From positions 5,162,001-5,226,000 of the forward strand of contig NZ_CP150203.1 of the NCBI RefSeq assembly GCF_037969725.1: a DNA stretch of 64,000 bases, in the 5' to 3' direction. Each line of letters opens with the position of its first letter. The stretch's first letter is position 1. Source of the stretch: Paenibacillus sp. FSL W8-0426. Its GTDB lineage: Bacteria; Bacillota; Bacilli; Paenibacillales; Paenibacillaceae. The translations under genes and the position numbers were made by a program. This document shows, piece after piece, positions 1 through 64,000 of the stretch. The notes beneath the pieces are model-generated. The model made no database searches, was not told the DNA's origin, and worked only from the letters and a program-made list of their open reading frames with translations.

Positions 1-2
1 TC

Positions 3-1415
<1,413 letters not shown>

Positions 1416-1535
1416 TCCGGACCTGACAACGGGGTGTACCGGGTTCATTTACAGCATAAGCCGTCTTTGCGGCCTGGGTCCATTAAGTGGCGGCCCTTAA
1501 CCGACCGGCTCTGGTAACTCCCTCTGATCATACAA

Positions 1536-1583
1536 GAGGAGTATCCCTTATTGTCATGAAAATGGCATGGGATACTCCTTTTT
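1536..1583 (+). terminator. Rho-independent terminator after gdhA
   Basis: An 11-bp perfect stem AGGAGTATCCC (1537-1547) / GGGATACTCCT (1569-1579), with a 21-nt loop that can itself pair weakly, runs into T5. It lies 120 nt after the gdhA stop. Confidence 0.8.
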
Positions 1584-1727
1584 GTGTGCTTAACCGCACG
1601 TGCGATGACTCGAGTGACACGGAGGAAGAACAATCTGCCGAAGACATCCACTGCACCGAATACTTCTCGTTCTTTCGCAACCCTCTGGCACATGTATGTA
1701 ATGCCCCGTGCATACTTATAAAGTCTG

Positions 1728-1912
1728 TAACGAACCTGAGAGAGCCTTATTGCCCCCTATCTACGCTTGACCAAATTCTAACGAATCTCACGCACGTTAT
1801 TTCAATGATTTCGGGGCATCATTCCTCTTTTCACGTTCCTAAGGGTTTCTAATGTTCGTTAGCATTCCTAAGCCTCCAAAATCACCCTAATAAGGTGTTT
1901 AAGATTCGTTAG
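1728..1912. repeat. Four-unit intergenic repeat, copy A
   Basis: Four ~23-nt units of the form TAACGAAcCTgAgaCacgTTATT. Units at 1728-1751 and 1779-1801 are in forward orientation; units near 1838-1862 and at 1889-1911 are the reverse complement (for example AATAAGGTGTTTAAGATTCG). The same forward-forward-reverse-reverse order recurs at 10248-10430 and 46654-46835. Lies between two convergent genes. No ORF of note is present. The rest of 1584-2100 holds nothing else I can recognise. Confidence 0.8.
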
Positions 1913-2108
1913 CGCTCGAGCGGGTGAAGCTCAGGATTATCGTTGGCACTGCGGCATGAACATCGAGCACCTGCAACATTGAGCTCTGGTATGAGCATCC
2001 GGCGTCATCATTATTCGTATAGAACACCGAAGTGAGATTTGAGCACCAATATGAGCATCAAGCAACCGGCATTGGCAGCAGCAGCATTTCTCACCATCGC
2101 ATAACAAA

Positions 2109-2152
2109 AGAGCGAATCATCCGGCAATTCTCGTCCGGTATCATTCGCTCTG
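2109..2152 (-). terminator. Terminator of the PTS/GH140 operon
   Basis: Read on the minus strand, AGAGCGAAT...CCGG pairs with CCGG...ATTCGCTCT and is followed by TTTTGTT. It sits about 95 nt beyond the PTS stop codon and would end the four-gene operon. Confidence 0.75.
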
Positions 2153-2246
2153 ATTTCATTCGCTCAATTGATCGCTGGATACTCTATTATAATGTAGAAA
2201 CTCAATGACTTGGCTAGTAGCACCTCAGTGCCTTCTCAACCCAAAG

Positions 2247-4223
<1,977 letters not shown>

Positions 4224-4265
4224 TCATATCAATTCAACCAAATAACGGGTGTGTATTTTACGTTG

Positions 4266-5363
4266 TTACCTGATTTTTACTCCCATTTTTTGATTCGCTT
4301 TCATGGAAAACGATGCAGCCATCGCGGCGCTGATGCCTCCGGCCAGCTTGCCAACGATCATGGCGGTGACCATCTCTTTGTTCATCCCCGCCACAAATCC
4401 AAGGTGTCCCCCCAGAACGAATGAGCCGCTGACCGCAAAAGCGATGCTGACGACTTTGCCGCGCGAGTTCATGTCCTTGACCAGGCGGAACGTCGGGATG
4501 TTATGCGCAAGCGCGGCGACAAGCCCGGCCGTCGTTGAAGCATCCAGATTAAACCATTTGCCTGCCCGCTCCAATGGAGCTTTACAGGTCCGGTTGATGA
4601 CCTCCACCATCGGGAATGCGCCTGCGAGCACGATTGCGATCGTGCCTACGGTCATAATGCCTTCGGAAAAAGGCGCCATGTCGGGAACCAGCTCCCAACC
4701 GGTCAGCGTTTTGACGGCGATCGCCACCAGCCCGATCAGGGACAACAAGGTGATACCGCTTCCAAATATCTTAAACAACCTTACCGTCTGATTGGTGAAA
4801 AAGCGCAGACCCAGCATAATGAATATGGACAACATCACCGGAATCATCAGGTTTTTCAAAATGATCATGATGTCGATGCCGGCCGTCAATCCGCCGGCCA
4901 AACAGCCGATGGGAATGGTGCTGATGCCAATCAGAATGCCTTTGGCAAAGTACGGATGGTCCTTTTTCTCCACAATGCCCAGCGCAACCGGAATCGTAAA
5001 TACCAGTGTCGGGCCAAACATCGTACCCAGCAGCACCCACGAAAACAGGGCCGCCTGCTCACTCTGGGCCATCTGTCCTGCCAGCGCATAACCGCCCATA
5101 TCGACGGCCAAAATCGTATTGGCAAAGGAGGCAGGGTCGGCACCGATGGCTTCATACAGGGGAGAAATCAACGGAACCAGCAGGCTGGCCAGGAAGGGAG
5201 CCAATGAAACGATCCCTACCATAACCAGTGCCAACGTGCCCATCGCCATGATGCCTTCCGTGAACGCGTTTCCGAGTCCCCATCGGTTCCCGAACGCTTT
5301 GTCCGCAGCTCCCAGTACCAGAAAAAAGGCAATGACAATCATGACTAAATCATTGATGGACAT
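4266..5363 (-). CDS. EutH-family permease in a sugar operon
   Basis: A 365-residue hydrophobic protein with about ten membrane segments. Sequence blocks such as ILAVDMGGYALAGQMA, GTMFGPTLVFTIPVALGIV, ALAHNIPTF and GGHLGFVAGM are those of EutH, the putative ethanolamine permease. No other eut gene (ammonia lyase, microcompartment shell, EutR/EutV) is nearby. It lies 2 nt after the Gfo/Idh/MocA gene and before a PTS gene, so it is translationally linked to a glycoside operon. I infer a carbohydrate-derived or polyol substrate rather than ethanolamine, but the sequence does not show which. Confidence 0.85.
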   Translation of the reverse strand: MSINDLVMIVIAFFLVLGAADKAFGNRWGLGNAFTEGIMAMGTLALVMVGIVSLAPFLASLLVPLISPLYEAIGADPASFANTILAVDMGGYALAGQMAQSEQAALFSWVLLGTMFGPTLVFTIPVALGIVEKKDHPYFAKGILIGISTIPIGCLAGGLTAGIDIMIILKNLMIPVMLSIFIMLGLRFFTNQTVRLFKIFGSGITLLSLIGLVAIAVKTLTGWELVPDMAPFSEGIMTVGTIAIVLAGAFPMVEVINRTCKAPLERAGKWFNLDASTTAGLVAALAHNIPTFRLVKDMNSRGKVVSIAFAVSGSFVLGGHLGFVAGMNKEMVTAMIVGKLAGGISAAMAASFSMKANQKMGVKIR

Positions 5364-5365
5364 GC

Positions 5366-6409
5366 TTAAGCCTCTTCATACAGCTTCACCTGATGGGTGG
5401 CTGCACTGTCATACGTATCGAACACCAGCTGCAGGGTCCGGAGATTATCCACCCCGCTGGTCTGGAATTCCTCGCCCGTGTTCAGGCAATCAATGAAATG
5501 GGACTGCAGCTTGCGATGGCTGTCCTCATAGTTCAATTCCGTATGCTCGGCGACCACCGTTTCCACGCCGGCATTGTCGATCAAGGTCAAGCGACCGGTA
5601 TGGTACAATTTGATCGTTGCTTTGTCGCCTTCGATGATCAGCTGTTCTTTATGATCCGGCAGGACCCGATCCGGCAGAGGTTCGCTCAGTTCGCGGCGCG
5701 TCGCCCAGCTCATATCCATCAAGCCGACATAATCGGAATAGCCAAGCATCACCATGCCGCTGTCCTCGCCGACCGTGTGGCTGCTGACCTTTCTCGTTTC
5801 GGCATACAAGCGCTCCGGCTCGCCGAACAGGAACCGCCAAGTATCGAACCAATGCACGCCCATCTCGTAGAACAGCAGACGAGGCATATCCCTGAAGAAT
5901 GGCTGAGGCAGTTCGTTCTCGGGTGCAAATCGCGGCGAGTAATAATCGGTATGAATATACCGGATCGTATTCAACTGCCCTGCCGCTCCATCCACCAGCA
6001 ATTGTTTGATCAGCTGGAATGGTTGCAGCCAGCGCCAGTTCTCGGTAACCATCAGGCGTACGCCAGCTTCCTCGGCAATGCGTACCATCTCCTGCGCTTC
6101 CTCGATTGAACGGGCAAACGGCTTCTGGCACATGATATGTTTGCCTGCCGCCGCTGCCAGCTTCACCAGCTCCAGATGTGTTTCCGGCGGCGTAATAATA
6201 TCAAGCACGTCGATGTCGGCCTGCTCCAGCATCGCTTCCACATCCGTATAACGGATGTTTGCGGAGAGATCGAAACGATCCGCCTTGTCATTCAAGGTCG
6301 CTTCATTTCTGTCGCAAATCCCCGCAATTTCGGCATCGGCAATGAACTGCCAAGCCTTAATGTGTTTTTCCGACCAGTATCCCGTACCTACGATACCGAT
6401 TTTCCACAT
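5366..6409 (-). CDS. Gfo/Idh/MocA family NAD(P)-dependent oxidoreductase
   Basis: Cytoplasmic oxidoreductase acting on sugars, inositols or related alcohols. The N-terminal Rossmann fold starts KIGIVGTGYWSEKHI; the conserved EKP-type signature appears as MCQKPFARS near residue 95, with Gln in place of Glu before the catalytic-site Lys. The C-terminal alpha/beta domain holds the GVHWFDTWRFLFGEP motif. ATG at 6409 is preferred over GTG at 6418 because AAAGAGG sits 6-7 nt before it. Second gene of the GH140-Gfo-EutH-PTS operon. The EKP to QKP change is worth noting but occurs in the family. Substrate unknown. Confidence 0.88.
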   Translation of the reverse strand: MWKIGIVGTGYWSEKHIKAWQFIADAEIAGICDRNEATLNDKADRFDLSANIRYTDVEAMLEQADIDVLDIITPPETHLELVKLAAAAGKHIMCQKPFARSIEEAQEMVRIAEEAGVRLMVTENWRWLQPFQLIKQLLVDGAAGQLNTIRYIHTDYYSPRFAPENELPQPFFRDMPRLLFYEMGVHWFDTWRFLFGEPERLYAETRKVSSHTVGEDSGMVMLGYSDYVGLMDMSWATRRELSEPLPDRVLPDHKEQLIIEGDKATIKLYHTGRLTLIDNAGVETVVAEHTELNYEDSHRKLQSHFIDCLNTGEEFQTSGVDNLRTLQLVFDTYDSAATHQVKLYEEA

Positions 6410-6476
6410 ACGTTCCACCTCTTTTACAAAATCAATCCCTGTCAGGGCTTAAGTCCTTCGATTCGGACTTCTCATC

Positions 6477-7751
6477 TTACTTCCGTGTACCCACAATGAC
6501 GACGTCATGCTCGAAAGCATGCATCGGCAATACGCCGTATCCGTTCTCGCGCACGGCATCCGTTTGGGCGAAACGACGGTTCACCAAATCGATTGTCGTG
6601 AAGTCGTACTCTTCCACCGGGAAGTCGAGCTTTACTTTCGTGTTCACCGGCACGTACAGCACCACGGTATTTTCGTTGCCAGCAGCGCGAATTTCGCGCG
6701 TCTTGTTCTGCACGATGTCCAGCGGTTGCAAGCCTACCAGGCCATAGTTTTCGAACAGGTACTTAATGAAGGAATAATCCCATGCTCCCTCAAAACGCAG
6801 AGCCGATCTCCAATCGTAAGGGCTGTCGAAACCTTCTCCCTCCACGATGCCGAACGATTTTCCTTTTTTGTGCCAGCTCCAGATGCCATGCGCTCCGTAC
6901 GTCACTCCGGCTCCTCCGCCAGCCAGCAAGCTTTGCCATGCAGCTTTGCGTGCATCCGCGGCAGAATAACGTCCGTACACGTTGCGGCTGTAACTGATTT
7001 GCTCGTAGCACGGCTCGCCGTTAATGACAGGACGAACAGGCGTTTTATTATAGAAATGCTCTGCAATTTCGTGAGCCATGTATTGGAACTCCGAGTTATG
7101 ACCCGATTGGTACATATAAAAGTCAAGTCCCTCATGCTCCGTGAACACTTCGGGAATCTCCCGCAGCCTTCCCTGAATGTGGAGCGTCGTCACGCTTGCC
7201 GGGCTAATGCGTTTCACGATTTCCAATGCGGCCAGATAATACGCGTTCGCCTCATCGGAAGGAAAATCCGTGTCGCCGCTCACCAGATAGATCGGGTCAT
7301 ACTTCGAGAAACGCTGCACGACATGGGTGACATACGGTTCAACCGCTGCGATCGGCATCTTGGCATTTTTCTGCAACGGCGTAGCCCATGTATCCGGCAC
7401 ATAGTTGCACCACAACAGGACAAGCGCAGGCGTGAATCCTCTCTCCGCGGCCATGCGCACCATTTGTTCGGCACGGTCGAAATACGCCTCGTTCAGTGCC
7501 GCATAGTCGTAAGATCCATCTTCTTGTAAATGAAAGGGTTCCCAATTGAGATCCGATCCGCTGGCGTCCCATTGACGAAGCACGTTCATCTGCAGCACGT
7601 TGAATCCCTGCATTTTGCGATAATCCAGGTATTCCTCCCACTCTTCCAGCGTAGCGTTCGTAAACGCGCTCCAGACCGTATCCGCCAGGTAAAACATCGG
7701 TTTGCCATGCTTCTCCAGCGTTCTTCCGTTTGCAGCAACCGTTATCGTCAT
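6477..7751 (-). CDS. DUF4038 / GH140-like glycoside hydrolase
   Basis: A 424-residue (beta/alpha)8-type protein. The start GKPMFYLADTVWSAFTNATLEEWEEYLDYRK, the NVLRQWD segment and VNGEPCYE near residue 245 match the DUF4038 family, which contains GH140 apiosidases acting on pectic side chains. No signal peptide, so it should act in the cytoplasm on imported glycosides. ATG at 7751 follows GAAAGGAGC. First gene of the operon; faces a LacI regulator across 308 nt. Activity (apiosidase or another alpha/beta-glycosidase) is inference. Confidence 0.85.
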   Translation of the reverse strand: MTITVAANGRTLEKHGKPMFYLADTVWSAFTNATLEEWEEYLDYRKMQGFNVLQMNVLRQWDASGSDLNWEPFHLQEDGSYDYAALNEAYFDRAEQMVRMAAERGFTPALVLLWCNYVPDTWATPLQKNAKMPIAAVEPYVTHVVQRFSKYDPIYLVSGDTDFPSDEANAYYLAALEIVKRISPASVTTLHIQGRLREIPEVFTEHEGLDFYMYQSGHNSEFQYMAHEIAEHFYNKTPVRPVINGEPCYEQISYSRNVYGRYSAADARKAAWQSLLAGGGAGVTYGAHGIWSWHKKGKSFGIVEGEGFDSPYDWRSALRFEGAWDYSFIKYLFENYGLVGLQPLDIVQNKTREIRAAGNENTVVLYVPVNTKVKLDFPVEEYDFTTIDLVNRRFAQTDAVRENGYGVLPMHAFEHDVVIVGTRK

Positions 7752-7799
7752 TTCTTCTGCTCCTTTCGATTGAAGATCAGCTAAATGAATATGGATCAG

Positions 7800-7990
7800 A
7801 ACTAAACAAACAAAAAAACATTAGATTAATAAACTAAACTATTAATTGTAATTTAACTTAAATTAATATAATTTCAGTTCCGAATGCAAAATGAATACGT
7901 TTTACAATTGCATATTAGCACTCAATTTATAAACAGTCAATGTTTTTTTCAGTTTTGTTTTTATATATTTTAGTTAAGTTTAGTTTAGTT
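7800..7990. promoter_or_regulatory. Divergent promoter with AACTAAAC / GTTTAGTT sites
   Basis: AT-rich spacer between the GH140 operon and the divergent LacI gene. AACTAAAC occurs at 7800-7807 and 7832-7839, and its complement GTTTAGTT twice in overlap at 7978-7990. Opposed copies on both sides of the spacer suggest regulator sites, probably for the adjacent LacI protein; this is inference from position and repetition only. Confidence 0.5.
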
Positions 7991-8059
7991 GAAGGACTGA
8001 AAGTTTAGATGAAATCGTGGTATACTGAACATATGCATTTCATGGTAGGAGGTTGTACG

Positions 8060-9103
8060 TTGAAAATCGATGATATCGCGAGGCTTGCTGGCGTTTCCAA
8101 AGCAGCTGTGTCTCTTGCCTTTAACAATAAACCGGGTGTAAGCGAACAGACCCGCGAACATATACTGGACATTGCCCAGGCCCATGGCTACAAACCAAGA
8201 ACGATCAAGACTGGCAGGGAGTCCCATAAATCGCATGCCAATGCTATTATTCGTTTCGTTGCCTGCAAAAATACAGATATCGTCACCGAGCATTACGATA
8301 CGCTTCCGTTTTTTAACGAATTGATCCACCACATTACGGATCAGGTCAAACAGCATGGCAGCACGCTCGTCATCTCTTCGATTGACGTAAACGACCTGGA
8401 ACAGGAGCTGCCTAATCTGGAAAAGGATCAGCCTACCGCCGGCCTGTTGGTGCTGGGAACCAACTTGACACCGCCCATGATTGAACGGATTCAAGACATC
8501 CACCGAAATGTCGTCATTCTGGATACGTGTTTCGATCATTTGGATGCCAACTTTGTCTCCATCAACAACTCGCTTGGGGGATACCAGGCGGGCAAACATC
8601 TGATTGGATTGGGCCATCGCCGCATCGGTTATGTGAAATCCCGAGCTCGCATTTCCAATTTCACGAAACGGGAGGAAGGCTTCATGGCCGCGCTTGCCGA
8701 GCAGCAATTGAAGGTCGACGACGCGTTGACTTTCGAATTCGAACCGATGATGGTCATGCCGCAGGACCGGTTCCAGCAGTCCATCCGGGAGCTGAAGGAG
8801 CTGCCGAGCGCGATTTTCTGCGAAAACGACTACATGGCGATCAGCGTCGTCAAATCGCTGCAAAACGTGGGGCTTCGCGTCCCTGAGGACATTTCGGTCA
8901 TGGGCTTCGACAACATCTTCGAGGCCAAAGTGATCAGCCCCGAACTGACGACCGTGCATGTCAAGAAAGACGCTTTGGCGCAAACCGCCGTAAGGCTGAT
9001 GATGGACCCTCTGAATCAGACGGCCAATGTCGCGAGCAGAGCCCATATTTGCGTGAATACCGAAGTGGTCGAGCGCCGCTCGTGTGCCCGAGTAAGCCGT
9101 TAA
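8060..9103 (+). CDS. LacI/GalR-family transcription regulator
   Basis: Sugar-responsive DNA-binding regulator. The helix-turn-helix begins at once (KIDDIARLAGVSKAAVSLAFNNKPGVS) and is followed by the periplasmic-binding-protein-like effector domain, with NNSLGGYQAGKHLIGLGHRRIGYV near residue 175 and FDNIFEAKVISPELTTV near residue 285. The TTG at 8060 is chosen because TAGGAGG lies 7 nt upstream and the HTH then starts at residue 2; the longer reading frame from 8009 has no ribosome site. Divergent from the GH140-PTS operon, which it probably represses. Confidence 0.9.
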   Translation: MKIDDIARLAGVSKAAVSLAFNNKPGVSEQTREHILDIAQAHGYKPRTIKTGRESHKSHANAIIRFVACKNTDIVTEHYDTLPFFNELIHHITDQVKQHGSTLVISSIDVNDLEQELPNLEKDQPTAGLLVLGTNLTPPMIERIQDIHRNVVILDTCFDHLDANFVSINNSLGGYQAGKHLIGLGHRRIGYVKSRARISNFTKREEGFMAALAEQQLKVDDALTFEFEPMMVMPQDRFQQSIRELKELPSAIFCENDYMAISVVKSLQNVGLRVPEDISVMGFDNIFEAKVISPELTTVHVKKDALAQTAVRLMMDPLNQTANVASRAHICVNTEVVERRSCARVSR

Positions 9104-9150
9104 CTTAGCCACACCATTGATATTGATACGAACTAAAGGAAGTGTTCCCA

Positions 9151-10029
9151 TTGTTGAATATCCGTTCCGCTACGAGCGGCAATCCGCATTTGGCGTCCGA
9201 TTGCGAGCAATGTTTCGGCTTGTGCTGCGTGGCGCTGCCCTATGGCAAATCCTCCGATTTCGCCTTTGACAAACCGGGCGGCACGCCCTGCACCAATCTG
9301 GGACAGGATTATCGCTGCGGCATCCATGACCGGCTTCGGCAGAAAGGCTTCAAAGGATGTACGGTCTATGATTGCTTTGGCGCCGGGCAGAAGTTATCCC
9401 AAGAGACATACGCAGGCAAGGACTGGAGACAACATCCGGAACTGGCTGCGGAGATGTTCGACTGCCTGCCGGTCCTGAAACAGATTCACGAGATGCTCAG
9501 TTACGTGCGGGAAATGCTTCAGCTTCAGGACACCCGATCTATTCATGCCGAGCTGCAGCACGCTTATGAAGAAACAGAGAAGCTGGCCAACCTGGAGCCT
9601 GCCGCAATGCTGCGGCTGGACCTGCCTGCCCATCGCTCTGTCGTGAACGACCTGCTGCTGCAAGCCAGCGAAATGGTCCGTGCCAAAGCCTATTCCGATG
9701 CAGGCGCAGGTGGTCATCGCTCGGGCTCCGGGAAAACCAAACGCAAAAAGCTCTCCGGTTGGGATTTCCTCGGTGCCAAGCTGAAGGGCGCCGACCTTCG
9801 CGGGACCAGCTTCCGCGGTGCAATTATGATCGCGGCGGATCTGCGAAATGCCGACATGCGAAGAACAGACCTGATCGGCGCGGATTTGCGCGATGCCGAC
9901 CTGAGTCATGCCGATTTGCGGGAGAGCATTTTCCTTACCCAATCCCAGATCAATTCGGCCAAAGGCAGCCGGGAAACCAAGCTGCCGACACATCTGAAAC
10001 ACCCTGAACACTGGCTGAAGAGCAGCTAG
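9151..10029 (+). CDS. Cys-cluster plus pentapeptide-repeat protein
   Basis: A 292-residue cytoplasmic protein. The first ~85 residues hold a Cys pattern CEQCFGLCC ... PCTNL ... RCGIHDRL ... GCTVYDCFGAGQ, resembling YkgJ-type metal-chelating clusters. A helical middle (about 90-190) is followed by a basic stretch KTKRKKLSG and about ten pentapeptide repeats of the A(D/N)Lxx type (about 205-260), which form a right-handed beta helix. TTG at 9151 is preferred because AAAGGA is 10 nt upstream, while GTG at 9142 would be 1 nt from it. Only 47 nt after the LacI gene, so possibly cotranscribed. Function unknown. Confidence 0.8.
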   Translation: MLNIRSATSGNPHLASDCEQCFGLCCVALPYGKSSDFAFDKPGGTPCTNLGQDYRCGIHDRLRQKGFKGCTVYDCFGAGQKLSQETYAGKDWRQHPELAAEMFDCLPVLKQIHEMLSYVREMLQLQDTRSIHAELQHAYEETEKLANLEPAAMLRLDLPAHRSVVNDLLLQASEMVRAKAYSDAGAGGHRSGSGKTKRKKLSGWDFLGAKLKGADLRGTSFRGAIMIAADLRNADMRRTDLIGADLRDADLSHADLRESIFLTQSQINSAKGSRETKLPTHLKHPEHWLKSS

Positions 10030-10247
10030 GAGTCGGCTGTAGGCCGATCCTGATGTATCTTGCCGCTGGCGAAAAGATGGGACATCGGACCACGGAGATA
10101 GCCTCTTGGTGCGGCTCGTCAGATGTGCCTCACACGAGTCCGGAGGACGCGTACTGACGCTGCACAACATACGATAGACACTCGCAAGTGGCAACATCTC
10201 CGTGGATGTTGGCACCCGTACGGGTCATGTTCACGTCATGGAAATTT

Positions 10248-10430
10248 TAACGAACCTGAGGCACCTTATTTAACCCTTTTTCGACCTCAAAAAAATCTAA
10301 CGAACCCTAGACACGCTAATTCGCCGATATCTTGCCCATAATAACCCAAACATCCTAATTAAGATGTCTCAGGTTCGTAAGACGATCGACCATCGCCCAA
10401 ACAACCTAATAAGGTGCGTGAAGTTCGTCA
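10248..10430. repeat. Four-unit intergenic repeat, copy B
   Basis: Forward units at 10248-10270 and 10298-10321, inverted units at 10357-10380 and 10408-10430. Same unit and same order as the copy at 1728-1912. Lies between convergent genes. The remaining noncoding sequence 10030-10247 shows no gene. Confidence 0.8.
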
Positions 10431-10532
10431 GAGCGGGAACGTACCTCGCGTGCGAGTTATATTCGAGTGCGCCGAGGAACCTTTGAGCACGATCCGAGGA
10501 AATTGAGCGACTACGCTAAATCCCTATAACAC

Positions 10533-10586
10533 AAAAGGAGCAAACCTCACCCGGATATGCTTGTCCGGCAAGGTTCGCTCCTTTTT
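10533..10586. terminator. Bidirectional terminator between convergent genes
   Basis: AAAAGGAGC...AACCT...CCGGA pairs with TCCGG...AAGGTT-GCTCCTTTTT. T-runs on both strands suit termination of the pentapeptide gene from the left and of the dehydrogenase gene from the right. Confidence 0.75.
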
Positions 10587-10641
10587 GATAGAGAGAAGTG
10601 CTTTTAGCAACTCATCCCTATACTTGTATGAATATTGACGA

Positions 10642-11619
10642 TTACAGCAAGTCGCGACGAAGCTCGTCCGCAGATTTCGGGGACAGGTGGCCCAGCGGAA
10701 TGTCAAATACCGTTTTGGCTCCCTTGTGTCCTTCGCCGCTCAAACGATGTGCCGCTCTCGCATATGCAACCAGTACGCTGGCCGTGAATTCGGGATTGCT
10801 GTCCAGCTTCAGGCCAAACTCGATGATTTGCTTCGAGCCTGCTCCTGTAACTCCGCTGCGAATAACGAAACCGCCGTGCGGCATGCCTGCATGCTCGGAT
10901 TTCAATTCTTCTTCGGAAATGAACGTTACCGTTGTATCGTAATCGGCAAAATAGTTCGGCATCGAAACGATCGTTTCACGAATCTCGTCGTGGTTCGCGC
11001 CTTCTTCGGCTACGACGAAACATTGTCTCAAATGTTTCTCGCGCGTAGCAAGCTCAGGCGTTTCGCCTGCGCGAATGCGATCGATGACTTCTTCTACCGG
11101 AACGGTGTATTGCACGCCGGCTTTGACGCCAGGTACGCGTCGGATCGCATCGGAGTGTCCTTGGCTTACGCCTTTGCCCCAGAACGTATACTCTTTGCCT
11201 TCAGGCAAAATGGATTGTGCCAACAGGCGGTTCATGGAGAACAAGCCCGGGTCCCAACCCGTAGAAATCACGCTGACATGTCCGCCTTGCTCTGCTGCCG
11301 CGTTTACAGCGTCATAGAACTCAGGGATTTTGGCATGCGTATCAAAGCTGTCCACCGTATTGAACAGACGCGCAATGACAGGTGTTTGCTCCGGAAGATC
11401 GGTAGCGGAACCGCCGCACAGAATCATGACATCGATTTTTCCGATGTATTGCTCGGCTGCGGAGATATGTTCGAAGTGAACAGCCGGACCCTCGGCAACC
11501 ATTTGTTCCGGGTTACGGCGTGTAAATACTGCGATAAGCTCCATGTCCGGGTTTTGCGCGATGGCTTTCTCGACGCCTTTACCCAGGTTTCCATAACCTA
11601 CAATCCCTACTCTTACCAT
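10642..11619 (-). CDS. ddh: meso-diaminopimelate D-dehydrogenase
   Basis: NADPH-dependent one-step amination of tetrahydrodipicolinate to meso-diaminopimelate, in lysine and peptidoglycan precursor synthesis. Rossmann loop VGIVGYGNLGKGVE at residue 4, CGGSATDLPEQTP near 75 and STGWDPGLFSMNRLL near 135 match Ddh; 325 residues is the family length. ATG at 11619 is chosen over 11643 because GGGAGAGG lies about 7 nt upstream and the Rossmann motif then begins at residue 2. Single gene ending in a strong hairpin. Confidence 0.92.
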   Translation of the reverse strand: MVRVGIVGYGNLGKGVEKAIAQNPDMELIAVFTRRNPEQMVAEGPAVHFEHISAAEQYIGKIDVMILCGGSATDLPEQTPVIARLFNTVDSFDTHAKIPEFYDAVNAAAEQGGHVSVISTGWDPGLFSMNRLLAQSILPEGKEYTFWGKGVSQGHSDAIRRVPGVKAGVQYTVPVEEVIDRIRAGETPELATREKHLRQCFVVAEEGANHDEIRETIVSMPNYFADYDTTVTFISEEELKSEHAGMPHGGFVIRSGVTGAGSKQIIEFGLKLDSNPEFTASVLVAYARAAHRLSGEGHKGAKTVFDIPLGHLSPKSADELRRDLL

Positions 11620-12057
11620 TTGCGATCCTCTCCCTGTCTTCATCTATAGTTGCTTTGCTATGTAAATGGAACAAGTCCGATTACCGTTCAGTCCAAGGTT
11701 CGATTTACATACTATAAATATATAACATACCATGTGACTTGTCAGGTTTCCAGTTTAAATCGCCATTTTACAGAAAAAAATTTTCCGCGTTACCGGAGGA
11801 AAGGGTTAAGGCGGCATCGAGCATTCTTTTTCGCTGACAGGTGATATTTTGTTGGCCCAAGGTCGATCTGGCAAATAAAGGACCCTCATTCGTTATCAAT
11901 GAAAAAGCCCTGAAACCCAAAACAGCCTCGATGCTGCCATGGACGCAGGACATGTTTCAACGTCAATCTTGTTCACCGCTTGTTCTTGCTGGTCATTAAT
12001 GAGATACACTCCTTGCTCGATTCATCACGGCAGCTTGCGCGCAGCTCCAGCTTCCCT
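11620..12057. other. Gene-poor spacer
   Basis: 438 nt between two minus-strand genes. It contains the AT-rich ddh promoter region (11650-11770) and two short unconvincing ORFs without ribosome sites. I see no RNA gene or repeat in it. Confidence 0.5.
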
Positions 12058-13047
12058 TTAAATGCCGCTGTCGCCGCGTATATTCAGCATTCGCAAAATT
12101 TCGTTTACAACCACATCCGGATGGCTGTTGTGCAAGCCATGATCTGCATTCGGGACAAAGACTTGCTTGCCCTTTCCGGACCAACCGGCAAAATCGGCTT
12201 GATCCTTTCTCCAGGCCATACTCTGATCGTCCGCATCTTCGGGATCTGCCGTCAGAATCGTCAGCGGAAACGAAAACTCCGTTCGCTCGGCCAGCACGCG
12301 CCTTGCATTGTTCTGGGCATTCCACATTTCTTCCATCATGTTTTCGTTATAAGCAAGCTTCAAGGTGGAGATGGTCGCCGCCTTTCGCATCGGTTCCGTT
12401 ACCGAACCGGGATCGATGACCCACTGGCTCGTCATCTCGTCGGAATGAAGCAATGCACGGACCACGCCCGTTTTGATCAACGCGCGGGCCGAATCGAAAT
12501 ACCACTCGGGCATCTCCATCTCCTCGGTGCAATAATAATTCGGACTGCCTCCGTCGATCATGACGATGCCGGCGACTTCATCCGGATACATCTCCGCATA
12601 CCGAATCACCTCCAGCGACCCTAGGGAGTGCCCCACCATGATAAACGGCGGACGATGTCCTGCCGACTTCAGCAATTGGTGAATCTCCCGGGTCATCGTA
12701 TCGATGTCGCGCGGCGCATCCGTATAATCGCTGTAGCCATACCCGAACCGGTCATATACCGCAAGCTTTGCATACGGTCTTAACCCTTCGTATAGCGGAC
12801 TGAAATCAGCATAAGGATTCGGCGTTCCCCAGCCCGAAGCAAAAACAATCGTTGTTTTACCCGTTCCTGTCGTGTACAAATGCATATTGCGTCCGTCGAC
12901 TTCGTACAGCTTTCCCGGCGGAATGTAATCCCTCAGATCTTGTCTCGACTGATGAGCTTCATAGATCATGCCGATCACGAGCAGAACGCCCATGGTCAAA
13001 ATGAATCCGCCAAATAACTGCAAACCCCTTCCCAGCCATTTGCCCAT
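12058..13047 (-). CDS. Membrane-anchored alpha/beta hydrolase
   Basis: A 329-residue hydrolase with an N-terminal membrane helix (residues 8-28) so the catalytic domain probably faces outward. The nucleophile elbow is VGHSLGS near residue 135; the acid residue probably lies in ILTADPEDAD and the catalytic His in NADHGLHNSHPD near residue 310. The oxyanion/loop segment FASGWGTPNPYAD near 70 is typical of proline-iminopeptidase-like family members. ATG at 13047 follows GGGAAGGG. Substrate cannot be told. Confidence 0.85.
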   Translation of the reverse strand: MGKWLGRGLQLFGGFILTMGVLLVIGMIYEAHQSRQDLRDYIPPGKLYEVDGRNMHLYTTGTGKTTIVFASGWGTPNPYADFSPLYEGLRPYAKLAVYDRFGYGYSDYTDAPRDIDTMTREIHQLLKSAGHRPPFIMVGHSLGSLEVIRYAEMYPDEVAGIVMIDGGSPNYYCTEEMEMPEWYFDSARALIKTGVVRALLHSDEMTSQWVIDPGSVTEPMRKAATISTLKLAYNENMMEEMWNAQNNARRVLAERTEFSFPLTILTADPEDADDQSMAWRKDQADFAGWSGKGKQVFVPNADHGLHNSHPDVVVNEILRMLNIRGDSGI

Positions 13048-13221
13048 GCTTTCCCTTCCCTTTACCCCATATTCGATGGTTTCTCTGTTGTCTCATCTTA
13101 CCTAAAACAGGTCCGCTTCCGAAACATTCCAGGGTCCAGTTCGTTCCCCAACCAAAGTCCAGTTTCGATCTCATACCTTCACCCAGCATACAAGCTCGAC
13201 AAGTCATATGGTTCCAAGTCA

Positions 13222-13266
13222 AAACAAAAACCCGCAAATCTCCGGCGAACGGAAATCTGCGGGTTA
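13222..13266 (-). terminator. Terminator of the exonuclease III gene
   Basis: On the minus strand, AACCCGCAGATTTCCG pairs with CGGAGATTTGCGGGTT (two G-U pairs) and runs into TTTTGTTTT. It starts 28 nt past the xth stop. Confidence 0.85.
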
Positions 13267-13293
13267 AACGCATGAAATGCAGTTATGATGACA

Positions 13294-14049
13294 TTATAGT
13301 CGAAGATTCAAACCTACCGGGCAATGATCGCTGCCCATAACGTGGCAGTCGATCCGGGCATCTTCAACCAACGGCAGCAGTTTGCCCGATACCAGGAAAT
13401 AATCGATACGCCATCCCACGTTGCGCTCTCGCACCTTCGGCATGTACGACCACCAGCTGTACACATCCGTACGATCCGGATACAAATGGCGGAAACTGTC
13501 CACGTATCCCGCTGCCAGCAAATCGGTCATCTTGCCGCGCTCCTCCAGCGTAAAACCGGAGTTGCCCTGGTTAGACTTCGGATTTTTCAGATCGATCTCC
13601 TGATGGGCCACGTTCAAATCGCCGCACACGACGACCGGTTTGCGCTGTTCCAATTCCAGAATGTACGCCCGAAAACGATCCTCCCACTCCAATCGATAAG
13701 GCAGGCGGCTCAGATCGCGCTTGGCATTGGGCGTATACACGTTGATCAGGTAAAATGCCTCGAATTCCAGCGTAAGCATCCGTCCTTCCGGCTCGCTGTC
13801 TTCTTCCATGCCGTAACGGACGGAGAGCGGTTCAATCCGGGTGAACACGGCCGTGCCGGAATATCCTTTTTTGATGGCATAGTTCCAATATTGATGGACA
13901 TCCTCACCCAGGTCCAGCTCAATTTGACCTTCTTGCAGCTTCGTCTCCTGGACGCAAAAAATGTCTGCTTGAACCTCGTTGTAATAATCTACGAATCCTT
14001 TATTGACGCAAGCCCGCAGGCCATTGACGTTCCATGATACCAATTTCAT
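13294..14049 (-). CDS. exoA: Exodeoxyribonuclease III (ExoA/Xth)
   Basis: AP endonuclease / 3'-5' exonuclease of base-excision repair. Shows the EEP-family motifs in order: MKLVSWNVNGLRA, QETKLQE (catalytic Glu near residue 34), GYSGTAVFTR, YTPNA, CGDLNVAHQEIDLKNPKSN, WRIDYFLVS and the final GSDHCPVGL with the catalytic His. 251 residues, family length. ATG at 14049 is used because GAGGAG lies 11 nt upstream; GTG at 14061 abuts that site. Single gene with its own terminator. Confidence 0.95.
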   Translation of the reverse strand: MKLVSWNVNGLRACVNKGFVDYYNEVQADIFCVQETKLQEGQIELDLGEDVHQYWNYAIKKGYSGTAVFTRIEPLSVRYGMEEDSEPEGRMLTLEFEAFYLINVYTPNAKRDLSRLPYRLEWEDRFRAYILELEQRKPVVVCGDLNVAHQEIDLKNPKSNQGNSGFTLEERGKMTDLLAAGYVDSFRHLYPDRTDVYSWWSYMPKVRERNVGWRIDYFLVSGKLLPLVEDARIDCHVMGSDHCPVGLNLRL

Positions 14050-14230
14050 CGTTTTTTCCACTCCTCACGTCCCCCAATATAGCATGGGAGATTCGTAAGG
14101 ACAAGGCCGAACATGACGATGATTCCGGACTCGTTATTCCAATGGATGATAAGCTTTTCGTGCTTCAAATCTCCTTTTAATGAATATATAACACTTTCTT
14201 CTTCCGCCACATTAGACTCTCCATCATTTT

Positions 14231-14471
14231 GAGGATATAGCGCTACTTTTTTGGTAATTCCCCTTTTCGAGGAGTTGAAGAAGCAAAGGACCCATTATAT
14301 AGAAACTGCTGAATCTAAAGAGGACGGTTACCATGTCACTTTTCGTGTCCGTCAACCGGAAGAATGGCTGAGTTGGATTCTTGGGTGGGGGCAGATGTGG
14401 TAGCCACTGAACCTGAATCATTCAAAAAACGAGTAAGAGAACAAATCGAGAAAATGAAAGTACGCTACTGA
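14231..14471 (+). pseudogene. WYL-domain regulator remnant (C-terminus)
   Basis: A reading frame without start encodes ...HYIETAESKEDGYHVTFRVRQ then EEWLSWILGWG; after a one-base loss in the G run at 14387-14391 the other frame continues ADVVATEPESFKKRVREQI to a stop at 14469-14471. The W-x-L-x-WGA-x-V-x-x-EP-E pattern is the C-terminal extension of YafY-type WYL transcription regulators. N-terminal HTH is absent, so it is a 5'-truncated, frameshifted relic. Confidence 0.65.
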
Positions 14472-14535
14472 CATACTGTTGGCAATAGGAGGCTTGTATA
14501 ATCAAGATATACAAAATGAAAGCGAGGTTATTTAC

Positions 14536-14790
14536 ATGACTTTGAAGATTGCAAATGCTTATTTTGAGGCGATGGCGAATCGAGATGTTTAAATGGTTAT
14601 TTCTCTCTCAGCTAATGACGTCAATTGTACTTCCCCTGCTGATGAGCTAAAGGGTACCGCATCTTTTCATGAATTCCATGAGAGATTTGCACAAATGCTT
14701 AACAAACTCACGTTAGTTGATGCTTTCGGCAATGACGAAAAAGCAGTTATCATCTACGATGTTTGTCAGCATTACGAGTTATACGAATAA
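14536..14790 (+). pseudogene. SnoaL/NTF2-like protein remnant
   Basis: ATG at 14536 begins MTLKIANAYFEAMANRDV, hits TAA at 14590-14592, then continues in the same frame MVISLSANDVNCTSPADELK, HEFHERFAQMLNKLTLVDAFG and ends prematurely. This order is that of small SnoaL-like (nuclear transport factor 2 fold) proteins. A nonsense codon and an altered tail make function unlikely. Lies directly before the VOC gene. Confidence 0.65.
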
Positions 14791-14827
14791 CATAAACAAG
14801 CACATATACAAAGGAGGACATTACATT

Positions 14828-15196
14828 ATGTCAGCAATTGGACCCGACTTCATTTCACTTCAAGTGAGTAATCTTGAAGGCTCTGCGGAATTCTATCAAA
14901 ACTATCTCGGACTGGTCCGCTCACAGGCGGGACCACCTCATGCTGTGGTTTTTGAAACAAAGCCTATTGCATTTGCTCTTCGTGATCTAATACCAGGAAT
15001 TGAACTCGGCTCAAGTACTCGGCCTGGACTTGGTGTCGCTCTTTGGCTTCATGCCCCTGATACGCAAGAAATCCATGATAAACTTGTTGCAGCAGGTGTA
15101 AAGATTACATCTGCACCAATAGATGGACCATTCGGGCGAACCTTTACATTTGCCGACCCAGACGGTTATCTAGTTACTCTTCACAGTAAAGCCTGA
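14828..15196 (+). CDS. VOC (glyoxalase/bleomycin-resistance fold) protein
   Basis: A 122-residue vicinal-oxygen-chelate protein. The fold is shown by FISLQVSNLEGSAEFYQNYLGL at the start, VALWLHAPDTQEIHDKLVAAGVK in the middle and FGRTFTFADPDGYLVTLH at the end; the final segment holds the Asp-Pro-(Asp)-Gly turn common to the family. ATG at 14828 has GGAGGACATT upstream. The first metal-ligand position appears to lack the usual His, so it may be a non-enzymatic or binding member. Substrate unknown. Confidence 0.85.
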   Translation: MSAIGPDFISLQVSNLEGSAEFYQNYLGLVRSQAGPPHAVVFETKPIAFALRDLIPGIELGSSTRPGLGVALWLHAPDTQEIHDKLVAAGVKITSAPIDGPFGRTFTFADPDGYLVTLHSKA

Positions 15197-15489
15197 TACG
15201 CAAATCTATTGATATGCTCCCCATACGGTAGACAGGTGAAATAATAAACCCTGTTACTGTGATGGGAGTTTTTTCATCCAAAAAAACCTTGACCGACTGG
15301 ATCGTATTCCGGGAATCGCGGGCAAACGCAAGTCCCCCAAACACGTAAAGGCAACAAATATCTTCGATCCTCACTCATCGAAGCTTCTCACTCCATACGA
15401 TGATATGATCATGATCTCGGTGCCCAGTACAGGCGAATGCAGCTCTCAAAGAAAGGCAGCGTGCCGCTTTAACCTTCTCAAAAACCAAG
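15197..15489. other. Gene-poor spacer
   Basis: About 290 nt after the VOC gene. A 66-codon minus-strand frame (15174-15374) reads like a fragment of a larger protein but has no recognisable domain or ribosome site. Nothing else is supported. Confidence 0.4.
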
Positions 15490-15527
15490 AGGCGCAGCTT
15501 TTTTTAAAAATCTTGTAAGCTGCGTCT
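15490..15527 (-). terminator. Probable terminator of the lipoprotein gene
   Basis: AGGCGCAGCTT (15490-15500) and AAGCTGCGTCT (15517-15527) form a stem; on the minus strand it is followed by CTTGGTTTTT. Located about 50 nt after the stop of the lipoprotein gene. Confidence 0.6.
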
Positions 15528-15578
15528 AGCTTCGTATTCTTTTTTAGAGTTACGCTATGAATTAATTTTCAGGGTAGT

Positions 15579-16091
15579 TTAATAAGATAGATGGACAATA
15601 TCGTCCGGGTCTGAACCAGCTGATCCCCATACTTCCCCATCAACACGATAACCACCGCCACTCCATTGAAGTAAGTAGTCTCCGGTACGCATTCCTTGTT
15701 CGAAACCTTCAAAAAGATTTATCCAATCCAAAGATTCCTCGGGAGCCATCGTTTTAACGAAATACAGTTTATTCGTATCTACGTGCGTTAAACTAACATT
15801 GACTTCATGGCTGCTATTGTTCTTCAGTAGAAGTTTTATATGTCCAACTCCCGGCTTTACTGAAAAAGGTTGCTGTACAACTGCGCCCCGAGAAGCAATA
15901 TAGTGTGAGGGTTTATTCTCTTCTTCACTTAAAGAATTAGTAAGGGTTGTAATAGCGGACTTGCTTGATAATAAACCAGACTTTGGATTAGACGTATTCT
16001 CTTCACTTGGGTTTGTTGAATCACAGGCAGTTACGGTCGACGTTATTATAGATAAAAATAAAATGGCAAAGAAAAGTCCCTTTTTATTCAC
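15579..16091 (-). CDS. Small secreted lipoprotein
   Basis: 170 residues with a lipoprotein signal peptide: KK, hydrophobic core GLFFAILFLSIITS, then lipobox TVTAC (Cys at residue 23). A Ser/Asn-rich linker follows, and the folded part (about 60-170) is beta-rich with no family I recognise (GHIKLLLKNNSSHEVNVSLTH; YLLQWSGGGYRVDGEVWGS). GTG at 16091 has GAGGGATCAAG upstream. Function unknown; outer-surface anchored. Confidence 0.75.
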   Translation of the reverse strand: MNKKGLFFAILFLSIITSTVTACDSTNPSEENTSNPKSGLLSSKSAITTLTNSLSEEENKPSHYIASRGAVVQQPFSVKPGVGHIKLLLKNNSSHEVNVSLTHVDTNKLYFVKTMAPEESLDWINLFEGFEQGMRTGDYLLQWSGGGYRVDGEVWGSAGSDPDDIVHLSY

Positions 16092-16211
16092 CTTGATCCC
16101 TCATATTCTCTTTTAGTAATTATTGTAAAACCTTTAAGACGTTTCTCGTTATTAATAACGCTATCCGTCAACGAAAGTTACATCTTAAATTTATAAATGG
16201 GACTGAAATAA

Positions 16212-16270
16212 CTTGCCCGCTTGTTGAACAAAAGCAGCCGATCACTTTGATCGGCTGCTTTCTTGGCTTT
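16212..16270 (+). repeat. GCAGCCGATCA hairpin repeat, copy 1
   Basis: CTTGCCCGCTTGTTGAACAA is followed by a perfect 13-bp stem AAGCAGCCGATCA / TGATCGGCTGCTT with a 3-nt loop and TCTTGGCTTT. Closely related copies lie at 16849-16912 and 27794-27855. Terminator-like, but no plus-strand gene ends just before it. Confidence 0.75.
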
Positions 16271-16413
16271 ATTAAGCTCCAGTTTCCCCGTATTTTAATG
16301 ATGTACATTCATCAAAGTGCTTTGCATCATGCTGTTAAACCATTGGGCACATCACAATTCGAACTTAAATCAGCAATCGGTATTCGCTTTCCTAAAGTGT
16401 ATGTAAGGTTCAC

Positions 16414-16740
16414 TTAGCGAGAAAAAACCTTTTTTATCACACTCACTAATCCAGGAACAAGAAAAAAGATGCCAAAAAAGACAGTGAGTAAATTATATTG
16501 GGGCGTTTCGTAGAAATTAAACCATTCAGTGAAAATAGGAGTGTCAAGAATCCTTCCAAATATCGTTCCATTCGTATCTCTGTAGTTAAGTTTCCAACCT
16601 GTTGCTTCAGATGTGAGAAAGAATATTTGTGACAACAAAAACACACCAATAGAAGATACCCAATATCGTTTCAGAAATGGTACAGCATTTTGTTTCCTAG
16701 CCAAAGTAACCCCATCCTTATTTAGTACTATTTTCTTCAC
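16414..16740 (-). CDS. Small membrane protein, unknown
   Basis: 108 residues with two predicted membrane helices (about 29-46 and 84-103) and a short polar loop (GWKLNYRDTNGTIFGRILDTP) between them. Starts GTG at 16740 with no strong ribosome site, which lowers certainty. No family recognised. Confidence 0.5.
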   Translation of the reverse strand: MKKIVLNKDGVTLARKQNAVPFLKRYWVSSIGVFLLSQIFFLTSEATGWKLNYRDTNGTIFGRILDTPIFTEWFNFYETPQYNLLTVFFGIFFLVPGLVSVIKKVFSR

Positions 16741-16848
16741 ATTATAAAGTTTAATACGGATATTCAGGGATTAAGTTCCAAAATTGATGTATTAAATTGT
16801 TGAAAATTAACTTTAAATTGTAATTCAACAGATCCTTCTATTCCTTCT

Positions 16849-16912
16849 AACCTGTCCGTTAGTGAATAAAAGCAGCCGATCACTTTGATCTGCTGCTTTG
16901 TTGTTTTACTCT
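16849..16912 (+). repeat. GCAGCCGATCA hairpin repeat, copy 2
   Basis: AACCTGTCCGTTAGTGAATA followed by AAGCAGCCGATCA / TGATCTGCTGCTT (one mismatch) and TTGTTGTTTTA. Immediately left of the IS110-family element at about 16.92 kb, so it could be the insertion neighbourhood or the left end of the element. Confidence 0.7.
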
Positions 16913-17039
16913 AACGTTTCCCGTTAGAATTCCTGTAAAACGAATAATTTGGAATTTGAACAAAAACGAGCGCCTCTGTACGATGGGGTTACGCACGAGG
17001 TCAAAAGCCTCAAAAAGCCCATCAGGAGGTCGCTCTACT

Positions 17040-18305
17040 ATGAAGTTTAAAGCACAAAACAAGCAAAATCAACTCATTGAAAACATTACCGTTCATCACT
17101 TGGTCATTGGTGTAGATATCGCTCAAGAAGCCCATGTGGCCCGCGCCGTCAGCTTTCGCGGGATCGCTCTGGGAAATCCGCTCGAATTCGGTAACCATCG
17201 TGAAGGGTTCGATCTGTTCGAACGCTGGATCCAAGATCTACTCAAATCCTACAAACTTAGCAGCGTCATCGTTGGTATGGAGCCGACTGGCCACTACTGG
17301 TTTAGCCTGGCACGTTGGCTTCTCAATTACGGCATAGAGCCCGTCCTGGTTAATCCCCATCTCGTCAAAAAGAACAAGGAAAACCGAGATAATACACCAT
17401 CTAAAAGTGACCATAAAGATGCGCTTGTCATTGCAGACATGGTCAAAAATGGATACTACTCCCCTGTTCGTTTCCATTCCGAAGACTACGAGGAATTACG
17501 TATTCTTATGGCGAATCGAGAGACGGTTACCAAACGCCTCAATGCTGCGGTTAATCAGATTCATCGCTGGGTAGATATTGTTTTCCCTGAACTTCGCCAG
17601 GTCTTTAAAATCCTTACTTGCACCAGTGCCATCGCAACACTCAGGCTCTTTCCTCTACCGAAAGAAATTAGTCGACTAAATACGGAACAAGTCCTTGCCG
17701 GTTGGAAGCAATATGTGAAGCGTCATGCTGGTGTTAAACGTGCTGAACTACTCATCTCACTTGCGAAATCCAGTGTGGGTACTACTCAAGCACTTCAAGC
17801 TTACAAACTCCATCTTAGACAATTAATTGAAGAATATGATCTGGCACAGCGCCAGCTTGAACAAATTGAGCATGAGCTCCGAATCATTCTTGAACGTATT
17901 CCCTATGCACAAAAACTCCTTGAAATACGAGGCATCTATGTCACAAATCTAGCTGGTATACTCGGAGAAGCTGGTGATCTAAGTAGCTATTCGCATGGAA
18001 ATGCTTTGCTTCGTCATGCTGGATTAAATCTAGCCGAGGCTAGCTCAGGGAAATGGAGAGGAAAGATGGTACTCAGTAAACGAGGCCGGCCACGCTTACG
18101 TCATTTTCTTTATCTCATGACGATGAGTATGGTCATGACAAATCCAGAAATACGAGCGGCACATCGATACAATGTAGAGGTAAAGAAACTGAAGAAGATG
18201 AAATCCATTATGAAATTAATCGGTAAAGTAGCACGAATGCTAGTCGCATTGGTTAAAGGCAGTTCCGTTTACGAACCGATCAAAGTATTCCCCCAAGCAG
18301 CATAA
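17040..18305 (+). CDS. IS110-family transposase (DEDD recombinase)
   Basis: 421 residues. N-terminal RuvC-like DEDD domain: GVDIAQEAHVARAV (first Asp near residue 25), GMEPTGHYW (Glu near 80) and SKSDHKDALVIADMV (two Asp near 120). C-terminal Tnp_20 domain: IRGIYVTNLAGILGEAGDLS and LAEASSGKWRG...SKRGRPRLRHFLY, where the catalytic Ser lies. ATG at 17040 follows AGGAGGTCGC. Intact. Confidence 0.92.
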   Translation: MKFKAQNKQNQLIENITVHHLVIGVDIAQEAHVARAVSFRGIALGNPLEFGNHREGFDLFERWIQDLLKSYKLSSVIVGMEPTGHYWFSLARWLLNYGIEPVLVNPHLVKKNKENRDNTPSKSDHKDALVIADMVKNGYYSPVRFHSEDYEELRILMANRETVTKRLNAAVNQIHRWVDIVFPELRQVFKILTCTSAIATLRLFPLPKEISRLNTEQVLAGWKQYVKRHAGVKRAELLISLAKSSVGTTQALQAYKLHLRQLIEEYDLAQRQLEQIEHELRIILERIPYAQKLLEIRGIYVTNLAGILGEAGDLSSYSHGNALLRHAGLNLAEASSGKWRGKMVLSKRGRPRLRHFLYLMTMSMVMTNPEIRAAHRYNVEVKKLKKMKSIMKLIGKVARMLVALVKGSSVYEPIKVFPQAA

Positions 18306-18310
18306 ACCAA

Positions 18311-18651
18311 TCCTCATCGACTCATGTATTCGCAGGATGACAAGAAGCACGGAGTATCGGGAGACGTTACGCAAAAGGGCTCAGACCCGTTCCGTTAGAA
18401 AGACCGACCTCCACCCCTTGGTTAGATGTGACGAAGGAATGAAAGGGCTATGACCCGTTGAGACATGGGAGTGAGAATCGCTAGGGCGAAGTGGAGACGT
18501 GCACATAATGGAACAATATAGGTAATCCTTATTCACCCTCTATTTGCGCATGCCCAATTCTCCATCTGCCAGCTACCGGCTCCTTCATCATCCTCTTCTT
18601 CACTTTAACTACAGGATGAAATCCTGCGAATTCATGAGTCTGAGTGAGGAA
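18311..18651 (+). ncRNA. Candidate 3' guide (seek/bridge) RNA region of IS110 element
   Basis: Begins just after the transposase stop. A 20-nt segment at 18319-18338 (GACTCATGtATTCGCAGGAT) is matched by its reverse complement at 18621-18640, with 19 of 20 pairs, extending outward with a small gap. Between them lies a GC-rich, gene-free stretch with repeated GGGCT(C/A)(A/T)GACCCGTT-like blocks (around 18377 and 18446). Position and structure are what is known for IS1111-type guide RNAs; that an RNA is made is inference. Confidence 0.5.
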
Positions 18652-18783
18652 ACTGAATTATTACGAGGGAGCTTAATACTTCCGCCTTTTTGCTTGTTCA
18701 TACTCTAATCCGTAGTCCTATTTTATCAGATAGAGTGTCTACAATCCCGTTTCCGCGGACTTCTTACCAACTGGGGTGTAAGG

Positions 18784-19866
18784 TCAATGATTCATATAAT
18801 GGGCATATAGTTGCTCGAAGGTTGTAAAACGTTCGACTTCTCTGCCGACCTTATCATACTCGACTAGATATTCATCCATCACTTCAAGGAACTTCTCTTT
18901 CATAACTGGTAAATCACTTGCATCAAAGTACTGCATAAGATCAAATTTCTTGGTTCCTTTCTCCACAGCCATTTCATCAAGATACCCTTGTGCTCCAAAG
19001 GCCGAAAGAAAGACATAGGAAGCATCGTTCGTTATAACGCTGTTCAACATTTTATTGCGGTAGTTGCACCATAATTCTTCGTATGTTCCCCTCAGATTAT
19101 CAAAGGTCGGAACAGGTTTAACAATGAAGTTATCACACATCGTGCGATGTAACTTCGTAACGCTTTTCAACATGTTAAAAGACGCTATACGGATATCTTC
19201 AATGGTATGAGCTTCGATGATTGACATGTATAAGGATTCGAGATCATCCGGAACATGGCGCAACGAGCGGATCTCTTCCAAATATCGCTTGATTCCTCTT
19301 TTGATGCATGTGTTATTCATATTGACCAAGGCATTGACCAGATTGTACAGAACGCCAGCAGATGCCTGTCGCACTGAACCGATATCTTCACCGAGCATCG
19401 TATCGCTGTACGCTTGCTTAGCCAGGTCGATCCATTTATTTGCTCGATGAAGACACGCTTCTCCGATCGGGTTCGAAAGTGCATCTAGCGCTTTTTGTCT
19501 GAAGTCGTTCAATTTTTCCAGATCCTCAGGCTTTGCATAGTAGAGTATTTGGAGCTCGGTTAGGCTCGATACGTCGGGACGCTCCAAGGTGGATTGCTGT
19601 TGTATTCTTGAATCCCATGGCGTGCAATAGATGTCATATCCGACGTCATCCAAGATGAAGCAATCGGATATTTCCCATCCCCTTTCTGTATGATTAATGA
19701 TAATCAAATCAAGATCGCTCTTCTCATGAAAGTCCCCGGTGCTAAATGAACCCGTAAGCCCAATAATTGCGATATCGTCTAGAAAATCTCTTTTTGCGCG
19801 TTCGATCACCATGTTAATGAGCAGTTCATTTTTGGCCAGCAGCTTCTTCTTTATGATTTCGTTCAT
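18784..19866 (-). CDS. Nucleotidyltransferase-domain protein
   Basis: 360 residues. The N-terminal minimal nucleotidyltransferase motif is clear: GSFSTGDFHEKSDLDLIII around residues 40-60 (G-S then D-x-D metal ligands), as in kanamycin nucleotidyltransferase-like proteins. The rest is helical, of the HEPN/substrate-binding type, with LHRANKWIDLAKQAY. ATG at 19866 is chosen since AAGGGG lies 8 nt upstream of it and overlaps the GTG at 19875. May modify a small molecule such as an aminoglycoside or a macromolecule; not decidable. Confidence 0.8.
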   Translation of the reverse strand: MNEIIKKKLLAKNELLINMVIERAKRDFLDDIAIIGLTGSFSTGDFHEKSDLDLIIINHTERGWEISDCFILDDVGYDIYCTPWDSRIQQQSTLERPDVSSLTELQILYYAKPEDLEKLNDFRQKALDALSNPIGEACLHRANKWIDLAKQAYSDTMLGEDIGSVRQASAGVLYNLVNALVNMNNTCIKRGIKRYLEEIRSLRHVPDDLESLYMSIIEAHTIEDIRIASFNMLKSVTKLHRTMCDNFIVKPVPTFDNLRGTYEELWCNYRNKMLNSVITNDASYVFLSAFGAQGYLDEMAVEKGTKKFDLMQYFDASDLPVMKEKFLEVMDEYLVEYDKVGREVERFTTFEQLYAHYMNH

Positions 19867-19981
19867 TCGGTACACCCCTTCGTATAATCCGGCCGTCCTT
19901 CATCACAACAACCTTAACTTGAGTCTATTGATTTAGAGGTGCGGTTACTATGTATAAGTTGATTTAATTCATCTTTGCACA

Positions 19982-20020
19982 AAATCCGCTAAACCGTCGA
20001 TACGACGATTCAGCGGATTT
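19982..20020 (-). terminator. Terminator of the CD3324-like gene
   Basis: AAATCCGCTAAACCGTCG pairs with CGACGATTCAGCGGATTT across a 4-nt loop. It lies directly after the stop of the minus-strand gene at 20023. Confidence 0.75.
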
Positions 20021-20022
20021 CA

Positions 20023-20289
20023 TCAGTTCTTTTTATAGACAATTTTCTTTATGCTTTCGCAGGACAAGAAATACCGGCCCGCCAACTCCTCTATCCTAAC
20101 TCCATTGCGGAATAAGGATTTAATCTCGGCGTTTCGAGCAGATACCCTATTTTTGCTGTGAGTTTTCTCGCCCCATTTTAGGTGTGCCTCTTTGGGTTTT
20201 GGGATATAAACCAATTCGCCTTGAACGTATTCTTGAATGGTACGTAGCAATTCTTCCGGAAAAACAGACTCGGCTTTTGAATATTTCAT
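20023..20289 (-). CDS. CD3324-family / Mor-like DNA-binding protein
   Basis: 88 residues. The family layout is visible: KYSKAESVFPEELLRTIQEYVQGELVYIPKPKEAHLKWGE, then RVSARNAEIKSLFRNGVRIEELAGRYFLSCESIKKIVYKK, a helix-turn-helix at the C-terminus as in Mor-type activators. ATG at 20289 has AAGGAGTG 6 nt upstream. Probably a small transcription factor; target unknown. Confidence 0.8.
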   Translation of the reverse strand: MKYSKAESVFPEELLRTIQEYVQGELVYIPKPKEAHLKWGEKTHSKNRVSARNAEIKSLFRNGVRIEELAGRYFLSCESIKKIVYKKN

Positions 20290-20344
20290 GGGCCTCACTC
20301 CTTATTTAATCAATCAATAAGGTGCAAAGCCAGTTCGTAGAATA

Positions 20345-20461
20345 TTACGATTCGTCGTTGGCAATGTGATTGTTTCTAAGCTCTATGCAAAGCATTGCCA
20401 TATCCTTCACTGGCTTTGCATAGAGCGATGCATGTAAGAACCCTACCCCGATGGTTTTCAA
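20345..20461 (-). CDS. Possible 38-residue peptide
   Basis: TTG at 20461 with GGAGGTGAAGC 7 nt upstream opens a frame beginning MKTIGVGFLHASLYAKPVKD and ending at TAA 20345-20347, 55 nt before the CD3324-like gene on the same strand. The good ribosome site is the only support. The sequence also carries an imperfect repeat of TTTGCATAGAGC, so it may instead be structured noncoding leader. Confidence 0.3.
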   Translation of the reverse strand: MKTIGVGFLHASLYAKPVKDMAMLCIELRNNHIANDES

Positions 20462-20596
20462 TATAGCTTCACCTCCATAGAAAATAGATAGCTGCTATAT
20501 GCTTATTATATCAGAGCTTGTTGTTCAAGATGTGTTTATGAGGCTGACACGATTGTCGCTATAACTTTTCGGTTTCTTCCTCTTGGTCGTGTTGGG

Positions 20597-21475
20597 TTAG
20601 ACAAAACTACAATCAGCCGGACATCCCAGGTTCTCGAAAACGGTACGTGCAGCAGCATCTACCGGGAGGAAAACTACAATTTGCGGATATAATCGGCTGC
20701 CAGCGGAAATCGAAACCTGTCTGTAACGTATGGGAACAAGCTCTCCGGAGCTTTCCATCCTGGCCAGTATGGTTTGTGTATGATCCATCTTTGGCTCTGC
20801 ATCCGGCCCATTCAGAACTTCGTCCACGTTATATTTCTGAACTTTATCCAACAGCTTTTGATACCACGCATCATAACGCGAAAGCATGTGCTCCCTCTTA
20901 AAGGCGTGGATCCCGTTTATGGCATGCTCCTCCCACTGCTCAGTCGACGCTTTGTCAAAAGTGGAGCGGGGCCGGATCGGTAAACTGGAATTAAAATGAA
21001 AATCGATTCTATTCAATAAACCGTCATATGAACGGTCAAGAGGAATATCGAACAAATGACGAAACGGCTCATTTAACCCCTGGATGTCCTGTGTATGAGC
21101 TACGATCATGGCGGGAAAAGGAATGCTCCTCATCGTTTGCTGAGCCCACTCCAATGCACGCTCCAACGATCTCCCCTCCAATTCGGTCCGGATCGGAAGA
21201 TAACCGGCCGCCAATAGCAAATCGTTCCGCTCGTCGGATGTACATTCAAGATATTCTGCAATATTGATAATCGTCTGACGAGCCGGGATACGGCGGGTAC
21301 GTCCAACCAGCAAATTTTTATACGAAGGAAAAGCCTCGTCGTTCAACTCTTGTTGAGTAAATCGTTTCAAGGACGGGTGAGGCCGATCGGCAAGCTTTTG
21401 CTGGCGTTTGACCCGCAGCGCTTCAATTTCTCCCATTACGATTCGATGTCTGGAATTCTCCGCATCTATATCCAT
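20597..21475 (-). CDS. XRE-family regulator with MmyB-like domain
   Basis: 292 residues. N-terminal Cro/CI-type helix-turn-helix region (about 35-95: FTQQELNDEAFPSYKNLLVGRTRRIPARQ, then LLLAAGYLP) followed by the MmyB-like ligand-binding domain (about 110-290: IPFPAMIVAHTQDIQGLNEPFRHLF). Divergent from the quinone-oxidoreductase-like gene across 125 nt, the usual layout of a regulator and its target. Ligand unknown. Confidence 0.85.
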   Translation of the reverse strand: MDIDAENSRHRIVMGEIEALRVKRQQKLADRPHPSLKRFTQQELNDEAFPSYKNLLVGRTRRIPARQTIINIAEYLECTSDERNDLLLAAGYLPIRTELEGRSLERALEWAQQTMRSIPFPAMIVAHTQDIQGLNEPFRHLFDIPLDRSYDGLLNRIDFHFNSSLPIRPRSTFDKASTEQWEEHAINGIHAFKREHMLSRYDAWYQKLLDKVQKYNVDEVLNGPDAEPKMDHTQTILARMESSGELVPIRYRQVSISAGSRLYPQIVVFLPVDAAARTVFENLGCPADCSFV

Positions 21476-21600
21476 CCTCTCTTCCCTCCTCTTATGAAGT
21501 GTAGTTCTGCACTTGGGATGAAAATATATTTAAAGTATACTCCTCATTGAAATTGAAAGTCATTAAATGACACATAACGATACATGGAGGAGAAACGGAT

Positions 21601-22542
21601 ATGATTCGTACCATTGTAGTGGATCCGCTTGCCCCGTCACATTTGGCGCTCAAGGAAGTTGACGCCCCGGAGGCCAAGCCTTGGGAAGCACTTGTGCAAG
21701 TGAAGGCCTTCTCTCTCAATCGCGGTGAAGTGAGCGACGCTAAGCATCAGGAGACATCCAGCCGTCCCGGCTGGGATTTCGCCGGAATTGTCATCGAGCC
21801 GGCCAGGAGCGGCGCAGGTCCGCAAAAAGGGGCCAGGGTTGTCGGTTTGCTTCCCATGGGAGCCTGGAGCGAGCAAGTGGCTGCCCCCGTATCGATGCTG
21901 GCCGAAATTCCAGAAAAGCTCACTTTTACGGAGGCGGCTACCCTCCCCGTAGCAGGGCTTACGGCTCTTTATGCGCTCCGTAAAGGCGGCATGCTGCTTG
22001 GCAAACGCATTTTCATTACAGGCTCTACCGGCGGGGTCGGGCTATTCGCCCATCAGCTTGCAGCCCAATCCGGCGCATTCGTCGTAGGCATAGCAAGCAC
22101 GGAGGAGAAGGCCAAGATTGTTCGGGAGGCCGGATCCGATGAAGTGATCATTGGATATTCCGCAATTTCTTCAGCCCATAAGTTCGGGCCGTACGATCTG
22201 ATCATCGATTCAGTAGGCGGCAATACACTGGCGGCATTGCTGCCGCAGTTGGCGCCCCAAGGGGTTTGCGTTGCGGTAGGATTTTCCTCTTCGAATACCG
22301 CAACGCTCGACATGATGAATCTGGTGACCAGCGGAGGAAAAACCTTGTACAGCTTTTTTCTAGGTGAGGAACTCACTCGTCAATCCGTCGCGGACGATCT
22401 GAGTTTGTTGGCCCGGCTCGTCACAGATAAGCGGTTAGCCCCCCGGATCGAAGTCAAGGCGCCTTGGACCGAAATAGATACCGTTGCCCGTAATCTGCTG
22501 GAACGGAATTTCTCCGGCAAAGCGGTGCTTCATATAGGTTGA
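21601..22542 (+). CDS. Zinc-free MDR oxidoreductase (quinone reductase-like)
   Basis: 313-residue NADPH-dependent medium-chain reductase/dehydrogenase. GroES-like N-terminus (EALVQVKAFSLNRGEV, PGWDFAGIV), then ATLPVAGLTALYALRKGGMLLGKRIFITGSTGGVGLFAHQLAAQSGA with the AxxGGVG nucleotide loop near residue 145. The structural and catalytic zinc Cys residues are absent, as in quinone reductases. ATG at 21601 follows GGAGGAGAAACGG. Probably controlled by the divergent XRE-MmyB regulator. Confidence 0.88.
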   Translation: MIRTIVVDPLAPSHLALKEVDAPEAKPWEALVQVKAFSLNRGEVSDAKHQETSSRPGWDFAGIVIEPARSGAGPQKGARVVGLLPMGAWSEQVAAPVSMLAEIPEKLTFTEAATLPVAGLTALYALRKGGMLLGKRIFITGSTGGVGLFAHQLAAQSGAFVVGIASTEEKAKIVREAGSDEVIIGYSAISSAHKFGPYDLIIDSVGGNTLAALLPQLAPQGVCVAVGFSSSNTATLDMMNLVTSGGKTLYSFFLGEELTRQSVADDLSLLARLVTDKRLAPRIEVKAPWTEIDTVARNLLERNFSGKAVLHIG

Positions 22543-22659
22543 TTAATACGTTTGCAACGATAATGCCAGAAATCTAAACATGCATCCAAAAAAACCAGCA
22601 GCAGTATTCCCTGGCTCGCTTCGAGCAGAGAGTACCGCTGCTTTTGAATTTCATTGCTA

Positions 22660-22841
22660 TACATGTCATTTTCTCTCCTGATCCTGCCCTACCGGGCCCC
22701 ATTTTTGACTTGATGCTTTTATGATTGTAGTAATCCATGTATCGTGCTAATTCTTGCTTGAAGTGAACTGCGCCACCTTCGAATAACCCCTGGAGAAGAG
22801 ATATTGAAAATGGCAGCTGCTTCATTTGGAGACGTCCCATT
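22660..22841 (-). pseudogene. IS3-family transposase relic
   Basis: An orfA-type HTH piece NGTSPNEAAAIFNISSPGV...RRWRSSLQ (22841-22758) is joined, after a frame change, to an orfB C-terminal piece ELARYMDYYNHKSIKSK (about 22753-22703). The whole integrase core between them is missing. The IS3 tail motif SPVxYR is also frameshifted. Overlaps the last codons of the adjacent PH-domain gene. Confidence 0.6.
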
Positions 22842-24348
22842 GCTCCGATCGTTTTCTAGTAAAGGATAACCAGTCGAATAGTTTATGGACATCAGTAACC
22901 GGGGCATGACGGAGTAAGAACACAGCTCCAGATTTACTCGATGCCACATTTACCCTGAGCGTCGCGATCTGTTTTCCTTCTTGAAATAGCGTCTGAGTGC
23001 TTCTATGCCACTGAACCCTGGATCGGGGGATGAGCACTTGCTGTCTCGAAAAACTACCGAATCGAATGGCAAGTTGTTCTCCTCCCTCCTGTGACCATGC
23101 TGCATTCTTGAATTCCAACACGCCTCTCCACCAGACCACGATAGGGAAAAACAGCACAAGCCAACGCCAATCGGTAGGCAGTAAGACGATAGCAGCTGCT
23201 GTTGCTATCAAGCAGACAAGGGAGGGAAACACAACATAGTTACCATAACCCTTTTTGCTCACGAGGTTCCACGCCTTGGGTAAAGTGAAGTCCGGTAATA
23301 CCCTATTCAACAACGAGGGAAGTTCGGAAACACGAACGAGAGGGAACAAATCTACCGTTTTTTTGTCTTCTTCCGAACTCCCAGACATAACAATACGCAC
23401 GGAAACCATACCGAAAATCTGGTGCAACACATTTTCCGTCACACGCACAGCCTGAATGCGACTGGTCTTGATGACCTTTCGTTTCTTCTCCAAGAACCCG
23501 CGCTCTATCGTTATTTTATCGCCGTCTACCTCTAACCTGAACCCATAATCCAAAAAGAAAGTTGTCATAAAAGCGAGAATCCAGGTGAGGATTACATATA
23601 TTGTAATCATCCCCGCCATATTGGCTAACATGAGTCGGTCGTAAATAAACGCCCAAGCTGAAGTGTCCCTTAGCCATTGATCCCATAGCTTTAAACCGCC
23701 TCCTGCGATAACGAACCAAATCACCAAGAGTTTGCCTCGTGCCAAAGTCATAATAAGCGTACGACTGAGCGACATTCGCAATTCTTCATGAGATAAGACA
23801 TCTGCCTCCGAATGAGGGGCAAGTTTATGTCTGCTTTCGTCTATGCAGGGTATATTTATGTCACTGGGCAATCCCAGCATGGCTTGAATGCGGGCGGCCT
23901 CTGCAACCGTAATGGAACTAAGTACAGCCTCGGGCTCGTCATTTCCTCCAGCTGTTTCTACTTTCAATCGGATCAGACCGAATAATCTATCGTATATACT
24001 GATTGACGTGTCCAATGAAGAAATGCGTTCCTTGGAAATCCAAAGTTTTTGGCGAATCCATAAACCATGCTCGATATAAAGAACTCCCTGTTCAACTCTA
24101 TATAAGAAGCGACGCCAACGCAGCCATGCCAATACGATTAACAATATAATAGCATTGGTGATGATGACACCGGTCAAAAACAAGCGATTGACCTCTTCGC
24201 CGAATAGATTGTTTGCTAGAACAATACAAACAGGGATAAGCGGCAGCAAGCCAGCTAGTTCTTTCCCTGAATGGGTTAGAAAATATAACATCGAAACCGG
24301 GTGCAGACGTCGATCCGTTGCGGTTAGGGTATGTTTAGATCTCCTCAT
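22822..24348 (-). CDS. ydbT: YdbT-like membrane protein with bPH_2 domains
   Basis: 508 residues. Paired membrane helices alternate with bacterial PH (bPH_2/DUF304) domains: GVLYIEHGLWIRQKLWISKERISSLD (first), KITIERGFLEKKRKVIKTSRIQAVRVTENVL (second) and a third near the end (FGSFSRQQVLIPRSRVQW). ATG at 24348 overlaps the end of the preceding ydbS-like gene by 14 nt. Third gene of the TetR-ydbS-ydbT operon. In Bacillus the pair is linked to resistance to some peptides; applying that here is inference. The extreme C-terminus overlaps an IS3 relic and may be altered. Confidence 0.85.
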   Translation of the reverse strand: MRRSKHTLTATDRRLHPVSMLYFLTHSGKELAGLLPLIPVCIVLANNLFGEEVNRLFLTGVIITNAIILLIVLAWLRWRRFLYRVEQGVLYIEHGLWIRQKLWISKERISSLDTSISIYDRLFGLIRLKVETAGGNDEPEAVLSSITVAEAARIQAMLGLPSDINIPCIDESRHKLAPHSEADVLSHEELRMSLSRTLIMTLARGKLLVIWFVIAGGGLKLWDQWLRDTSAWAFIYDRLMLANMAGMITIYVILTWILAFMTTFFLDYGFRLEVDGDKITIERGFLEKKRKVIKTSRIQAVRVTENVLHQIFGMVSVRIVMSGSSEEDKKTVDLFPLVRVSELPSLLNRVLPDFTLPKAWNLVSKKGYGNYVVFPSLVCLIATAAAIVLLPTDWRWLVLFFPIVVWWRGVLEFKNAAWSQEGGEQLAIRFGSFSRQQVLIPRSRVQWHRSTQTLFQEGKQIATLRVNVASSKSGAVFLLRHAPVTDVHKLFDWLSFTRKRSEQWDVSK

Positions 24349-24799
24349 GATTGATATCGGCCCCCTCGGCGATTCGTCTTCGCACACGATCGGCTTCCTC
24401 ATCGGATAATCCCGGGATACAATGGCTGCCTGCGGCTGTGGCGAACGTTACAGTGGATAATCCGTATCTTTTCTCAAGCGGACCCTGCTTCGTGTTTACG
24501 TGCTGAATGCGCGACATTGGAATCAATGTTCGTTTCCGCACCCAAAGGCCATGGTGAAGCTCTACTTCTTTCTCCAAAATCGCATACTGCCAAGAACGAT
24601 ACAGCACGCTCGGAAGTATTACCAGTTCTAAAACAATGATCATGAAAGAGATAACGGCCGTTAATGCTACGATCCATATTGGCCAATCGTATCGTACCGT
24701 CAACAAGCCAAACACGACGACAATGATTAGGCATACCGCGCTGCTCACCCATCCTTCAGTCTTTCGGCAATTAATCGCTCGTGGATCGATACGCTTCAT
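24335..24799 (-). CDS. ydbS: YdbS-like PH-domain membrane protein
   Basis: 154 residues. Two membrane helices (about 19-38 and 42-64) precede one bPH_2 domain with EVELHHGLWVRKRTLIPMSRIQHVN and KRYGLSTVTFATAAGSHCIPGL, diagnostic of YdbS. Start ATG overlaps the TetR stop as ATGA, implying coupled translation. Works with the YdbT-like partner downstream. Confidence 0.88.
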   Translation of the reverse strand: MKRIDPRAINCRKTEGWVSSAVCLIIVVVFGLLTVRYDWPIWIVALTAVISFMIIVLELVILPSVLYRSWQYAILEKEVELHHGLWVRKRTLIPMSRIQHVNTKQGPLEKRYGLSTVTFATAAGSHCIPGLSDEEADRVRRRIAEGADINHEEI

Positions 24800-25428
24800 C
24801 GTCCTTCCACCTTCTCCCCGGTAGCACCCGTGCTAACCTTTGGCTTGCAGACAGCGGCAAGAAATAGCGAGACAAGCTCCTCGGAGAAGCCTGGTATATC
24901 AAGGTTCGGTTGAGCTACAAGTTGAGTAGCCACGCTGTCAATCGCACTGCGTATAGCGGAAGCAGTGACACGAGCAGCCCGTTCAGTGAACGTCCTGAAT
25001 TCCCCTGTCTCTTCCCCCCATTTAAAGATTTCGATAAGAGGTTCTAGAATGGAGTCATCTGTCGAGCCCGCGAAGCGCAGTTTCCCTTCCGGCGTACGAG
25101 CATTCATAACGACTTCGGCTAAGGCAACAATGTAGTCGCAGTTCTCTTTTATAAAAGCTAGATTAGACTCGATATAGGCTGTTAACATGCCAATGGGACT
25201 CGTTTGTCCCTCGACTTTTGGCTGCATAAAACGGAAACCAGCTTCATACACCTCGCGGACGATTTGATCCATCAAATCGTCTTTACTCGCAAAATGGTAG
25301 GTAAATACCCCCTTGCTGATACCCGCGCGTTTAGAGATTTCCCCCACTGAGGCCTTAGAATAACCCAGCGCGGCGATGGTCTCAATCGCCACTTTCATAA
25401 TCTGTTCTTTTCTTTTCGTTTGTTCCAT
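24796..25428 (-). CDS. TetR-family regulator of the ydbST operon
   Basis: 210 residues. N-terminal HTH: EQIMKVAIETIAALGYSKASVGEISKRAGISKGVFTYHFASKDDLMDQIV, the standard TetR pattern; the helical C-terminus binds an unknown ligand. First gene of an operon with ATGA coupling to ydbS. Two palindromes centred on ACGATCGT 55-90 nt upstream are probably its operators, so autoregulation with the membrane genes is inferred. ATG at 25428 is chosen as GAGGTGC precedes it by 10 nt. Confidence 0.88.
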   Translation of the reverse strand: MEQTKRKEQIMKVAIETIAALGYSKASVGEISKRAGISKGVFTYHFASKDDLMDQIVREVYEAGFRFMQPKVEGQTSPIGMLTAYIESNLAFIKENCDYIVALAEVVMNARTPEGKLRFAGSTDDSILEPLIEIFKWGEETGEFRTFTERAARVTASAIRSAIDSVATQLVAQPNLDIPGFSEELVSLFLAAVCKPKVSTGATGEKVEGR

Positions 25429-25480
25429 ACACTCAAGCACCTCGATGCAATATTCTTTAAATCAGAAACCCAACTTGATT

Positions 25481-25520
25481 TAGTACGATCGTACAATTAT
25501 ATTAGCACGATCGTACTAAA
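25481..25520. promoter_or_regulatory. Tandem TetR operator palindromes
   Basis: GTACGATCGTAC at 25483-25494 is a perfect 12-bp palindrome. TTAGCACGATCGTACTAA at 25502-25519 repeats it with one mismatch per arm. Centres are 22 bp apart, two DNA turns, so two dimers could sit on the same face. Upstream of the TetR gene. Confidence 0.75.
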
Positions 25521-25703
25521 GTGTAAATATGTCGTTTCATTTATTCTGGCTAATGACTATCGCAATCAAACGCCCGAATGGCGAAAGGGGGACCATTGCC
25601 TTTAATCAGCAATGATCCCCCTTCTAGATACCCCTTCGTTTCTGCATCCCCAAAAACTTGCCGTTACTTATGCTACGTTTCACCACGTTTGATCTTAAAC
25701 TAC

Positions 25704-25838
25704 CCTGTCCGTTCCGTATTATGAGATCAGCCAGTTTTTCTGTTGACCTTTTTTTGTTCGCAGGAAGTTTATATGGGTAGCTGGGGTAGAACGTCTCTGC
25801 CGTGGGGCTATGACACCGTGAGCTAAAATGTTCACCCC
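25704..25838 (+). ncRNA. Orphan IS110-type noncoding end (guide-RNA-like)
   Basis: Collinear with 34345-34478, the region upstream of the intact IS110 transposase at 34.6 kb. Shared blocks: CCTGyCCGTTC(C)GTATTATGAG with a CAGCCAG / CTG hairpin and T7 (25704-25757); GGTAGCtGGGgtaGAACGT (25776-25794); TGCCGTGGGgCT; AATGTTCACCCC (25827-25838). Span differs by 1 nt between copies while loop segments differ. No transposase or fragment is next to it. Either a solitary relic of a lost element or a retained stand-alone RNA. Confidence 0.6.
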
Positions 25839-25907
25839 CGTTCTTCTCTCCCGACATTAACTCCTTAAGTCAATGAGAAATAGAGTGTTACCTTTGCAGA
25901 TCCAAGA

Positions 25908-26276
25908 TTACTTTTTTTCTTCTTGCAAAGTGACTTCCCCGCCTACGAAACAGGGAATCTCAATATCATCGATGTCCACCATCTTATCCTGTTCTGCATC
26001 GTAATACTCCCCGAATAAAAATAGCGACTCATTTTTCCTACTCAATAAATAAGGGATAATTTTTTCACAAAATTCGGTAACACTTTGAAACATACTCCCT
26101 GGTGCAATCCCCGATTCATCGATAACTAACAATTCTTTGTGAACAATACGAGCAGGGTTGCGATTTAAATGGTACAGTTGAAAAGAGGTATCCTTGCGAT
26201 ACTCTTTATAAATCGGTATTTCTATCTTTTCTATGAAATCTCCATCCGTATAATTCAAGATCAACTTTGCGGTCAT
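25908..26276 (-). CDS. Hypothetical protein
   Basis: 122 residues, soluble, acidic at the end (DKMVDIDDIEIPCFVGGEVTLQEEKK). No family recognised. ATG at 26276 is chosen because AAGGAG lies 7 nt upstream; the ATG at 26282 abuts it. Ends 70 nt from the orphan IS110-type RNA region. Could be an immunity-type or phage-derived small protein, but nothing in it proves this. Confidence 0.6.
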   Translation of the reverse strand: MTAKLILNYTDGDFIEKIEIPIYKEYRKDTSFQLYHLNRNPARIVHKELLVIDESGIAPGSMFQSVTEFCEKIIPYLLSRKNESLFLFGEYYDAEQDKMVDIDDIEIPCFVGGEVTLQEEKK

Positions 26277-26341
26277 CTCCATTCTCCTTTTCGATCCGAA
26301 TAACTCTCCAGTTTGTGAAACAGCGTATCTTGTTCCAAAGA

Positions 26342-26857
26342 CTAATTTAACTCTGCTATTATACGATACAATATATTTTTGCTATCTTCATCCTTGGGCC
26401 GAGGTACTCTACCGATTTGTTCGTAAACCTCCTTTTCCTCTAAAAGTTGTCTCGGATGTAAGACATGAGCTGATATTCCGTTTAACATAAAGCTTTTTGA
26501 TAACAACGAATCCTGTCGCCATACCCACTCTGGTAAGCCATTCATAATAATACTTCCATCATTAGTACTCGATATATAGCCAAATGTAATATCTACGCCA
26601 TCTTTGCTAAAATCAGACTGTCTCCCGCGAAACTGCTCTCTCACAGAAATCTGTTCATAACCAGCTTCGACAAGAGCAAGCTCTAGCTGCTCTCTGTGCT
26701 GTATCCATGTTACCAAGTCTATATCGTCATGTGGACGGGTAACCTTTCCGAGTAAAAAATCGATTGCCCATCCACCGCGCAACCAGAATCTGCATTCAAT
26801 AGTTGCACAAATTGCACTGGGTTGCTCTGTTACAACATTATCGTTCCCGAAGTTCAT
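26342..26857 (-). CDS. Aminoglycoside/lincosamide adenylyltransferase-like protein
   Basis: 171 residues. RFWLRGGWAIDFLLGKVTRPHDDIDLVTW (about 23-51) holds the nucleotidyltransferase GGWAxD ... DDID pattern of the aminoglycoside-2''-adenylyltransferase / Lnu family, and VDITFGYIS supplies the third acidic residue. Such enzymes transfer AMP to a drug hydroxyl. Weak ribosome site at the ATG. Family proven by motif; actual resistance not shown. Confidence 0.8.
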   Translation of the reverse strand: MNFGNDNVVTEQPSAICATIECRFWLRGGWAIDFLLGKVTRPHDDIDLVTWIQHREQLELALVEAGYEQISVREQFRGRQSDFSKDGVDITFGYISSTNDGSIIMNGLPEWVWRQDSLLSKSFMLNGISAHVLHPRQLLEEKEVYEQIGRVPRPKDEDSKNILYRIIAELN

Positions 26858-26974
26858 TCTCAGTCGGGGCTATGGAAGTGCCTACCGCAAAATCATAAGC
26901 TTAGAGTAAGAAAAAGATGTCCCCTTAGCTGCCAAACCACTGTAATATCAAAAAACTTAGCTTTACTACAAATG

Positions 26975-27550
26975 TTAAACCGAGTCATCATTCAGCGAAC
27001 TTGCCCCGTTAGCAGAATGAATCGTTACCCATTCTTCTCTTAAAATTCCCATTCGAATGGAATCATAATAACTTCCATTGTAGAAACGAACCTTTCGAAT
27101 TCGCGCTTCATTTTGCATCCCTAGTTTTTCACCAACTCGAATCATTCTTTCATTACCTGACCATGTAGTAAAACCTACACGAACTAGCGGCATTGTATTA
27201 AATAAATGATCCATCCATAATTTTAATGCACGTGTTCCATTTCCTTTCCCCCATGAACTGCTCTCATGAAATACAATTCCCATTTCAAGCCATTTCGAAG
27301 GCTCATGTTCCCAATAATAAGAAACCATACCTCGTACAATTCGATCTACTTCGATTACCCAAAGGTTTGGTTGGTTGATCCAGCTTTCACCGATAGGTAA
27401 AAATTCTTCATACGTTTTAGATTGATGCGGATAATAAGGAGCATCCCATCTTTTCCATTCAGGCGTTTCATCCTTATACACTAATTCCCAAATACGATAA
27501 AGATCAGTATGCTCAATTGGCCGAATTAACAAATTCTCATCATGGTACAT
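26975..27550 (-). CDS. GNAT-family acetyltransferase
   Basis: 191 residues of the RimJ/Spermidine-acetyltransferase-like class: LLIRPIEHTDLYRIWELV at the start, VIEVDRIVRGMVSYYWEHEPSKWLEMGIVFHESSSWGKGNGTRALKLWMDHLF with the acetyl-CoA loop (SSWGKGNG), and VGFTTWSGNERMIRVGEKLGMQNEARIRKVRFYNGSYYDSIRMGIL at the end. ATG at 27550 follows GAGGAAC. Acceptor unknown. The last ~15 residues diverge from the family and lie over a CCCCGTTAG-like sequence. Confidence 0.88.
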   Translation of the reverse strand: MYHDENLLIRPIEHTDLYRIWELVYKDETPEWKRWDAPYYPHQSKTYEEFLPIGESWINQPNLWVIEVDRIVRGMVSYYWEHEPSKWLEMGIVFHESSSWGKGNGTRALKLWMDHLFNTMPLVRVGFTTWSGNERMIRVGEKLGMQNEARIRKVRFYNGSYYDSIRMGILREEWVTIHSANGASSLNDDSV

Positions 27551-27793
27551 ATAAGTATGTTCCTCTTTTCAAATAATTTGGTTTATTGATTCCGATTGAA
27601 AAGAGTCAAAGGCAAACAAACTACTTTTCAATCACCTTTGTTACATATTTCATACGAATCATCTCCTTCGTTCTAAATTAGTAACATAATACTATAATAC
27701 CAATGATATCATGTAATTCTTACCATTTATATTTATTGTGAAATTGGAATAAGAAAATTTCAGAACTTAATCATGAGTATTATTTATTGCCCT

Positions 27794-27855
27794 AACCTGC
27801 CCGTTCGTTGAACAAAAGCAGCCGATCATTTTGATCAGCTGCTTTGTTGTTTTAT
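27794..27855 (+). repeat. GCAGCCGATCA hairpin repeat, copy 3
   Basis: AACCTGCCCGTTCGTTGAAC, then AAGCAGCCGATCA / TGATCAGCTGCTT and TTGTTGTTTTATT. Same module as at 16212 and 16849. The preceding 240 nt (27551-27793) are an AT-rich promoter region without a gene. Confidence 0.75.
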
Positions 27856-27964
27856 TGAGCTGATGAATTATCGAACTCTATAGTAAGGAGAGAACATATT
27901 AAGATATCAGTAAATAAAGAGCCCCGTTTAGAAGTTCAAATTTAATTTATCGAACCATTGCGGT

Positions 27965-28594
27965 TTAAATCGTTTTAACCATATTCCCATCAATAACATA
28001 ATCCGCTCCGGTAATCATTGAAGCTCGCTCCGAAGCAAGGAAAACTGTAAGGTTCGCAATATCTCCGGCTTCTGCAAATTTCCCCAATGTTATACCAGCC
28101 ATTTTAGGTAGCTCTTCAAAAACTTTTTCTGAATCCATCGCTGCAACTGAACCGATTGTTTTGGCCATTCCGTTGTCAGGGTCTTGCCACAAAGGTGTTA
28201 CTACCGGTCCAGGTGAGATCGAATTAACTCTAACATTACGAGGTCCAAACTCACCAGCCAGTATTTTCGTCAAATTATTAAGTGCCGCTTTGGTGGTGCC
28301 ATATATAGGCAATAGCAATTCGGGCATCCGTGCATTTACTGAAGAGATATTTACAATTGCACCCTCATTGTTATTTAGGATAGAAAGTTCAACTGTATTA
28401 CGTTCCATATTGACATCAATAGGTAGATGTTTGACTGATTTATGTTCAACAAGATCAGCCAATTCCTCCGTTAAAGTCCGACTTACCGCGACGACACTTG
28501 CCCCTTCCTCGATAAATTTTCGAACGATAGCGAGTCCAATTCCTTTACTTGCTCCGGTAACGACAGCTACTTTGTTGGCTAATTTAAGATCCAT
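27965..28594 (-). CDS. SDR oxidoreductase with an internal deletion
   Basis: 209 residues against ~250 for the classical short-chain dehydrogenase family. The cofactor loop VVTGASKGIG, the active-site segment INISSVNARMPELLLPIYGTTKAAL (Ser, Tyr-xxx-Lys) and C-terminal ISPGPVVTP...DYVIDGN are all present, but the stretch that should carry the NNAG motif and helix alpha-4 (about 45-50 residues after LPIDVN) is missing in frame. Probably inactive or altered. ATG at 28594 follows GGAGATAAAC. Confidence 0.75.
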   Translation of the reverse strand: MDLKLANKVAVVTGASKGIGLAIVRKFIEEGASVVAVSRTLTEELADLVEHKSVKHLPIDVNMERNTVELSILNNNEGAIVNISSVNARMPELLLPIYGTTKAALNNLTKILAGEFGPRNVRVNSISPGPVVTPLWQDPDNGMAKTIGSVAAMDSEKVFEELPKMAGITLGKFAEAGDIANLTVFLASERASMITGADYVIDGNMVKTI

Positions 28595-28635
28595 GTTTAT
28601 CTCCTAAAGCTAACGCTTTTAAAATTTAAATTCCT

Positions 28636-28863
28636 TTATTTCCAAGCAGTATTTCTTTGATGAAAACAATGTTTCGAAGCGATACGCTGTGCGATCTGAA
28701 TTTGCATCAATGAAGTGTTTGAGAGCTTAAAGATATGGATCATACCAGCATCCCTATTCCCAAACTTTACAATGGACCCGTACTCAGCTAAATAATCGGC
28801 TTTACAACTAATTACATCGCCCAATTTAGGTAGATCCTTATTTTTACGCAATAGGCGTACCAT
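28636..28863 (-). CDS. Possible S1-like domain fragment
   Basis: 75 codons overlapping the end of csaA by 20 nt. LPKLGDVISCKADYLAEYGSIVKFGNRDAGMIHIFKLSNT resembles an S1/OB-fold RNA-binding segment. No separate ribosome site and the C-terminus looks random, so it may be a fragment of a former gene. Confidence 0.3.
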   Translation of the reverse strand: MVRLLRKNKDLPKLGDVISCKADYLAEYGSIVKFGNRDAGMIHIFKLSNTSLMQIQIAQRIASKHCFHQRNTAWK

Positions 28864-29176
28864 TAGGCATTTCAGTATCCGGCTTTAAGAGAATAACATC
28901 TCCTTTTTCCGGGACTCCTCCCAAAACTAATACCTCCGATTTGAATCCCGCAATGCGCCGAGGAGGAAAATTGACGATTCCTATAATTTGCTTCCCTACA
29001 ATTTCCTCAACCTTATAACGCTTAGTTATTTGTGCACTTGAAGATTTCGTCCCGATCTCCGGTCCAAAATCAATCTTAAGCTTTATCGCAGGGACCTTTG
29101 CTTCTTCAAAAAACTCCGCTTCCTTAATCGTTCCGACACGAATATCTAGTGCTGCAAAATCATCGATCGTTGCCAA
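28844..29176 (-). CDS. csaA: CsaA tRNA-binding-domain protein
   Basis: 110 residues forming a single tRNA-binding OB domain: FAALDIRVGTIKEAEFFEEAKVPAIKLKIDFGPEIGTKSSSAQIT, then QIIGIVNFPPRRIAGFKSEVLVLGG and EMPNGTPIA, as in Bacillus CsaA, a dimeric protein proposed to be a secretion chaperone. TTG at 29176 with GGAGGAGG 7 nt upstream. Confidence 0.92.
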   Translation of the reverse strand: MATIDDFAALDIRVGTIKEAEFFEEAKVPAIKLKIDFGPEIGTKSSSAQITKRYKVEEIVGKQIIGIVNFPPRRIAGFKSEVLVLGGVPEKGDVILLKPDTEMPNGTPIA

Positions 29177-29271
29177 CGTTTTGCCTCCTCCACTAAAGTC
29201 TTTAAGCGCTCACGAAAATATCTCTCACGCTTTACGGACAGAACTTAATGAGTTCCGCTCGGTGTTGCATT

Positions 29272-29595
29272 TTACTGCGCTGGGCGGAACGGCTGCAGGA
29301 GTCGAATCCCTTCCTCAATAGATCCCTCCATCAGTTCTAAGAGCTGGGGCACCAGTTCCTGCATCCGCGGGGCGTTCAGGTGCCGATCGAGAGCATCCCG
29401 GTTTTCCCAGCGCTCGTAGATGATGAATGTACCGGGCTGGCCTTCTACCTCGTGAGCCTCGTAGTCAATGTTGCCCAGGTCGTTGCGCGACGGAGTGACA
29501 GCAGCAGTCATAAATGCCTTCATCTCGGCTTCTCTCCCTGCCTTAGCTCTCGCCTCCCAGAGTACAGTAACGTAACGGTTCTTTGTATCGTTCAT
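29272..29595 (-). CDS. Antibiotic-biosynthesis-type monooxygenase (quinol)
   Basis: 107 residues, ABM ferredoxin-like fold: VTVLWEARAKAGREAEMKAFMTAAVTPSRNDLGNIDYEAHEVEGQPGTFIIYERWENRDALDRHL, very close to YgiN-type quinol monooxygenases that act without cofactor. ATG at 29595 follows GAGGAGG. Near a flavin monooxygenase and SDR genes, suggesting a small redox cluster. Confidence 0.85.
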   Translation of the reverse strand: MNDTKNRYVTVLWEARAKAGREAEMKAFMTAAVTPSRNDLGNIDYEAHEVEGQPGTFIIYERWENRDALDRHLNAPRMQELVPQLLELMEGSIEEGIRLLQPFRPAQ

Positions 29596-29713
29596 GCTAA
29601 TTCCTCCTCAATTTATAAATACTTCGTATTTTGGCTTTAGCGTCTTCTCATATAGGCAAATTCCCGGTTTATGCTTAAAATTCCAATGTATCTAATGGCT
29701 TAGCTTAACGCTG

Positions 29714-30805
29714 TTATAGGCGTCCAAAAGTACGATTAAAGCCTTGGCCCGCAAGAACATCTCGACGAACTATATCTAAACGGCGTGTTTGGTATTCACT
29801 CAAAGCATTTATTATCGAATTCGGATACTTTTTAATGGCATCCATTATGGCAACCGTATCATCAAGTGAGTCATTAAAGCCTGCGCCCGTCATTGGCGAC
29901 ATGGTATGAGCTGCGTCGCCGATCATCGCTATTCTTCCTTTTGACAATATATTAGGGAGGTATTCATTTACAGGTGCCCCGATTAAACTGCGATCCTTAA
30001 TCGCGATTTGCAAAATGGCATCCTCTTCTTCACTCCAGTTGGCTTGGCTGGTTTGTGATAGTTCTTTCAGCAGCGAATCCGGAACAGCTTCACCGTACAA
30101 AGAATGCTGGGCAATTCCGTCCTTTAACACTCCTAATTCAGACAGCAATGGATTATGCGAATGATCAAACCAGCAAAAACCTATCCATCGCTGGCCGGGA
30201 TGGGTTCCCCCCTCTTTCCCTGGCATCACCGCAGTTGTCAATTTACCGGCGGCACTATCGCTGAAATAAGCGCTCGAAAGCTGCCGTTTTTTCCAGTCTG
30301 TTTTTGGCAGCAAATTTTCATCCACTTTCCCTACCCAAGCCAGATAGCCGGCATAATCTGCAAATGGTTTGTCAGGGCTTAAATAACGGCGGACAATACT
30401 GCGATATCCATCTGCACCAATCAAGAAGTCTCCTTTAAACGTATGCTCCTCTTCACTGATCGCCCAAGCGGATGATTCATTTTGCCCAACACTAACAATT
30501 CGTGTATGGTGCTGAAGGGTAATACCAGGTTCTTTAGCGACCGCGTTGCGCAAACGTTCTTGAATGGCTGACCAGGCTTCAACATTGTTGTTACCATTGG
30601 ATGCCAAGTGTCTTAATTCTCGTTCAATTTCACTATTATGATAAGGCTTTGTGTGCAAGCGAATAAAAGCACCATTTCTTAATGATGAATCTGCACGTTC
30701 AAGAATAGTCACTGTATAACCAGAACGGGATAACGCAAGCCCCATCATTAGACCACCTAAAGATCCACCTACAATAATGGCATGTTCAACCTGTTGTTGT
30801 GACAT
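29714..30805 (-). CDS. FAD-dependent aromatic-type monooxygenase
   Basis: 363 residues, UbiH/PHBH class. N-terminal dinucleotide motif AIIVGGSLGGLMMGLALSRSGYTVTILER, middle DG motif FLIGADGYRSIVRRYL near residue 150, and the GD motif GRIAMIGDAAHTMSPMTGAGFNDSLDDTVAIMDAI near 295 that binds FAD ribose. ATG at 30805 follows CAGGAG. Hydroxylates an unknown substrate with NAD(P)H and O2. Confidence 0.88.
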   Translation of the reverse strand: MSQQQVEHAIIVGGSLGGLMMGLALSRSGYTVTILERADSSLRNGAFIRLHTKPYHNSEIERELRHLASNGNNNVEAWSAIQERLRNAVAKEPGITLQHHTRIVSVGQNESSAWAISEEEHTFKGDFLIGADGYRSIVRRYLSPDKPFADYAGYLAWVGKVDENLLPKTDWKKRQLSSAYFSDSAAGKLTTAVMPGKEGGTHPGQRWIGFCWFDHSHNPLLSELGVLKDGIAQHSLYGEAVPDSLLKELSQTSQANWSEEEDAILQIAIKDRSLIGAPVNEYLPNILSKGRIAMIGDAAHTMSPMTGAGFNDSLDDTVAIMDAIKKYPNSIINALSEYQTRRLDIVRRDVLAGQGFNRTFGRL

Positions 30806-30854
30806 GATTCATTCTCCTGTTTTGTAATAGGGCATTCGTAAAAATATCCATCCG

Positions 30855-31706
30855 TTACTGCAGCTTCATCTGGCTGCGGAGCATCCGATCGAGGAGTTTG
30901 TCCGGGAGAATACGGACCAGTCGGGTCAGCAGTGCCGAATCGCGGCCGACCGTATAGCGGGTGCGTGGCTTACTTACGTGGATGGCTCGTGAAACCACTG
31001 CTGCCACTTTCTCGGGGCGGATACCGTCCGTGGCCCACGTTTCAGCCTGAGCCTTCACGGCATCAAAAAGACGATCATGGCGCCGGTGCTGATCCGGCGT
31101 CATCAATTTCGCCAGTCGCTCCGCTGTCGTAATCCCTTGCTCCGACAGACCCGTGCTGACGCCACCCGGAGTGATCATGATTACCTTGAGGCCAAACGAG
31201 GACATCTCCCTGCGGAGACTGTCATTGATCGCTTCCATAGCATACTTTGCAGCCGAATAAATTCCGAACCCGGGCATGGAAACCTTGCCCCCAAGCGAAC
31301 CGATATTGACTACTCGCCCGCCGCTGTTCAGCAAGGCCGGGGTAAGTGCCTGAATAACCGCGACCTGTCCGATCACGCTGACTTCGATCTGGCGGCGAAA
31401 TTCATCCAGCGGAACCATCTCGAGAGGGGCATTAACGGCGATGCCGGCATTGTTGACCACGGCCCGCAAAGGGCGACCAAGCGGATCTTGCTCCACCCGT
31501 TCGGCCAGCGCCTGTAGTGTGTTGATATTGGTAACATCGACGATCACCGGTTCGATATTTTTGCGTTTGATTTTGTCGGCGTCTTCCTGACGACGAACCC
31601 CCGCCAAAACATGAAATCCTTCAGCGGCGAGCTGCTCCGCAGTAGCCCTGCCGATACCGCTGGACGTACCTGTGACGACGACCAGCTCTTGAGTTTTAGA
31701 TGGCAT
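30855..31706 (-). CDS. Short-chain dehydrogenase under TetR control
   Basis: 283 residues. VVVTGTSSGIGRATAEQLAAEG (cofactor loop), VNNAGIAVNAPLEMVPLDE (NNAG), VNIGSLGGKVSMPGFGIYSAAKYAMEAI (Ser, Tyr-xxx-Lys). Classical SDR with a C-terminal extension. ATG at 31706 is used because AGGAGG lies 7 nt upstream. The promoter region carries three TATAGC-N3-GCTATA-type sites shared with the upstream TetR gene. Confidence 0.88.
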   Translation of the reverse strand: MPSKTQELVVVTGTSSGIGRATAEQLAAEGFHVLAGVRRQEDADKIKRKNIEPVIVDVTNINTLQALAERVEQDPLGRPLRAVVNNAGIAVNAPLEMVPLDEFRRQIEVSVIGQVAVIQALTPALLNSGGRVVNIGSLGGKVSMPGFGIYSAAKYAMEAINDSLRREMSSFGLKVIMITPGGVSTGLSEQGITTAERLAKLMTPDQHRRHDRLFDAVKAQAETWATDGIRPEKVAAVVSRAIHVSKPRTRYTVGRDSALLTRLVRILPDKLLDRMLRSQMKLQ

Positions 31707-31743
31707 AGTAACCCTCCTGAGTTTGATAAGATGTGGACCACGG

Positions 31744-31805
31744 TATAGCACTGTTATACAGGTATTATAGCACCGCTATACAAAACTGTCTATAGCGGTG
31801 CTATA
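31744..31805. promoter_or_regulatory. Three TATAGC-N3-GCTATA operator sites
   Basis: TATAGCACTGTTATA (31744-31758), TATAGCACCGCTATA (31766-31780) and TATAGCGGTGCTATA (31791-31805), the last two being exact reverse complements and followed by T7. Located 38-100 nt upstream of the SDR start. Same motif precedes the TetR gene at 32627-32641. The pair could also fold as a hairpin in RNA. Confidence 0.8.
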
Positions 31806-31934
31806 TTTTTTTCGAAGTATCGTTCTGTGGTCTGAACATTGCTTTGACGGGCGTTGGTAATGCATTCCGCGTACCACATTTCACCGTCACGCAACAGGAA
31901 TCCAAGAGAACGAATGCTCGCATCCTCCAAACAT

Positions 31935-31988
31935 AAAAAAGATCGCCATCCTCCTGGAGGTCCAGGTTGGATACGCGATCTTTTTTAT
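31935..31988 (-). terminator. Terminator after the TetR gene
   Basis: AAAAAAGATCGC pairs with GCGATCTTTTTT around an inner CTCC/GGAG stem; T-run on the minus strand. Separates the TetR transcript from the SDR gene, so the SDR has its own promoter. The rest of 31806-32042 shows no credible gene. Confidence 0.8.
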
Positions 31989-32042
31989 GCGTCTCTAAAT
32001 TAGGGCTTTGCCTGGGGTCGCCAGGCTCTGTCATCGAATTCC

Positions 32043-32618
32043 TCATTTTGAATCGGCTTCCGGCCTCTGGATCAAAATGATCTGCATTACGCTTTCCCGA
32101 ATGAGATCAACGACGTCTGGCTGGGGTGGGGGTGTCTTACGAACCTGGGCCGTCACATACAGCCAAGAGGCCGTATTCGCAGAAGCCCAGACCAGATCTG
32201 CCGCAGCCTGAGCGGACACAGCCAGTTTGCCTTCGTCGGCGACTCTCTGAACATTTTGCACCAATGCTTGGTACGACTGATCTGCCGCCTCGATATGGGC
32301 TCCCTCGAGCAACCGCCCCATCATCGCCGCATAAATCCGAGGACGGGCTGCCGCGAAGCGGACATAGTCATCCCATCCTTGACGAAGAGCCATCTCTGGA
32401 ATGGTCGACTCCACCGCGGCAATCTTGCTTTCAAATAACTGTTTGAACGCTTCCACTATAGCTGCACTCAGAAGTCCATCGGCATTGCCGAAATGGTGGT
32501 AGAGGGTAGGTGCTGTAACCTGCGCGATCGCAGTTACGGCTCGCGTCGAAAATTGGGCTCCGCCCTCCTCTTCGAGTACCTTAAGAGCAGCTGCCAATAT
32601 TTTGTCATATGTGTTCAT
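32043..32618 (-). CDS. TetR-family regulator
   Basis: 191 residues. HTH: YDKILAAALKVLEEEGGAQFSTRAVTAIAQVTAPTLYHHFGNADGLLSAAI; C-terminal helical domain for an unknown ligand. The operator-like palindrome ends 8 nt before the ATG and there is no good Shine-Dalgarno, so the message may be almost leaderless. Likely represses itself and the SDR gene downstream. Confidence 0.88.
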   Translation of the reverse strand: MNTYDKILAAALKVLEEEGGAQFSTRAVTAIAQVTAPTLYHHFGNADGLLSAAIVEAFKQLFESKIAAVESTIPEMALRQGWDDYVRFAAARPRIYAAMMGRLLEGAHIEAADQSYQALVQNVQRVADEGKLAVSAQAAADLVWASANTASWLYVTAQVRKTPPPQPDVVDLIRESVMQIILIQRPEADSK

Positions 32619-32626
32619 ACTTCTAT

Positions 32627-32641
32627 TATAGCAGTGCTATA
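32627..32641. promoter_or_regulatory. TetR autoregulatory operator
   Basis: TATAGCAGTGCTATA, a 15-bp palindrome 8 nt upstream of the TetR start codon. Matches the three sites in front of the SDR gene at 31744-31805. Confidence 0.75.
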
Positions 32642-32746
32642 TACGAATGTCCATTAGGAAGGTTGTACACTTGTGATCATAATTCCTGTATTGGTGACCA
32701 GATATTCAAATCGAATCGGATTATGTTCTTGTCCTTTACGGCAATC

Positions 32747-32822
32747 GGTACAAGTTCTTGTCTTGGGTTCGGGACAAGAACTTGTACCGATAAAACAAAA
32801 AAAGCCGCTAAAATAGCGACTT
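32747..32822. repeat. CGGTACAAG hairpin plus GCCGC terminator module, copy 1
   Basis: A perfect 17-bp inverted repeat, CGGTACAAGTTCTTGTC (32747-32763) / GACAAGAACTTGTACCG (32774-32790), lies 10 nt from AAAAAGCCGCTAAAATAGCG (32800-32819). On the minus strand the latter is a short hairpin with T-run that would terminate the HxlR gene. The whole module recurs at 35991-36069. Confidence 0.75.
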
Positions 32823-32853
32823 CAAATGGGACTACGCTCTTGTCCCCCGACAG

Positions 32854-33201
32854 TTAATCCAGATACAAAATCTCAATCTCGCCCGGAGCGAAGGATTGCT
32901 CTGCGTAATTCCCCCCCCAATCACAAAGCGATCTCAAAATGGGTTCAAGTGATTGACCCAGTTCCGTCGTTGAATATTCGACCTTAGGCGGTACCTGATT
33001 GTACATCTTTCTGCGAATTAATCCGTCTGTTTCCAGTTCCCGAAGAGTTTGAATCAGCATCTTTTGCGATATATTATGAACGAGTCGCTTAAGCTCTCCC
33101 GTCCGTTTAGGTCCTTTTATTAAATAGTACAGAACAAGCCCCTTCCACTTTCCTCCGATAACCTCTAGTGTAACTTCCAGTTCACAGAAAAATGTTTTCA
33201 T
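32854..33201 (-). CDS. HxlR-family regulator
   Basis: 115 residues, winged helix: FFCELEVTLEVIGGKWKGLVLYYLIKGPKRTGELKRLVHNISQKMLIQTLRELETDGLIRRKMYNQVPPKVEYSTTELGQSLEPIL. A Cys near residue 6 sits where redox/electrophile-sensing HxlR proteins (HypR, YodB) carry their sensor Cys. Lies 160 nt downstream of an SDR gene on the same strand. Confidence 0.88.
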   Translation of the reverse strand: MKTFFCELEVTLEVIGGKWKGLVLYYLIKGPKRTGELKRLVHNISQKMLIQTLRELETDGLIRRKMYNQVPPKVEYSTTELGQSLEPILRSLCDWGGNYAEQSFAPGEIEILYLD

Positions 33202-33361
33202 ATCAATGCACCATCTCCCTACCTAAGAATATCCCCTTCATGTATCGCTTGATCCTTCAAGGATCACTGAAGGAAAAATTGAACGTTACATGGAGGGGAT
33301 AATACAATCGCATTTAAGTTGATTTAAAAATCTTTGTCGTTTGAAAATGATTATGTCCTGG

Positions 33362-34108
33362 TTAAACTTGAGCTACTCCGCCATCTACGAATAATTCAAC
33401 GCCGTTCATATAGCTGCTTTCATTAGAGGCCAGGAACATGACAGCATTGGAGATCTCTTCAACCTGCCCCACTCTGCCGAGCGGAATATCATTTTTTGCC
33501 TGTTCCAGGATATGATCCAGTTCAGAGCCAAATAACTCATCGTACGCCGGCGTTACGATGGTTCCCGGACTAAGGATGTTTATACGAATTTCGGTCCCTC
33601 TCATATCAAGAATCCAGCTGCGGACGAGCTGTCTGATCGCTGCCTTGGATGCACCATAGATACTAAACGCTGGCATCCCCGTCGAGCCAGCAGTGGATCC
33701 CGTTAGAATAATCGAACCTCTTTTATTTGGAAACAAAGCTAATGCTTTTTGTACTGTAAAGATGGTTCCTTTCACGTTGACATCGAAAGTCTTGTAGTAT
33801 TGTGCTTCTGTAATTTCTCCTAATGGAAGGAATGACCCTAATCCGGCATTTGCAAAGAGAATGTCCAAGTGTCCCTTTTCTCGCTTAACTGTTTCGAATA
33901 ATATATCTAGATCTTCCGATTTAGATATGTCACCTCGGACACCTGTAACATTCTTTCCGATCTGCTTTACTGCTTCATCCAGTTCACGTTGTCTGCGTCC
34001 TGTGATAAAAACGTAAGCCCCTTCTTTTACGAACTGTTGTGCCGACGCGAGACCGATGCCGCTTGTACCTCCGGTTACAACTGCTACCTTCCCGTCAAAT
34101 TTCCCCAT
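33362..34108 (-). CDS. Short-chain dehydrogenase
   Basis: 248 residues, complete classical [36 protein letters not shown] (NAG), [28 protein letters not shown] (Ser, Tyr-xxx-Lys), and [20 protein letters not shown] at 34108 follows AAGGAGTG. A 12-bp dyad lies 110 nt upstream; the HxlR gene follows, so the pair is likely a regulator/target unit. Confidence 0.88.
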
Positions 34109-34218
34109 TCTATTACACTCCTTTTATAATGATTTATATGGTGTAGGATGCTCTGTCTGCCTCATGAACCTCCTATGAACGATAGTATGGGGGAAAAGTT
34201 ACAAGAAAAACAGTACCC

Positions 34219-34247
34219 ACTTTTTAGTGATATAGTCACCAAAAAGT
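34219..34247. promoter_or_regulatory. Candidate HxlR operator
   Basis: ACTTTTTAGTGA (34219-34230) and TCACCAAAAAGT (34236-34247) form an inverted repeat, 11 of 12 matching, with a 5-nt spacer. Located upstream of the SDR-HxlR gene pair. Confidence 0.55.
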
Positions 34248-34344
34248 GATAATTGAGGCGGCACAAGCGTTTGTTTTTACAGCCTAACAGATGGAAGTGA
34301 GCTCCATTAATTACTCACCACATGATACCACGTATTTGAACTAT

Positions 34345-34500
34345 CCTGCCCGTTCGTATTATGAGGTCAACCAGTTCTTTCTGGTTGATCCTTTTTTCAT
34401 TAGCTTTGAGAATGAAGGTAGCCGGGTCGAACGTACCTGCCCGTGGGACTTGATCCCGAGCGCTATATTGTTCACCCCTACTTGTCATGACCATGTTTGA
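34345..34500 (+). ncRNA. Candidate bridge RNA region of the IS110 element
   Basis: Begins with CCTGCCCGTTCGTATTATGA, a GGTCAACCAG / CTGGTTGATC hairpin (34365-34390) and T6, then GGTAGCCGGGTCGAACGT, a GGGACTTGATCCC hairpin and TTGTTCACCCC. Conserved in order and spacing with the orphan copy at 25.7 kb, while loop sequences differ, as expected if loops carry target and donor guides. Transcription is not shown. Confidence 0.55.
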
Positions 34501-34602
34501 GGCTGGTTGGGACATAGATCCCGTATAACAAGCGATGCTATGGAGCGACAAGAGGAAATCACAGGGGCTGCCGGTAAATCTAAATTAGGAAGGTGCATTT
34601 TA

Positions 34603-35811
34603 ATGAATCCAGTGATTGGCCTGGATATTTCTAAAGGTGAAAGCTATGGGCAAGCCTTTTTAAAGCGAGGCAAACCGTACAGAGGGACGTTTCAATTTGA
34701 ACATACCCAAGAAGGTCTGACGAAGTTACTTCAAGCTATTCAGGATCTTGAACATGCTGCTGGACTACGTCCTACACTACTTCTTGAGGCGACTGGGCAT
34801 TACCAGAGTCCTGTTGTTCAGTTCTTAGAGGAGCATCATTATTTGTACATTGTCATTAATCCGCTTATCTCAAATCGGCTTAGAAAGTCCAGCCTTCGTA
34901 AGGTAAAAACGGATGCCGCTGATGCCTATTTGCTAGGAGAGTTGTACTATAAAGAAGAATTTGAGCCCTTTAAAAAAAGAGGTGTTCAACTGCTTAATTT
35001 GCGTTATCTAACAAGACAATATGAGTCTCTTTCAAAGATGTGTGTACAAATTAAACTGCAGTTTCAAGCTGTTCTTGATCAAGTTTTCCCTACGTACAAA
35101 AGTGTTTTTGGAGATATCTATTCTCATATTTCACTTCGATTTCTAAGTGAATTTCCAACTTCATATTTGGTACTACAATCGGACGAAGGAATGCTTAAAT
35201 CCAAATTCAAAGAGCTGCTTTCCTCAAGACGAGGACGATCAGAGAATTGGATCTGTGTGCGAGTTAAGCGTCTACTTCTTGCGGCAAAACAAAATCCTTT
35301 TCAGCAGAATATGTACTCTAGTCACTTGGTTAACCTGAGAGTTTTGATTTCGCTCATCCTTCAGTACCAAGAACATCTATCTCAATTGGAAAAGAACATA
35401 GATGCTCTCGCTGAAGAAATTCAAGAATATGATTTAATCCAGTCGATTCCCGGTATAGGTCCTAAAATTGCGGCAACAATTTTATCGGAAATTGGAGAAG
35501 TCGACCGATTTGATCATCCAAAGAAACTAGTAGCCTTTGCGGGCATTGACCCGAGTGTATTCGCATCTGGAAAGTTTACGGCAACACGCAATCGAATTAC
35601 CAAACGTGGTTCACGACAACTTCGTTATGCTCTAGTTATGGCCGTCCAGTGTGGACTCATCCGCTCTCGAAATCTGCGACTTAAAGATTTTTATGATCGC
35701 AAAAGAGCCGAAGGAAAGCCACATAAAGTAGCTTTAATCGCATGCGCAAATAAGCTGGTTCATTGGCTTTATGTCATCCTGAAAAGTAAAAAAACTTTCC
35801 GCGCTGTCTAA
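34603..35811 (+). CDS. IS110-family transposase (DEDD recombinase)
   Basis: 402 residues. N-terminal DEDD domain: VIGLDISKGESYGQAF (Asp near residue 7), LLEATGHYQSPV (Glu near 63), KVKTDAADAYLLGEL (Asp pair near 105). C-terminal Tnp_20: IPGIGPKIAATILSEIGEVDRFDHPKKLVAFAGIDPSVFASGKF and RNRITKRGSRQLRYALVMA. ATG at 34603 is used because TTAGGAAGG lies upstream and homology begins there. Intact. Confidence 0.92.
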   Translation: MNPVIGLDISKGESYGQAFLKRGKPYRGTFQFEHTQEGLTKLLQAIQDLEHAAGLRPTLLLEATGHYQSPVVQFLEEHHYLYIVINPLISNRLRKSSLRKVKTDAADAYLLGELYYKEEFEPFKKRGVQLLNLRYLTRQYESLSKMCVQIKLQFQAVLDQVFPTYKSVFGDIYSHISLRFLSEFPTSYLVLQSDEGMLKSKFKELLSSRRGRSENWICVRVKRLLLAAKQNPFQQNMYSSHLVNLRVLISLILQYQEHLSQLEKNIDALAEEIQEYDLIQSIPGIGPKIAATILSEIGEVDRFDHPKKLVAFAGIDPSVFASGKFTATRNRITKRGSRQLRYALVMAVQCGLIRSRNLRLKDFYDRKRAEGKPHKVALIACANKLVHWLYVILKSKKTFRAV

Positions 35812-35825
35812 GCACTCATATTGGT

Positions 35826-35862
35826 ATAACCTTCCAAAACAAAGAAATTGGAGGGTTATTTG
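35826..35862 (+). terminator. Terminator of the IS110 transposase gene
   Basis: ATAACCTTCCAA pairs with TTGGAGGGTTAT (one G-U) and is followed by TTGT. It starts 15 nt after the stop. Confidence 0.65.
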
Positions 35863-35990
35863 TCATGCTTAATTTTACTATACCACATGACTTAAGTTCA
35901 TTTTGCTGGTAATCTTGACAAGCTATTAGCTGGTATAGCTTGTTAGCTTAATGAATTAACTGGCGATTACCCGTTAGACATATGCCTAAT

Positions 35991-36069
35991 CGGTACAAGG
36001 TCTTGTCCTTGGCTCGGGACACAAACTTGGAATGAGAATATATAAAAAAGCCGCTAAAATAGCGACTTT
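35991..36069. repeat. CGGTACAAG hairpin plus GCCGC terminator module, copy 2
   Basis: CGGTACAAGGTCTTGTCC ... GGGACACAAACTTGG is a decayed version of the 32747-32790 hairpin, and AAAAAGCCGCTAAAATAGCG (36045-36066 region) is identical to copy 1. On the minus strand this gives a terminator for the GH35 gene ending at 36151. Confidence 0.7.
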
Positions 36070-36150
36070 CAATGTTCTCATCTTCGATATTACAAGAAAA
36101 TGCTTACCCGCAATTAGTCATTCTGCCCCGGCTCTATCCAAATGTACCGA

Positions 36151-39063
36151 TTACTCCACCTGCACCCATGGATAACGCGATGGCGCATCGAACAACAAGC
36201 GTACCCGTTCCGGCGAAGCGCCTTCCTCATCGAACAGCAGCAGCTCGTTCTCCTCCTTCAACCAGGCCATCGGAATTTTGTAGTCCTCCTGCGGCCCGAT
36301 CTGCCAGTAGCGGCCCAGATCATGGCCATTCAGAACCACTGTGCCTTTGCTCATGCCGGTCAGTCGGACCATCAGGTTGGCATGGTACGGCTCCGGTACA
36401 TCTGGTTTTTGGAAGCTGAAACGGTACCAAACAGGCCGACCATAGGCAGCTTTGGCCAAAGGATGGCCAGTCAAAGCAGACGAACGTTCTTTCTGCATGG
36501 AACGGTCCCGCCCGTCCGCAGATGTACCCTCTGCTGCATACGGCTGCCATGAGCGCGGCAGCAGCTGATCGCTGCCGGCCATCCTCCACCCGGACAACTC
36601 GTCGGTGCTGCGGTAAAGGATGAGCTCCAGCCGGGCAAGCGGCGATGCCCGATACGGCATTTCCAGCGTATTCATTCCTTGCTTCACGTATGGCGACAGA
36701 TCCAACGTGGTGAAAGCAAACCAGTCATGGTATCCATCCATCGGTACTTCCACGCTATTCATGCAAATCCCTTTGCTCACTGCACCGACCAGGATGGCCC
36801 GATCCATGCCCTCTTCCAGCACAAAACTGCGACGGATGACTGAAGATTCCGCATCGGGATGGACTTCATCCAAATGGATCGTGCCCTGCTCCGTCTGCCA
36901 ATCGCGGCGGATATCCTGCACAGCACCTCCCGCAGCCACCGGCCCGAACAACCCTTTGGATTCGCCCAGATACGGAGAAAAATTAAGCCGGCCCATCTGC
37001 TGCACGAGTACTTGCAGCTTGTTATGACCACTGACCGTGCGAATCGGCACGGCAGCCGCGCCGACCTGACGAACCAGCGCCTGCTCCACGCCGTTCACGT
37101 AAATTCTGGCGCTATCCTGCACGCCCGTCATGATCAGATGAACGGCATCATCAGCCGTTTCACGTTGAAATTCGCACTCGTAGAGCAGATATCCAAAATC
37201 CTGCCCATAATCCGAAAACGCCTCCGGTTGACCGGTGCGGGAAGCATGTTCCGCCGACAGTTCGACCAACGATACCTCTGGAGCCGACAGCTTAGGCGGC
37301 ACAGGTAAAGCCCCGGCCTGCTGCGCCGACAATGCATTCCAAAGCTCATGTCCGTTCAGAGAACGCTCGCCATTCTCCCAGCCTCCGAGCAGCAGAATGG
37401 TGCGATCCGCATCGGCCAGCATGCCTTGAACCTGCCCGGAAGGCAGAACCTGTACATCGTCGAATCCAATCGCGTAGCGCACGGCATCCCCTGAAGCCTC
37501 ACTCTCCAATCGCCAAGTACGGTTCATCGTCTCCATATCCAGCACGATCAAGCGGAGGCACGTATTTCCGCACTGCAGCCGGATCACGCCCGGTTCGCGG
37601 AAATGGGCCAGATCGAAGCGGTAGGCTCCCTTTGCCGCATCATGCGTGTACAACGCAGCCATAGTGCTGTCCAGCACGCGAAGCGAAGGTGCCTCAAGCT
37701 CCACGATGGACCGCTGGCCTGTGTCAGCAGCAATGAACAGCGTCAGCTCACCGCCCACTTGCTCGTTGCCCGCAATGAATGTGCCACCGGTCAGACGCAC
37801 ATCATCGGTAATGTGCACGCGGTCGAGCAGCGGCATGATCTGCCCCGGATGCAGCGACATCGGCAACGTGCGGCCATCTTCCAGCGTGACCTGCACCGTC
37901 TCCCGTTCCTCCTTGTGACTCTCGACAAACAAAATACGTTGGTCGCCCGCTGCCCTACCGCGTACGGAAATGCCGGAACCGTGACGGACCTGCAGCTGTT
38001 CCTCCGGAATTTCTTCGGCTTGCAGCAGCACGCTGTCGAAGGCATTCACGAAATACGACCATCTTTTGGTGACATCATACTTGGCCGTCCCGCGTCCGTA
38101 TTCGTTCAGCGGCGCATCGTAATCGTAGGACGTAATCATGAAAATGTCGCTGCTGCCCACCGTCCGGCCGCCATAACCGCCAAAGTTGGTTCCGCCGTAA
38201 AACATGTAATAACTGATTCCCGTATATCCTGCGCGCAAAATCTCCATGATGCGTTTTTCAAGCAAAGGCGCCGTCTTCTGAATGGCAGAAGCTCCGCCCC
38301 AATGTTCGAACCACCCCGTCCAAAATTCCGTCACCATTTTCGGCGTATCCGGCTGTTTGGCCCGCAGTTTGGCATAATGCCCATCGGCTCCCGACCAGAA
38401 ATTGGCCCCTTCGATGGTGCCTTCCGCCCCACCCACGCAGGTAATCAACGGAACGTCGATGCCGCGCTGCAGCAGCGCGTCGCGAAGACGGTCCATATGG
38501 GCGCTTGCCGCATCGTCGTCCTTCAGGTAACCATACTCGTTCTCCACTTGAACCAGAATGACGGGGCCGCCGGCGGACAGCTGGCGGTCGCGGATGATCG
38601 GTATGATCCGGTCAAAATATGCATCCACATAGTGCAGGTAGACATCGTTGTTCTCCCGGAAGGCGATATCCGGTTTCGTTCCCAGCCAGTACGGAAATCC
38701 GCCGAAATCCCATTCCGCACAAATGAACGGCCCCGGCCGCGCAATCACCCACATGCCGAGCTCTGCGCAAAGGTCCAGAAAGGCGCCGCAATCGCGGTCG
38801 CCTTCGAAGTCCCATTGCCCTTCCTCCGGTTCGTGCACATTCCAGGCAAAATATGTGTCAATGCAGTTCATGCCCGCCAGTTTGGCTTTCAGCAGCACAT
38901 CGCGCCATTCTTCTTTCGGCATGCGAAAATAATGAATCGTCGCGCTGTTCAGAAAGATCCTCTCTCCATTCAGCCAAAAACTTTGCCGGTCATAAGTCAG
39001 TTCCAAAGCATGTTGGTTCAGTTTGGTCTGTTGCCCTTGTATAAACGTTGGATGTTGCGCCAT
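36151..39063 (-). CDS. GH35 beta-galactosidase
   Basis: 970 residues, no signal peptide, so intracellular. The catalytic TIM barrel is N-terminal: RIFLNSATIHYFRMPKEEWRDVL, FICAEWDFGGFPYWL, acid/base Glu in LVQVENEYG (about residue 174) and nucleophile Glu in MVTEFWTGWFEHWGG (about 246). C-terminal jelly-roll domains follow (about 600-970). ATG at 39063 follows GAGAGAGGG. Last gene of the LacI-controlled operon; would release galactose from imported beta-galactosides. Confidence 0.92.
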   Translation of the reverse strand: MAQHPTFIQGQQTKLNQHALELTYDRQSFWLNGERIFLNSATIHYFRMPKEEWRDVLLKAKLAGMNCIDTYFAWNVHEPEEGQWDFEGDRDCGAFLDLCAELGMWVIARPGPFICAEWDFGGFPYWLGTKPDIAFRENNDVYLHYVDAYFDRIIPIIRDRQLSAGGPVILVQVENEYGYLKDDDAASAHMDRLRDALLQRGIDVPLITCVGGAEGTIEGANFWSGADGHYAKLRAKQPDTPKMVTEFWTGWFEHWGGASAIQKTAPLLEKRIMEILRAGYTGISYYMFYGGTNFGGYGGRTVGSSDIFMITSYDYDAPLNEYGRGTAKYDVTKRWSYFVNAFDSVLLQAEEIPEEQLQVRHGSGISVRGRAAGDQRILFVESHKEERETVQVTLEDGRTLPMSLHPGQIMPLLDRVHITDDVRLTGGTFIAGNEQVGGELTLFIAADTGQRSIVELEAPSLRVLDSTMAALYTHDAAKGAYRFDLAHFREPGVIRLQCGNTCLRLIVLDMETMNRTWRLESEASGDAVRYAIGFDDVQVLPSGQVQGMLADADRTILLLGGWENGERSLNGHELWNALSAQQAGALPVPPKLSAPEVSLVELSAEHASRTGQPEAFSDYGQDFGYLLYECEFQRETADDAVHLIMTGVQDSARIYVNGVEQALVRQVGAAAVPIRTVSGHNKLQVLVQQMGRLNFSPYLGESKGLFGPVAAGGAVQDIRRDWQTEQGTIHLDEVHPDAESSVIRRSFVLEEGMDRAILVGAVSKGICMNSVEVPMDGYHDWFAFTTLDLSPYVKQGMNTLEMPYRASPLARLELILYRSTDELSGWRMAGSDQLLPRSWQPYAAEGTSADGRDRSMQKERSSALTGHPLAKAAYGRPVWYRFSFQKPDVPEPYHANLMVRLTGMSKGTVVLNGHDLGRYWQIGPQEDYKIPMAWLKEENELLLFDEEGASPERVRLLFDAPSRYPWVQVE

Positions 39064-39167
39064 TAGTCGCACCCTCTCTCTATTCAACATGTCATTTCAT
39101 ATGTCATAACGTCAAAGTACTGAATCTAGTTATAGCCCTCTGCAAATTCAGTCCAGCCATTCTCATT

Positions 39168-40661
39168 CTACTGCGATTTCAAGTCGACGCCTTCCAGCAC
39201 AACGGTTGTGATCGAATTGTCGCCGATGTCCACCTTCAGCCCATTGGCATACACCGGTACGTCCTGCATCTGCTCCATGTTGTGCTCCGGCGAGGTTTGG
39301 TATACTTGAGCGCGATCAGCCTCTGTAAGCTCGAACGGTTCGAGCGAAAATTCCTTCGTTCCGGCCGACATCTCGTTGCGGATGACCAGCACCAGCCGAT
39401 GGGCGTCTTGATCATACGCGGCAAGCGTCCGCCCTTCATCCGTCGGAATGATGATGGCTCCTGGACGGATGAATTTGGTGAATTGCACCATGCCGTAATA
39501 CTGTTTCGTCATTTCGTAATGTTCTTCCCCATTGAAATTGGCATGAATGAAACCCCAATTGTTGTTTGCGCCTTCGTCCTCCACGGCCTGCCAATATACC
39601 CATGCGGACGGCTGCATGATTTTCAGGTCAAACATGATCCGCTCGGCCAGTTCCTGCACCGAAACCATATCTTCATGGCTGTGGGGCTCGCTGCCGCCTG
39701 TGCCGTACTCGGACATCCACAGTTTTTTCCCGTGTTTCTCCGCCAGCGCGCGCAGCTCTTCCATTTTGCTTCCATTATAGGAATGGGTGTTGATCTGCGC
39801 CACCGCATCCAGCGTGTCTTGGTCGTAGACGCTGAAGTTGGCCACCGTTTCGTCGATGCTGTTGTCGTCCGCCGCGCTCACGACCGTGCCGTCCAAGCCT
39901 TTGCTTTTTAACGAAGCTGCGACCTTTTTGATGATTACCATCTGTTTGTCGACGCTGAAATGGCTGCCTTCCTGCATATTGCCCTTCTTCCACCAATCGG
40001 AGGAAGGCTCGTTGAGCGGATCAAGTGTGCGGAACGTGATGCCCCATTCGTCGCGGAAATGCTTCACGACCTCTGTCAAATAATCGGCAAAGGCATCGTA
40101 TTGGTCTTCCTTCAGGTTGTTGCTCCCGTCCTCGGCTCCCGTAACCGATCCGCTGATGGTCATCCAGTACGGCGGAGAATTGGAAAAGGCCTCGGTGATG
40201 TTGACGCCGCGTTCGATCGAGCCCTGCAGAACTTTCCGCTGTCCGGCATCCGCTTCCCAGTCCCATACGCCCGGTTCGGGCTGGTACCCCGGAACGTCGC
40301 CGCCGGGACGAAGCGCTTTCATTTCAGGGTTTTCCTCGCCGCCGATGTTGTACCGTACAATGTTCAGCCCCAGCCCTTTGGCCGGATCAAACACAAGGTC
40401 CATTACTTCATTCAGCTTCGCCTGATCCTTCCATTCGCCCAGATCGTTGGCCCACCAGGCCAGGGACGTGCCCCAGCCTTCAAAATGGTCATAGGACTGC
40501 TCCATGTTCAGGCGAACCGGCTGACCCTCGAAAGTCAGCGTTCGGGATGCATTCATTTGGCTCATCAGTATTCCTCCTCCTGCAAGTAACGCGAGCAGGG
40601 CAATGCCTGCCGCAATATAACCGGATTTTCGTTTGCCGCTGCGTTGCTTGTCGTTCGCCAT
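39168..40661 (-). CDS. GH30-family glycosidase, endo-beta-1,6-galactanase-like
   Basis: 497 residues with an N-terminal membrane helix (YIAAGIALLALLAGGGILM) but no clear cleavage or lipobox, so likely surface-anchored. DHFEGWGTSLAWWANDLGEW near residue 60 is typical of the beta-1,6-galactanase branch of GH30; acid/base Glu in LDPLNEPSSDWW (about 218) and nucleophile in MSEYGTGG (about 318). A beta-sandwich tail follows. ATG at 40661 is preferred over 40682 because of GGGAAGGG upstream. Between the ABC permeases and GH35: probably cuts polymer before uptake. Confidence 0.85.
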   Translation of the reverse strand: MANDKQRSGKRKSGYIAAGIALLALLAGGGILMSQMNASRTLTFEGQPVRLNMEQSYDHFEGWGTSLAWWANDLGEWKDQAKLNEVMDLVFDPAKGLGLNIVRYNIGGEENPEMKALRPGGDVPGYQPEPGVWDWEADAGQRKVLQGSIERGVNITEAFSNSPPYWMTISGSVTGAEDGSNNLKEDQYDAFADYLTEVVKHFRDEWGITFRTLDPLNEPSSDWWKKGNMQEGSHFSVDKQMVIIKKVAASLKSKGLDGTVVSAADDNSIDETVANFSVYDQDTLDAVAQINTHSYNGSKMEELRALAEKHGKKLWMSEYGTGGSEPHSHEDMVSVQELAERIMFDLKIMQPSAWVYWQAVEDEGANNNWGFIHANFNGEEHYEMTKQYYGMVQFTKFIRPGAIIIPTDEGRTLAAYDQDAHRLVLVIRNEMSAGTKEFSLEPFELTEADRAQVYQTSPEHNMEQMQDVPVYANGLKVDIGDNSITTVVLEGVDLKSQ

Positions 40662-40764
40662 CGTTCGCACAGCCCTTCCCATTTACGTTTATTCCATACC
40701 CCTGTCCGGGCATGCATGTGATTCACGTTGGGTTCTTTGCTGTCGTATTTGCTGCACCCCTGCG

Positions 40765-41610
40765 TTACTTGATGCCGCTGCTGCCTCCGCTGATGTTCGC
40801 TTCATAGACATATCGCTGGCCGAGCAAATACACCAGCACCATCGGAATCGTCAGGAACAGGGAAGCAACCATGACCAGGTTCCACGGCGGCATTTGCCCT
40901 CCGCCTACGGTCGTCAGGAGCTGAACACCGAGGGCCAGAGGCATTTTTTCGGGATCGTTGATATAAATGAGCGGCCCCATGAAGTTCCCCCAGTTCCACG
41001 AAAACGAGAAAATCGCAATCGCCGCCAGGATCGGATACGTCAGCGGCATGATGATTTTCCAATAGATGCCCGGATGCCCCATGCCGTCGATCATCGCCGC
41101 TTCGTCCAGCGACTTCGGAATGCTCATGACGAATTGGCGGATCAGGAATACGTTGAACGCTCCGGCAAAAAAGCTCGGCACGATCAGCGGATAGAACGTA
41201 TTGATCCATTCCAGATGACGGAAGATGATGAACTGCGGCACCATCGTAACCTCGCCCGGAATCATCATCGTGCTCAGCAGCACAACGAACAGGAAGCGGC
41301 TTCCTTTCGCCTTGATCCTTGCAAAGCCGTAAGACACAACCGATGCGGACAATACCGATCCGATAATGGTGAAGACGGTGATGATGATCGAATTTTTCAG
41401 ATACGTGCCCAAATTGTTATTCGTGAAGATCGTATAAAAGTTGGACCACTCAAACTCCGTCGGAACGAAGGTAAACGCCGATTTGACCGTCGTCGACTCG
41501 CTGGCCAGCGAGATGGAGATCATGTACACGAAGGGCGAAGCGAGCAGCACGCCGACCAGAATCAGAAAAACGTAGGAGATGACTTTCTCCGCCTTGGATG
41601 GATTACTCAT
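40765..41610 (-). CDS. Sugar ABC transporter permease (MalG type)
   Basis: 281 residues, six membrane helices. The permease loop that binds the ATPase is EAAMIDGMGHPGIYWKIIMPLTYPILAAIAIFSF (EAA motif). Overlaps the upstream permease gene by 8 nt, indicating coupled translation. No ATPase gene lies in the operon, so a shared MsmX-type ATPase is probably used. Confidence 0.92.
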   Translation of the reverse strand: MSNPSKAEKVISYVFLILVGVLLASPFVYMISISLASESTTVKSAFTFVPTEFEWSNFYTIFTNNNLGTYLKNSIIITVFTIIGSVLSASVVSYGFARIKAKGSRFLFVVLLSTMMIPGEVTMVPQFIIFRHLEWINTFYPLIVPSFFAGAFNVFLIRQFVMSIPKSLDEAAMIDGMGHPGIYWKIIMPLTYPILAAIAIFSFSWNWGNFMGPLIYINDPEKMPLALGVQLLTTVGGGQMPPWNLVMVASLFLTIPMVLVYLLGQRYVYEANISGGSSGIK

Positions 41611-42490
41611 TGGCTTTTCCCTCCTCGTAGTGCACCCAGAGCGCCGATGAACGGAACACGATCAGGGTCAAGGCCAGAATGACGATGAACAGCACCCAGG
41701 CAATGGCCGAAGCATATCCCATCTTGTAGAACTGGAAGGCGTTCTGGAACAAATACGGCACAACCATCTGGCTGGCGTTATCCGGTCCTCCCGAGGTTAC
41801 GATGAACACCTGCGCAAAGGTTTGAAGCGCACCGATGATACCTGTCACGAGATTGAAGAAGATGACGGGCGTGAGCATCGGAAACGTAATGTGGAAAAAG
41901 GACTGCGTATTCTTGGCACCGTCGATGGCCGCCGCCTCGTACAGCTCCTGCGGTATGCCTTTCATCCCGGCCAGCAGCAGGACGACCCCGCCGCCGACGC
42001 CCCAGAGCGACATCAGGATCAGCGCCGGTTTGACCCAGTTCGGGTCGAGCAGCCAGGAAGGGCCCTGAATGCCGAACACGGCCAACGCTTTGTTGATGAG
42101 CCCTTCCGTCGGCGCCAGGAGATGAATGAACAGCAGGGAACTCGCGACGACCGGCACGACCGACGGCAGGTAGAACAAAATGCGGAAAAACGTGATGCCC
42201 TTGATCTTTTTGTTCAGGTAATATGCGATCCACAGCGAGATGGACATGCCCAGCGGAATGGAGATCAGAGCGTAGAAAAACGTGTTGCCCAGCGACTTCC
42301 AGAACAGCGGGTCATCGGTCAGCAGCGTTTGGTAGTTATCGAAACCGATGAACTCCGGGGACTGGAACAGGTCCCAGTTGGTGAAGCTCATATAGATGGA
42401 AAACAGGATCGGTCCCAGCGTCAGCCCAAGGAATCCGATCAGCCAAGGCGAGATAAAGAGATAAAACCATTTCCCGTCCTTTTTTCTCAC
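41603..42490 (-). CDS. Sugar ABC transporter permease (MalF type)
   Basis: 295 residues, six membrane helices; EAA loop ELYEAAAIDGAKNTQSFFHITFPMLTPVIFF near residue 190. GTG at 42490 is chosen because GGGAGGG lies 6 nt upstream; ATG at 42505 has none. Partner of the MalG-type permease, next to the binding-protein gene. Confidence 0.9.
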   Translation of the reverse strand: MRKKDGKWFYLFISPWLIGFLGLTLGPILFSIYMSFTNWDLFQSPEFIGFDNYQTLLTDDPLFWKSLGNTFFYALISIPLGMSISLWIAYYLNKKIKGITFFRILFYLPSVVPVVASSLLFIHLLAPTEGLINKALAVFGIQGPSWLLDPNWVKPALILMSLWGVGGGVVLLLAGMKGIPQELYEAAAIDGAKNTQSFFHITFPMLTPVIFFNLVTGIIGALQTFAQVFIVTSGGPDNASQMVVPYLFQNAFQFYKMGYASAIAWVLFIVILALTLIVFRSSALWVHYEEGKANE

Positions 42491-42571
42491 GTTAAGCCCT
42501 CCCATGACGTCGGGAGCGGATGGAGAGCGCCGATCGTCTGCGCCCCGTTTCCATCCGTTCCCCTGCCCATA

Positions 42572-43840
42572 CTATTTATAGAGTCTTTCCAGTCCGCTCT
42601 GGATTTCGGTAACCGTCTCATCCAGGGAAGCTTTATCGTTAAAGTACACGCCGAGTTTGTCGTTGATCAGTTTCATCATTTCGTTCCACTGCGGGTTGAA
42701 CGGTTCGGCATAGATCGTGGATTCCTTGAACGCCGCCATATTGATCTTTTTGCCGCCGTACTCGGCATTCAGGAATTCGTCGCTTTCCAGTCCTGCCTTC
42801 GTTGCCGGTGCATCCTGTCCCGCTTTGATCATCGGCATCTGCGCTTCCGGCGTCGTCAACGCGGCGATGATTTTGAACGCTTCTTCTTTATGCTTGGAAG
42901 CGTTCGTGATCGTGAAGCCGTTAAAGAATGCATTCGTTTCGCCCCAGATCGGGGAAATGTCCCAGTTGATGCCCTCGACTTTGGCCAAGGAACCGATGTT
43001 CCAGAAACCTGTCGTTTCCATGGCAATCTTGCCTTGCGCGAACAGCGGATCGGCACCGATATTGCCCATGTCGGCGATTTCGGTCGGTGTCGGGGACGCT
43101 CCGTATTTGAAAGTCAGATCATTCATAAATTGCAGCGCTTTGCGGACAGGCTCGGTGTTGAATGTCGGTTTGCCACTATCGTCGAACAGCGAACCGCCGT
43201 TCTGGTAGATCAGCTGCATCCACTGCGGCCACCAGCTGCCTGGATAGTAGCCCCATTGCACCGTTTTGCCGTTCTCCTTCACGGTCAGCTTCTGGGCTGC
43301 CGCAAGCAGGTCTTCCTGGGTCCAGTCTTTGGTCGGGTACTCCACGCCCGCCTTGTCGAACAAATCCTTGTTATAGAAAAGCACCATGGCGCCCGCACGG
43401 TCAGGCAGGCCATATTGTTTGCCGTCGTATTTCATCAGGTTGGCAATGTCGTCGGAATAACGTTCCGAGATGCTGACATTGTTCGCTTGCAGCATCTCGT
43501 CAAGCGGAATGATCTGATTTTTGGAAGCATAGGCCTGGTAGTTCTCCGCAATCATCATAATGTCCGGTGCGGTACCGCCCGCGATCATCGTCTGTACTTT
43601 CTGGTCATAGTCTCCGGCAACCACGTTCAGTTTCACATTAATGTCGGGATACGTCTGTTTCACAATATCGAGCCGTTCCTGATAGATCTTTTTCTCATCT
43701 TCCGAACCCCAAATCGTCATGCTGAGATCCACCTTGCCGCCGGAACCGCCGGATGCACCGCTGTCGCCTTTGCTGCAAGCCGTAAGTGCGAATACCATTG
43801 TGAGCATTAATAACGAAATGATCTTCAAGCTTCTTTTCAT
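42572..43840 (-). CDS. Sugar-binding lipoprotein of ABC transporter
   Basis: 422 residues, family 1 solute-binding protein. Signal peptide SLKIISLLMLTMVFALTAC with lipobox Cys near residue 22, then a Gly/Ser spacer. Binding-protein blocks: VDLSMTIWGSEDEKKIYQERLDIVKQTYPDI, DIMMIAENYQAYA, GLPDRAGAMVLFYNKDLFDKAG. First structural gene after the LacI gene, with three operator half-palindromes upstream. Ligand inferred as galacto-oligosaccharide from the neighbouring GH30 and GH35. Confidence 0.9.
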   Translation of the reverse strand: MKRSLKIISLLMLTMVFALTACSKGDSGASGGSGGKVDLSMTIWGSEDEKKIYQERLDIVKQTYPDINVKLNVVAGDYDQKVQTMIAGGTAPDIMMIAENYQAYASKNQIIPLDEMLQANNVSISERYSDDIANLMKYDGKQYGLPDRAGAMVLFYNKDLFDKAGVEYPTKDWTQEDLLAAAQKLTVKENGKTVQWGYYPGSWWPQWMQLIYQNGGSLFDDSGKPTFNTEPVRKALQFMNDLTFKYGASPTPTEIADMGNIGADPLFAQGKIAMETTGFWNIGSLAKVEGINWDISPIWGETNAFFNGFTITNASKHKEEAFKIIAALTTPEAQMPMIKAGQDAPATKAGLESDEFLNAEYGGKKINMAAFKESTIYAEPFNPQWNEMMKLINDKLGVYFNDKASLDETVTEIQSGLERLYK

Positions 43841-43873
43841 ACCGTGCGCCCCCTAGAAAGTTGAATGTTTTGG

Positions 43874-43948
43874 TGAAACCCATTTCATGAAATGGGTTTC
43901 ATAAAGCCGGAAATTAAAACCCGATCCATTTTTATGAAAGGGGTTTCA
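43874..43948. promoter_or_regulatory. Three TGAAAN4TTTCA LacI operator sites
   Basis: TGAAACCCATTTCA (43874-43887) and TGAAATGGGTTTCA (43888-43901) abut as exact reverse complements, giving a 28-bp palindrome; TGAAAGGGGTTTCA is at 43935-43948. All are upstream of the binding-protein gene. The same site is in front of the LacI gene. Confidence 0.85.
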
Positions 43949-44021
43949 TTTACGAACCCATTATATTTCACCCTTCGCAGAAATGTCAACGCTTTCTTTT
44001 CCAAAAAAACATGTCCCCCTC

Positions 44022-45050
44022 TTAACGAGGGGCAGGTCCCGTGCTCTGGCGTACGATCAGCTCCGGCTGCAGCACCGTCTGTTTTTTGGGCTTTCCCTGA
44101 TTGATCAGCTCATGCAGCACGTCTACGCCGAGCTTGCCGAGCTGGTACGTATTTTGCGAAACGGTCGTCAGTTCGGGGATAACCGCACCCGCCAGCGGCG
44201 TGTTGTCGAAACCCACAATCGAAATATCGCCAGGGATGGACAGTCCGTGTTCGATCGTGGCTTTGATCGCTCCGATGGCCGTGTTGTCATTGACGCATAT
44301 GACCGCCGTCGGCGGATTGTCGCGTTCCAGCAGCTCATTCATCAACCGTTTGCCGTCATCGATGGAGAAGCTGCCCAGCAGTTGGCGGTCCTTCGGGAGT
44401 TCGAGCCCGTGTTCGCGCAGTTTTTTTTGCACCGCCTTCACTTTGACCATCGTGGTCGACGTCTCGGGCGATCCGCCTACAAACGCGATTTCCCGGTGGC
44501 CCAGCTCCAGCAAATGCTCTACGGCCAGCACCGCGCCTGCCCCCTCATCGGTATATACCCGGCGAAAGCCGCCCTTGGCAATATTTCCGTTCACCAGCAC
44601 GATGGGCATGCGTTTGCCCATATCGATCATTTCCTGCGCCATGTTCTCCGGGCAGTTCTGGAGGTTGATCCGCCCGCCGAGAAACATGATGCCATCGACC
44701 CTTTTCTCGCGCAAAATGGATAAATATTCGGATTCCCGTCCATAGTCCCCTGCCGTATTGCACAGGAAAAACGTATAGCCCAGCCCCCGCGCTTCATTCT
44801 CTGCCCCCCAGAACACTTCGGGGAAAAACGGGTTGGTGATGTCCGGCAAAATGATCGCGATCGTGCCCGTTTCCTTCTTGATCAGGCTTCTTGCCTGCGC
44901 ATTCGGCTGAAACTGGTGTTTCTCGATGATCGACATGATCCGCTCCCTGGTGCTGGCGCGCACGGGCGCCGTGTCGTTCAGAACGCGGGAGACGGTGGAT
45001 ACGGATACGTTCGCTTCCTTGGCGATGTCGTAAATGGTAATTGGCGTCAT
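44022..45050 (-). CDS. LacI/GalR-family regulator of the galactan operon
   Basis: 342 residues. HTH TIYDIAKEANVSVSTVSRVLNDTAPVRASTRERI at the start; effector domain with LVNGNIAKGGFRRVYTDEGAGAVLAVEHLLELGHREIAFVGG near residue 150 and FDNTPLAGAVIPELTTVSQNTYQLGKLGVDVLHELI near 285. ATG at 45050 follows GAGAGAGG. Upstream of the ABC-GH operon, same strand. Operators with one motif precede both, so it should repress the operon and itself. Confidence 0.9.
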   Translation of the reverse strand: MTPITIYDIAKEANVSVSTVSRVLNDTAPVRASTRERIMSIIEKHQFQPNAQARSLIKKETGTIAIILPDITNPFFPEVFWGAENEARGLGYTFFLCNTAGDYGRESEYLSILREKRVDGIMFLGGRINLQNCPENMAQEMIDMGKRMPIVLVNGNIAKGGFRRVYTDEGAGAVLAVEHLLELGHREIAFVGGSPETSTTMVKVKAVQKKLREHGLELPKDRQLLGSFSIDDGKRLMNELLERDNPPTAVICVNDNTAIGAIKATIEHGLSIPGDISIVGFDNTPLAGAVIPELTTVSQNTYQLGKLGVDVLHELINQGKPKKQTVLQPELIVRQSTGPAPR

Positions 45051-45108
45051 GGCAAACCTCTCTCTTTCTCTCGTTTTCCTGCTAATCATACCAGATAAGG
45101 ATTGCCAA

Positions 45109-45122
45109 TGAAATGGGTTTCA
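45109..45122. promoter_or_regulatory. LacI autoregulatory operator
   Basis: TGAAATGGGTTTCA, 58 nt upstream of the LacI start, identical to the site at 43888-43901. Confidence 0.8.
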
Positions 45123-45153
45123 TAACCTTGCATTCGGGCGAAATACCACGACC

Positions 45154-46299
45154 TTATCTTCCTGCATTATCGGCTTCTTCCCTCGTTAAAATAAAGAGCC
45201 GACCATCGGCGTTTAAAATTTGCGTGCCGTTATCCAGCTGGACGAGCGGCTGTTCCCAGTGGGTATGCCCGCAAAAAACGACCGTCTCCGGCCCGGCCTC
45301 CAGCGCCTGCCGGATCAGCGGTTCGCCCATGCACCCGAGTTCGGGAATGCCCGGGCTCTGGTGCAGCAATAGGCAATCCGGCTGCTGCTTCAGCAGCTTG
45401 GTCAGGGATTGCAGGTACTGCTTCTCCGGCAGCCGGTTCGGCTTGTCCGGCCGGCCGATGATGCCGCCGAGGCCAGCGATGCGCAGCGGTCGCTGCTGGC
45501 CTACGGCGCGGGGTGCGGGCCTGCCCGGCACGGGGCCCGCATGGCTTGGCGCGGGGCCGTCCGGAACGGGGCCCGCGCTGACCACGCCCGGGGCATCCAG
45601 GTAATGGATGCCTTCGGCGCGGTGCAACCGATGAGCGGATGCCTCATCGGTGAGATCGTGGTTGCCGTCGACGCCGGCAACCCAGCTGAACGCTTCCCGG
45701 AAGGCCAGCCATACGGGAAGCGGATTGCCGCTGGCGCCGCGCTTGCCGCGCCGGGCATAGAGGTCGCCGCACAGCAATACGCCCGTGCGGCGCGGATCGA
45801 GCTGCGGCCAGTACACTTCCAGCAGCAGCTTCGCGTGTTCCGGCAGCAGCTCGCCGAGCAGCCGGTCGACGGTTTGATCCCGTGCACCGTCTTCGCCCAT
45901 ATTAAAGGCATACAAATTTGCAGCGTTTGGATCACGACCGCTGACGCAGCTCCCGGTTCCACCCTTTATACCACTGTTGCCGCCAATTTGTTCATTGGCG
46001 TATTTGTTGGTGTTTTCGTTAGTGTATTCGTCGTCCTGCTCCATATTGTGTACGCAAGGGCTCCCCCCGTTGTCGCTCAACCCCCGACCGGTGACCTGTC
46101 TTTCATTTCCACTGCACACTTTCACAGGCACGATGCCTTGCAAATCCGAAGCCACCAACAAAGCATCAAGATGCTCCGGCAGCCCGGAAACGATCGCATG
46201 ATAGATCGGCAGCCTGGCCGCCGCGACCTCTCCGCCCGGAACGGCATTCAGGTAATCGAACCCATCCATCGGCTCCGCATTCAGTTTGACGATTTTCAC
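45154..46299 (-). CDS. Calcineurin-type metallophosphoesterase
   Basis: 381 residues. Dinuclear-metal motifs: LLCGDLYARRG, VAGVDGNHDLTD and VVFCGHTHWEQP, with LLLHQSPG between. Two family-atypical inserts stand out: a polar, Asn-rich stretch near residues 80-130 (EYTNENTNKYANEQIGG) and a Pro/Gly/Ala repeat GPVPDGPAPSHAGPVPGRPAPRA near 260. GTG at 46299 is preferred because GAGGAGG lies 9 nt upstream. Substrate unknown. Confidence 0.8.
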   Translation of the reverse strand: MKIVKLNAEPMDGFDYLNAVPGGEVAAARLPIYHAIVSGLPEHLDALLVASDLQGIVPVKVCSGNERQVTGRGLSDNGGSPCVHNMEQDDEYTNENTNKYANEQIGGNSGIKGGTGSCVSGRDPNAANLYAFNMGEDGARDQTVDRLLGELLPEHAKLLLEVYWPQLDPRRTGVLLCGDLYARRGKRGASGNPLPVWLAFREAFSWVAGVDGNHDLTDEASAHRLHRAEGIHYLDAPGVVSAGPVPDGPAPSHAGPVPGRPAPRAVGQQRPLRIAGLGGIIGRPDKPNRLPEKQYLQSLTKLLKQQPDCLLLHQSPGIPELGCMGEPLIRQALEAGPETVVFCGHTHWEQPLVQLDNGTQILNADGRLFILTREEADNAGR

Positions 46300-46653
46300 G
46301 TCACTCACCTCCTCTGTTTGACGCTGCCAAGTTAGACTGCGGGCCTTGACCGACGTTGTATAATCATGCGTAAATTGGTTACAGCCCGCACTTGTATGCA
46401 ATCCAACTCGCTCGTCGAATCACCAGTTATGTTTATAATCACACAGAGAGTGCAGTCCGCCCAACATCATCTGCTGCTCTCATCCTGCATATATATAGTC
46501 CTTCTCCTCCAATCACGCTTCTCCATAAATCACTAGACAATTTTGCCACACCATCTGCGATTTCTCCATCCACTCCGGATGCGCTCCCGTATTTGGCCTT
46601 GATTACCCACCCCAACATCAGAGCGAAGTTGGGCCCCGAACATCATCGGCGGG

Positions 46654-46835
46654 CAACGAACCCGAGACGTCTTATTTGGCCACATTTCGGCGGGGTTGAG
46701 CGCTAACGAACTTGAGCGTCGTTATTGGGGCTAAATCGCGTGTTTGTGACTCGTTTTATGCATATTAACGTGTCTCATGTTCGTTACATTTCAAAGTGTG
46801 GGATTCCCGCAGGATAAGGTGTACAATGTTCGTTA
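46654..46835. repeat. Four-unit intergenic repeat, copy C
   Basis: Forward units at 46654-46676 and 46704-46726, inverted units at 46764-46786 and 46812-46835, e.g. ACGTGTCTCATGTTCGTTA. Same order as copies A and B, but between divergent rather than convergent genes. Confidence 0.8.
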
Positions 46836-46947
46836 GAATTTCTCGTTGCGTATGTAAGCACTCCAAAAGGGGCGCAAACACAGATCAATAGCCGATATCA
46901 TCAGCACAGCGACCTCGACAGTCTCTTTTACTAGGCGCATATCTCAT

Positions 46948-47106
46948 ATGCAACGGGATGCATCTCACCATTCACATTCACATTCGCATACACATGCATA
47001 TCCACATACACATTCTCTCCCAGCCTTATGCTTCCGTGCCAATCCGCTAATCTGTCCAAAAATGAAGCAGCGTGAGGCACCCGAGGCTAATCCAGCACAT
47101 CATTAA
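46948..47106 (+). CDS. Possible His-rich 52-residue peptide
   Basis: ATG at 46948 opens MQRDASHHSHSHSHTHAYPH... with ten His in the first ~20 residues, built on a CACATT/CACATA hexamer run (46968-47014), ending TAA at 47104-47106. No Shine-Dalgarno is visible, so it may be just a simple-sequence tract. The rest of the 1-kb spacer 46300-47337 holds the four-unit repeat and no other gene. Confidence 0.25.
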   Translation: MQRDASHHSHSHSHTHAYPHTHSLPALCFRANPLICPKMKQREAPEANPAHH

Positions 47107-47337
47107 CAATGTCACCCTCATTGTAAACGGATCTTTCCACTGATTCCAACATAAGCTCAGCGCCACCCTCACCTAAATGGCGGTACTCCAAGGCATTCCG
47201 CATCCCCGCAGCCCAAACAACCTGCTCATATTTTGCATCAAGCTCCCTTTGACTTTCTCATTCTAAGCGGCGGCACACGCCCATATACTGGATTGTAAGC
47301 GAATTCATAAGAGGATTAGAGGAGTGTGATCGACGTT

Positions 47338-47700
47338 ATGATCATTCAGGTCAGCCCATTGGCGGAATCCAGGCTGCGTGCGAAGCTGGAGGACCGGCCA
47401 GGAACATTCAAGCTGTTCTATGACACGGATGGATGCGGTTGTGACGGGATTGCGGTGCTCCTGATCGTGAACGAGCCGGACGACGATGATATTCACATTG
47501 AAGCCGGAAAGCTGCCATTTATCATCAACAAACAGCAAAAGATCTATTTCGAGTCTTGCCTTCGCCTGCAATCAGAAGACAGTTTCCCTTCCTTCCGATT
47601 GAGCAGTGACTCCATGATTTACGGCAATCATGTCAAGGTCCATGATCTTCGGGACATCGCAGACACTTCGCCGCAGCCGCTCAGTTGGTTCGTACGATAA
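47338..47700 (+). CDS. IscA/HesB-like iron-sulfur family protein (YqkB-like)
   Basis: 120 residues. IIQVSPLAESRLRAKL at the start, DTDGCGCDGIAVLLIV near residue 40 and a C-terminal beta segment match the short HesB-like Firmicute family (YqkB), which has the CGC pair but not the C-terminal C-x-C of true IscA. ATG at 47338 matches the family start; GGAG lies 13 nt upstream, a rather long gap. Role in Fe-S metabolism is inferred from family. Confidence 0.8.
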   Translation: MIIQVSPLAESRLRAKLEDRPGTFKLFYDTDGCGCDGIAVLLIVNEPDDDDIHIEAGKLPFIINKQQKIYFESCLRLQSEDSFPSFRLSSDSMIYGNHVKVHDLRDIADTSPQPLSWFVR

Positions 47701-47779
47701 AGTACTCGTCGTGGAACTGCTCATATGTTAAAAAGCTAGCACCCTAAGTGAAGTGCAACCTAAGAATAGACATTCGTAA

Positions 47780-47813
47780 AACCCCTTAGTTATTCCGTTG
47801 AATTCTAGGGGGT
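47780..47813 (+). terminator. Terminator of the HesB-like gene
   Basis: AACCCCTTAG and CTAGGGGGTT form a stem, followed by ATTTTAC, about 80 nt after the stop. Downstream, 47820-47960 has an open frame reading KKFKRYSENLKPEVI, vaguely like an IS3 orfA start, too weak to call. Confidence 0.65.
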
Positions 47814-47971
47814 TATTTTACTAAGAGAAAAAAGTTTAAGCGATATTCCGAAAACCTCAAGCCAGAAGTCATTCTACTTCATGTTAAAAAAGCAAGACGC
47901 CCTGGTTTATCATCTCTGTCAGAGGATCTGGATACATGTTACGTTCCTATATTTCTGAAAAAGCATAAAGA

Positions 47972-48019
47972 AAGCCTTTATACTTCGCATAATCCCATGA
48001 ATTAGCGTAATAAAGGCTT
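47972..48019 (-). terminator. Terminator of the secreted-protein pseudogene
   Basis: AAGCCTTTATACTTCGC pairs with GCGTAATAAAGGCTT; T-rich on the minus strand. Lies just past the stop at 48031. Confidence 0.6.
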
Positions 48020-48030
48020 CACAATATAAT

Positions 48031-48496
48031 TTAATAGATGGACACCGTGTCTGATGGAAGTGAAATGGTAGAAACCGCATCCCATGTACTGACTTCCTCG
48101 ATTTCCTTGATCGTCAACTTGGCAAAAAAACTGTATCCTCCGAATCCTTCCTGGTCTGTTATAGCGTCCTTAAACGCAGAGAACTTCGTTTTCAAAAAGT
48201 GTTTTTTGGATATGTTGAGATCATATTTAAGCATAATATTCACTTCAATCTTTTCTTCTGTTTCATTGAGTCTATGTTCGTCCATCAGGGTTTGCAGTGG
48301 TTTGAGAATCACTTCGCCAGCCATGGCCCCATCCCCCTCTGCCTTTTGTTTCACTTCTTCGCCCTCGATTGGAGGGTATATTTTTTTGCCTTCACTGTTT
48401 TGACCGCAGGTGCCTTCAATTGTGCTTCCTTAGCTGAAACCACAGATGGAATGAATAAGAGACTAAAGAAACGATCACTTTTCTTCCTATCTGCAT
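48031..48496 (-). pseudogene. Secreted protein with two frameshifts
   Basis: ATG at 48496, with GGAGAAGGTGG upstream, begins MQIGRKVIVSLVS; a second frame continues the signal peptide LLFIPSVVSAKEAQLKAP; a third, after the A7 run near 48380, continues KIYPPIEGEEVKQKAEGDG and runs to the stop with no further break (LKYDLNISKKHFLKTKF; ITDQEGFGGYSFF). Reading all three gives one small exported protein of unknown family. Two shifts make it a pseudogene unless the base calls are wrong. Confidence 0.6.
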
Positions 48497-48606
48497 CCAA
48501 TTCCCACCTTCTCCATTTAAATTTACAATCCTTTCCTAATGGACATCAATTGAACAGTAAATGTTTCGCTGCCTGATATTTTCCATCTGCTGCTGGTCTC
48601 CGTTAA

Positions 48607-48660
48607 GAAAAAAGATAAAACCTCCTTTCACTGAATAATTGAAGTGGCGAAAGGAGGTTA
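48607..48660 (-). terminator. Terminator of the second sugar ABC operon
   Basis: On the minus strand AACCTCCTTTCG pairs with GTGAAAGGAGGTT and is followed by TTTATCTTTTTTC. Located 120 nt after the last permease gene. 48661-48782 contains no gene. Confidence 0.8.
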
Positions 48661-48782
48661 TAACCTGTTGAATATCTCGGCGCGAAACCAATGAATTCGG
48701 AGAAAAAATCCATTTGCAAGCTTTAAGGCGTGAAGCGAGAAAAGCATCAAGGACAAGGTCCCCATCTATCTCAAGCTCCGCT

Positions 48783-49643
48783 TTATTTAAGGCCGGTTGT
48801 TGCGATCCCGCGAATGATTTGATTTTGGAAAAAAAGAAACAACACGATCAACGGCAGCACAGAAAGCGTGGCACCCGTCATGATCTGTACCCAGTTGCTG
48901 CTGTCCTTCGCTTCGCTGGAGAAAAACGCCATGCCTACCGGGATAGTAAACATCTCCTCGCTCTGCGTGATGATCAGCGGCCAAATGAACGAATTCCAGC
49001 TGCCGAGGAACGTCAGGATCGACAGCGTCGCCAGCGCGGGTCTCACGAGCGGTACGGCGATCCTAAGCAAAATGCCCCATTCGCCCATGCCGTCGATGCG
49101 CGCCGCATCCAACAGCTCGGCAGGCAACGACTCCATGAACTGTTTCATCAGGAAAATGCCGAATCCCGTGATCAATCCCGGGAACAGAATGCCCCAATAC
49201 GTATCCATCCCGTTCAGGCCGCTTGAGACAAGATACCAAGGGATGATGAGCATTTCGGTGGGCACCATCAGCGTGCTAAGGATCAGCACAAAGATCACCT
49301 GCCTGCCCGGGAACGAAAATTTGGCCAATATGTATCCCGTGATCGTATCGAACACGCATACGCTCGCCGTAGCAATCACCGCCACGTACAGGCTGTTCAG
49401 CATCCACCGGGGAAACGCCGTTTCACGAAACATGGCTGCATAATGCGCCCACGTGAATTCGGGCGGAATCAGGCTTAGGGAGTATATATCGTCCAATGTT
49501 TTGAACGAAGTCGAGATCATCCACAGAAACGGAAATACCATCAATCCTAGCCCCAACGTAAGCAACACGTAACTGATCACAGCTCCGAAATGCTTTCGGC
49601 GTCCATTCGTGATCGCCCTGGGCCATGCGGCGGATCTGCTCAT
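48783..49643 (-). CDS. Sugar ABC transporter permease (MalG/UgpE type)
   Basis: 286 residues, six membrane helices. EAA-type loop ELLDAARIDGMGEWGILLRIAVPLVRPALATLSILTF near residue 190, MISTSFKTLDDI near the N-terminus. Last gene of the amidohydrolase-binding protein-permease-permease operon. No ATPase gene in the operon. Confidence 0.92.
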   Translation of the reverse strand: MSRSAAWPRAITNGRRKHFGAVISYVLLTLGLGLMVFPFLWMISTSFKTLDDIYSLSLIPPEFTWAHYAAMFRETAFPRWMLNSLYVAVIATASVCVFDTITGYILAKFSFPGRQVIFVLILSTLMVPTEMLIIPWYLVSSGLNGMDTYWGILFPGLITGFGIFLMKQFMESLPAELLDAARIDGMGEWGILLRIAVPLVRPALATLSILTFLGSWNSFIWPLIITQSEEMFTIPVGMAFFSSEAKDSSNWVQIMTGATLSVLPLIVLFLFFQNQIIRGIATTGLK

Positions 49644-49668
49644 CCTTGAACATTCACCATCCTTTCCC

Positions 49669-50613
49669 TTACTCCTGACTGAAACGGTTGCCCATCACCT
49701 TCAACTGGATCAGCGTCAACACGAAAATGATCACAAACAAAATGACGGTTGCCGCAGAGGCCAGCCCCATGTCGAAGCTTTTGAAAGCGAGATTATAGAT
49801 ATGCAGCACTACGGAAATCGTGGAATCGAGCGGACCGCCGCCCGTCATATTGAGCACCTGGGTAAAGGTTTGCAGAAAACCGATCGATGCCAGCACCGTG
49901 GACAGCAGTATGACCGGGTTCAGCAGCGGCAACGTGATATGTACGAAACGCTGCCAGGCGGTCGCGCCGTCGATGGAGGCCGCTTCATAGTACATTTGCG
50001 GAATGTTCTGGAGTCCTGCCAAAAAGATAAGCATCTGGAATCCGATATTTTGCCATACCATCGCCGCGATGATCCAAAAGATCGCCTGCGCGGGCGAGTA
50101 CAGGAACGTTTGCGGGCCAAGCCCGGCCTCGATAAACAAAGCATTCAGAATCCCGTTTTTCATCAGAATCCAGCGGAATACCCAGCTCACGGCCACGACG
50201 CTGGTCACATAAGGAATGAAATACGCGGTCCGGAACAGGCTGCGAAGCTTCACCACCTGCTGCAGCAGCAGCGCAACGACCAGCCCGGTCACCAGCTGCG
50301 CAGGCACGCCAACAATGACGTAGATGCCCGTGTTCAGCAGCGATTGGAGAAAAAGGGAATCGCCCAGCAATGCCGCATAGTTTGCCAGGCCGACGAACGG
50401 TTTGTCGGGCGAGAGCATGCCCCATTCCCGAAAGCTGACGTTGAAGGAATACAGGATCGGCAGAATGCGGATGACCACGAAATAAAGCAGCGGAATCGAC
50501 AATCCGCCATAAATGAACAGCAGCCGTTTATGCCTGTAATGAAGCTTATGGACCCTGCGTTCGGAAAACAAACGTCGTTTCGGTCGAGAAGGAATGACGC
50601 CGGTTGTTCTCAT
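49669..50613 (-). CDS. Sugar ABC transporter permease (MalF/UgpA type)
   Basis: 314 residues, six membrane helices after a basic N-terminal tail (RPKRRLFSERRVHKLHYRHKR). EAA loop MYYEAASIDGATAWQRFVHITLPLLNPVILL near residue 215. 28 nt after the binding-protein gene and 25 nt before the second permease. Confidence 0.92.
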   Translation of the reverse strand: MRTTGVIPSRPKRRLFSERRVHKLHYRHKRLLFIYGGLSIPLLYFVVIRILPILYSFNVSFREWGMLSPDKPFVGLANYAALLGDSLFLQSLLNTGIYVIVGVPAQLVTGLVVALLLQQVVKLRSLFRTAYFIPYVTSVVAVSWVFRWILMKNGILNALFIEAGLGPQTFLYSPAQAIFWIIAAMVWQNIGFQMLIFLAGLQNIPQMYYEAASIDGATAWQRFVHITLPLLNPVILLSTVLASIGFLQTFTQVLNMTGGGPLDSTISVVLHIYNLAFKSFDMGLASAATVILFVIIFVLTLIQLKVMGNRFSQE

Positions 50614-50641
50614 CGCTGCGATGGCCTCCTTTGGTCAGGCT

Positions 50642-51991
50642 TTATTTTTTCTTGTCCTGTTTCGCCCAGTAATCATCGTACAGCTGTTGGGTTTTGGTCA
50701 CCAAGCCGTTGAAAGCCTGCTCAACGGGAACCTGATTAAGCAGCACTTCATCCACCGCGTTCACGAAAAGGGTTCGTTCCTGGGTTTCGTCAATGAAGAA
50801 ATGAGCATTGGCATCGTTCAGTTGCGAAATGAACGGACCCAGCAGCGGGTCGTTGACATACTTGTCCTGAAGCGCCACTTCCTTCTGCGCAGGCAGTTCG
50901 CCCACCTTTTCCACCCACTGCTCCTGCACGCCCTTGCTCGTCAAAAATTGCAGGAACGCCGTTGCGGCTTCCAGCTTCTCTCCGGTCACGTTGGCCGGAA
51001 TGGCATTGGCCCAGAAGGAGGCTTGGGTCGATTTCCCTTTGTAAGACGGAAGGGGAGCAACCGCGAAATTCAGGTCCGGCGCGTCTTTTTGGATCGAACC
51101 CAATCGGTAAGAACCGTCGACGTTCATTGCGGCATGCCCGGTTTTGAACGCATTCGCGTCATCCGTGTAAAAACCGTTGATCCCGACTTTGTGCACGGTG
51201 GCGAATTCGACCAAGTACTTGAACGCTTCCAGCCCTGCCGGCGATTCGTTCCACAGAATCTTCCGGCGATCCTCGCTCGTATCCTTGCCTCCAGCCTGGT
51301 ACAGCAACCCGTCGCGGAACCAGTGATGCAGCTGGGAACCCGGTTCCCAAGCAAATCCTTCCGTCACCAGCTGCCCGTTCTGGTCCGTTTCCGTCAGTGC
51401 CTTGGCATCCGAGACCAGCTCCTCCCACGTCGTCGGCGGTTTCTCCGGGTCCAGTCCGGCTTTGGCAAACAGGTCCTTGTTATAGAACAATCCCAAAGTT
51501 CTCACGCCGGTGGGCAGCGCGTAATACTTTCCATCCAGTTTGGCCGTTTGCACGAAAGGGAAAAACGTGTTCTCGATATCCGGGAAACTGCTCTCCGGCA
51601 ATGGCTGCAAATACCCGGACTGCACGTATTTCGGCAGCCATCCGTAGTACAGGTTGATGACGTCCGGCCCCTTGCCGGCAGGCACCAGCGTGGCTACTTT
51701 TTGATTGTACTGGTCGTACGGAAAATTGGTTTGCTTGACTTTGATGTCGGGATGTTCGCCCTCGAATTCCTTGATTAACGCGTCGATCAGTTCCACCTTG
51801 GCCGGGAACTCGTACTGCCAGTATTCAATCGTCACTGTCTCTGCCTGCCCGGCGGCAGCGGTGTTTGCTCCCGTGTCCGCTTCCTGGGAAGGCTTTGCCG
51901 AGCAGGCCGTGATGCTTAACACCAGCGCACCTACAACCCACAAACACAGTGCTTTCCCAAGACCGAATGAAAATAAACCGGATCGTGTCAA
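50642..51991 (-). CDS. Sugar-binding lipoprotein of ABC transporter
   Basis: 449 residues, family 1 solute-binding protein. Signal peptide ALCLWVVGALVLSITAC with lipobox Cys near residue 29. Blocks VTIEYWQYEFPAKVELIDALIKEFEGEHPDIKVKQTNFPYDQYNQK, GKGPDVINLYYGWLP, YALPTGVRTLGLFYNKDLFAKAGLDPEKPPTTWEEL fix the family. TTG at 51991 is used because AAAGGGGAAG lies 10 nt upstream and it puts the signal peptide at the start; longer frames begin inside the preceding gene. Ligand unknown. Confidence 0.88.
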   Translation of the reverse strand: MTRSGLFSFGLGKALCLWVVGALVLSITACSAKPSQEADTGANTAAAGQAETVTIEYWQYEFPAKVELIDALIKEFEGEHPDIKVKQTNFPYDQYNQKVATLVPAGKGPDVINLYYGWLPKYVQSGYLQPLPESSFPDIENTFFPFVQTAKLDGKYYALPTGVRTLGLFYNKDLFAKAGLDPEKPPTTWEELVSDAKALTETDQNGQLVTEGFAWEPGSQLHHWFRDGLLYQAGGKDTSEDRRKILWNESPAGLEAFKYLVEFATVHKVGINGFYTDDANAFKTGHAAMNVDGSYRLGSIQKDAPDLNFAVAPLPSYKGKSTQASFWANAIPANVTGEKLEAATAFLQFLTSKGVQEQWVEKVGELPAQKEVALQDKYVNDPLLGPFISQLNDANAHFFIDETQERTLFVNAVDEVLLNQVPVEQAFNGLVTKTQQLYDDYWAKQDKKK

Positions 51992-52043
51992 GCCGTCCAC
52001 TTCCCCTTTGCTATAGTTTTGTTTTCCTTGCATGCCGCTACAT

Positions 52044-53015
52044 TTACGAACGGCCCTCATTGCCCGCCTTGTCTGCATTTCTGTGTCCTGCCTCACTCCC
52101 CCATGGAACGTGAAGCAAACGTCTCGCATTGTTGCCGAAGATCAGCTCGATCTCCGCCTCGCGGAAGCGCAGGTCACGGCATACCCTGACTTGATCCTGC
52201 AAATACCGGTATGGATACCCGCGCGGGAACCCGCTTGCATCCGTGCCGAAAATGATTCGCTCCGGCCCGAGCAATTCGTACGTCTTGCGGAACAGCGTTT
52301 CCAGCGTCAGCTCATACGGCACCCACCGCACCCATTGGTTGGAGCCTGACGTGTCGATATATACGTTGGGACAGCTCCAGCATAAATGCAGCAGCTCCTG
52401 GAAATAACCCGCCCCAAAATGAGGAATGATGAAGGGAATGTCCGGGTAAGCCCGAGCCGTATTGAAAATCGCCAGCGGGTTGATGTTGGGATGATGCACG
52501 ATCCCCCCCGCATGGCCCAGCATCCCGAAATGGATCAGAACGGGCAGGCGGCGCTCCGCAAGGAATTTCCAGACGGGGTCCAATGAAGGTGAATCGAACG
52601 GGATCGGTGTGAGCGGGCCAAACAGTTTGTATCCTCGAAGCCCCAATTCGTCAACGGCGCGCTCCAGCTCGGAGGCAGCATCTTCGCTTTCAATCGGATG
52701 GCATGCAAAGCCGGTGAACCGGTCGGGATATCCGGCGATTTGCTCGGCCAGCTTGTCGTTGTCGTGCGCAGTGAGAAAGTTGAGCCCGCCGATCTTGTAT
52801 TTGTCCAGTTCATCCACCCAACGTTCGATCAGAGGTTTCGCCGCTTCCCCGGCGGTCTCCTCAGGAGCCGGAAAATCCCACGAAAGCCTCATGCGCTCGC
52901 TTCGTTCCTTGCCGTAATTCGAAACCGATTCGTGCAGTTTGTGCGGGGACAGCAGCAGTTTATATGGCAGATGGCCGTGGATGTCGAACACTCGGAATTC
53001 AGGATTGGAAAACAT
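52044..53015 (-). CDS. Amidohydrolase_2 family metal-dependent hydrolase
   Basis: 323 residues. Metal-binding FDIHGHLP at residue 10 (the usual D-x-H), VLIHFGMLGHAGG, FIIPHFGAGYFQELLHL (His near 200) and the final IFGTDASGFP (Asp near 270) are the ACMSD/2-pyrone-dicarboxylate-hydrolase-like set. Cytoplasmic. First gene of the sugar ABC operon, suggesting it acts on the imported compound or a lactone made from it. Confidence 0.85.
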   Translation of the reverse strand: MFSNPEFRVFDIHGHLPYKLLLSPHKLHESVSNYGKERSERMRLSWDFPAPEETAGEAAKPLIERWVDELDKYKIGGLNFLTAHDNDKLAEQIAGYPDRFTGFACHPIESEDAASELERAVDELGLRGYKLFGPLTPIPFDSPSLDPVWKFLAERRLPVLIHFGMLGHAGGIVHHPNINPLAIFNTARAYPDIPFIIPHFGAGYFQELLHLCWSCPNVYIDTSGSNQWVRWVPYELTLETLFRKTYELLGPERIIFGTDASGFPRGYPYRYLQDQVRVCRDLRFREAEIELIFGNNARRLLHVPWGSEAGHRNADKAGNEGRS

Positions 53016-53476
53016 CGCTTAGCTCCTCCCATGTTAGTTTTGTAAGAAAGATTTGATCGCATAAATGCCGACTAATCTTATCGGAATGTTTGTTTCAAAA
53101 CTCTACCATGATTTCAATAACCATACAATGCCATGGCTTATCGAAAATTTGATGGTGGTATTGCCTTTCTTTATAAGCGAATGTATTGACTTCCTCGCAG
53201 ATCAGGACTAAATTAGGCTACTATATAAACCGCACTAACAATCTCACTTGACGACTACGAGTGCAGTACCATCTTCCGATTACTGTTATCCCCGGATTTT
53301 TTCGAATGCCTTTTTCAAAGGGAAAATCCGGTGATAAGCCGTGCTTCCGATGCAGCTTTCTTGCAGAAAGCTTTTAGCGCACGCTTCGCTTCTTCAGATC
53401 GGTTCTGCCTCTCCGTTAACGTGTGGATATTTTTTTGCGGTTTTCTCTGGAGTACCAAGATACGGGAGGGTTGGCC
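53016..53476. other. Divergent intergenic region
   Basis: 461 nt between the divergent amidohydrolase operon and the SolA-like gene. AT-rich in 53040-53260, presumably holding both promoters. A CCGGATTTT ... AAAATCCGG hairpin lies at 53292-53331. No gene or repeat recognised; the upstream extension of the SolA frame from 53423 lacks a ribosome site. Confidence 0.5.
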
Positions 53477-54637
53477 ATGTCACATAACTATGACGTTATT
53501 ATCGTGGGAGCAGGCTCGATGGGCATGAGCGCGGGTTATTATCTTTCACGGAGCGGGCTCAAAACATTGCTGATCGATGCGTTCGATCCCCCGCATGGCG
53601 AAGGCAGCCATCACGGTGAACCCCGTCTCATTCGCCACGTCTATAGCGGCGGACCCGATTATATCGCGATGGCGCTGCTTGCTCAGCAGCTCTGGGAAGA
53701 GCTTGAGGATGCCTCGGGCAGCAAATTGCTCGTTCCTTCCGGCGTGCTTAACATCGTGGATCCGGGCGTTTACTCCTTCCGCGACCGCTTGGCCCATGCG
53801 GATGAGGCAGGTGTGCGTTACGAACTGCTGCGAGCAAGCGAGATCATGAAACGCTGGCCCGGCATCGACGTGCCGGAGCATTACGAAGCGATGTATGAAC
53901 CTGACGCGGGTTATCTGTTCAGCGAACGCTGCGTTCAGGTGTATCGACAACGGGCCGAAGCGCATGGAGCCACCCTGTTGACGAACACGCTCGTCCAGCA
54001 GGTCGAATGCGGCCCGCAGACCGTGAGCGTCAAAACATCGGATGGCTCGACCTACTCCGCGAATCGGCTCATATTGAGTACAGGCGCGTGGTTCCGGACT
54101 TTGGAACCGTTCGTGAACCTGCCCATTCGGGCCGTGCGCAAAACGGTGGGATGGTTCGAAGCATCAGAGGAACTGTTTGCGGAGGAGCACTTCCCCGGTT
54201 TCACCCTGGCCGGACCGGAGGGCGGGTACTACGGGTTTCCAAGCATCGGCGGGGCGGGGTTAAAGATCGGCCGCCACGATACGGGCCAACCGTGGACGCC
54301 AGGCTCTCCCCCGACTCCCTTCGGCAGCGAAGAAACCGACGAAGGCGACCTGCGCAGGCTGCTTGAACGCCGGATGCCTCGCGCTGCGGGGAGATTGAAG
54401 CGTGGAGCGGTATGCAAATACGAATTCACGCCTGACGAGCATTTTATCATCGATCGGCATCCTGCCCATGATCATGTATGGATTGCCGGCGGATTTTCGG
54501 GCCATGGCTTCAAGTTCGCCAGCGCGGTGGGCAGTATTCTGTCCGATCTTGTGCAGACCGGGGTCACGGATCAGGACATCTCAAGGTTTGTCCTTTCCCG
54601 TTTTGCGGAAGCGAACATCTCCGGCACTTCCCCATAG
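53477..54637 (+). CDS. solA: N-methyl-L-tryptophan oxidase / sarcosine oxidase family
   Basis: 386 residues, monomeric FAD-dependent amine oxidase. YDVIIVGAGSMGMSAGYYLSRSGLKTLLIDAFDPPHGEGSHHGEPRLIRHVY matches the MTOX/SolA start, including the SHHGxxRLIR loop. C-terminal HFIIDRHPAHDHVWIAGGFSGHGFKFASAVGSIL is the FAD-binding end. The covalent-flavin Cys expected near residue 308 is not obvious in my reading of this region (RPxxxxC replaced around RGAVCKYEFTPDEHF, which does hold a Cys). ATG at 53477 follows GGAGGG. Confidence 0.88.
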   Translation: MSHNYDVIIVGAGSMGMSAGYYLSRSGLKTLLIDAFDPPHGEGSHHGEPRLIRHVYSGGPDYIAMALLAQQLWEELEDASGSKLLVPSGVLNIVDPGVYSFRDRLAHADEAGVRYELLRASEIMKRWPGIDVPEHYEAMYEPDAGYLFSERCVQVYRQRAEAHGATLLTNTLVQQVECGPQTVSVKTSDGSTYSANRLILSTGAWFRTLEPFVNLPIRAVRKTVGWFEASEELFAEEHFPGFTLAGPEGGYYGFPSIGGAGLKIGRHDTGQPWTPGSPPTPFGSEETDEGDLRRLLERRMPRAAGRLKRGAVCKYEFTPDEHFIIDRHPAHDHVWIAGGFSGHGFKFASAVGSILSDLVQTGVTDQDISRFVLSRFAEANISGTSP

Positions 54638-54639
54638 AA

Positions 54640-54664
54640 AAGGGGCCTTCTGAGAAGGCCCCTT
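54640..54664. terminator. Terminator between convergent genes
   Basis: A perfect 11-bp stem AAGGGGCCTTC / GAAGGCCCCTT with a 3-nt loop, right after the solA stop. It can also serve the convergent alcohol dehydrogenase gene. Confidence 0.75.
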
Positions 54665-54699
54665 GGACGATATTCTGCTTTTTTCTGCGCATGCATGCC

Positions 54700-55731
54700 T
54701 CAAAATTTTTCCAAGACGATTTTCCCCACGGTCCGGCCCGTCTCCAGCATCGCGTGTGCCTTGCGCAGGTTCGCAGCGTTGATTGGCGACAATGTTTCGT
54801 TCGTGGTCGTCCGAATCACGCCTTCGTCGACGAGGCGCGCGATCTCGTTTAACAGTGCGTGCTGCTCAATCATGTCCGGCGTCTGGTACGTTGAACGCGT
54901 AAACATGAACTCCCAGGCAAACGTGGCGCTTTTGTTCATGAGCAAGGTCAGGTTTAACGGTTCAGCCGTCTCGACCACCGAGCAAATCTTGCCTTGCGGC
55001 GCGATCGCTTCGGCCATGTTCGCCCAGTGTTTCCCTGTACTGTTTAAGCACAAAATGTAGTCGACCTGCTCCATGCCGATCGCTTTCAATTGCGGCACAA
55101 ATGCTTCGAAATGGTTGATGACGTAATCCGCTCCCAGTTCCTTGATCCAATCGGCCGATTCCGGACGGGAAGCCGTCCCTACGACCGTCAATCCTGAATA
55201 TTTCGCAAGCTGCGTTGCGATTGAACCGACTCCCCCGGCCGCTCCGATGATCAGAATGTTTTTTCCTTCATTGTGCTCCTTCGTCTGCGATATGCCCAAG
55301 CGGTCGTACAAGCTTTCCCATGCGGTAATGGATGTCAACGGGAGCGCCGCAGCCTCTGCAAACCCCACTCGGGAAGGCTTGGAGCCAACGATCCGTTCGT
55401 CCACCAGATGAAACTCGCTGTTGCCTCCGGGACGCATAATGCTGCCCGCGTAGAATACTTCATCGCCTGGCTGGAACAGCGTGACATCCGGCCCGACCTG
55501 TTCAACGACTCCCGACACGTCCCATCCCAGCACTTTGGGTACGCTCTCCTCGCGGTCTTTCGGCGAACGGACTTTGTAATCGACGGGATTCACCGAAACG
55601 GCGTTGACCTTGACCAGCAGATCCCTTCCTGTTGGCGTCGGTGTGTCCAACTCTATGTCGATCAGGCTTTACGGATCTTCAATCGGTAAATAGTTGTACA
55701 AACCTACGGCTTTCATCGTTTTTTTCGTCAT
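54700..55731 (-). pseudogene. Zinc-type alcohol dehydrogenase, in-frame stop codon
   Basis: ATG at 55731 with GGAGAG upstream begins MTKKTMKAVGLYNYLPIEDP, meets TAA at 55669-55671 (codon 21), then continues in the same frame SLIDIELDTPTPTGRDLLVK to the end. The full 343-codon product is a ZADH/YogA-type MDR reductase: VLGWDVSGVVEQVG, ILIIGAAGGVGSIATQLAKYSGL, IVLEKF. A GAA-to-TAA change would explain the stop. Downstream restart is possible, but would lack the first strand. Confidence 0.85.
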
Positions 55732-55794
55732 GTCTTTGTTCTCTCCTTCAAGTTGAATTCATCAATTTATATCATTATAAAAACTTGGGATACG

Positions 55795-57171
55795 TCATTG
55801 GATCGCGCCAAGCAGATCGTTGATCGTCTCGGCCATCGACGGATGGGTGAAAATGGTGTCGCGCAGCACCGTGAACGGCTGCTCCGATTGCATGAATACG
55901 GAAACGATGTTCACGACTTCGCTGGACTCCGCTCCGAACATCGTAAATCCGAGCAATCGATCGGAATCCGCATCCACGACCGCCTTCATCAGACCATCCG
56001 TCTGCTGCAACTGGCGAGCCCTCGTCGATGCCGTAAGAGGCAGCTTTGCCGTCTTGACGGCATGCCCCCGTTTCAGCGCCTCCTGTTCCGTATATCCGAC
56101 ATGTGCCAACGGAGGGTCGATAAAAACGGAGTAAGGAACGAATCGGCGGTCGACGGTCGTGCGTGTCTTGTCGCCAAACATCTGGTTTTTAACGATACGG
56201 GAGTCATCCAACGAGATATAGGTAAATTGCGGCCCTCCGTTTACGTCGCCCATAGCCCAGATATGCGGGACAGTGGTCCGAAGTGTTTCATCGACTCGGA
56301 TAAACCCGCGTTCCGTCACCTCTACGCCTGCTGCTGCCAGATTCAATCCATCCGTATTGGCCCGTCTGCCCGCAGCGACCAGCACGGCATCTGCCAACCA
56401 TTCTTCTTCGCCGTCAGGCCCGGACAAGAGCAGCCGTGCAGCTTCGCCCTGGCTTTCGATGCTCGTAACGTTCGTCTGCAGCCGGAAGCGAATCCCCTTC
56501 TGCTCCAGCACGTTTTTCACTTCTTCGGCAATCTCTCGATCTTCTCTCGGCAGAAACACCTTTCCGCTCTCAAGAACAGTCACCTGCGAGCCGAACCCGG
56601 CATAGATGGATGCAAACTCCAAACCGATATATCCGCCTCCGATAATCGTCAACCGCGAAGGGAGTTTAGCCAAATCCAGCATTTCGGTACTCGTATAGAC
56701 ATGGGGACCATGGATGCCCGGAAGATCGGGAATGTTCGGTTTGGCCCCTGTATTGATGAAGATCTGCTTGGCCTCCACCATAATGGTATCCGACTCGGTC
56801 TCCACCCGGACCTCATGCTGCGAATGAAACGAAGCCGTTCCGGTCAGCACGGTGATGTTAGGGTGGTTGTTCAGTTGATTGAAGTTTTTGTCGCGGAGCA
56901 GAGAGACCAGCTCATTCTTTTCCTGCATGGCATGCGCGTACTTGGCCTGTCTCGTTTGCTGGTCGTTCCCTTCTTCCCGTGAAGCGAGATGCGCTTGATA
57001 GGCCAACGCTTTCGTGGGGATGCAGCCGATATTAATGCAGGTCCCGCCGTACATGAAAGGCGACTTTTCCACCACACCCACCTTCCAGCCTTGCTCGGCC
57101 AGAAATGGAGCCAACGTTTTCCCGCCTTTGCCGAAACCAATGATTAACGCGTCAAATGTTTTTCTGGTCAT
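55795..57171 (-). CDS. RclA/YkgC-type pyridine nucleotide-disulfide oxidoreductase
   Basis: 458 residues. FAD motif ALIIGFGKGGKTLAPFLAEQGW, redox-active disulfide YGGTCINIGCIPTKAL (Cys near 43 and 48), NAD motif IIGGGYIGLEFASIYAGFG near 170, and dimer-interface ending DTIFTHPSMAETINDLL with the catalytic His. Spacing and the KGGKTLA variant match RclA (E. coli YkgC), a flavin disulfide reductase tied to reactive chlorine and copper defence. A palindrome GAGAATGATCATTCT is just upstream. Confidence 0.88.
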   Translation of the reverse strand: MTRKTFDALIIGFGKGGKTLAPFLAEQGWKVGVVEKSPFMYGGTCINIGCIPTKALAYQAHLASREEGNDQQTRQAKYAHAMQEKNELVSLLRDKNFNQLNNHPNITVLTGTASFHSQHEVRVETESDTIMVEAKQIFINTGAKPNIPDLPGIHGPHVYTSTEMLDLAKLPSRLTIIGGGYIGLEFASIYAGFGSQVTVLESGKVFLPREDREIAEEVKNVLEQKGIRFRLQTNVTSIESQGEAARLLLSGPDGEEEWLADAVLVAAGRRANTDGLNLAAAGVEVTERGFIRVDETLRTTVPHIWAMGDVNGGPQFTYISLDDSRIVKNQMFGDKTRTTVDRRFVPYSVFIDPPLAHVGYTEQEALKRGHAVKTAKLPLTASTRARQLQQTDGLMKAVVDADSDRLLGFTMFGAESSEVVNIVSVFMQSEQPFTVLRDTIFTHPSMAETINDLLGAIQ

Positions 57172-57192
57172 TTTGGACCCACCTTTCTATAC

Positions 57193-57207
57193 GAGAATGA
57201 TCATTCT
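57193..57207. promoter_or_regulatory. Palindromic site before the disulfide oxidoreductase
   Basis: GAGAATGATCATTCT contains the perfect palindrome AGAATGATCATTCT, 20-35 nt upstream of the start. Related sites occur at 57727-57745 and 57791-57838. Resembles Fur/PerR-class boxes in letter content, but no regulator gene is adjacent. Confidence 0.6.
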
Positions 57208-57269
57208 AAAATAGATAAAATCATCCCTCTTTGATGTGAACATTGCCTCTCCACTTGCGTACCTTATCT

Positions 57270-57686
57270 TCAGCTGATGGCGCTTAACAAAGGAACCGGG
57301 TTGGCCAACCACTGCACGGCTTCGTGCCAATCGGTGAAGTTCTCCTGGTGATAGGGTAACGCACCAAGCCCCTCTACCGTCCGGTTTACGCTTAACTTGG
57401 CGATGACGCTGGTCGGCTGCAGCAAAGCGATGTATTTGAGCCCGCTCTCATACGCCCGTCGGATGAAAAATTCCCCGATCCATACCTTGTCATCTGCCTT
57501 AATGGCTGCTCCGTTGCGCGTATCCATCAGCACTTTGCTGCCATTCATTTTTTTAAGCAACGCTGCGCCTTCCAAAAGGATGGTTTGAAATTCCTGCCCG
57601 TAAGCAAACCCTTTCCATTCGATAATTACGCTCTGCAGCTCCTCGTTCCATGATACGACGCCATTTTTGGATTGAAAATGAACCAT
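57270..57686 (-). CDS. STAS-like domain protein, unknown role
   Basis: 138 residues. Begins MVHFQSKNGVVSWNEELQSVIIEWKGFAYGQEFQ and includes NGSKVLMDTRNGAAIKADDKVW, then AYESGLKYIALLQPTSVIAKLSV, a fold resembling SpoIIAA/STAS-like proteins, but without a confirmed family. ATG at 57686 follows AAGGAG by 9 nt. Upstream of the disulfide oxidoreductase on the same strand and under the same kind of palindrome. Confidence 0.7.
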   Translation of the reverse strand: MVHFQSKNGVVSWNEELQSVIIEWKGFAYGQEFQTILLEGAALLKKMNGSKVLMDTRNGAAIKADDKVWIGEFFIRRAYESGLKYIALLQPTSVIAKLSVNRTVEGLGALPYHQENFTDWHEAVQWLANPVPLLSAIS

Positions 57687-57726
57687 GTGGGCCAACTCCT
57701 TCGACATTTGGATTGTTGTATTGAGT

Positions 57727-57838
57727 TTGAGAACGATCATTCTAATTCAGGTTGAGACATCTTGTTTCTTCATCTGCATTGATCTTATCATATTGAGAAT
57801 GATTGGTAAAGAATTATTTTTACCGATCATTCTCAATA
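57727..57838. promoter_or_regulatory. Clustered GAGAAyGATCATTCT sites and a large dyad
   Basis: TTGAGAACGATCATTCTAA at 57727-57745. Further up, TATTGAGAATGATTGGTAAA (57791-57810) and TTTACCGATCATTCTCAATA (57819-57838) form an inverted repeat of 19 in 20 with an 8-nt centre. Precedes the STAS-like gene. Confidence 0.65.
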
Positions 57839-57866
57839 CATTACATTTCCGTCCATCAACGTAATA

Positions 57867-57922
57867 AAGACGTGCACGAGCCTGAATCCATGGAACTTGA
57901 ATTCAGGCCGATACACGTCTTT
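57867..57922 (-). terminator. Terminator of the chemotaxis receptor gene
   Basis: AAAGACGTG pairs with CACGTCTTT, with an inner GCCTGAAT / ATTCAGGC stem. Located 50 nt beyond the receptor stop. Confidence 0.7.
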
Positions 57923-57973
57923 GTTAATTACATTCGGAACGGACGATGGGGCAGCGCCAAGGTTCCGAATAGG

Positions 57974-60031
57974 CTATTTCGTTTTGAAGCGGGAAGCTTC
58001 CTCGGCAAGCTGTTTGGTCAAGTCGTCGATAGTGCGAACCATGTCGGCCAGCATTTCCGTCTTGGCTGTCTGCTCCTGCATCGTCGCCGAGACTTCTTCC
58101 ACGGAAGCCGATACCTCTTCCCCGGAGGCGGAAAGACTCTGTGCCGATCCAAGCACGTCGTCCTTGTCGCGTTCGATCGATGCGATCTGGCCCGCGATAT
58201 CCTGGATCTGGTTCAGGATCGTGTTCATTTTTTCGGTCGCGAATCGGAAAATCTCCTGCGTATCTGCCACGCTCTGCTTATGCTGCTCGGCAATGGCCTC
58301 GATCGCCTGTACGCTGCGATTATTCTGCTCCACATGTTCGATCGTCTGCATGACGATCTGGTGGATGACGTCCGACTGCGCGGTCGTCTGCTGCGCAAGG
58401 CTGCCGATCTCTGCGGCAACGACGGCAAATCCGCGTCCCTGATCGCCTGCACGCGAAGCCTCGATGGAAGCATTAAGCGCAAGCAATTTCGTTTGTTTGG
58501 CAATGCCGGCAATGGTCTCGGTAATCTGCTGGATACCGCTTGAGCTTTCGGCCAATTGGACCGTAATATCGGAAATGTTGCGCACCTCGGCCTCATTCCG
58601 ATCATTGACGGCAATCAAAGCATCAATCGTCGCCTGATTGTTGCGGAAGACGTCCTTGATTTCATCGGCCTGTTGTTTAACGGACTGGGAAACTTCGTTT
58701 ACATGCTCAATTTTGTCGCCCACGTTCATGAACTTGTCCACGATCGCTTCCGTATCACTCGATTGGGATACCATGGCACGCGCAATTTCCTGTGCCGTTA
58801 TCGTCGTGTCGGTGATCGAAACCGCGGTCTGCTTTGTCGATGAATCCAGCTCCGCGGTACTGGCGTGCAAAATGCCGATGGAATCGTTCATACGCGATAT
58901 CAGCTGTTTGTTCGCCTCGGCCATCATGTTGAAGCTGTCTGCCAGCCGCTTGAACTCTCCGCTATATTTGCCTTCGGCCTTCACGGTAAGATCGCCTTCC
59001 GCCAGCTGTCCGAACAGCTTGGTCACGCGAGTAATCGGTTGGGTAACCAACCTTGAGATGAGAATTCCAGCCGCAATGGAGACCGCAATCGCACTGAAGA
59101 GCACGATATACATCTTGTACTTCATGGCTTCGAGTGGTTTGCTTACGTCACTCATGGAATCCTCGACGATCACCGTCCAATCCGATCTCGGGATTTTGGA
59201 GTAAAATGCGACTTTCTCCTCCGTACTGATTTCTCCCTGCTGCAGCTTTTCGCTGACTGGAAGATCAATCAGGGACTGGTACACGTCCGATTCCATTTTC
59301 TGTCCGGCCATCTTCTCGTCCGCGGAGTTGAACATTACCGTACCTACCCGGTCGAGGATGATCACTTTGCCTTCTTCATTGATTTTTACGTTCTGCAATT
59401 GGTTAACAAAAAAAGAGGTTGAAGCCGTGGACACCAGAACTCCTTCCACCTGCTTGTTGTCATCCAATAACGGCATCGCAAAGGCCGTACCCAGCGTACC
59501 CAACTGTTTGGAGATGATCCCCTCGCTGATGACGTTGCGGCCCTGGATTGCCTCTTTAAAATATGTACGGTCGCTGCGTTCCCCGCCCACTGCCTCAGGA
59601 TCATTGGCGGCAACCACGACGCCGTGGCGGTCCAGAAGGATGATGTTGCTGTTGCCTTCCATGCCCGCGAGACTGTCTGCCAATATGCCGTTGGACTTGT
59701 CCACCAGCTCCTTGTTCTCTGCGAAGAACGCATCGTTATCCTGATCAGACGCATTGCGGAGACTCAGCAGTTCATGGAACGTTTGATGGGTCGTAATCAG
59801 AAACGTGGACTGTTCTTCCAGGCTTAACGAGGAAAACAGCGCTTCGCCGATCCGGTCCGAGGTGGCCCGTATTTCATCCTTGCTCTTGTCCAGCGTAATG
59901 CTCTCAGCTACCCTGTAGCACAGCATTGCTGTCACCACCAATACGATCGTGACCAGCAATCCGATCATCAGAGGCAGCTTCACCTTGAACGACATGCCCT
60001 GCATTCGCTCTTTTTCTTTGGGTTTCAACAT
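57974..60031 (-). CDS. Methyl-accepting chemotaxis protein
   Basis: 685 residues. TM1 (about 16-38), extracellular double-Cache-type sensor (about 45-285: [36 protein letters not shown]), TM2 (about 290-310), HAMP ([43 protein letters not shown]) and the signalling domain with hairpin tip [49 protein letters not shown] at 60031 is preferred because GGAAGGTG lies ~9 nt upstream. The Cache RYxxF-type region suggests a small-molecule ligand, identity unknown. Confidence 0.93.
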
Positions 60032-60271
60032 GATTGCGTTCACCTTCCACTTTCATCATTATAATACATGTCAGTTCATATGCCTTGATTTTATATCGGC
60101 AGATGACATCTATTTCATCAGTGAAAGAGTGGCAATTATAAATTTGGAAATTCACCCCTCCAAAGTCCTTGCGAAGAAACTGGTCAAAGAAAATAAACAT
60201 GGAGATGCTGATTCATGTTCTATAAGAAAAAACCTTGAAGATGTTATCCTCAAGGTTTCAGTATGGGGAGT

Positions 60272-60705
60272 TTATACATGTTCCTGGTAAGAAATTGACT
60301 CAACTAATGGACCAAATATCGGGATCAACTTTGTCATATACCAATTCATATCAGTTATTTTGTTGTAACTCTCTACATCAAGCACTTTTCGATTGATATC
60401 AGGACACATAATAAACATACCGTTCCCTTGAATTAAAAAGGTGCCCCCTATGTTCGTATCCTTCCAAGTCATTTCAACTTCAATGATTTCTCCTAAACTA
60501 TCCTCTTTATGGCCAAAATCCTTAATAACTCTTCTACAGGAATATTGACGCTTTGCCAATCATACTCATCGTCATCGCCGATGGGTAAGAAAGTTACGTT
60601 TCCATGGTCATTATATGACCAACCGAATTCCTCCAGTTTCCGAAGAATAGTCATTCCTGAGATTTGCTCTGATAAACTTACTTCAATAGAGGATGAAACA
60701 GACAT
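60272..60705 (-). pseudogene. Frameshifted immunity-like protein
   Basis: ATG at 60705 (AAAGGGAGAG upstream) encodes MSVSSSIEVSLSEQISGMTI through YDWQSVNIPVEELL, then one base is missing from an A-run near 60520 and the other frame continues KDFGHKEDSLGEIIEVEM to QEHV and stop. Joined, it is a ~145-residue soluble acidic protein, like immunity genes in polymorphic-toxin loci. Family not recognised. Confidence 0.65.
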
Positions 60706-60772
60706 GCAAGATCTCTCCCTTTTTAAGAGGGTTTGGCGAATAAGAATCAAATCAAATATTAAGCGGCATGTT

Positions 60773-61099
60773 CTATTTCGTAAAATAATCACTGAGACTG
60801 CTTTGATCAACCGGTTTTAAACGGTCAAAGTATTTTTGTTCATATAGTGCCTTAACTGTTAAGTTAATATTCTCTTTACTTACTTCCTTCACTAGAACTA
60901 AATTAGGCTCAATGGAATAGTACCCATAATCCTTCAACTCCGATTCAAAATCCTGCTGCAGCCTTATGATGTCATACACATAAACATGGTATAGGTTGTT
61001 TGAGATACTAACAATGACATCGTTTCTATATCCTTTACTAATTGCTTCGCATTCGGCTAATTCTGTATCTTCGAGAAAATATACTTTTATTTCATCCAC
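60773..61099 (-). CDS. Small protein, possible immunity protein
   Basis: 108 residues, no membrane segment: MDEIKVYFLEDTELAECEAISKGYRND... ending SLSDYFTK. GTG start at 61099. Lower GC than the metabolic genes of the window, and sits in a row of small genes behind a toxin fragment, which is the reason for the suggestion. No family recognised. Confidence 0.55.
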   Translation of the reverse strand: MDEIKVYFLEDTELAECEAISKGYRNDVIVSISNNLYHVYVYDIIRLQQDFESELKDYGYYSIEPNLVLVKEVSKENINLTVKALYEQKYFDRLKPVDQSSLSDYFTK

Positions 61100-61220
61100 G
61101 ACTCAGCCCCCATTATTTTATCGGTGATACTTTAATTTAATAAGTCCTTAAGCCCCGTTCAACAAAATAGCTGTATTTCCCCATGCAAAAGGTTACTTGG
61201 GAACACCTGTTGGGCAATCA

Positions 61221-61670
61221 TCAGTCTTTCCCATTTAACCATTTGTTTATATAGTACTTATTAGAATTTATGCTGAGTTTATTCTGATAATCTGCTATAC
61301 TTCCTTTATTGATAGACCTATAAGAATTTATATCTGTAGTTCCATCATCTTGCCACTTGCAATATGGGCAAATATCATAACCTGTTCCTGCAATCTTATC
61401 ATAAAGTTCTGTTAAAGTTTTTAAACCACAACAAGGGCAAGGATACAATTCTTCTACTTCACCAATAACTTCAACTTCATATCCTGTAATAGCATAAACG
61501 ATCTCTGCTAAAAACCCGTTACTAACACCTTGAAAATCCATCTCACTTAGTTCCATATTAATTTTTGAAGAACTTTCCTCAAAATACTTTGGCAAATCTA
61601 TTTCTTTTTCAACAATATCACGTACTGAGCATATTAATTTAAAGAAATTCTCCCTGGATATATTTCTCAT
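61221..61670 (-). CDS. CPCC-type Cys-rich immunity-like protein
   Basis: 149 residues. The C-terminal half holds YPCPCCGLKTLTE ... GTGYDICPYCKWQDDG, a C-P-C-C ... C-x-x-C zinc-ribbon pattern of the CPCC domain family, common as immunity proteins beside Rhs/CDI-type toxins. Its ATG overlaps the toxin stop as ATGA, the usual tight coupling of toxin and immunity. Low GC. Confidence 0.8.
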   Translation of the reverse strand: MRNISRENFFKLICSVRDIVEKEIDLPKYFEESSSKINMELSEMDFQGVSNGFLAEIVYAITGYEVEVIGEVEELYPCPCCGLKTLTELYDKIAGTGYDICPYCKWQDDGTTDINSYRSINKGSIADYQNKLSINSNKYYINKWLNGKD

Positions 61671-62017
61671 TCAATTAATCCCTTTCCTTTTAACATTAAG
61701 ATTACAGCATCATCAGGACGACCATCCCATTTATAAAATGACTTGATTTTACCTCCCACATCAGTCCCTACGAATATAGATTTAGTTGACGGCTCATATC
61801 TATATATAAACGCTCCATCTTTCACTTGTATAACACTATCAGATGTGCTAGTACCAAATTCGTAAGCCATGTTAGAGTATTCTTTTGATGATTTTGCCCC
61901 AAATTCATTACCATGTTTTTCATAGTGCGCTTTTAATTTCCCCTTACTCCATAAATCAGCCATCTTCTCTGTTGGTCGCCATAAAGATTCAGCCTGTTGA
62001 TTAGGATTACCCGTCCC
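61667..62017 (-). pseudogene. Polymorphic toxin C-terminal domain, truncated by IS
   Basis: The frame is open from 62017: GTGNPNQQAESLWRPTEKM, then KLKAHYEKHGNEFGAKSSKEYSNMAYEF and GKIKSFYKWDGRPDDAVILMLK. The HYEKHGxEFGAKSxxEY motif is that of CdiA-type C-terminal RNase toxin domains; the preceding segment is pre-toxin linker. The N-terminal bulk is absent, replaced by the IS110-type element. An internal ATG at 61963 could still yield a bare toxin domain, but the initiator site is poor. Confidence 0.7.
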
Positions 62018-62085
62018 CTATGTTGTAAAGCTGAACTATTGAAAAGTAACGGTTGTTGCTAGAATTACTAGCAATACCACCAGTT

Positions 62086-63321
62086 TCAGCTTGCTTGCTT
62101 TTCTACTTTTTCAGGCAGACGGAATGCTGTTTTGTTTTTCATCATGCCGTAGATGATGTTAACTAACCGCCGCATCACACATACCAATGCTTGCGTTGGC
62201 GTTTTTCCTTCTTCTTTCTTGCGGTTGAAATACTCATAAAACAGCGTATTGCGCGGCTTTTTGCTCCCTTTTGAAACTTGAACCTGTTGAACAGCCAGAT
62301 TGTAAAACAGTCCATGCAACACTCGATTGCCTTGTCTGCTTTTCAGATTGACGTGCTTACCACCCGAACCCACTTTTACAGGGGCAATTCCGGCAAAACG
62401 AGCCAGCTTATCTGCACTAGTGAAGCGGTATATATCGCCTATTTCCGCTACCAATGCAGAAGATGTTACCAGATCTATGCCCGGCATTGTCTCCAGTTGA
62501 AGATCGAGTAGCTTCATCATGTTATGTAATTCGCCTTCCACTCGGACGATTTCCTTCTTGTTGAACCGGATGTCGCGGACATGGCTACGAATGAGAAAGT
62601 CACGCTGCTCCTGATACGTTCGGGTTGTGTCGCCATCTGCCTGAATCCACGCTAACAATTGCTCAGCCTTCCGGGTGGAACAAGCGTTGTTGCTGGTCAG
62701 CCGCAGAAAATGAGCCAGTGATTCTACTGTTTCGCCTTTTAGCAAATAAGGCGATGGGTACTTGTGCCAAAATGACAGCGCACATTTGCCATCCAGCTCA
62801 CTAAAAAACTTCTTGTAACTTGGATAGTGGTAGCTGAGCTGCATGTGCAATTGGTTTTTAAGCGAGGTCAATGCCTTAATCAAGCCATTTCTCCTCGTCA
62901 CCAATTGACCAATCGTCCAGTATACGTCCTGCGGGTTTGCGCCCGGTAACATGTCCAGTTTGTTCAGCAGGATTCTGGCTACGCACTCCGCATCCCAGCT
63001 ATCGCTCTTTTGCGTGGTTGGATAGCTCTTGCGCTCGGCATACGACAGAGCAGAGTTGACCTCTTTCACCTGTTGCTTCTGATCCAGCAAGTACACAGCC
63101 AGCGAACGACCATAGCCGCCAACGTCTTCTAATCCATAGATCGGCGTAATGCCTCGTTTCTTGAACCGCTTCACAAATGCAATCAGTTCAGGGAATGCCG
63201 ATGGCTTATTTTCAAACGTAACTTCGCCTAATTTCTCATGCCAGCAATTGACCACAACTGCCGTATGGGTCTTTTTATGCAGGTCAATACCTATGTAGAT
63301 ATGCTTCGCTTTGTAGTGCAT
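62086..63321 (-). CDS. IS110-family transposase (DEDD recombinase)
   Basis: 411 residues. HIYIGIDLHKKTHTAVVVN (first Asp), IYGLEDVGGYGRSLA (Glu), TTQKSDSWDAECVARIL (two Asp), then the Tnp_20 domain MPGIDLVTSSALVAEIGDIYRFTSADKLARFAGIAPVKVGSGGK and KSRQGNRVLHGLFYNLAVQQ with the catalytic Ser. ATG at 63321 follows AAGGAAGG. Intact; different subgroup from the two other IS110-type transposases here. Confidence 0.92.
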   Translation of the reverse strand: MHYKAKHIYIGIDLHKKTHTAVVVNCWHEKLGEVTFENKPSAFPELIAFVKRFKKRGITPIYGLEDVGGYGRSLAVYLLDQKQQVKEVNSALSYAERKSYPTTQKSDSWDAECVARILLNKLDMLPGANPQDVYWTIGQLVTRRNGLIKALTSLKNQLHMQLSYHYPSYKKFFSELDGKCALSFWHKYPSPYLLKGETVESLAHFLRLTSNNACSTRKAEQLLAWIQADGDTTRTYQEQRDFLIRSHVRDIRFNKKEIVRVEGELHNMMKLLDLQLETMPGIDLVTSSALVAEIGDIYRFTSADKLARFAGIAPVKVGSGGKHVNLKSRQGNRVLHGLFYNLAVQQVQVSKGSKKPRNTLFYEYFNRKKEEGKTPTQALVCVMRRLVNIIYGMMKNKTAFRLPEKVEKQAS

Positions 63322-63389
63322 GTCATCCTTCCTTCTACCCATCAAGTCCGATGCGTATTGAAACCATGTCGGCAACCTCAGTTCAAGCG

Positions 63390-63665
63390 TTAGCTGCTTA
63401 CGCAGCCCGCAACGGGACGCTGGCGTGGTAGTTTATCCTTCTGATCTGCTACCGTATCCAAATGCTCCGCTCGGTTCAACAACTGCTGAATCTCTCCTCT
63501 AACCTGAAAATCTGTACGTCCTGATCGCTGCAACTCTGCCGCCTGTCCACGTAATTCCCTTGCTTGCTGACAGTAACTACGAATTTCATCCAGTAGTTGT
63601 TCATAGGCTACTTGTGCCTGTGCAATCATTCCTACCTGTTTTACTTCCTGTTCTCGTTTCGCCAT
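63390..63665 (-). CDS. Small coiled-coil protein linked to IS110 transposase
   Basis: 91 residues, nearly all helical, Gln/Glu/Arg-rich (VAYEQLLDEIRSYCQQARELRGQAAELQRSG...EIQQLLNRAEHLDTVADQK), predicted coiled coil. ATG at 63665 has GAAGGAGC 10 nt upstream, so it is probably translated. Lies 68 nt upstream of the transposase on the same strand, within the presumed element. Could be an accessory factor or a passenger; no family recognised. Confidence 0.65.
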   Translation of the reverse strand: MAKREQEVKQVGMIAQAQVAYEQLLDEIRSYCQQARELRGQAAELQRSGRTDFQVRGEIQQLLNRAEHLDTVADQKDKLPRQRPVAGCVSS

Positions 63666-63829
63666 ATCATCCAGCTCCTTCGTTTATTTTCTGCACGCAA
63701 AAAAGCTCATTCCTACTCATAGTTCAAGTGGGAAAGAGCTTTTGAAAGTTTATCAAGTGTTTAAATTGTTTAGTGTTTGGTTTGTTGGTTGTATTGTACG
63801 ATCTTGCTGTTGGAGTTGTAAACTCCTAA

Positions 63830-64000
63830 CTATTGTCCATCCTCATTCTTTATTTCTTTCCACTCAACCTCGCTAGATTGAATGTTTAATACAATTACAT
63901 CATCCAAACCATTGAGAACCATTTTAATACGCTCACCTTTTCCTTCAAATGGGAGTAGATCGACCTCTAGTATTTCACTACTATCCAAATTAAATAATTG
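63830..64000 (-). CDS. Partial CDS, C-terminal 56 residues, unknown
   Basis: Open from the window edge to TAG at 63830-63832, reading QLFNLDSSEILEVDLLPFEG then KGERIKMVLNGLDDVIVLNI ... EWKEIKNEDGQ. Acidic, soluble, low GC, resembling the other immunity-like genes across the IS element. The start lies outside the window. Confidence 0.5.
   Translation of the reverse strand, partial: QLFNLDSSEILEVDLLPFEGKGERIKMVLNGLDDVIVLNIQSSEVEWKEIKNEDGQ

What the first reader, a model, noticed from the sequence alone, without database searches (positions are those of the whole stretch)
25704..25838. Orphan IS110-type guide-RNA region with no transposase
A 135-nt stretch is collinear with the noncoding end upstream of the intact IS110 transposase at 34.6 kb (34345-34478, 134 nt). 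The first block matches at 29 of 32 positions plus one gap, two further blocks match, and spacing is kept to 1 nt, while loop segments differ. IS110 elements are known to encode a bridge RNA there whose loops pick donor and target. A solitary copy between a TetR operon and a hypothetical gene is either a relic of a lost element or a retained RNA that a transposase elsewhere could use in trans.
Basis: partly seen in the sequence, partly recalled or inferred. Interest (0 to 1): 0.75.

Follow-up and report, generated by a model that had tools for sequence, protein, structure and literature searches.

The report
Decayed IS110 bridge-RNA end remnant
A 124-base stretch between two genes of a Paenibacillus chromosome is a decayed fragment of the left end of an IS110 jumping gene of another subfamily than the intact copy nearby; it was likely stranded when the rest of that element was deleted, and it is ordinary rather than a working guide RNA as far as its sequence shows.

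Summary
The similarity is real: window 25716-25842 scores 68.5 bits (E 4.6e-13) with a covariance model built from 42 IS110 left ends, this remnant left out. The first 12 nt of the reported stretch are not IS110: they belong to the left half of the insertion target, a host repeat that other genomes carry unoccupied. The remnant is not a copy of the IS110 at 34.6 kb; it groups (98/94) with left ends of a second subfamily whose intact transposases in other genomes are 57-58% identical to the window's. It stops after the target-binding loop. No donor-binding loop, transposase or right end follows; the -35 box of the circle promoter belongs to the missing right end; guide and hairpins are damaged and it folds no better than shuffles (z -0.5). 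Two more stranded left ends lie in this genome and sit at the same places in a same-species genome that lacks an intact element of this group. Stranded left and right ends are similarly common at good scores (9 of 34, 6 of 29); truncation points scatter. Verdict: relic; use in trans unsupported.

The parts
25652..25715 (+). Host intergenic repeat, ending in the left half of the insertion target (about 25699-25715, AACTACCCTGTCCGTTCC)
   Evidence: Matches to this stretch in many other genomes; in the 5 loci inspected (L332-L335, L337) the repeat runs on without any IS110 left end; target left half defined from the flanks of intact elements.
25716..25842 (+). Remnant of an IS110 left end (bridge-RNA 5' hairpin and target-binding loop); similarity to intact relatives ends near 25839
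   Evidence: Covariance-model match 68.5 bits, E 4.6e-13; alignment to intact second-subfamily left ends; clade support 98/94.
25717..25722 (+). TATTAT, the left-end half (-10) of the promoter that forms in the circular element
   Evidence: TATTAT is invariant in 26 aligned left ends; no + strand promoter-like site found in 25600-25920.
25723..25750 (+). Degenerate 5' hairpin (three single-base deletions against the model)
   Evidence: alignment; the MFE fold of the remnant does not form it.
25776..25842 (+). Degenerate target-binding loop
   Evidence: alignment.
25795..25802 (+). Left target guide with a one-base deletion (CTCTGCCG; tnp-linked sisters have CTCTGCCCG)
34356..35938 (+). Intact IS110 element of the first subfamily, left-end start to right-end end (comparison, not the parent)
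   Evidence: Ends from 99.7% identity to the second copy at C1:5.815 Mb and from right and left junctions of relatives.
34603..35811 (+). IS110 transposase (402 aa), DEDD_Tnp_IS110 plus Transposase_20
35915..35920 (+). TTGACA, the right-end half (-35) of the circle promoter, missing from the remnant
   Evidence: Invariant in 26 aligned right ends.

Best explanation
Window 25716-25839 is a truncated and decayed left end of an IS110-family element of a second subfamily, lying at the insertion point of that family's host target repeat, and it was likely left behind when the rest of the element (donor-binding loop, transposase, right end) was deleted. Shown: family resemblance, subfamily, target left half, absence of the remaining parts, structural damage. 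Inferred: that a full element once stood here and that a deletion removed it; no genome examined holds the intact insertion at this place. As it stands it would not make a bridge RNA: the -35 box comes from the right end in the circular form, the donor-binding loop is gone, and the target guide is damaged.
For: Covariance model from tnp-linked left ends scores it at E 4.6e-13. The model's structure shows covariation: 96.8% of cells paired, 9 pairs with changes on both sides, 0 of 500 shuffles reach this. The left target guide of tnp-linked left ends matches the element's own left flank at 7.19 of 9 positions against 5.77 when shuffled, highest shuffle 6.27, 37 distinct pairs, so this region is the target-binding part of a bridge RNA. 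The remnant groups with the second subfamily (98/94) on a long branch (0.23, against 0 to 0.036 for the tnp-linked members of that clade). Its fold is no better than shuffles (z -0.51, 59 of 200 at least as good; intact copy z -4.01, 0 of 200). Similarity stops after the target-binding loop where intact sisters continue into the donor loop. No right-end motif within 1.2 kb (best 11 mismatches of 24, shuffles mean 10.2); no transposase match at E <= 0.01 downstream. In the same-species genome G064 window 22690-25889, which includes the remnant, is replaced by 208 bp while both sides are 98.8-99.5% identical. Stranded right ends occur too, as expected of decay.
Against: No genome examined shows the intact insertion at this site, so the deletion is inferred. 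The right half of the target was not recognised next to the remnant. At low scores left ends lack a transposase somewhat more often than right ends (34 of 79 versus 11 of 38; at least one of the 34, G010:C18, has a divergent transposase piece), and truncation points are denser in the first 260 nt than in the gene. Remnants B and C are kept in two strains, which is neutral inheritance or, less likely, retention.
Confidence: 0.93

Rival explanations
1. A retained RNA carrying only a target-binding loop, which an IS110 recombinase elsewhere in the genome uses in trans together with a donor loop from a full bridge RNA.
For: Separate target-loop and donor-loop RNAs of IS621 support recombination in vitro (PMC11208158, passage seen). 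The same-species remnant B in G064 still has an undamaged guide (CTCTGCCCG, 7 of 9 matches to its flank, as in its intact sister L198). Remnant B folds better than shuffles (z -2.82, 2 of 200).
Against: Remnant A has a broken guide and hairpin, no + strand promoter-like site, and folds like shuffled sequence. G064, which keeps B and C, has only one transposase match at E <= 0.001 (34% over a fragment) and no right-end match. B's left end differs between strains by 3 substitutions and 1 indel in 130 columns, no clear slowdown against 3 in 61 upstream and 8 in 111 downstream. Right ends are stranded too.
Confidence: 0.03
2. A miniature non-autonomous IS110 element with both ends, moved by a transposase in trans.
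For: Its left junction is exact at the target. A few left-end fragments in other genomes are followed at once by target-right-half-like sequence, L276 for example; 5 of 50 pass the score threshold.
Against: No right-end motif within 1.2 kb of remnants A, B or C, A is not among the five, and the chance rate of that motif is 29 of 843 windows. Truncation points of the 45 fragments with an intact left-end start spread from +43 to +420 with no common right boundary.
Confidence: 0.02
3. Chance likeness through a shared terminator-like hairpin.
For: The 5' hairpin is followed by a T run and resembles a terminator; three weak hits in other genomes (L311, L314, L316) look like such hairpins in another repeat.
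Against: 68.5 bits over all 127 model positions, E 4.6e-13; no terminator-like site found at the remnant; the left junction sits at the family's insertion point.
Confidence: 0.01

Closest known systems
IS110-group left ends encoding bridge RNA (IS621; Durrant et al. 2024, PMC11208160, passages seen)
   Same: 5' hairpin, target-binding loop with a left target guide that copies the target, insertion in an intergenic repeat, -10 half of a circle promoter in the left end.
   Different: No donor-binding loop, no transposase, no right end, no -35; guide and hairpins mutated.
Intact second-subfamily IS110 elements in other genomes of the family (L198, L201; also L205, L206)
   Same: Sister left ends: 73-81% identical to A, 81-89% to B.
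   Different: They continue through the donor loop into a transposase matching over residues 1-399.
The intact IS110 at window 34356-35938
   Same: Same family, same kind of target repeat, collinear left end.
   Different: First subfamily; 65% identical to A over the model region; complete, with a second copy at C1:5.815 Mb.
Truncated insertion-sequence remnants in general
   Same: Partial element end, no open frame, decayed.
   Different: Nothing of note; the kept part happens to cover a target-binding loop.

Membership tests
Complete IS110 element | Recombinase with DEDD_Tnp_IS110 and Transposase_20 domains beside the left end | tested here: not met
   No transposase match at E <= 0.01 downstream of the remnant; the next gene (25908-26282) has no Pfam match.
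Complete IS110 element | Left end with the family's bridge-RNA sequence and structure | tested here: met
   In part: model positions 1-127 matched, 68.5 bits; the donor-loop part is absent.
Complete IS110 element | Right end (TTGACAAGCTATTAGCTGGTATAG) | tested here: not met
   Best 11 mismatches of 24 within 1.2 kb, like shuffled sequence.
Complete IS110 element | Inserted at the family's target: left half before the left end, right half after the right end | tested here: inconclusive
   Left half met; right half not recognised.
Functional bridge RNA | Target-binding loop with a guide matching the target | tested here: not met
   Guide has a one-base deletion; 4 of 9 ungapped matches to its own flank (counted by eye from the sequences printed); tnp-linked left ends average 7.19.
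Functional bridge RNA | Donor-binding loop | tested here: not met
   Similarity ends at about +124, before the donor loop of intact sisters.
Functional bridge RNA | Promoter: -35 in the right end, -10 in the left end, joined in the circle | tested here: not met
   TATTAT kept; no right end; no + strand promoter-like site in 25600-25920. Circle promoter known from PMC11208160 (passages).
Functional bridge RNA | Expressed and bound by a recombinase | not testable with these tools
   No RNA-seq or binding data available here.

The most novel reading that the evidence does not exclude
Stranded target-binding loops such as remnants A, B and C are natural split guides: short RNAs without donor loop or transposase that redirect a resident or incoming IS110 recombinase to new targets, as separated loops of IS621 do in vitro.
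Probability: 0.02. Interest if true: 0.8.

Novelty: new member of a known kind. Interest (0 to 1): 0.2.

Why it matters
It settles a tempting reading: a lone bridge-RNA-like region is not by itself evidence of a guide working in trans. Useful by-products are a Paenibacillaceae IS110 group with a clear guide-to-target match, both junctions defined, a circle promoter visible in the sequence and an intergenic repeat as target, plus a list of stranded ends to filter out when bridge RNAs are predicted genome-wide.

Tried and rejected
Rfam scan of the window: no match. Pattern count of the target in the own genome: 20 places with up to 2 mismatches against 8 for the reversed control; only the best few are recognisable target repeats. 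Search for the TetR-to-remnant region in the family: G190 carries the TetR region at 87% but no left end after it, so no intact insertion was found. Phage records: no match to remnant B; plasmid records: 28 records, best listed about 79% identical, not pursued. Common right boundary of stranded left ends: rejected, endpoints spread. Left ends kept more than right ends: not clear (9 of 34 versus 6 of 29 at 45 bits or more; 34 of 79 versus 11 of 38 at about 26 bits or more). Two of the 9 left ends are the same remnants in G064, so 7 distinct. All 6 right ends lack the transposase except for 0 to about 40 residues of its tail, and two of them (G070, G005) look like the same remnant. Literature: five searches; in the listings shown I saw no title about bridge-RNA ends without a transposase, and a search for IS110 + bridge RNA + Paenibacillus found none; the library lacks most subscription journals.

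Full report
What is there. Window 25716-25842 matches, over all 127 positions, a covariance model built from 42 left ends of IS110 elements found beside transposases (alignment, model); the remnant was not used to build it. It scores 68.5 bits, E 4.6e-13, and the only other match in the window at E <= 1 is the intact element at 34356-34482. The model's helices covary: 96.8% of cells paired, 9 pairs changed on both sides, 0 of 500 shuffles as high (the structure came from the fold of one of the sequences, which favours it on cells paired). The host is a Paenibacillus: genome G062, given as the same genus, has the contig length of the Paenibacillus brasilensis record.

Element borders. Flanks of relatives show the left end starting at ...CCTGCCCGTTC|GTATTATG and the right end stopping at ...GCTGGTATAG|CTTAATGA. 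What lies left of GTATTATG is target, so 25704-25715 of the reported stretch is host sequence. The same upstream repeat occurs without any insertion in the 5 loci inspected from other genomes. The target is an intergenic repeat, in places a near-palindrome.

This is a bridge-RNA target-binding region. In 37 distinct pairs the nine-base guide before TGGG agrees with the element's own left flank at 7.19 positions on average, against 5.77 when guides are shuffled among elements (highest of 2000 shuffles 6.27; one left end, L069, could not be parsed). A few pairs match poorly (down to 1 of 9 in L113, whose left end carries a deletion, and 3-4 of 9 in four others where the extraction is off by a base or the flank differs). 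Established knowledge used: IS110 bridge RNAs, 5' hairpin, target and donor loops, promoter across the joined ends of the circle (PMC11208160, passages; PMC11208158, passages; PMC11187229, passages).

Which element. Over the model region remnant A is 81% identical to L198 and 65% to the intact window element; a tree puts A with L198, L201, L199, L203 and remnant B (98/94). L198 and L201 carry transposases matching over residues 1-399 at 58% and 57% identity to the window's, with both IS110 Pfam domains. In L199 and L203 the transposase matches in pieces. So the parent is a second subfamily, and the 34.6-kb element is a cousin.

What is missing. Intact sisters run on through ...CACCCCCTACTTGTAGAAACATGTTTGAGGCTGG... 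into the donor loop; A stops at CACCCCC and B six bases later. No right-end motif lies within 1.2 kb of A, B or C, best 11 mismatches of 24 each, shuffles 10.2-10.6 on average. No transposase match follows. TTGACA is invariant in 26 right ends and TATTAT in 26 left ends; side by side in the circle they give a -35/-10 pair 18 bases apart (counted by eye). The remnant keeps only TATTAT, and no + strand promoter-like site is found around it.

Decay. Against the model A has four single-base deletions, three in the 5' hairpin and one in the guide, and three non-standard pairs. It folds no better than shuffles (z -0.51, 59 of 200), while the intact copy has z -4.01 and remnant B -2.82. Its branch is 0.23 against 0 to 0.036 for the tnp-linked clade members; remnant C has 0.22 against 0.003 for its neighbour L053.

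Not alone. The genome has two complete copies, two further stranded left ends (B and C; no transposase frame nearby) and a right end with about 30 residues of transposase tail at C1:1672597. In the same-species genome G064, B and C lie at the same places with 98.8% and 99.0% identical surroundings, though G064 has only one weak transposase fragment match and no right-end match. B changed by 3 substitutions and 1 indel in 130 columns between strains, its flanks by 3 in 61 and 8 in 111; C by 1 in 160: no sign of strong constraint, though the numbers are small. A itself is absent from G064: window 22690-25889 is replaced there by 208 bp.

Population of remnants. In 75 genomes of the genus, left-end matches of 45 bits or more lack a transposase in 9 of 34 cases and right-end matches in 6 of 29; at about 26 bits or more 34 of 79 and 11 of 38 (rows typed as told in Tried and rejected). 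Direct inspection confirmed the 9 left ends and found at most about 40 residues of tail at the 6 right ends. From a search of 394 family genomes and the genus loci, 58 left-end places without transposase match reduce to 50 after dropping 8 duplicates; 45 have an intact start, and their truncation points run from +43 to +420, mostly below +200. There is no pile-up at the end of the target loop (4 of 45 in +120 to +139).

Judgement. The parts kept and lost, the exact left junction, the decay and the stranded right ends fit a deletion remnant. Use in trans is not excluded, because separated loops work in vitro for IS621, but nothing here favours it for A.

Noticed in passing
L021, L024, L026, L028, L037 (own genome); L332-L335, L337 (other genomes): The IS110 target is an intergenic repeat, in places a near-palindrome (TCATTAAACTA-TCCTGTCCGT-TAGTTTAATGA) or a terminator-like unit with such ends; many unoccupied copies exist. 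Its own nature was not worked out.
   Followed up: partly
L276, L211, L253 and L312 (other genomes of the family): Short left-end fragments followed almost at once by sequence like the target's right half, as if internal deletions had made miniature elements; in L211 and L253 the break lies at the target guide. 5 of 50 fragments pass the motif threshold against 29 of 843 control windows; L312 is just below it.
   Followed up: partly
L143 (G009:C23:143016): A left end complete through the donor loop, with no transposase, running straight into an intact target repeat (TACCCTGGCCCGTTAGTTTAATGA); a better candidate for a trans-acting RNA than the window's remnant.
   Followed up: no
loci: Truncation points of left-end-bearing copies look denser in the non-coding left end than in the gene; blastn endpoints in divergent copies make this uncertain.
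   Followed up: no
window 22680-22690 and 25890: The block 22690-25889 (PH-like membrane operon, TetR gene, remnant A) is absent from G064; its left junction falls right after GATCCTGCCC, a target-like string, and G064 continues with GTT. May be chance.
   Followed up: partly
window 17103-18269 (+) and 62119-63237 (-): Two further, distant IS110-family transposases, 23% and 26% identical to the one at 34.6 kb.
   Followed up: partly
L191 (G033) and L192 (G014): The same 57-60-nt left-end stub with the same right neighbour sequence in two species, so stubs can be inherited vertically.
   Followed up: no
window 26342-26857 (-): Nucleotidyltransferase-like gene matching Pfam Aminoglyc_resit (PF10706), E 7.8e-16; no function was tested.
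   Followed up: no
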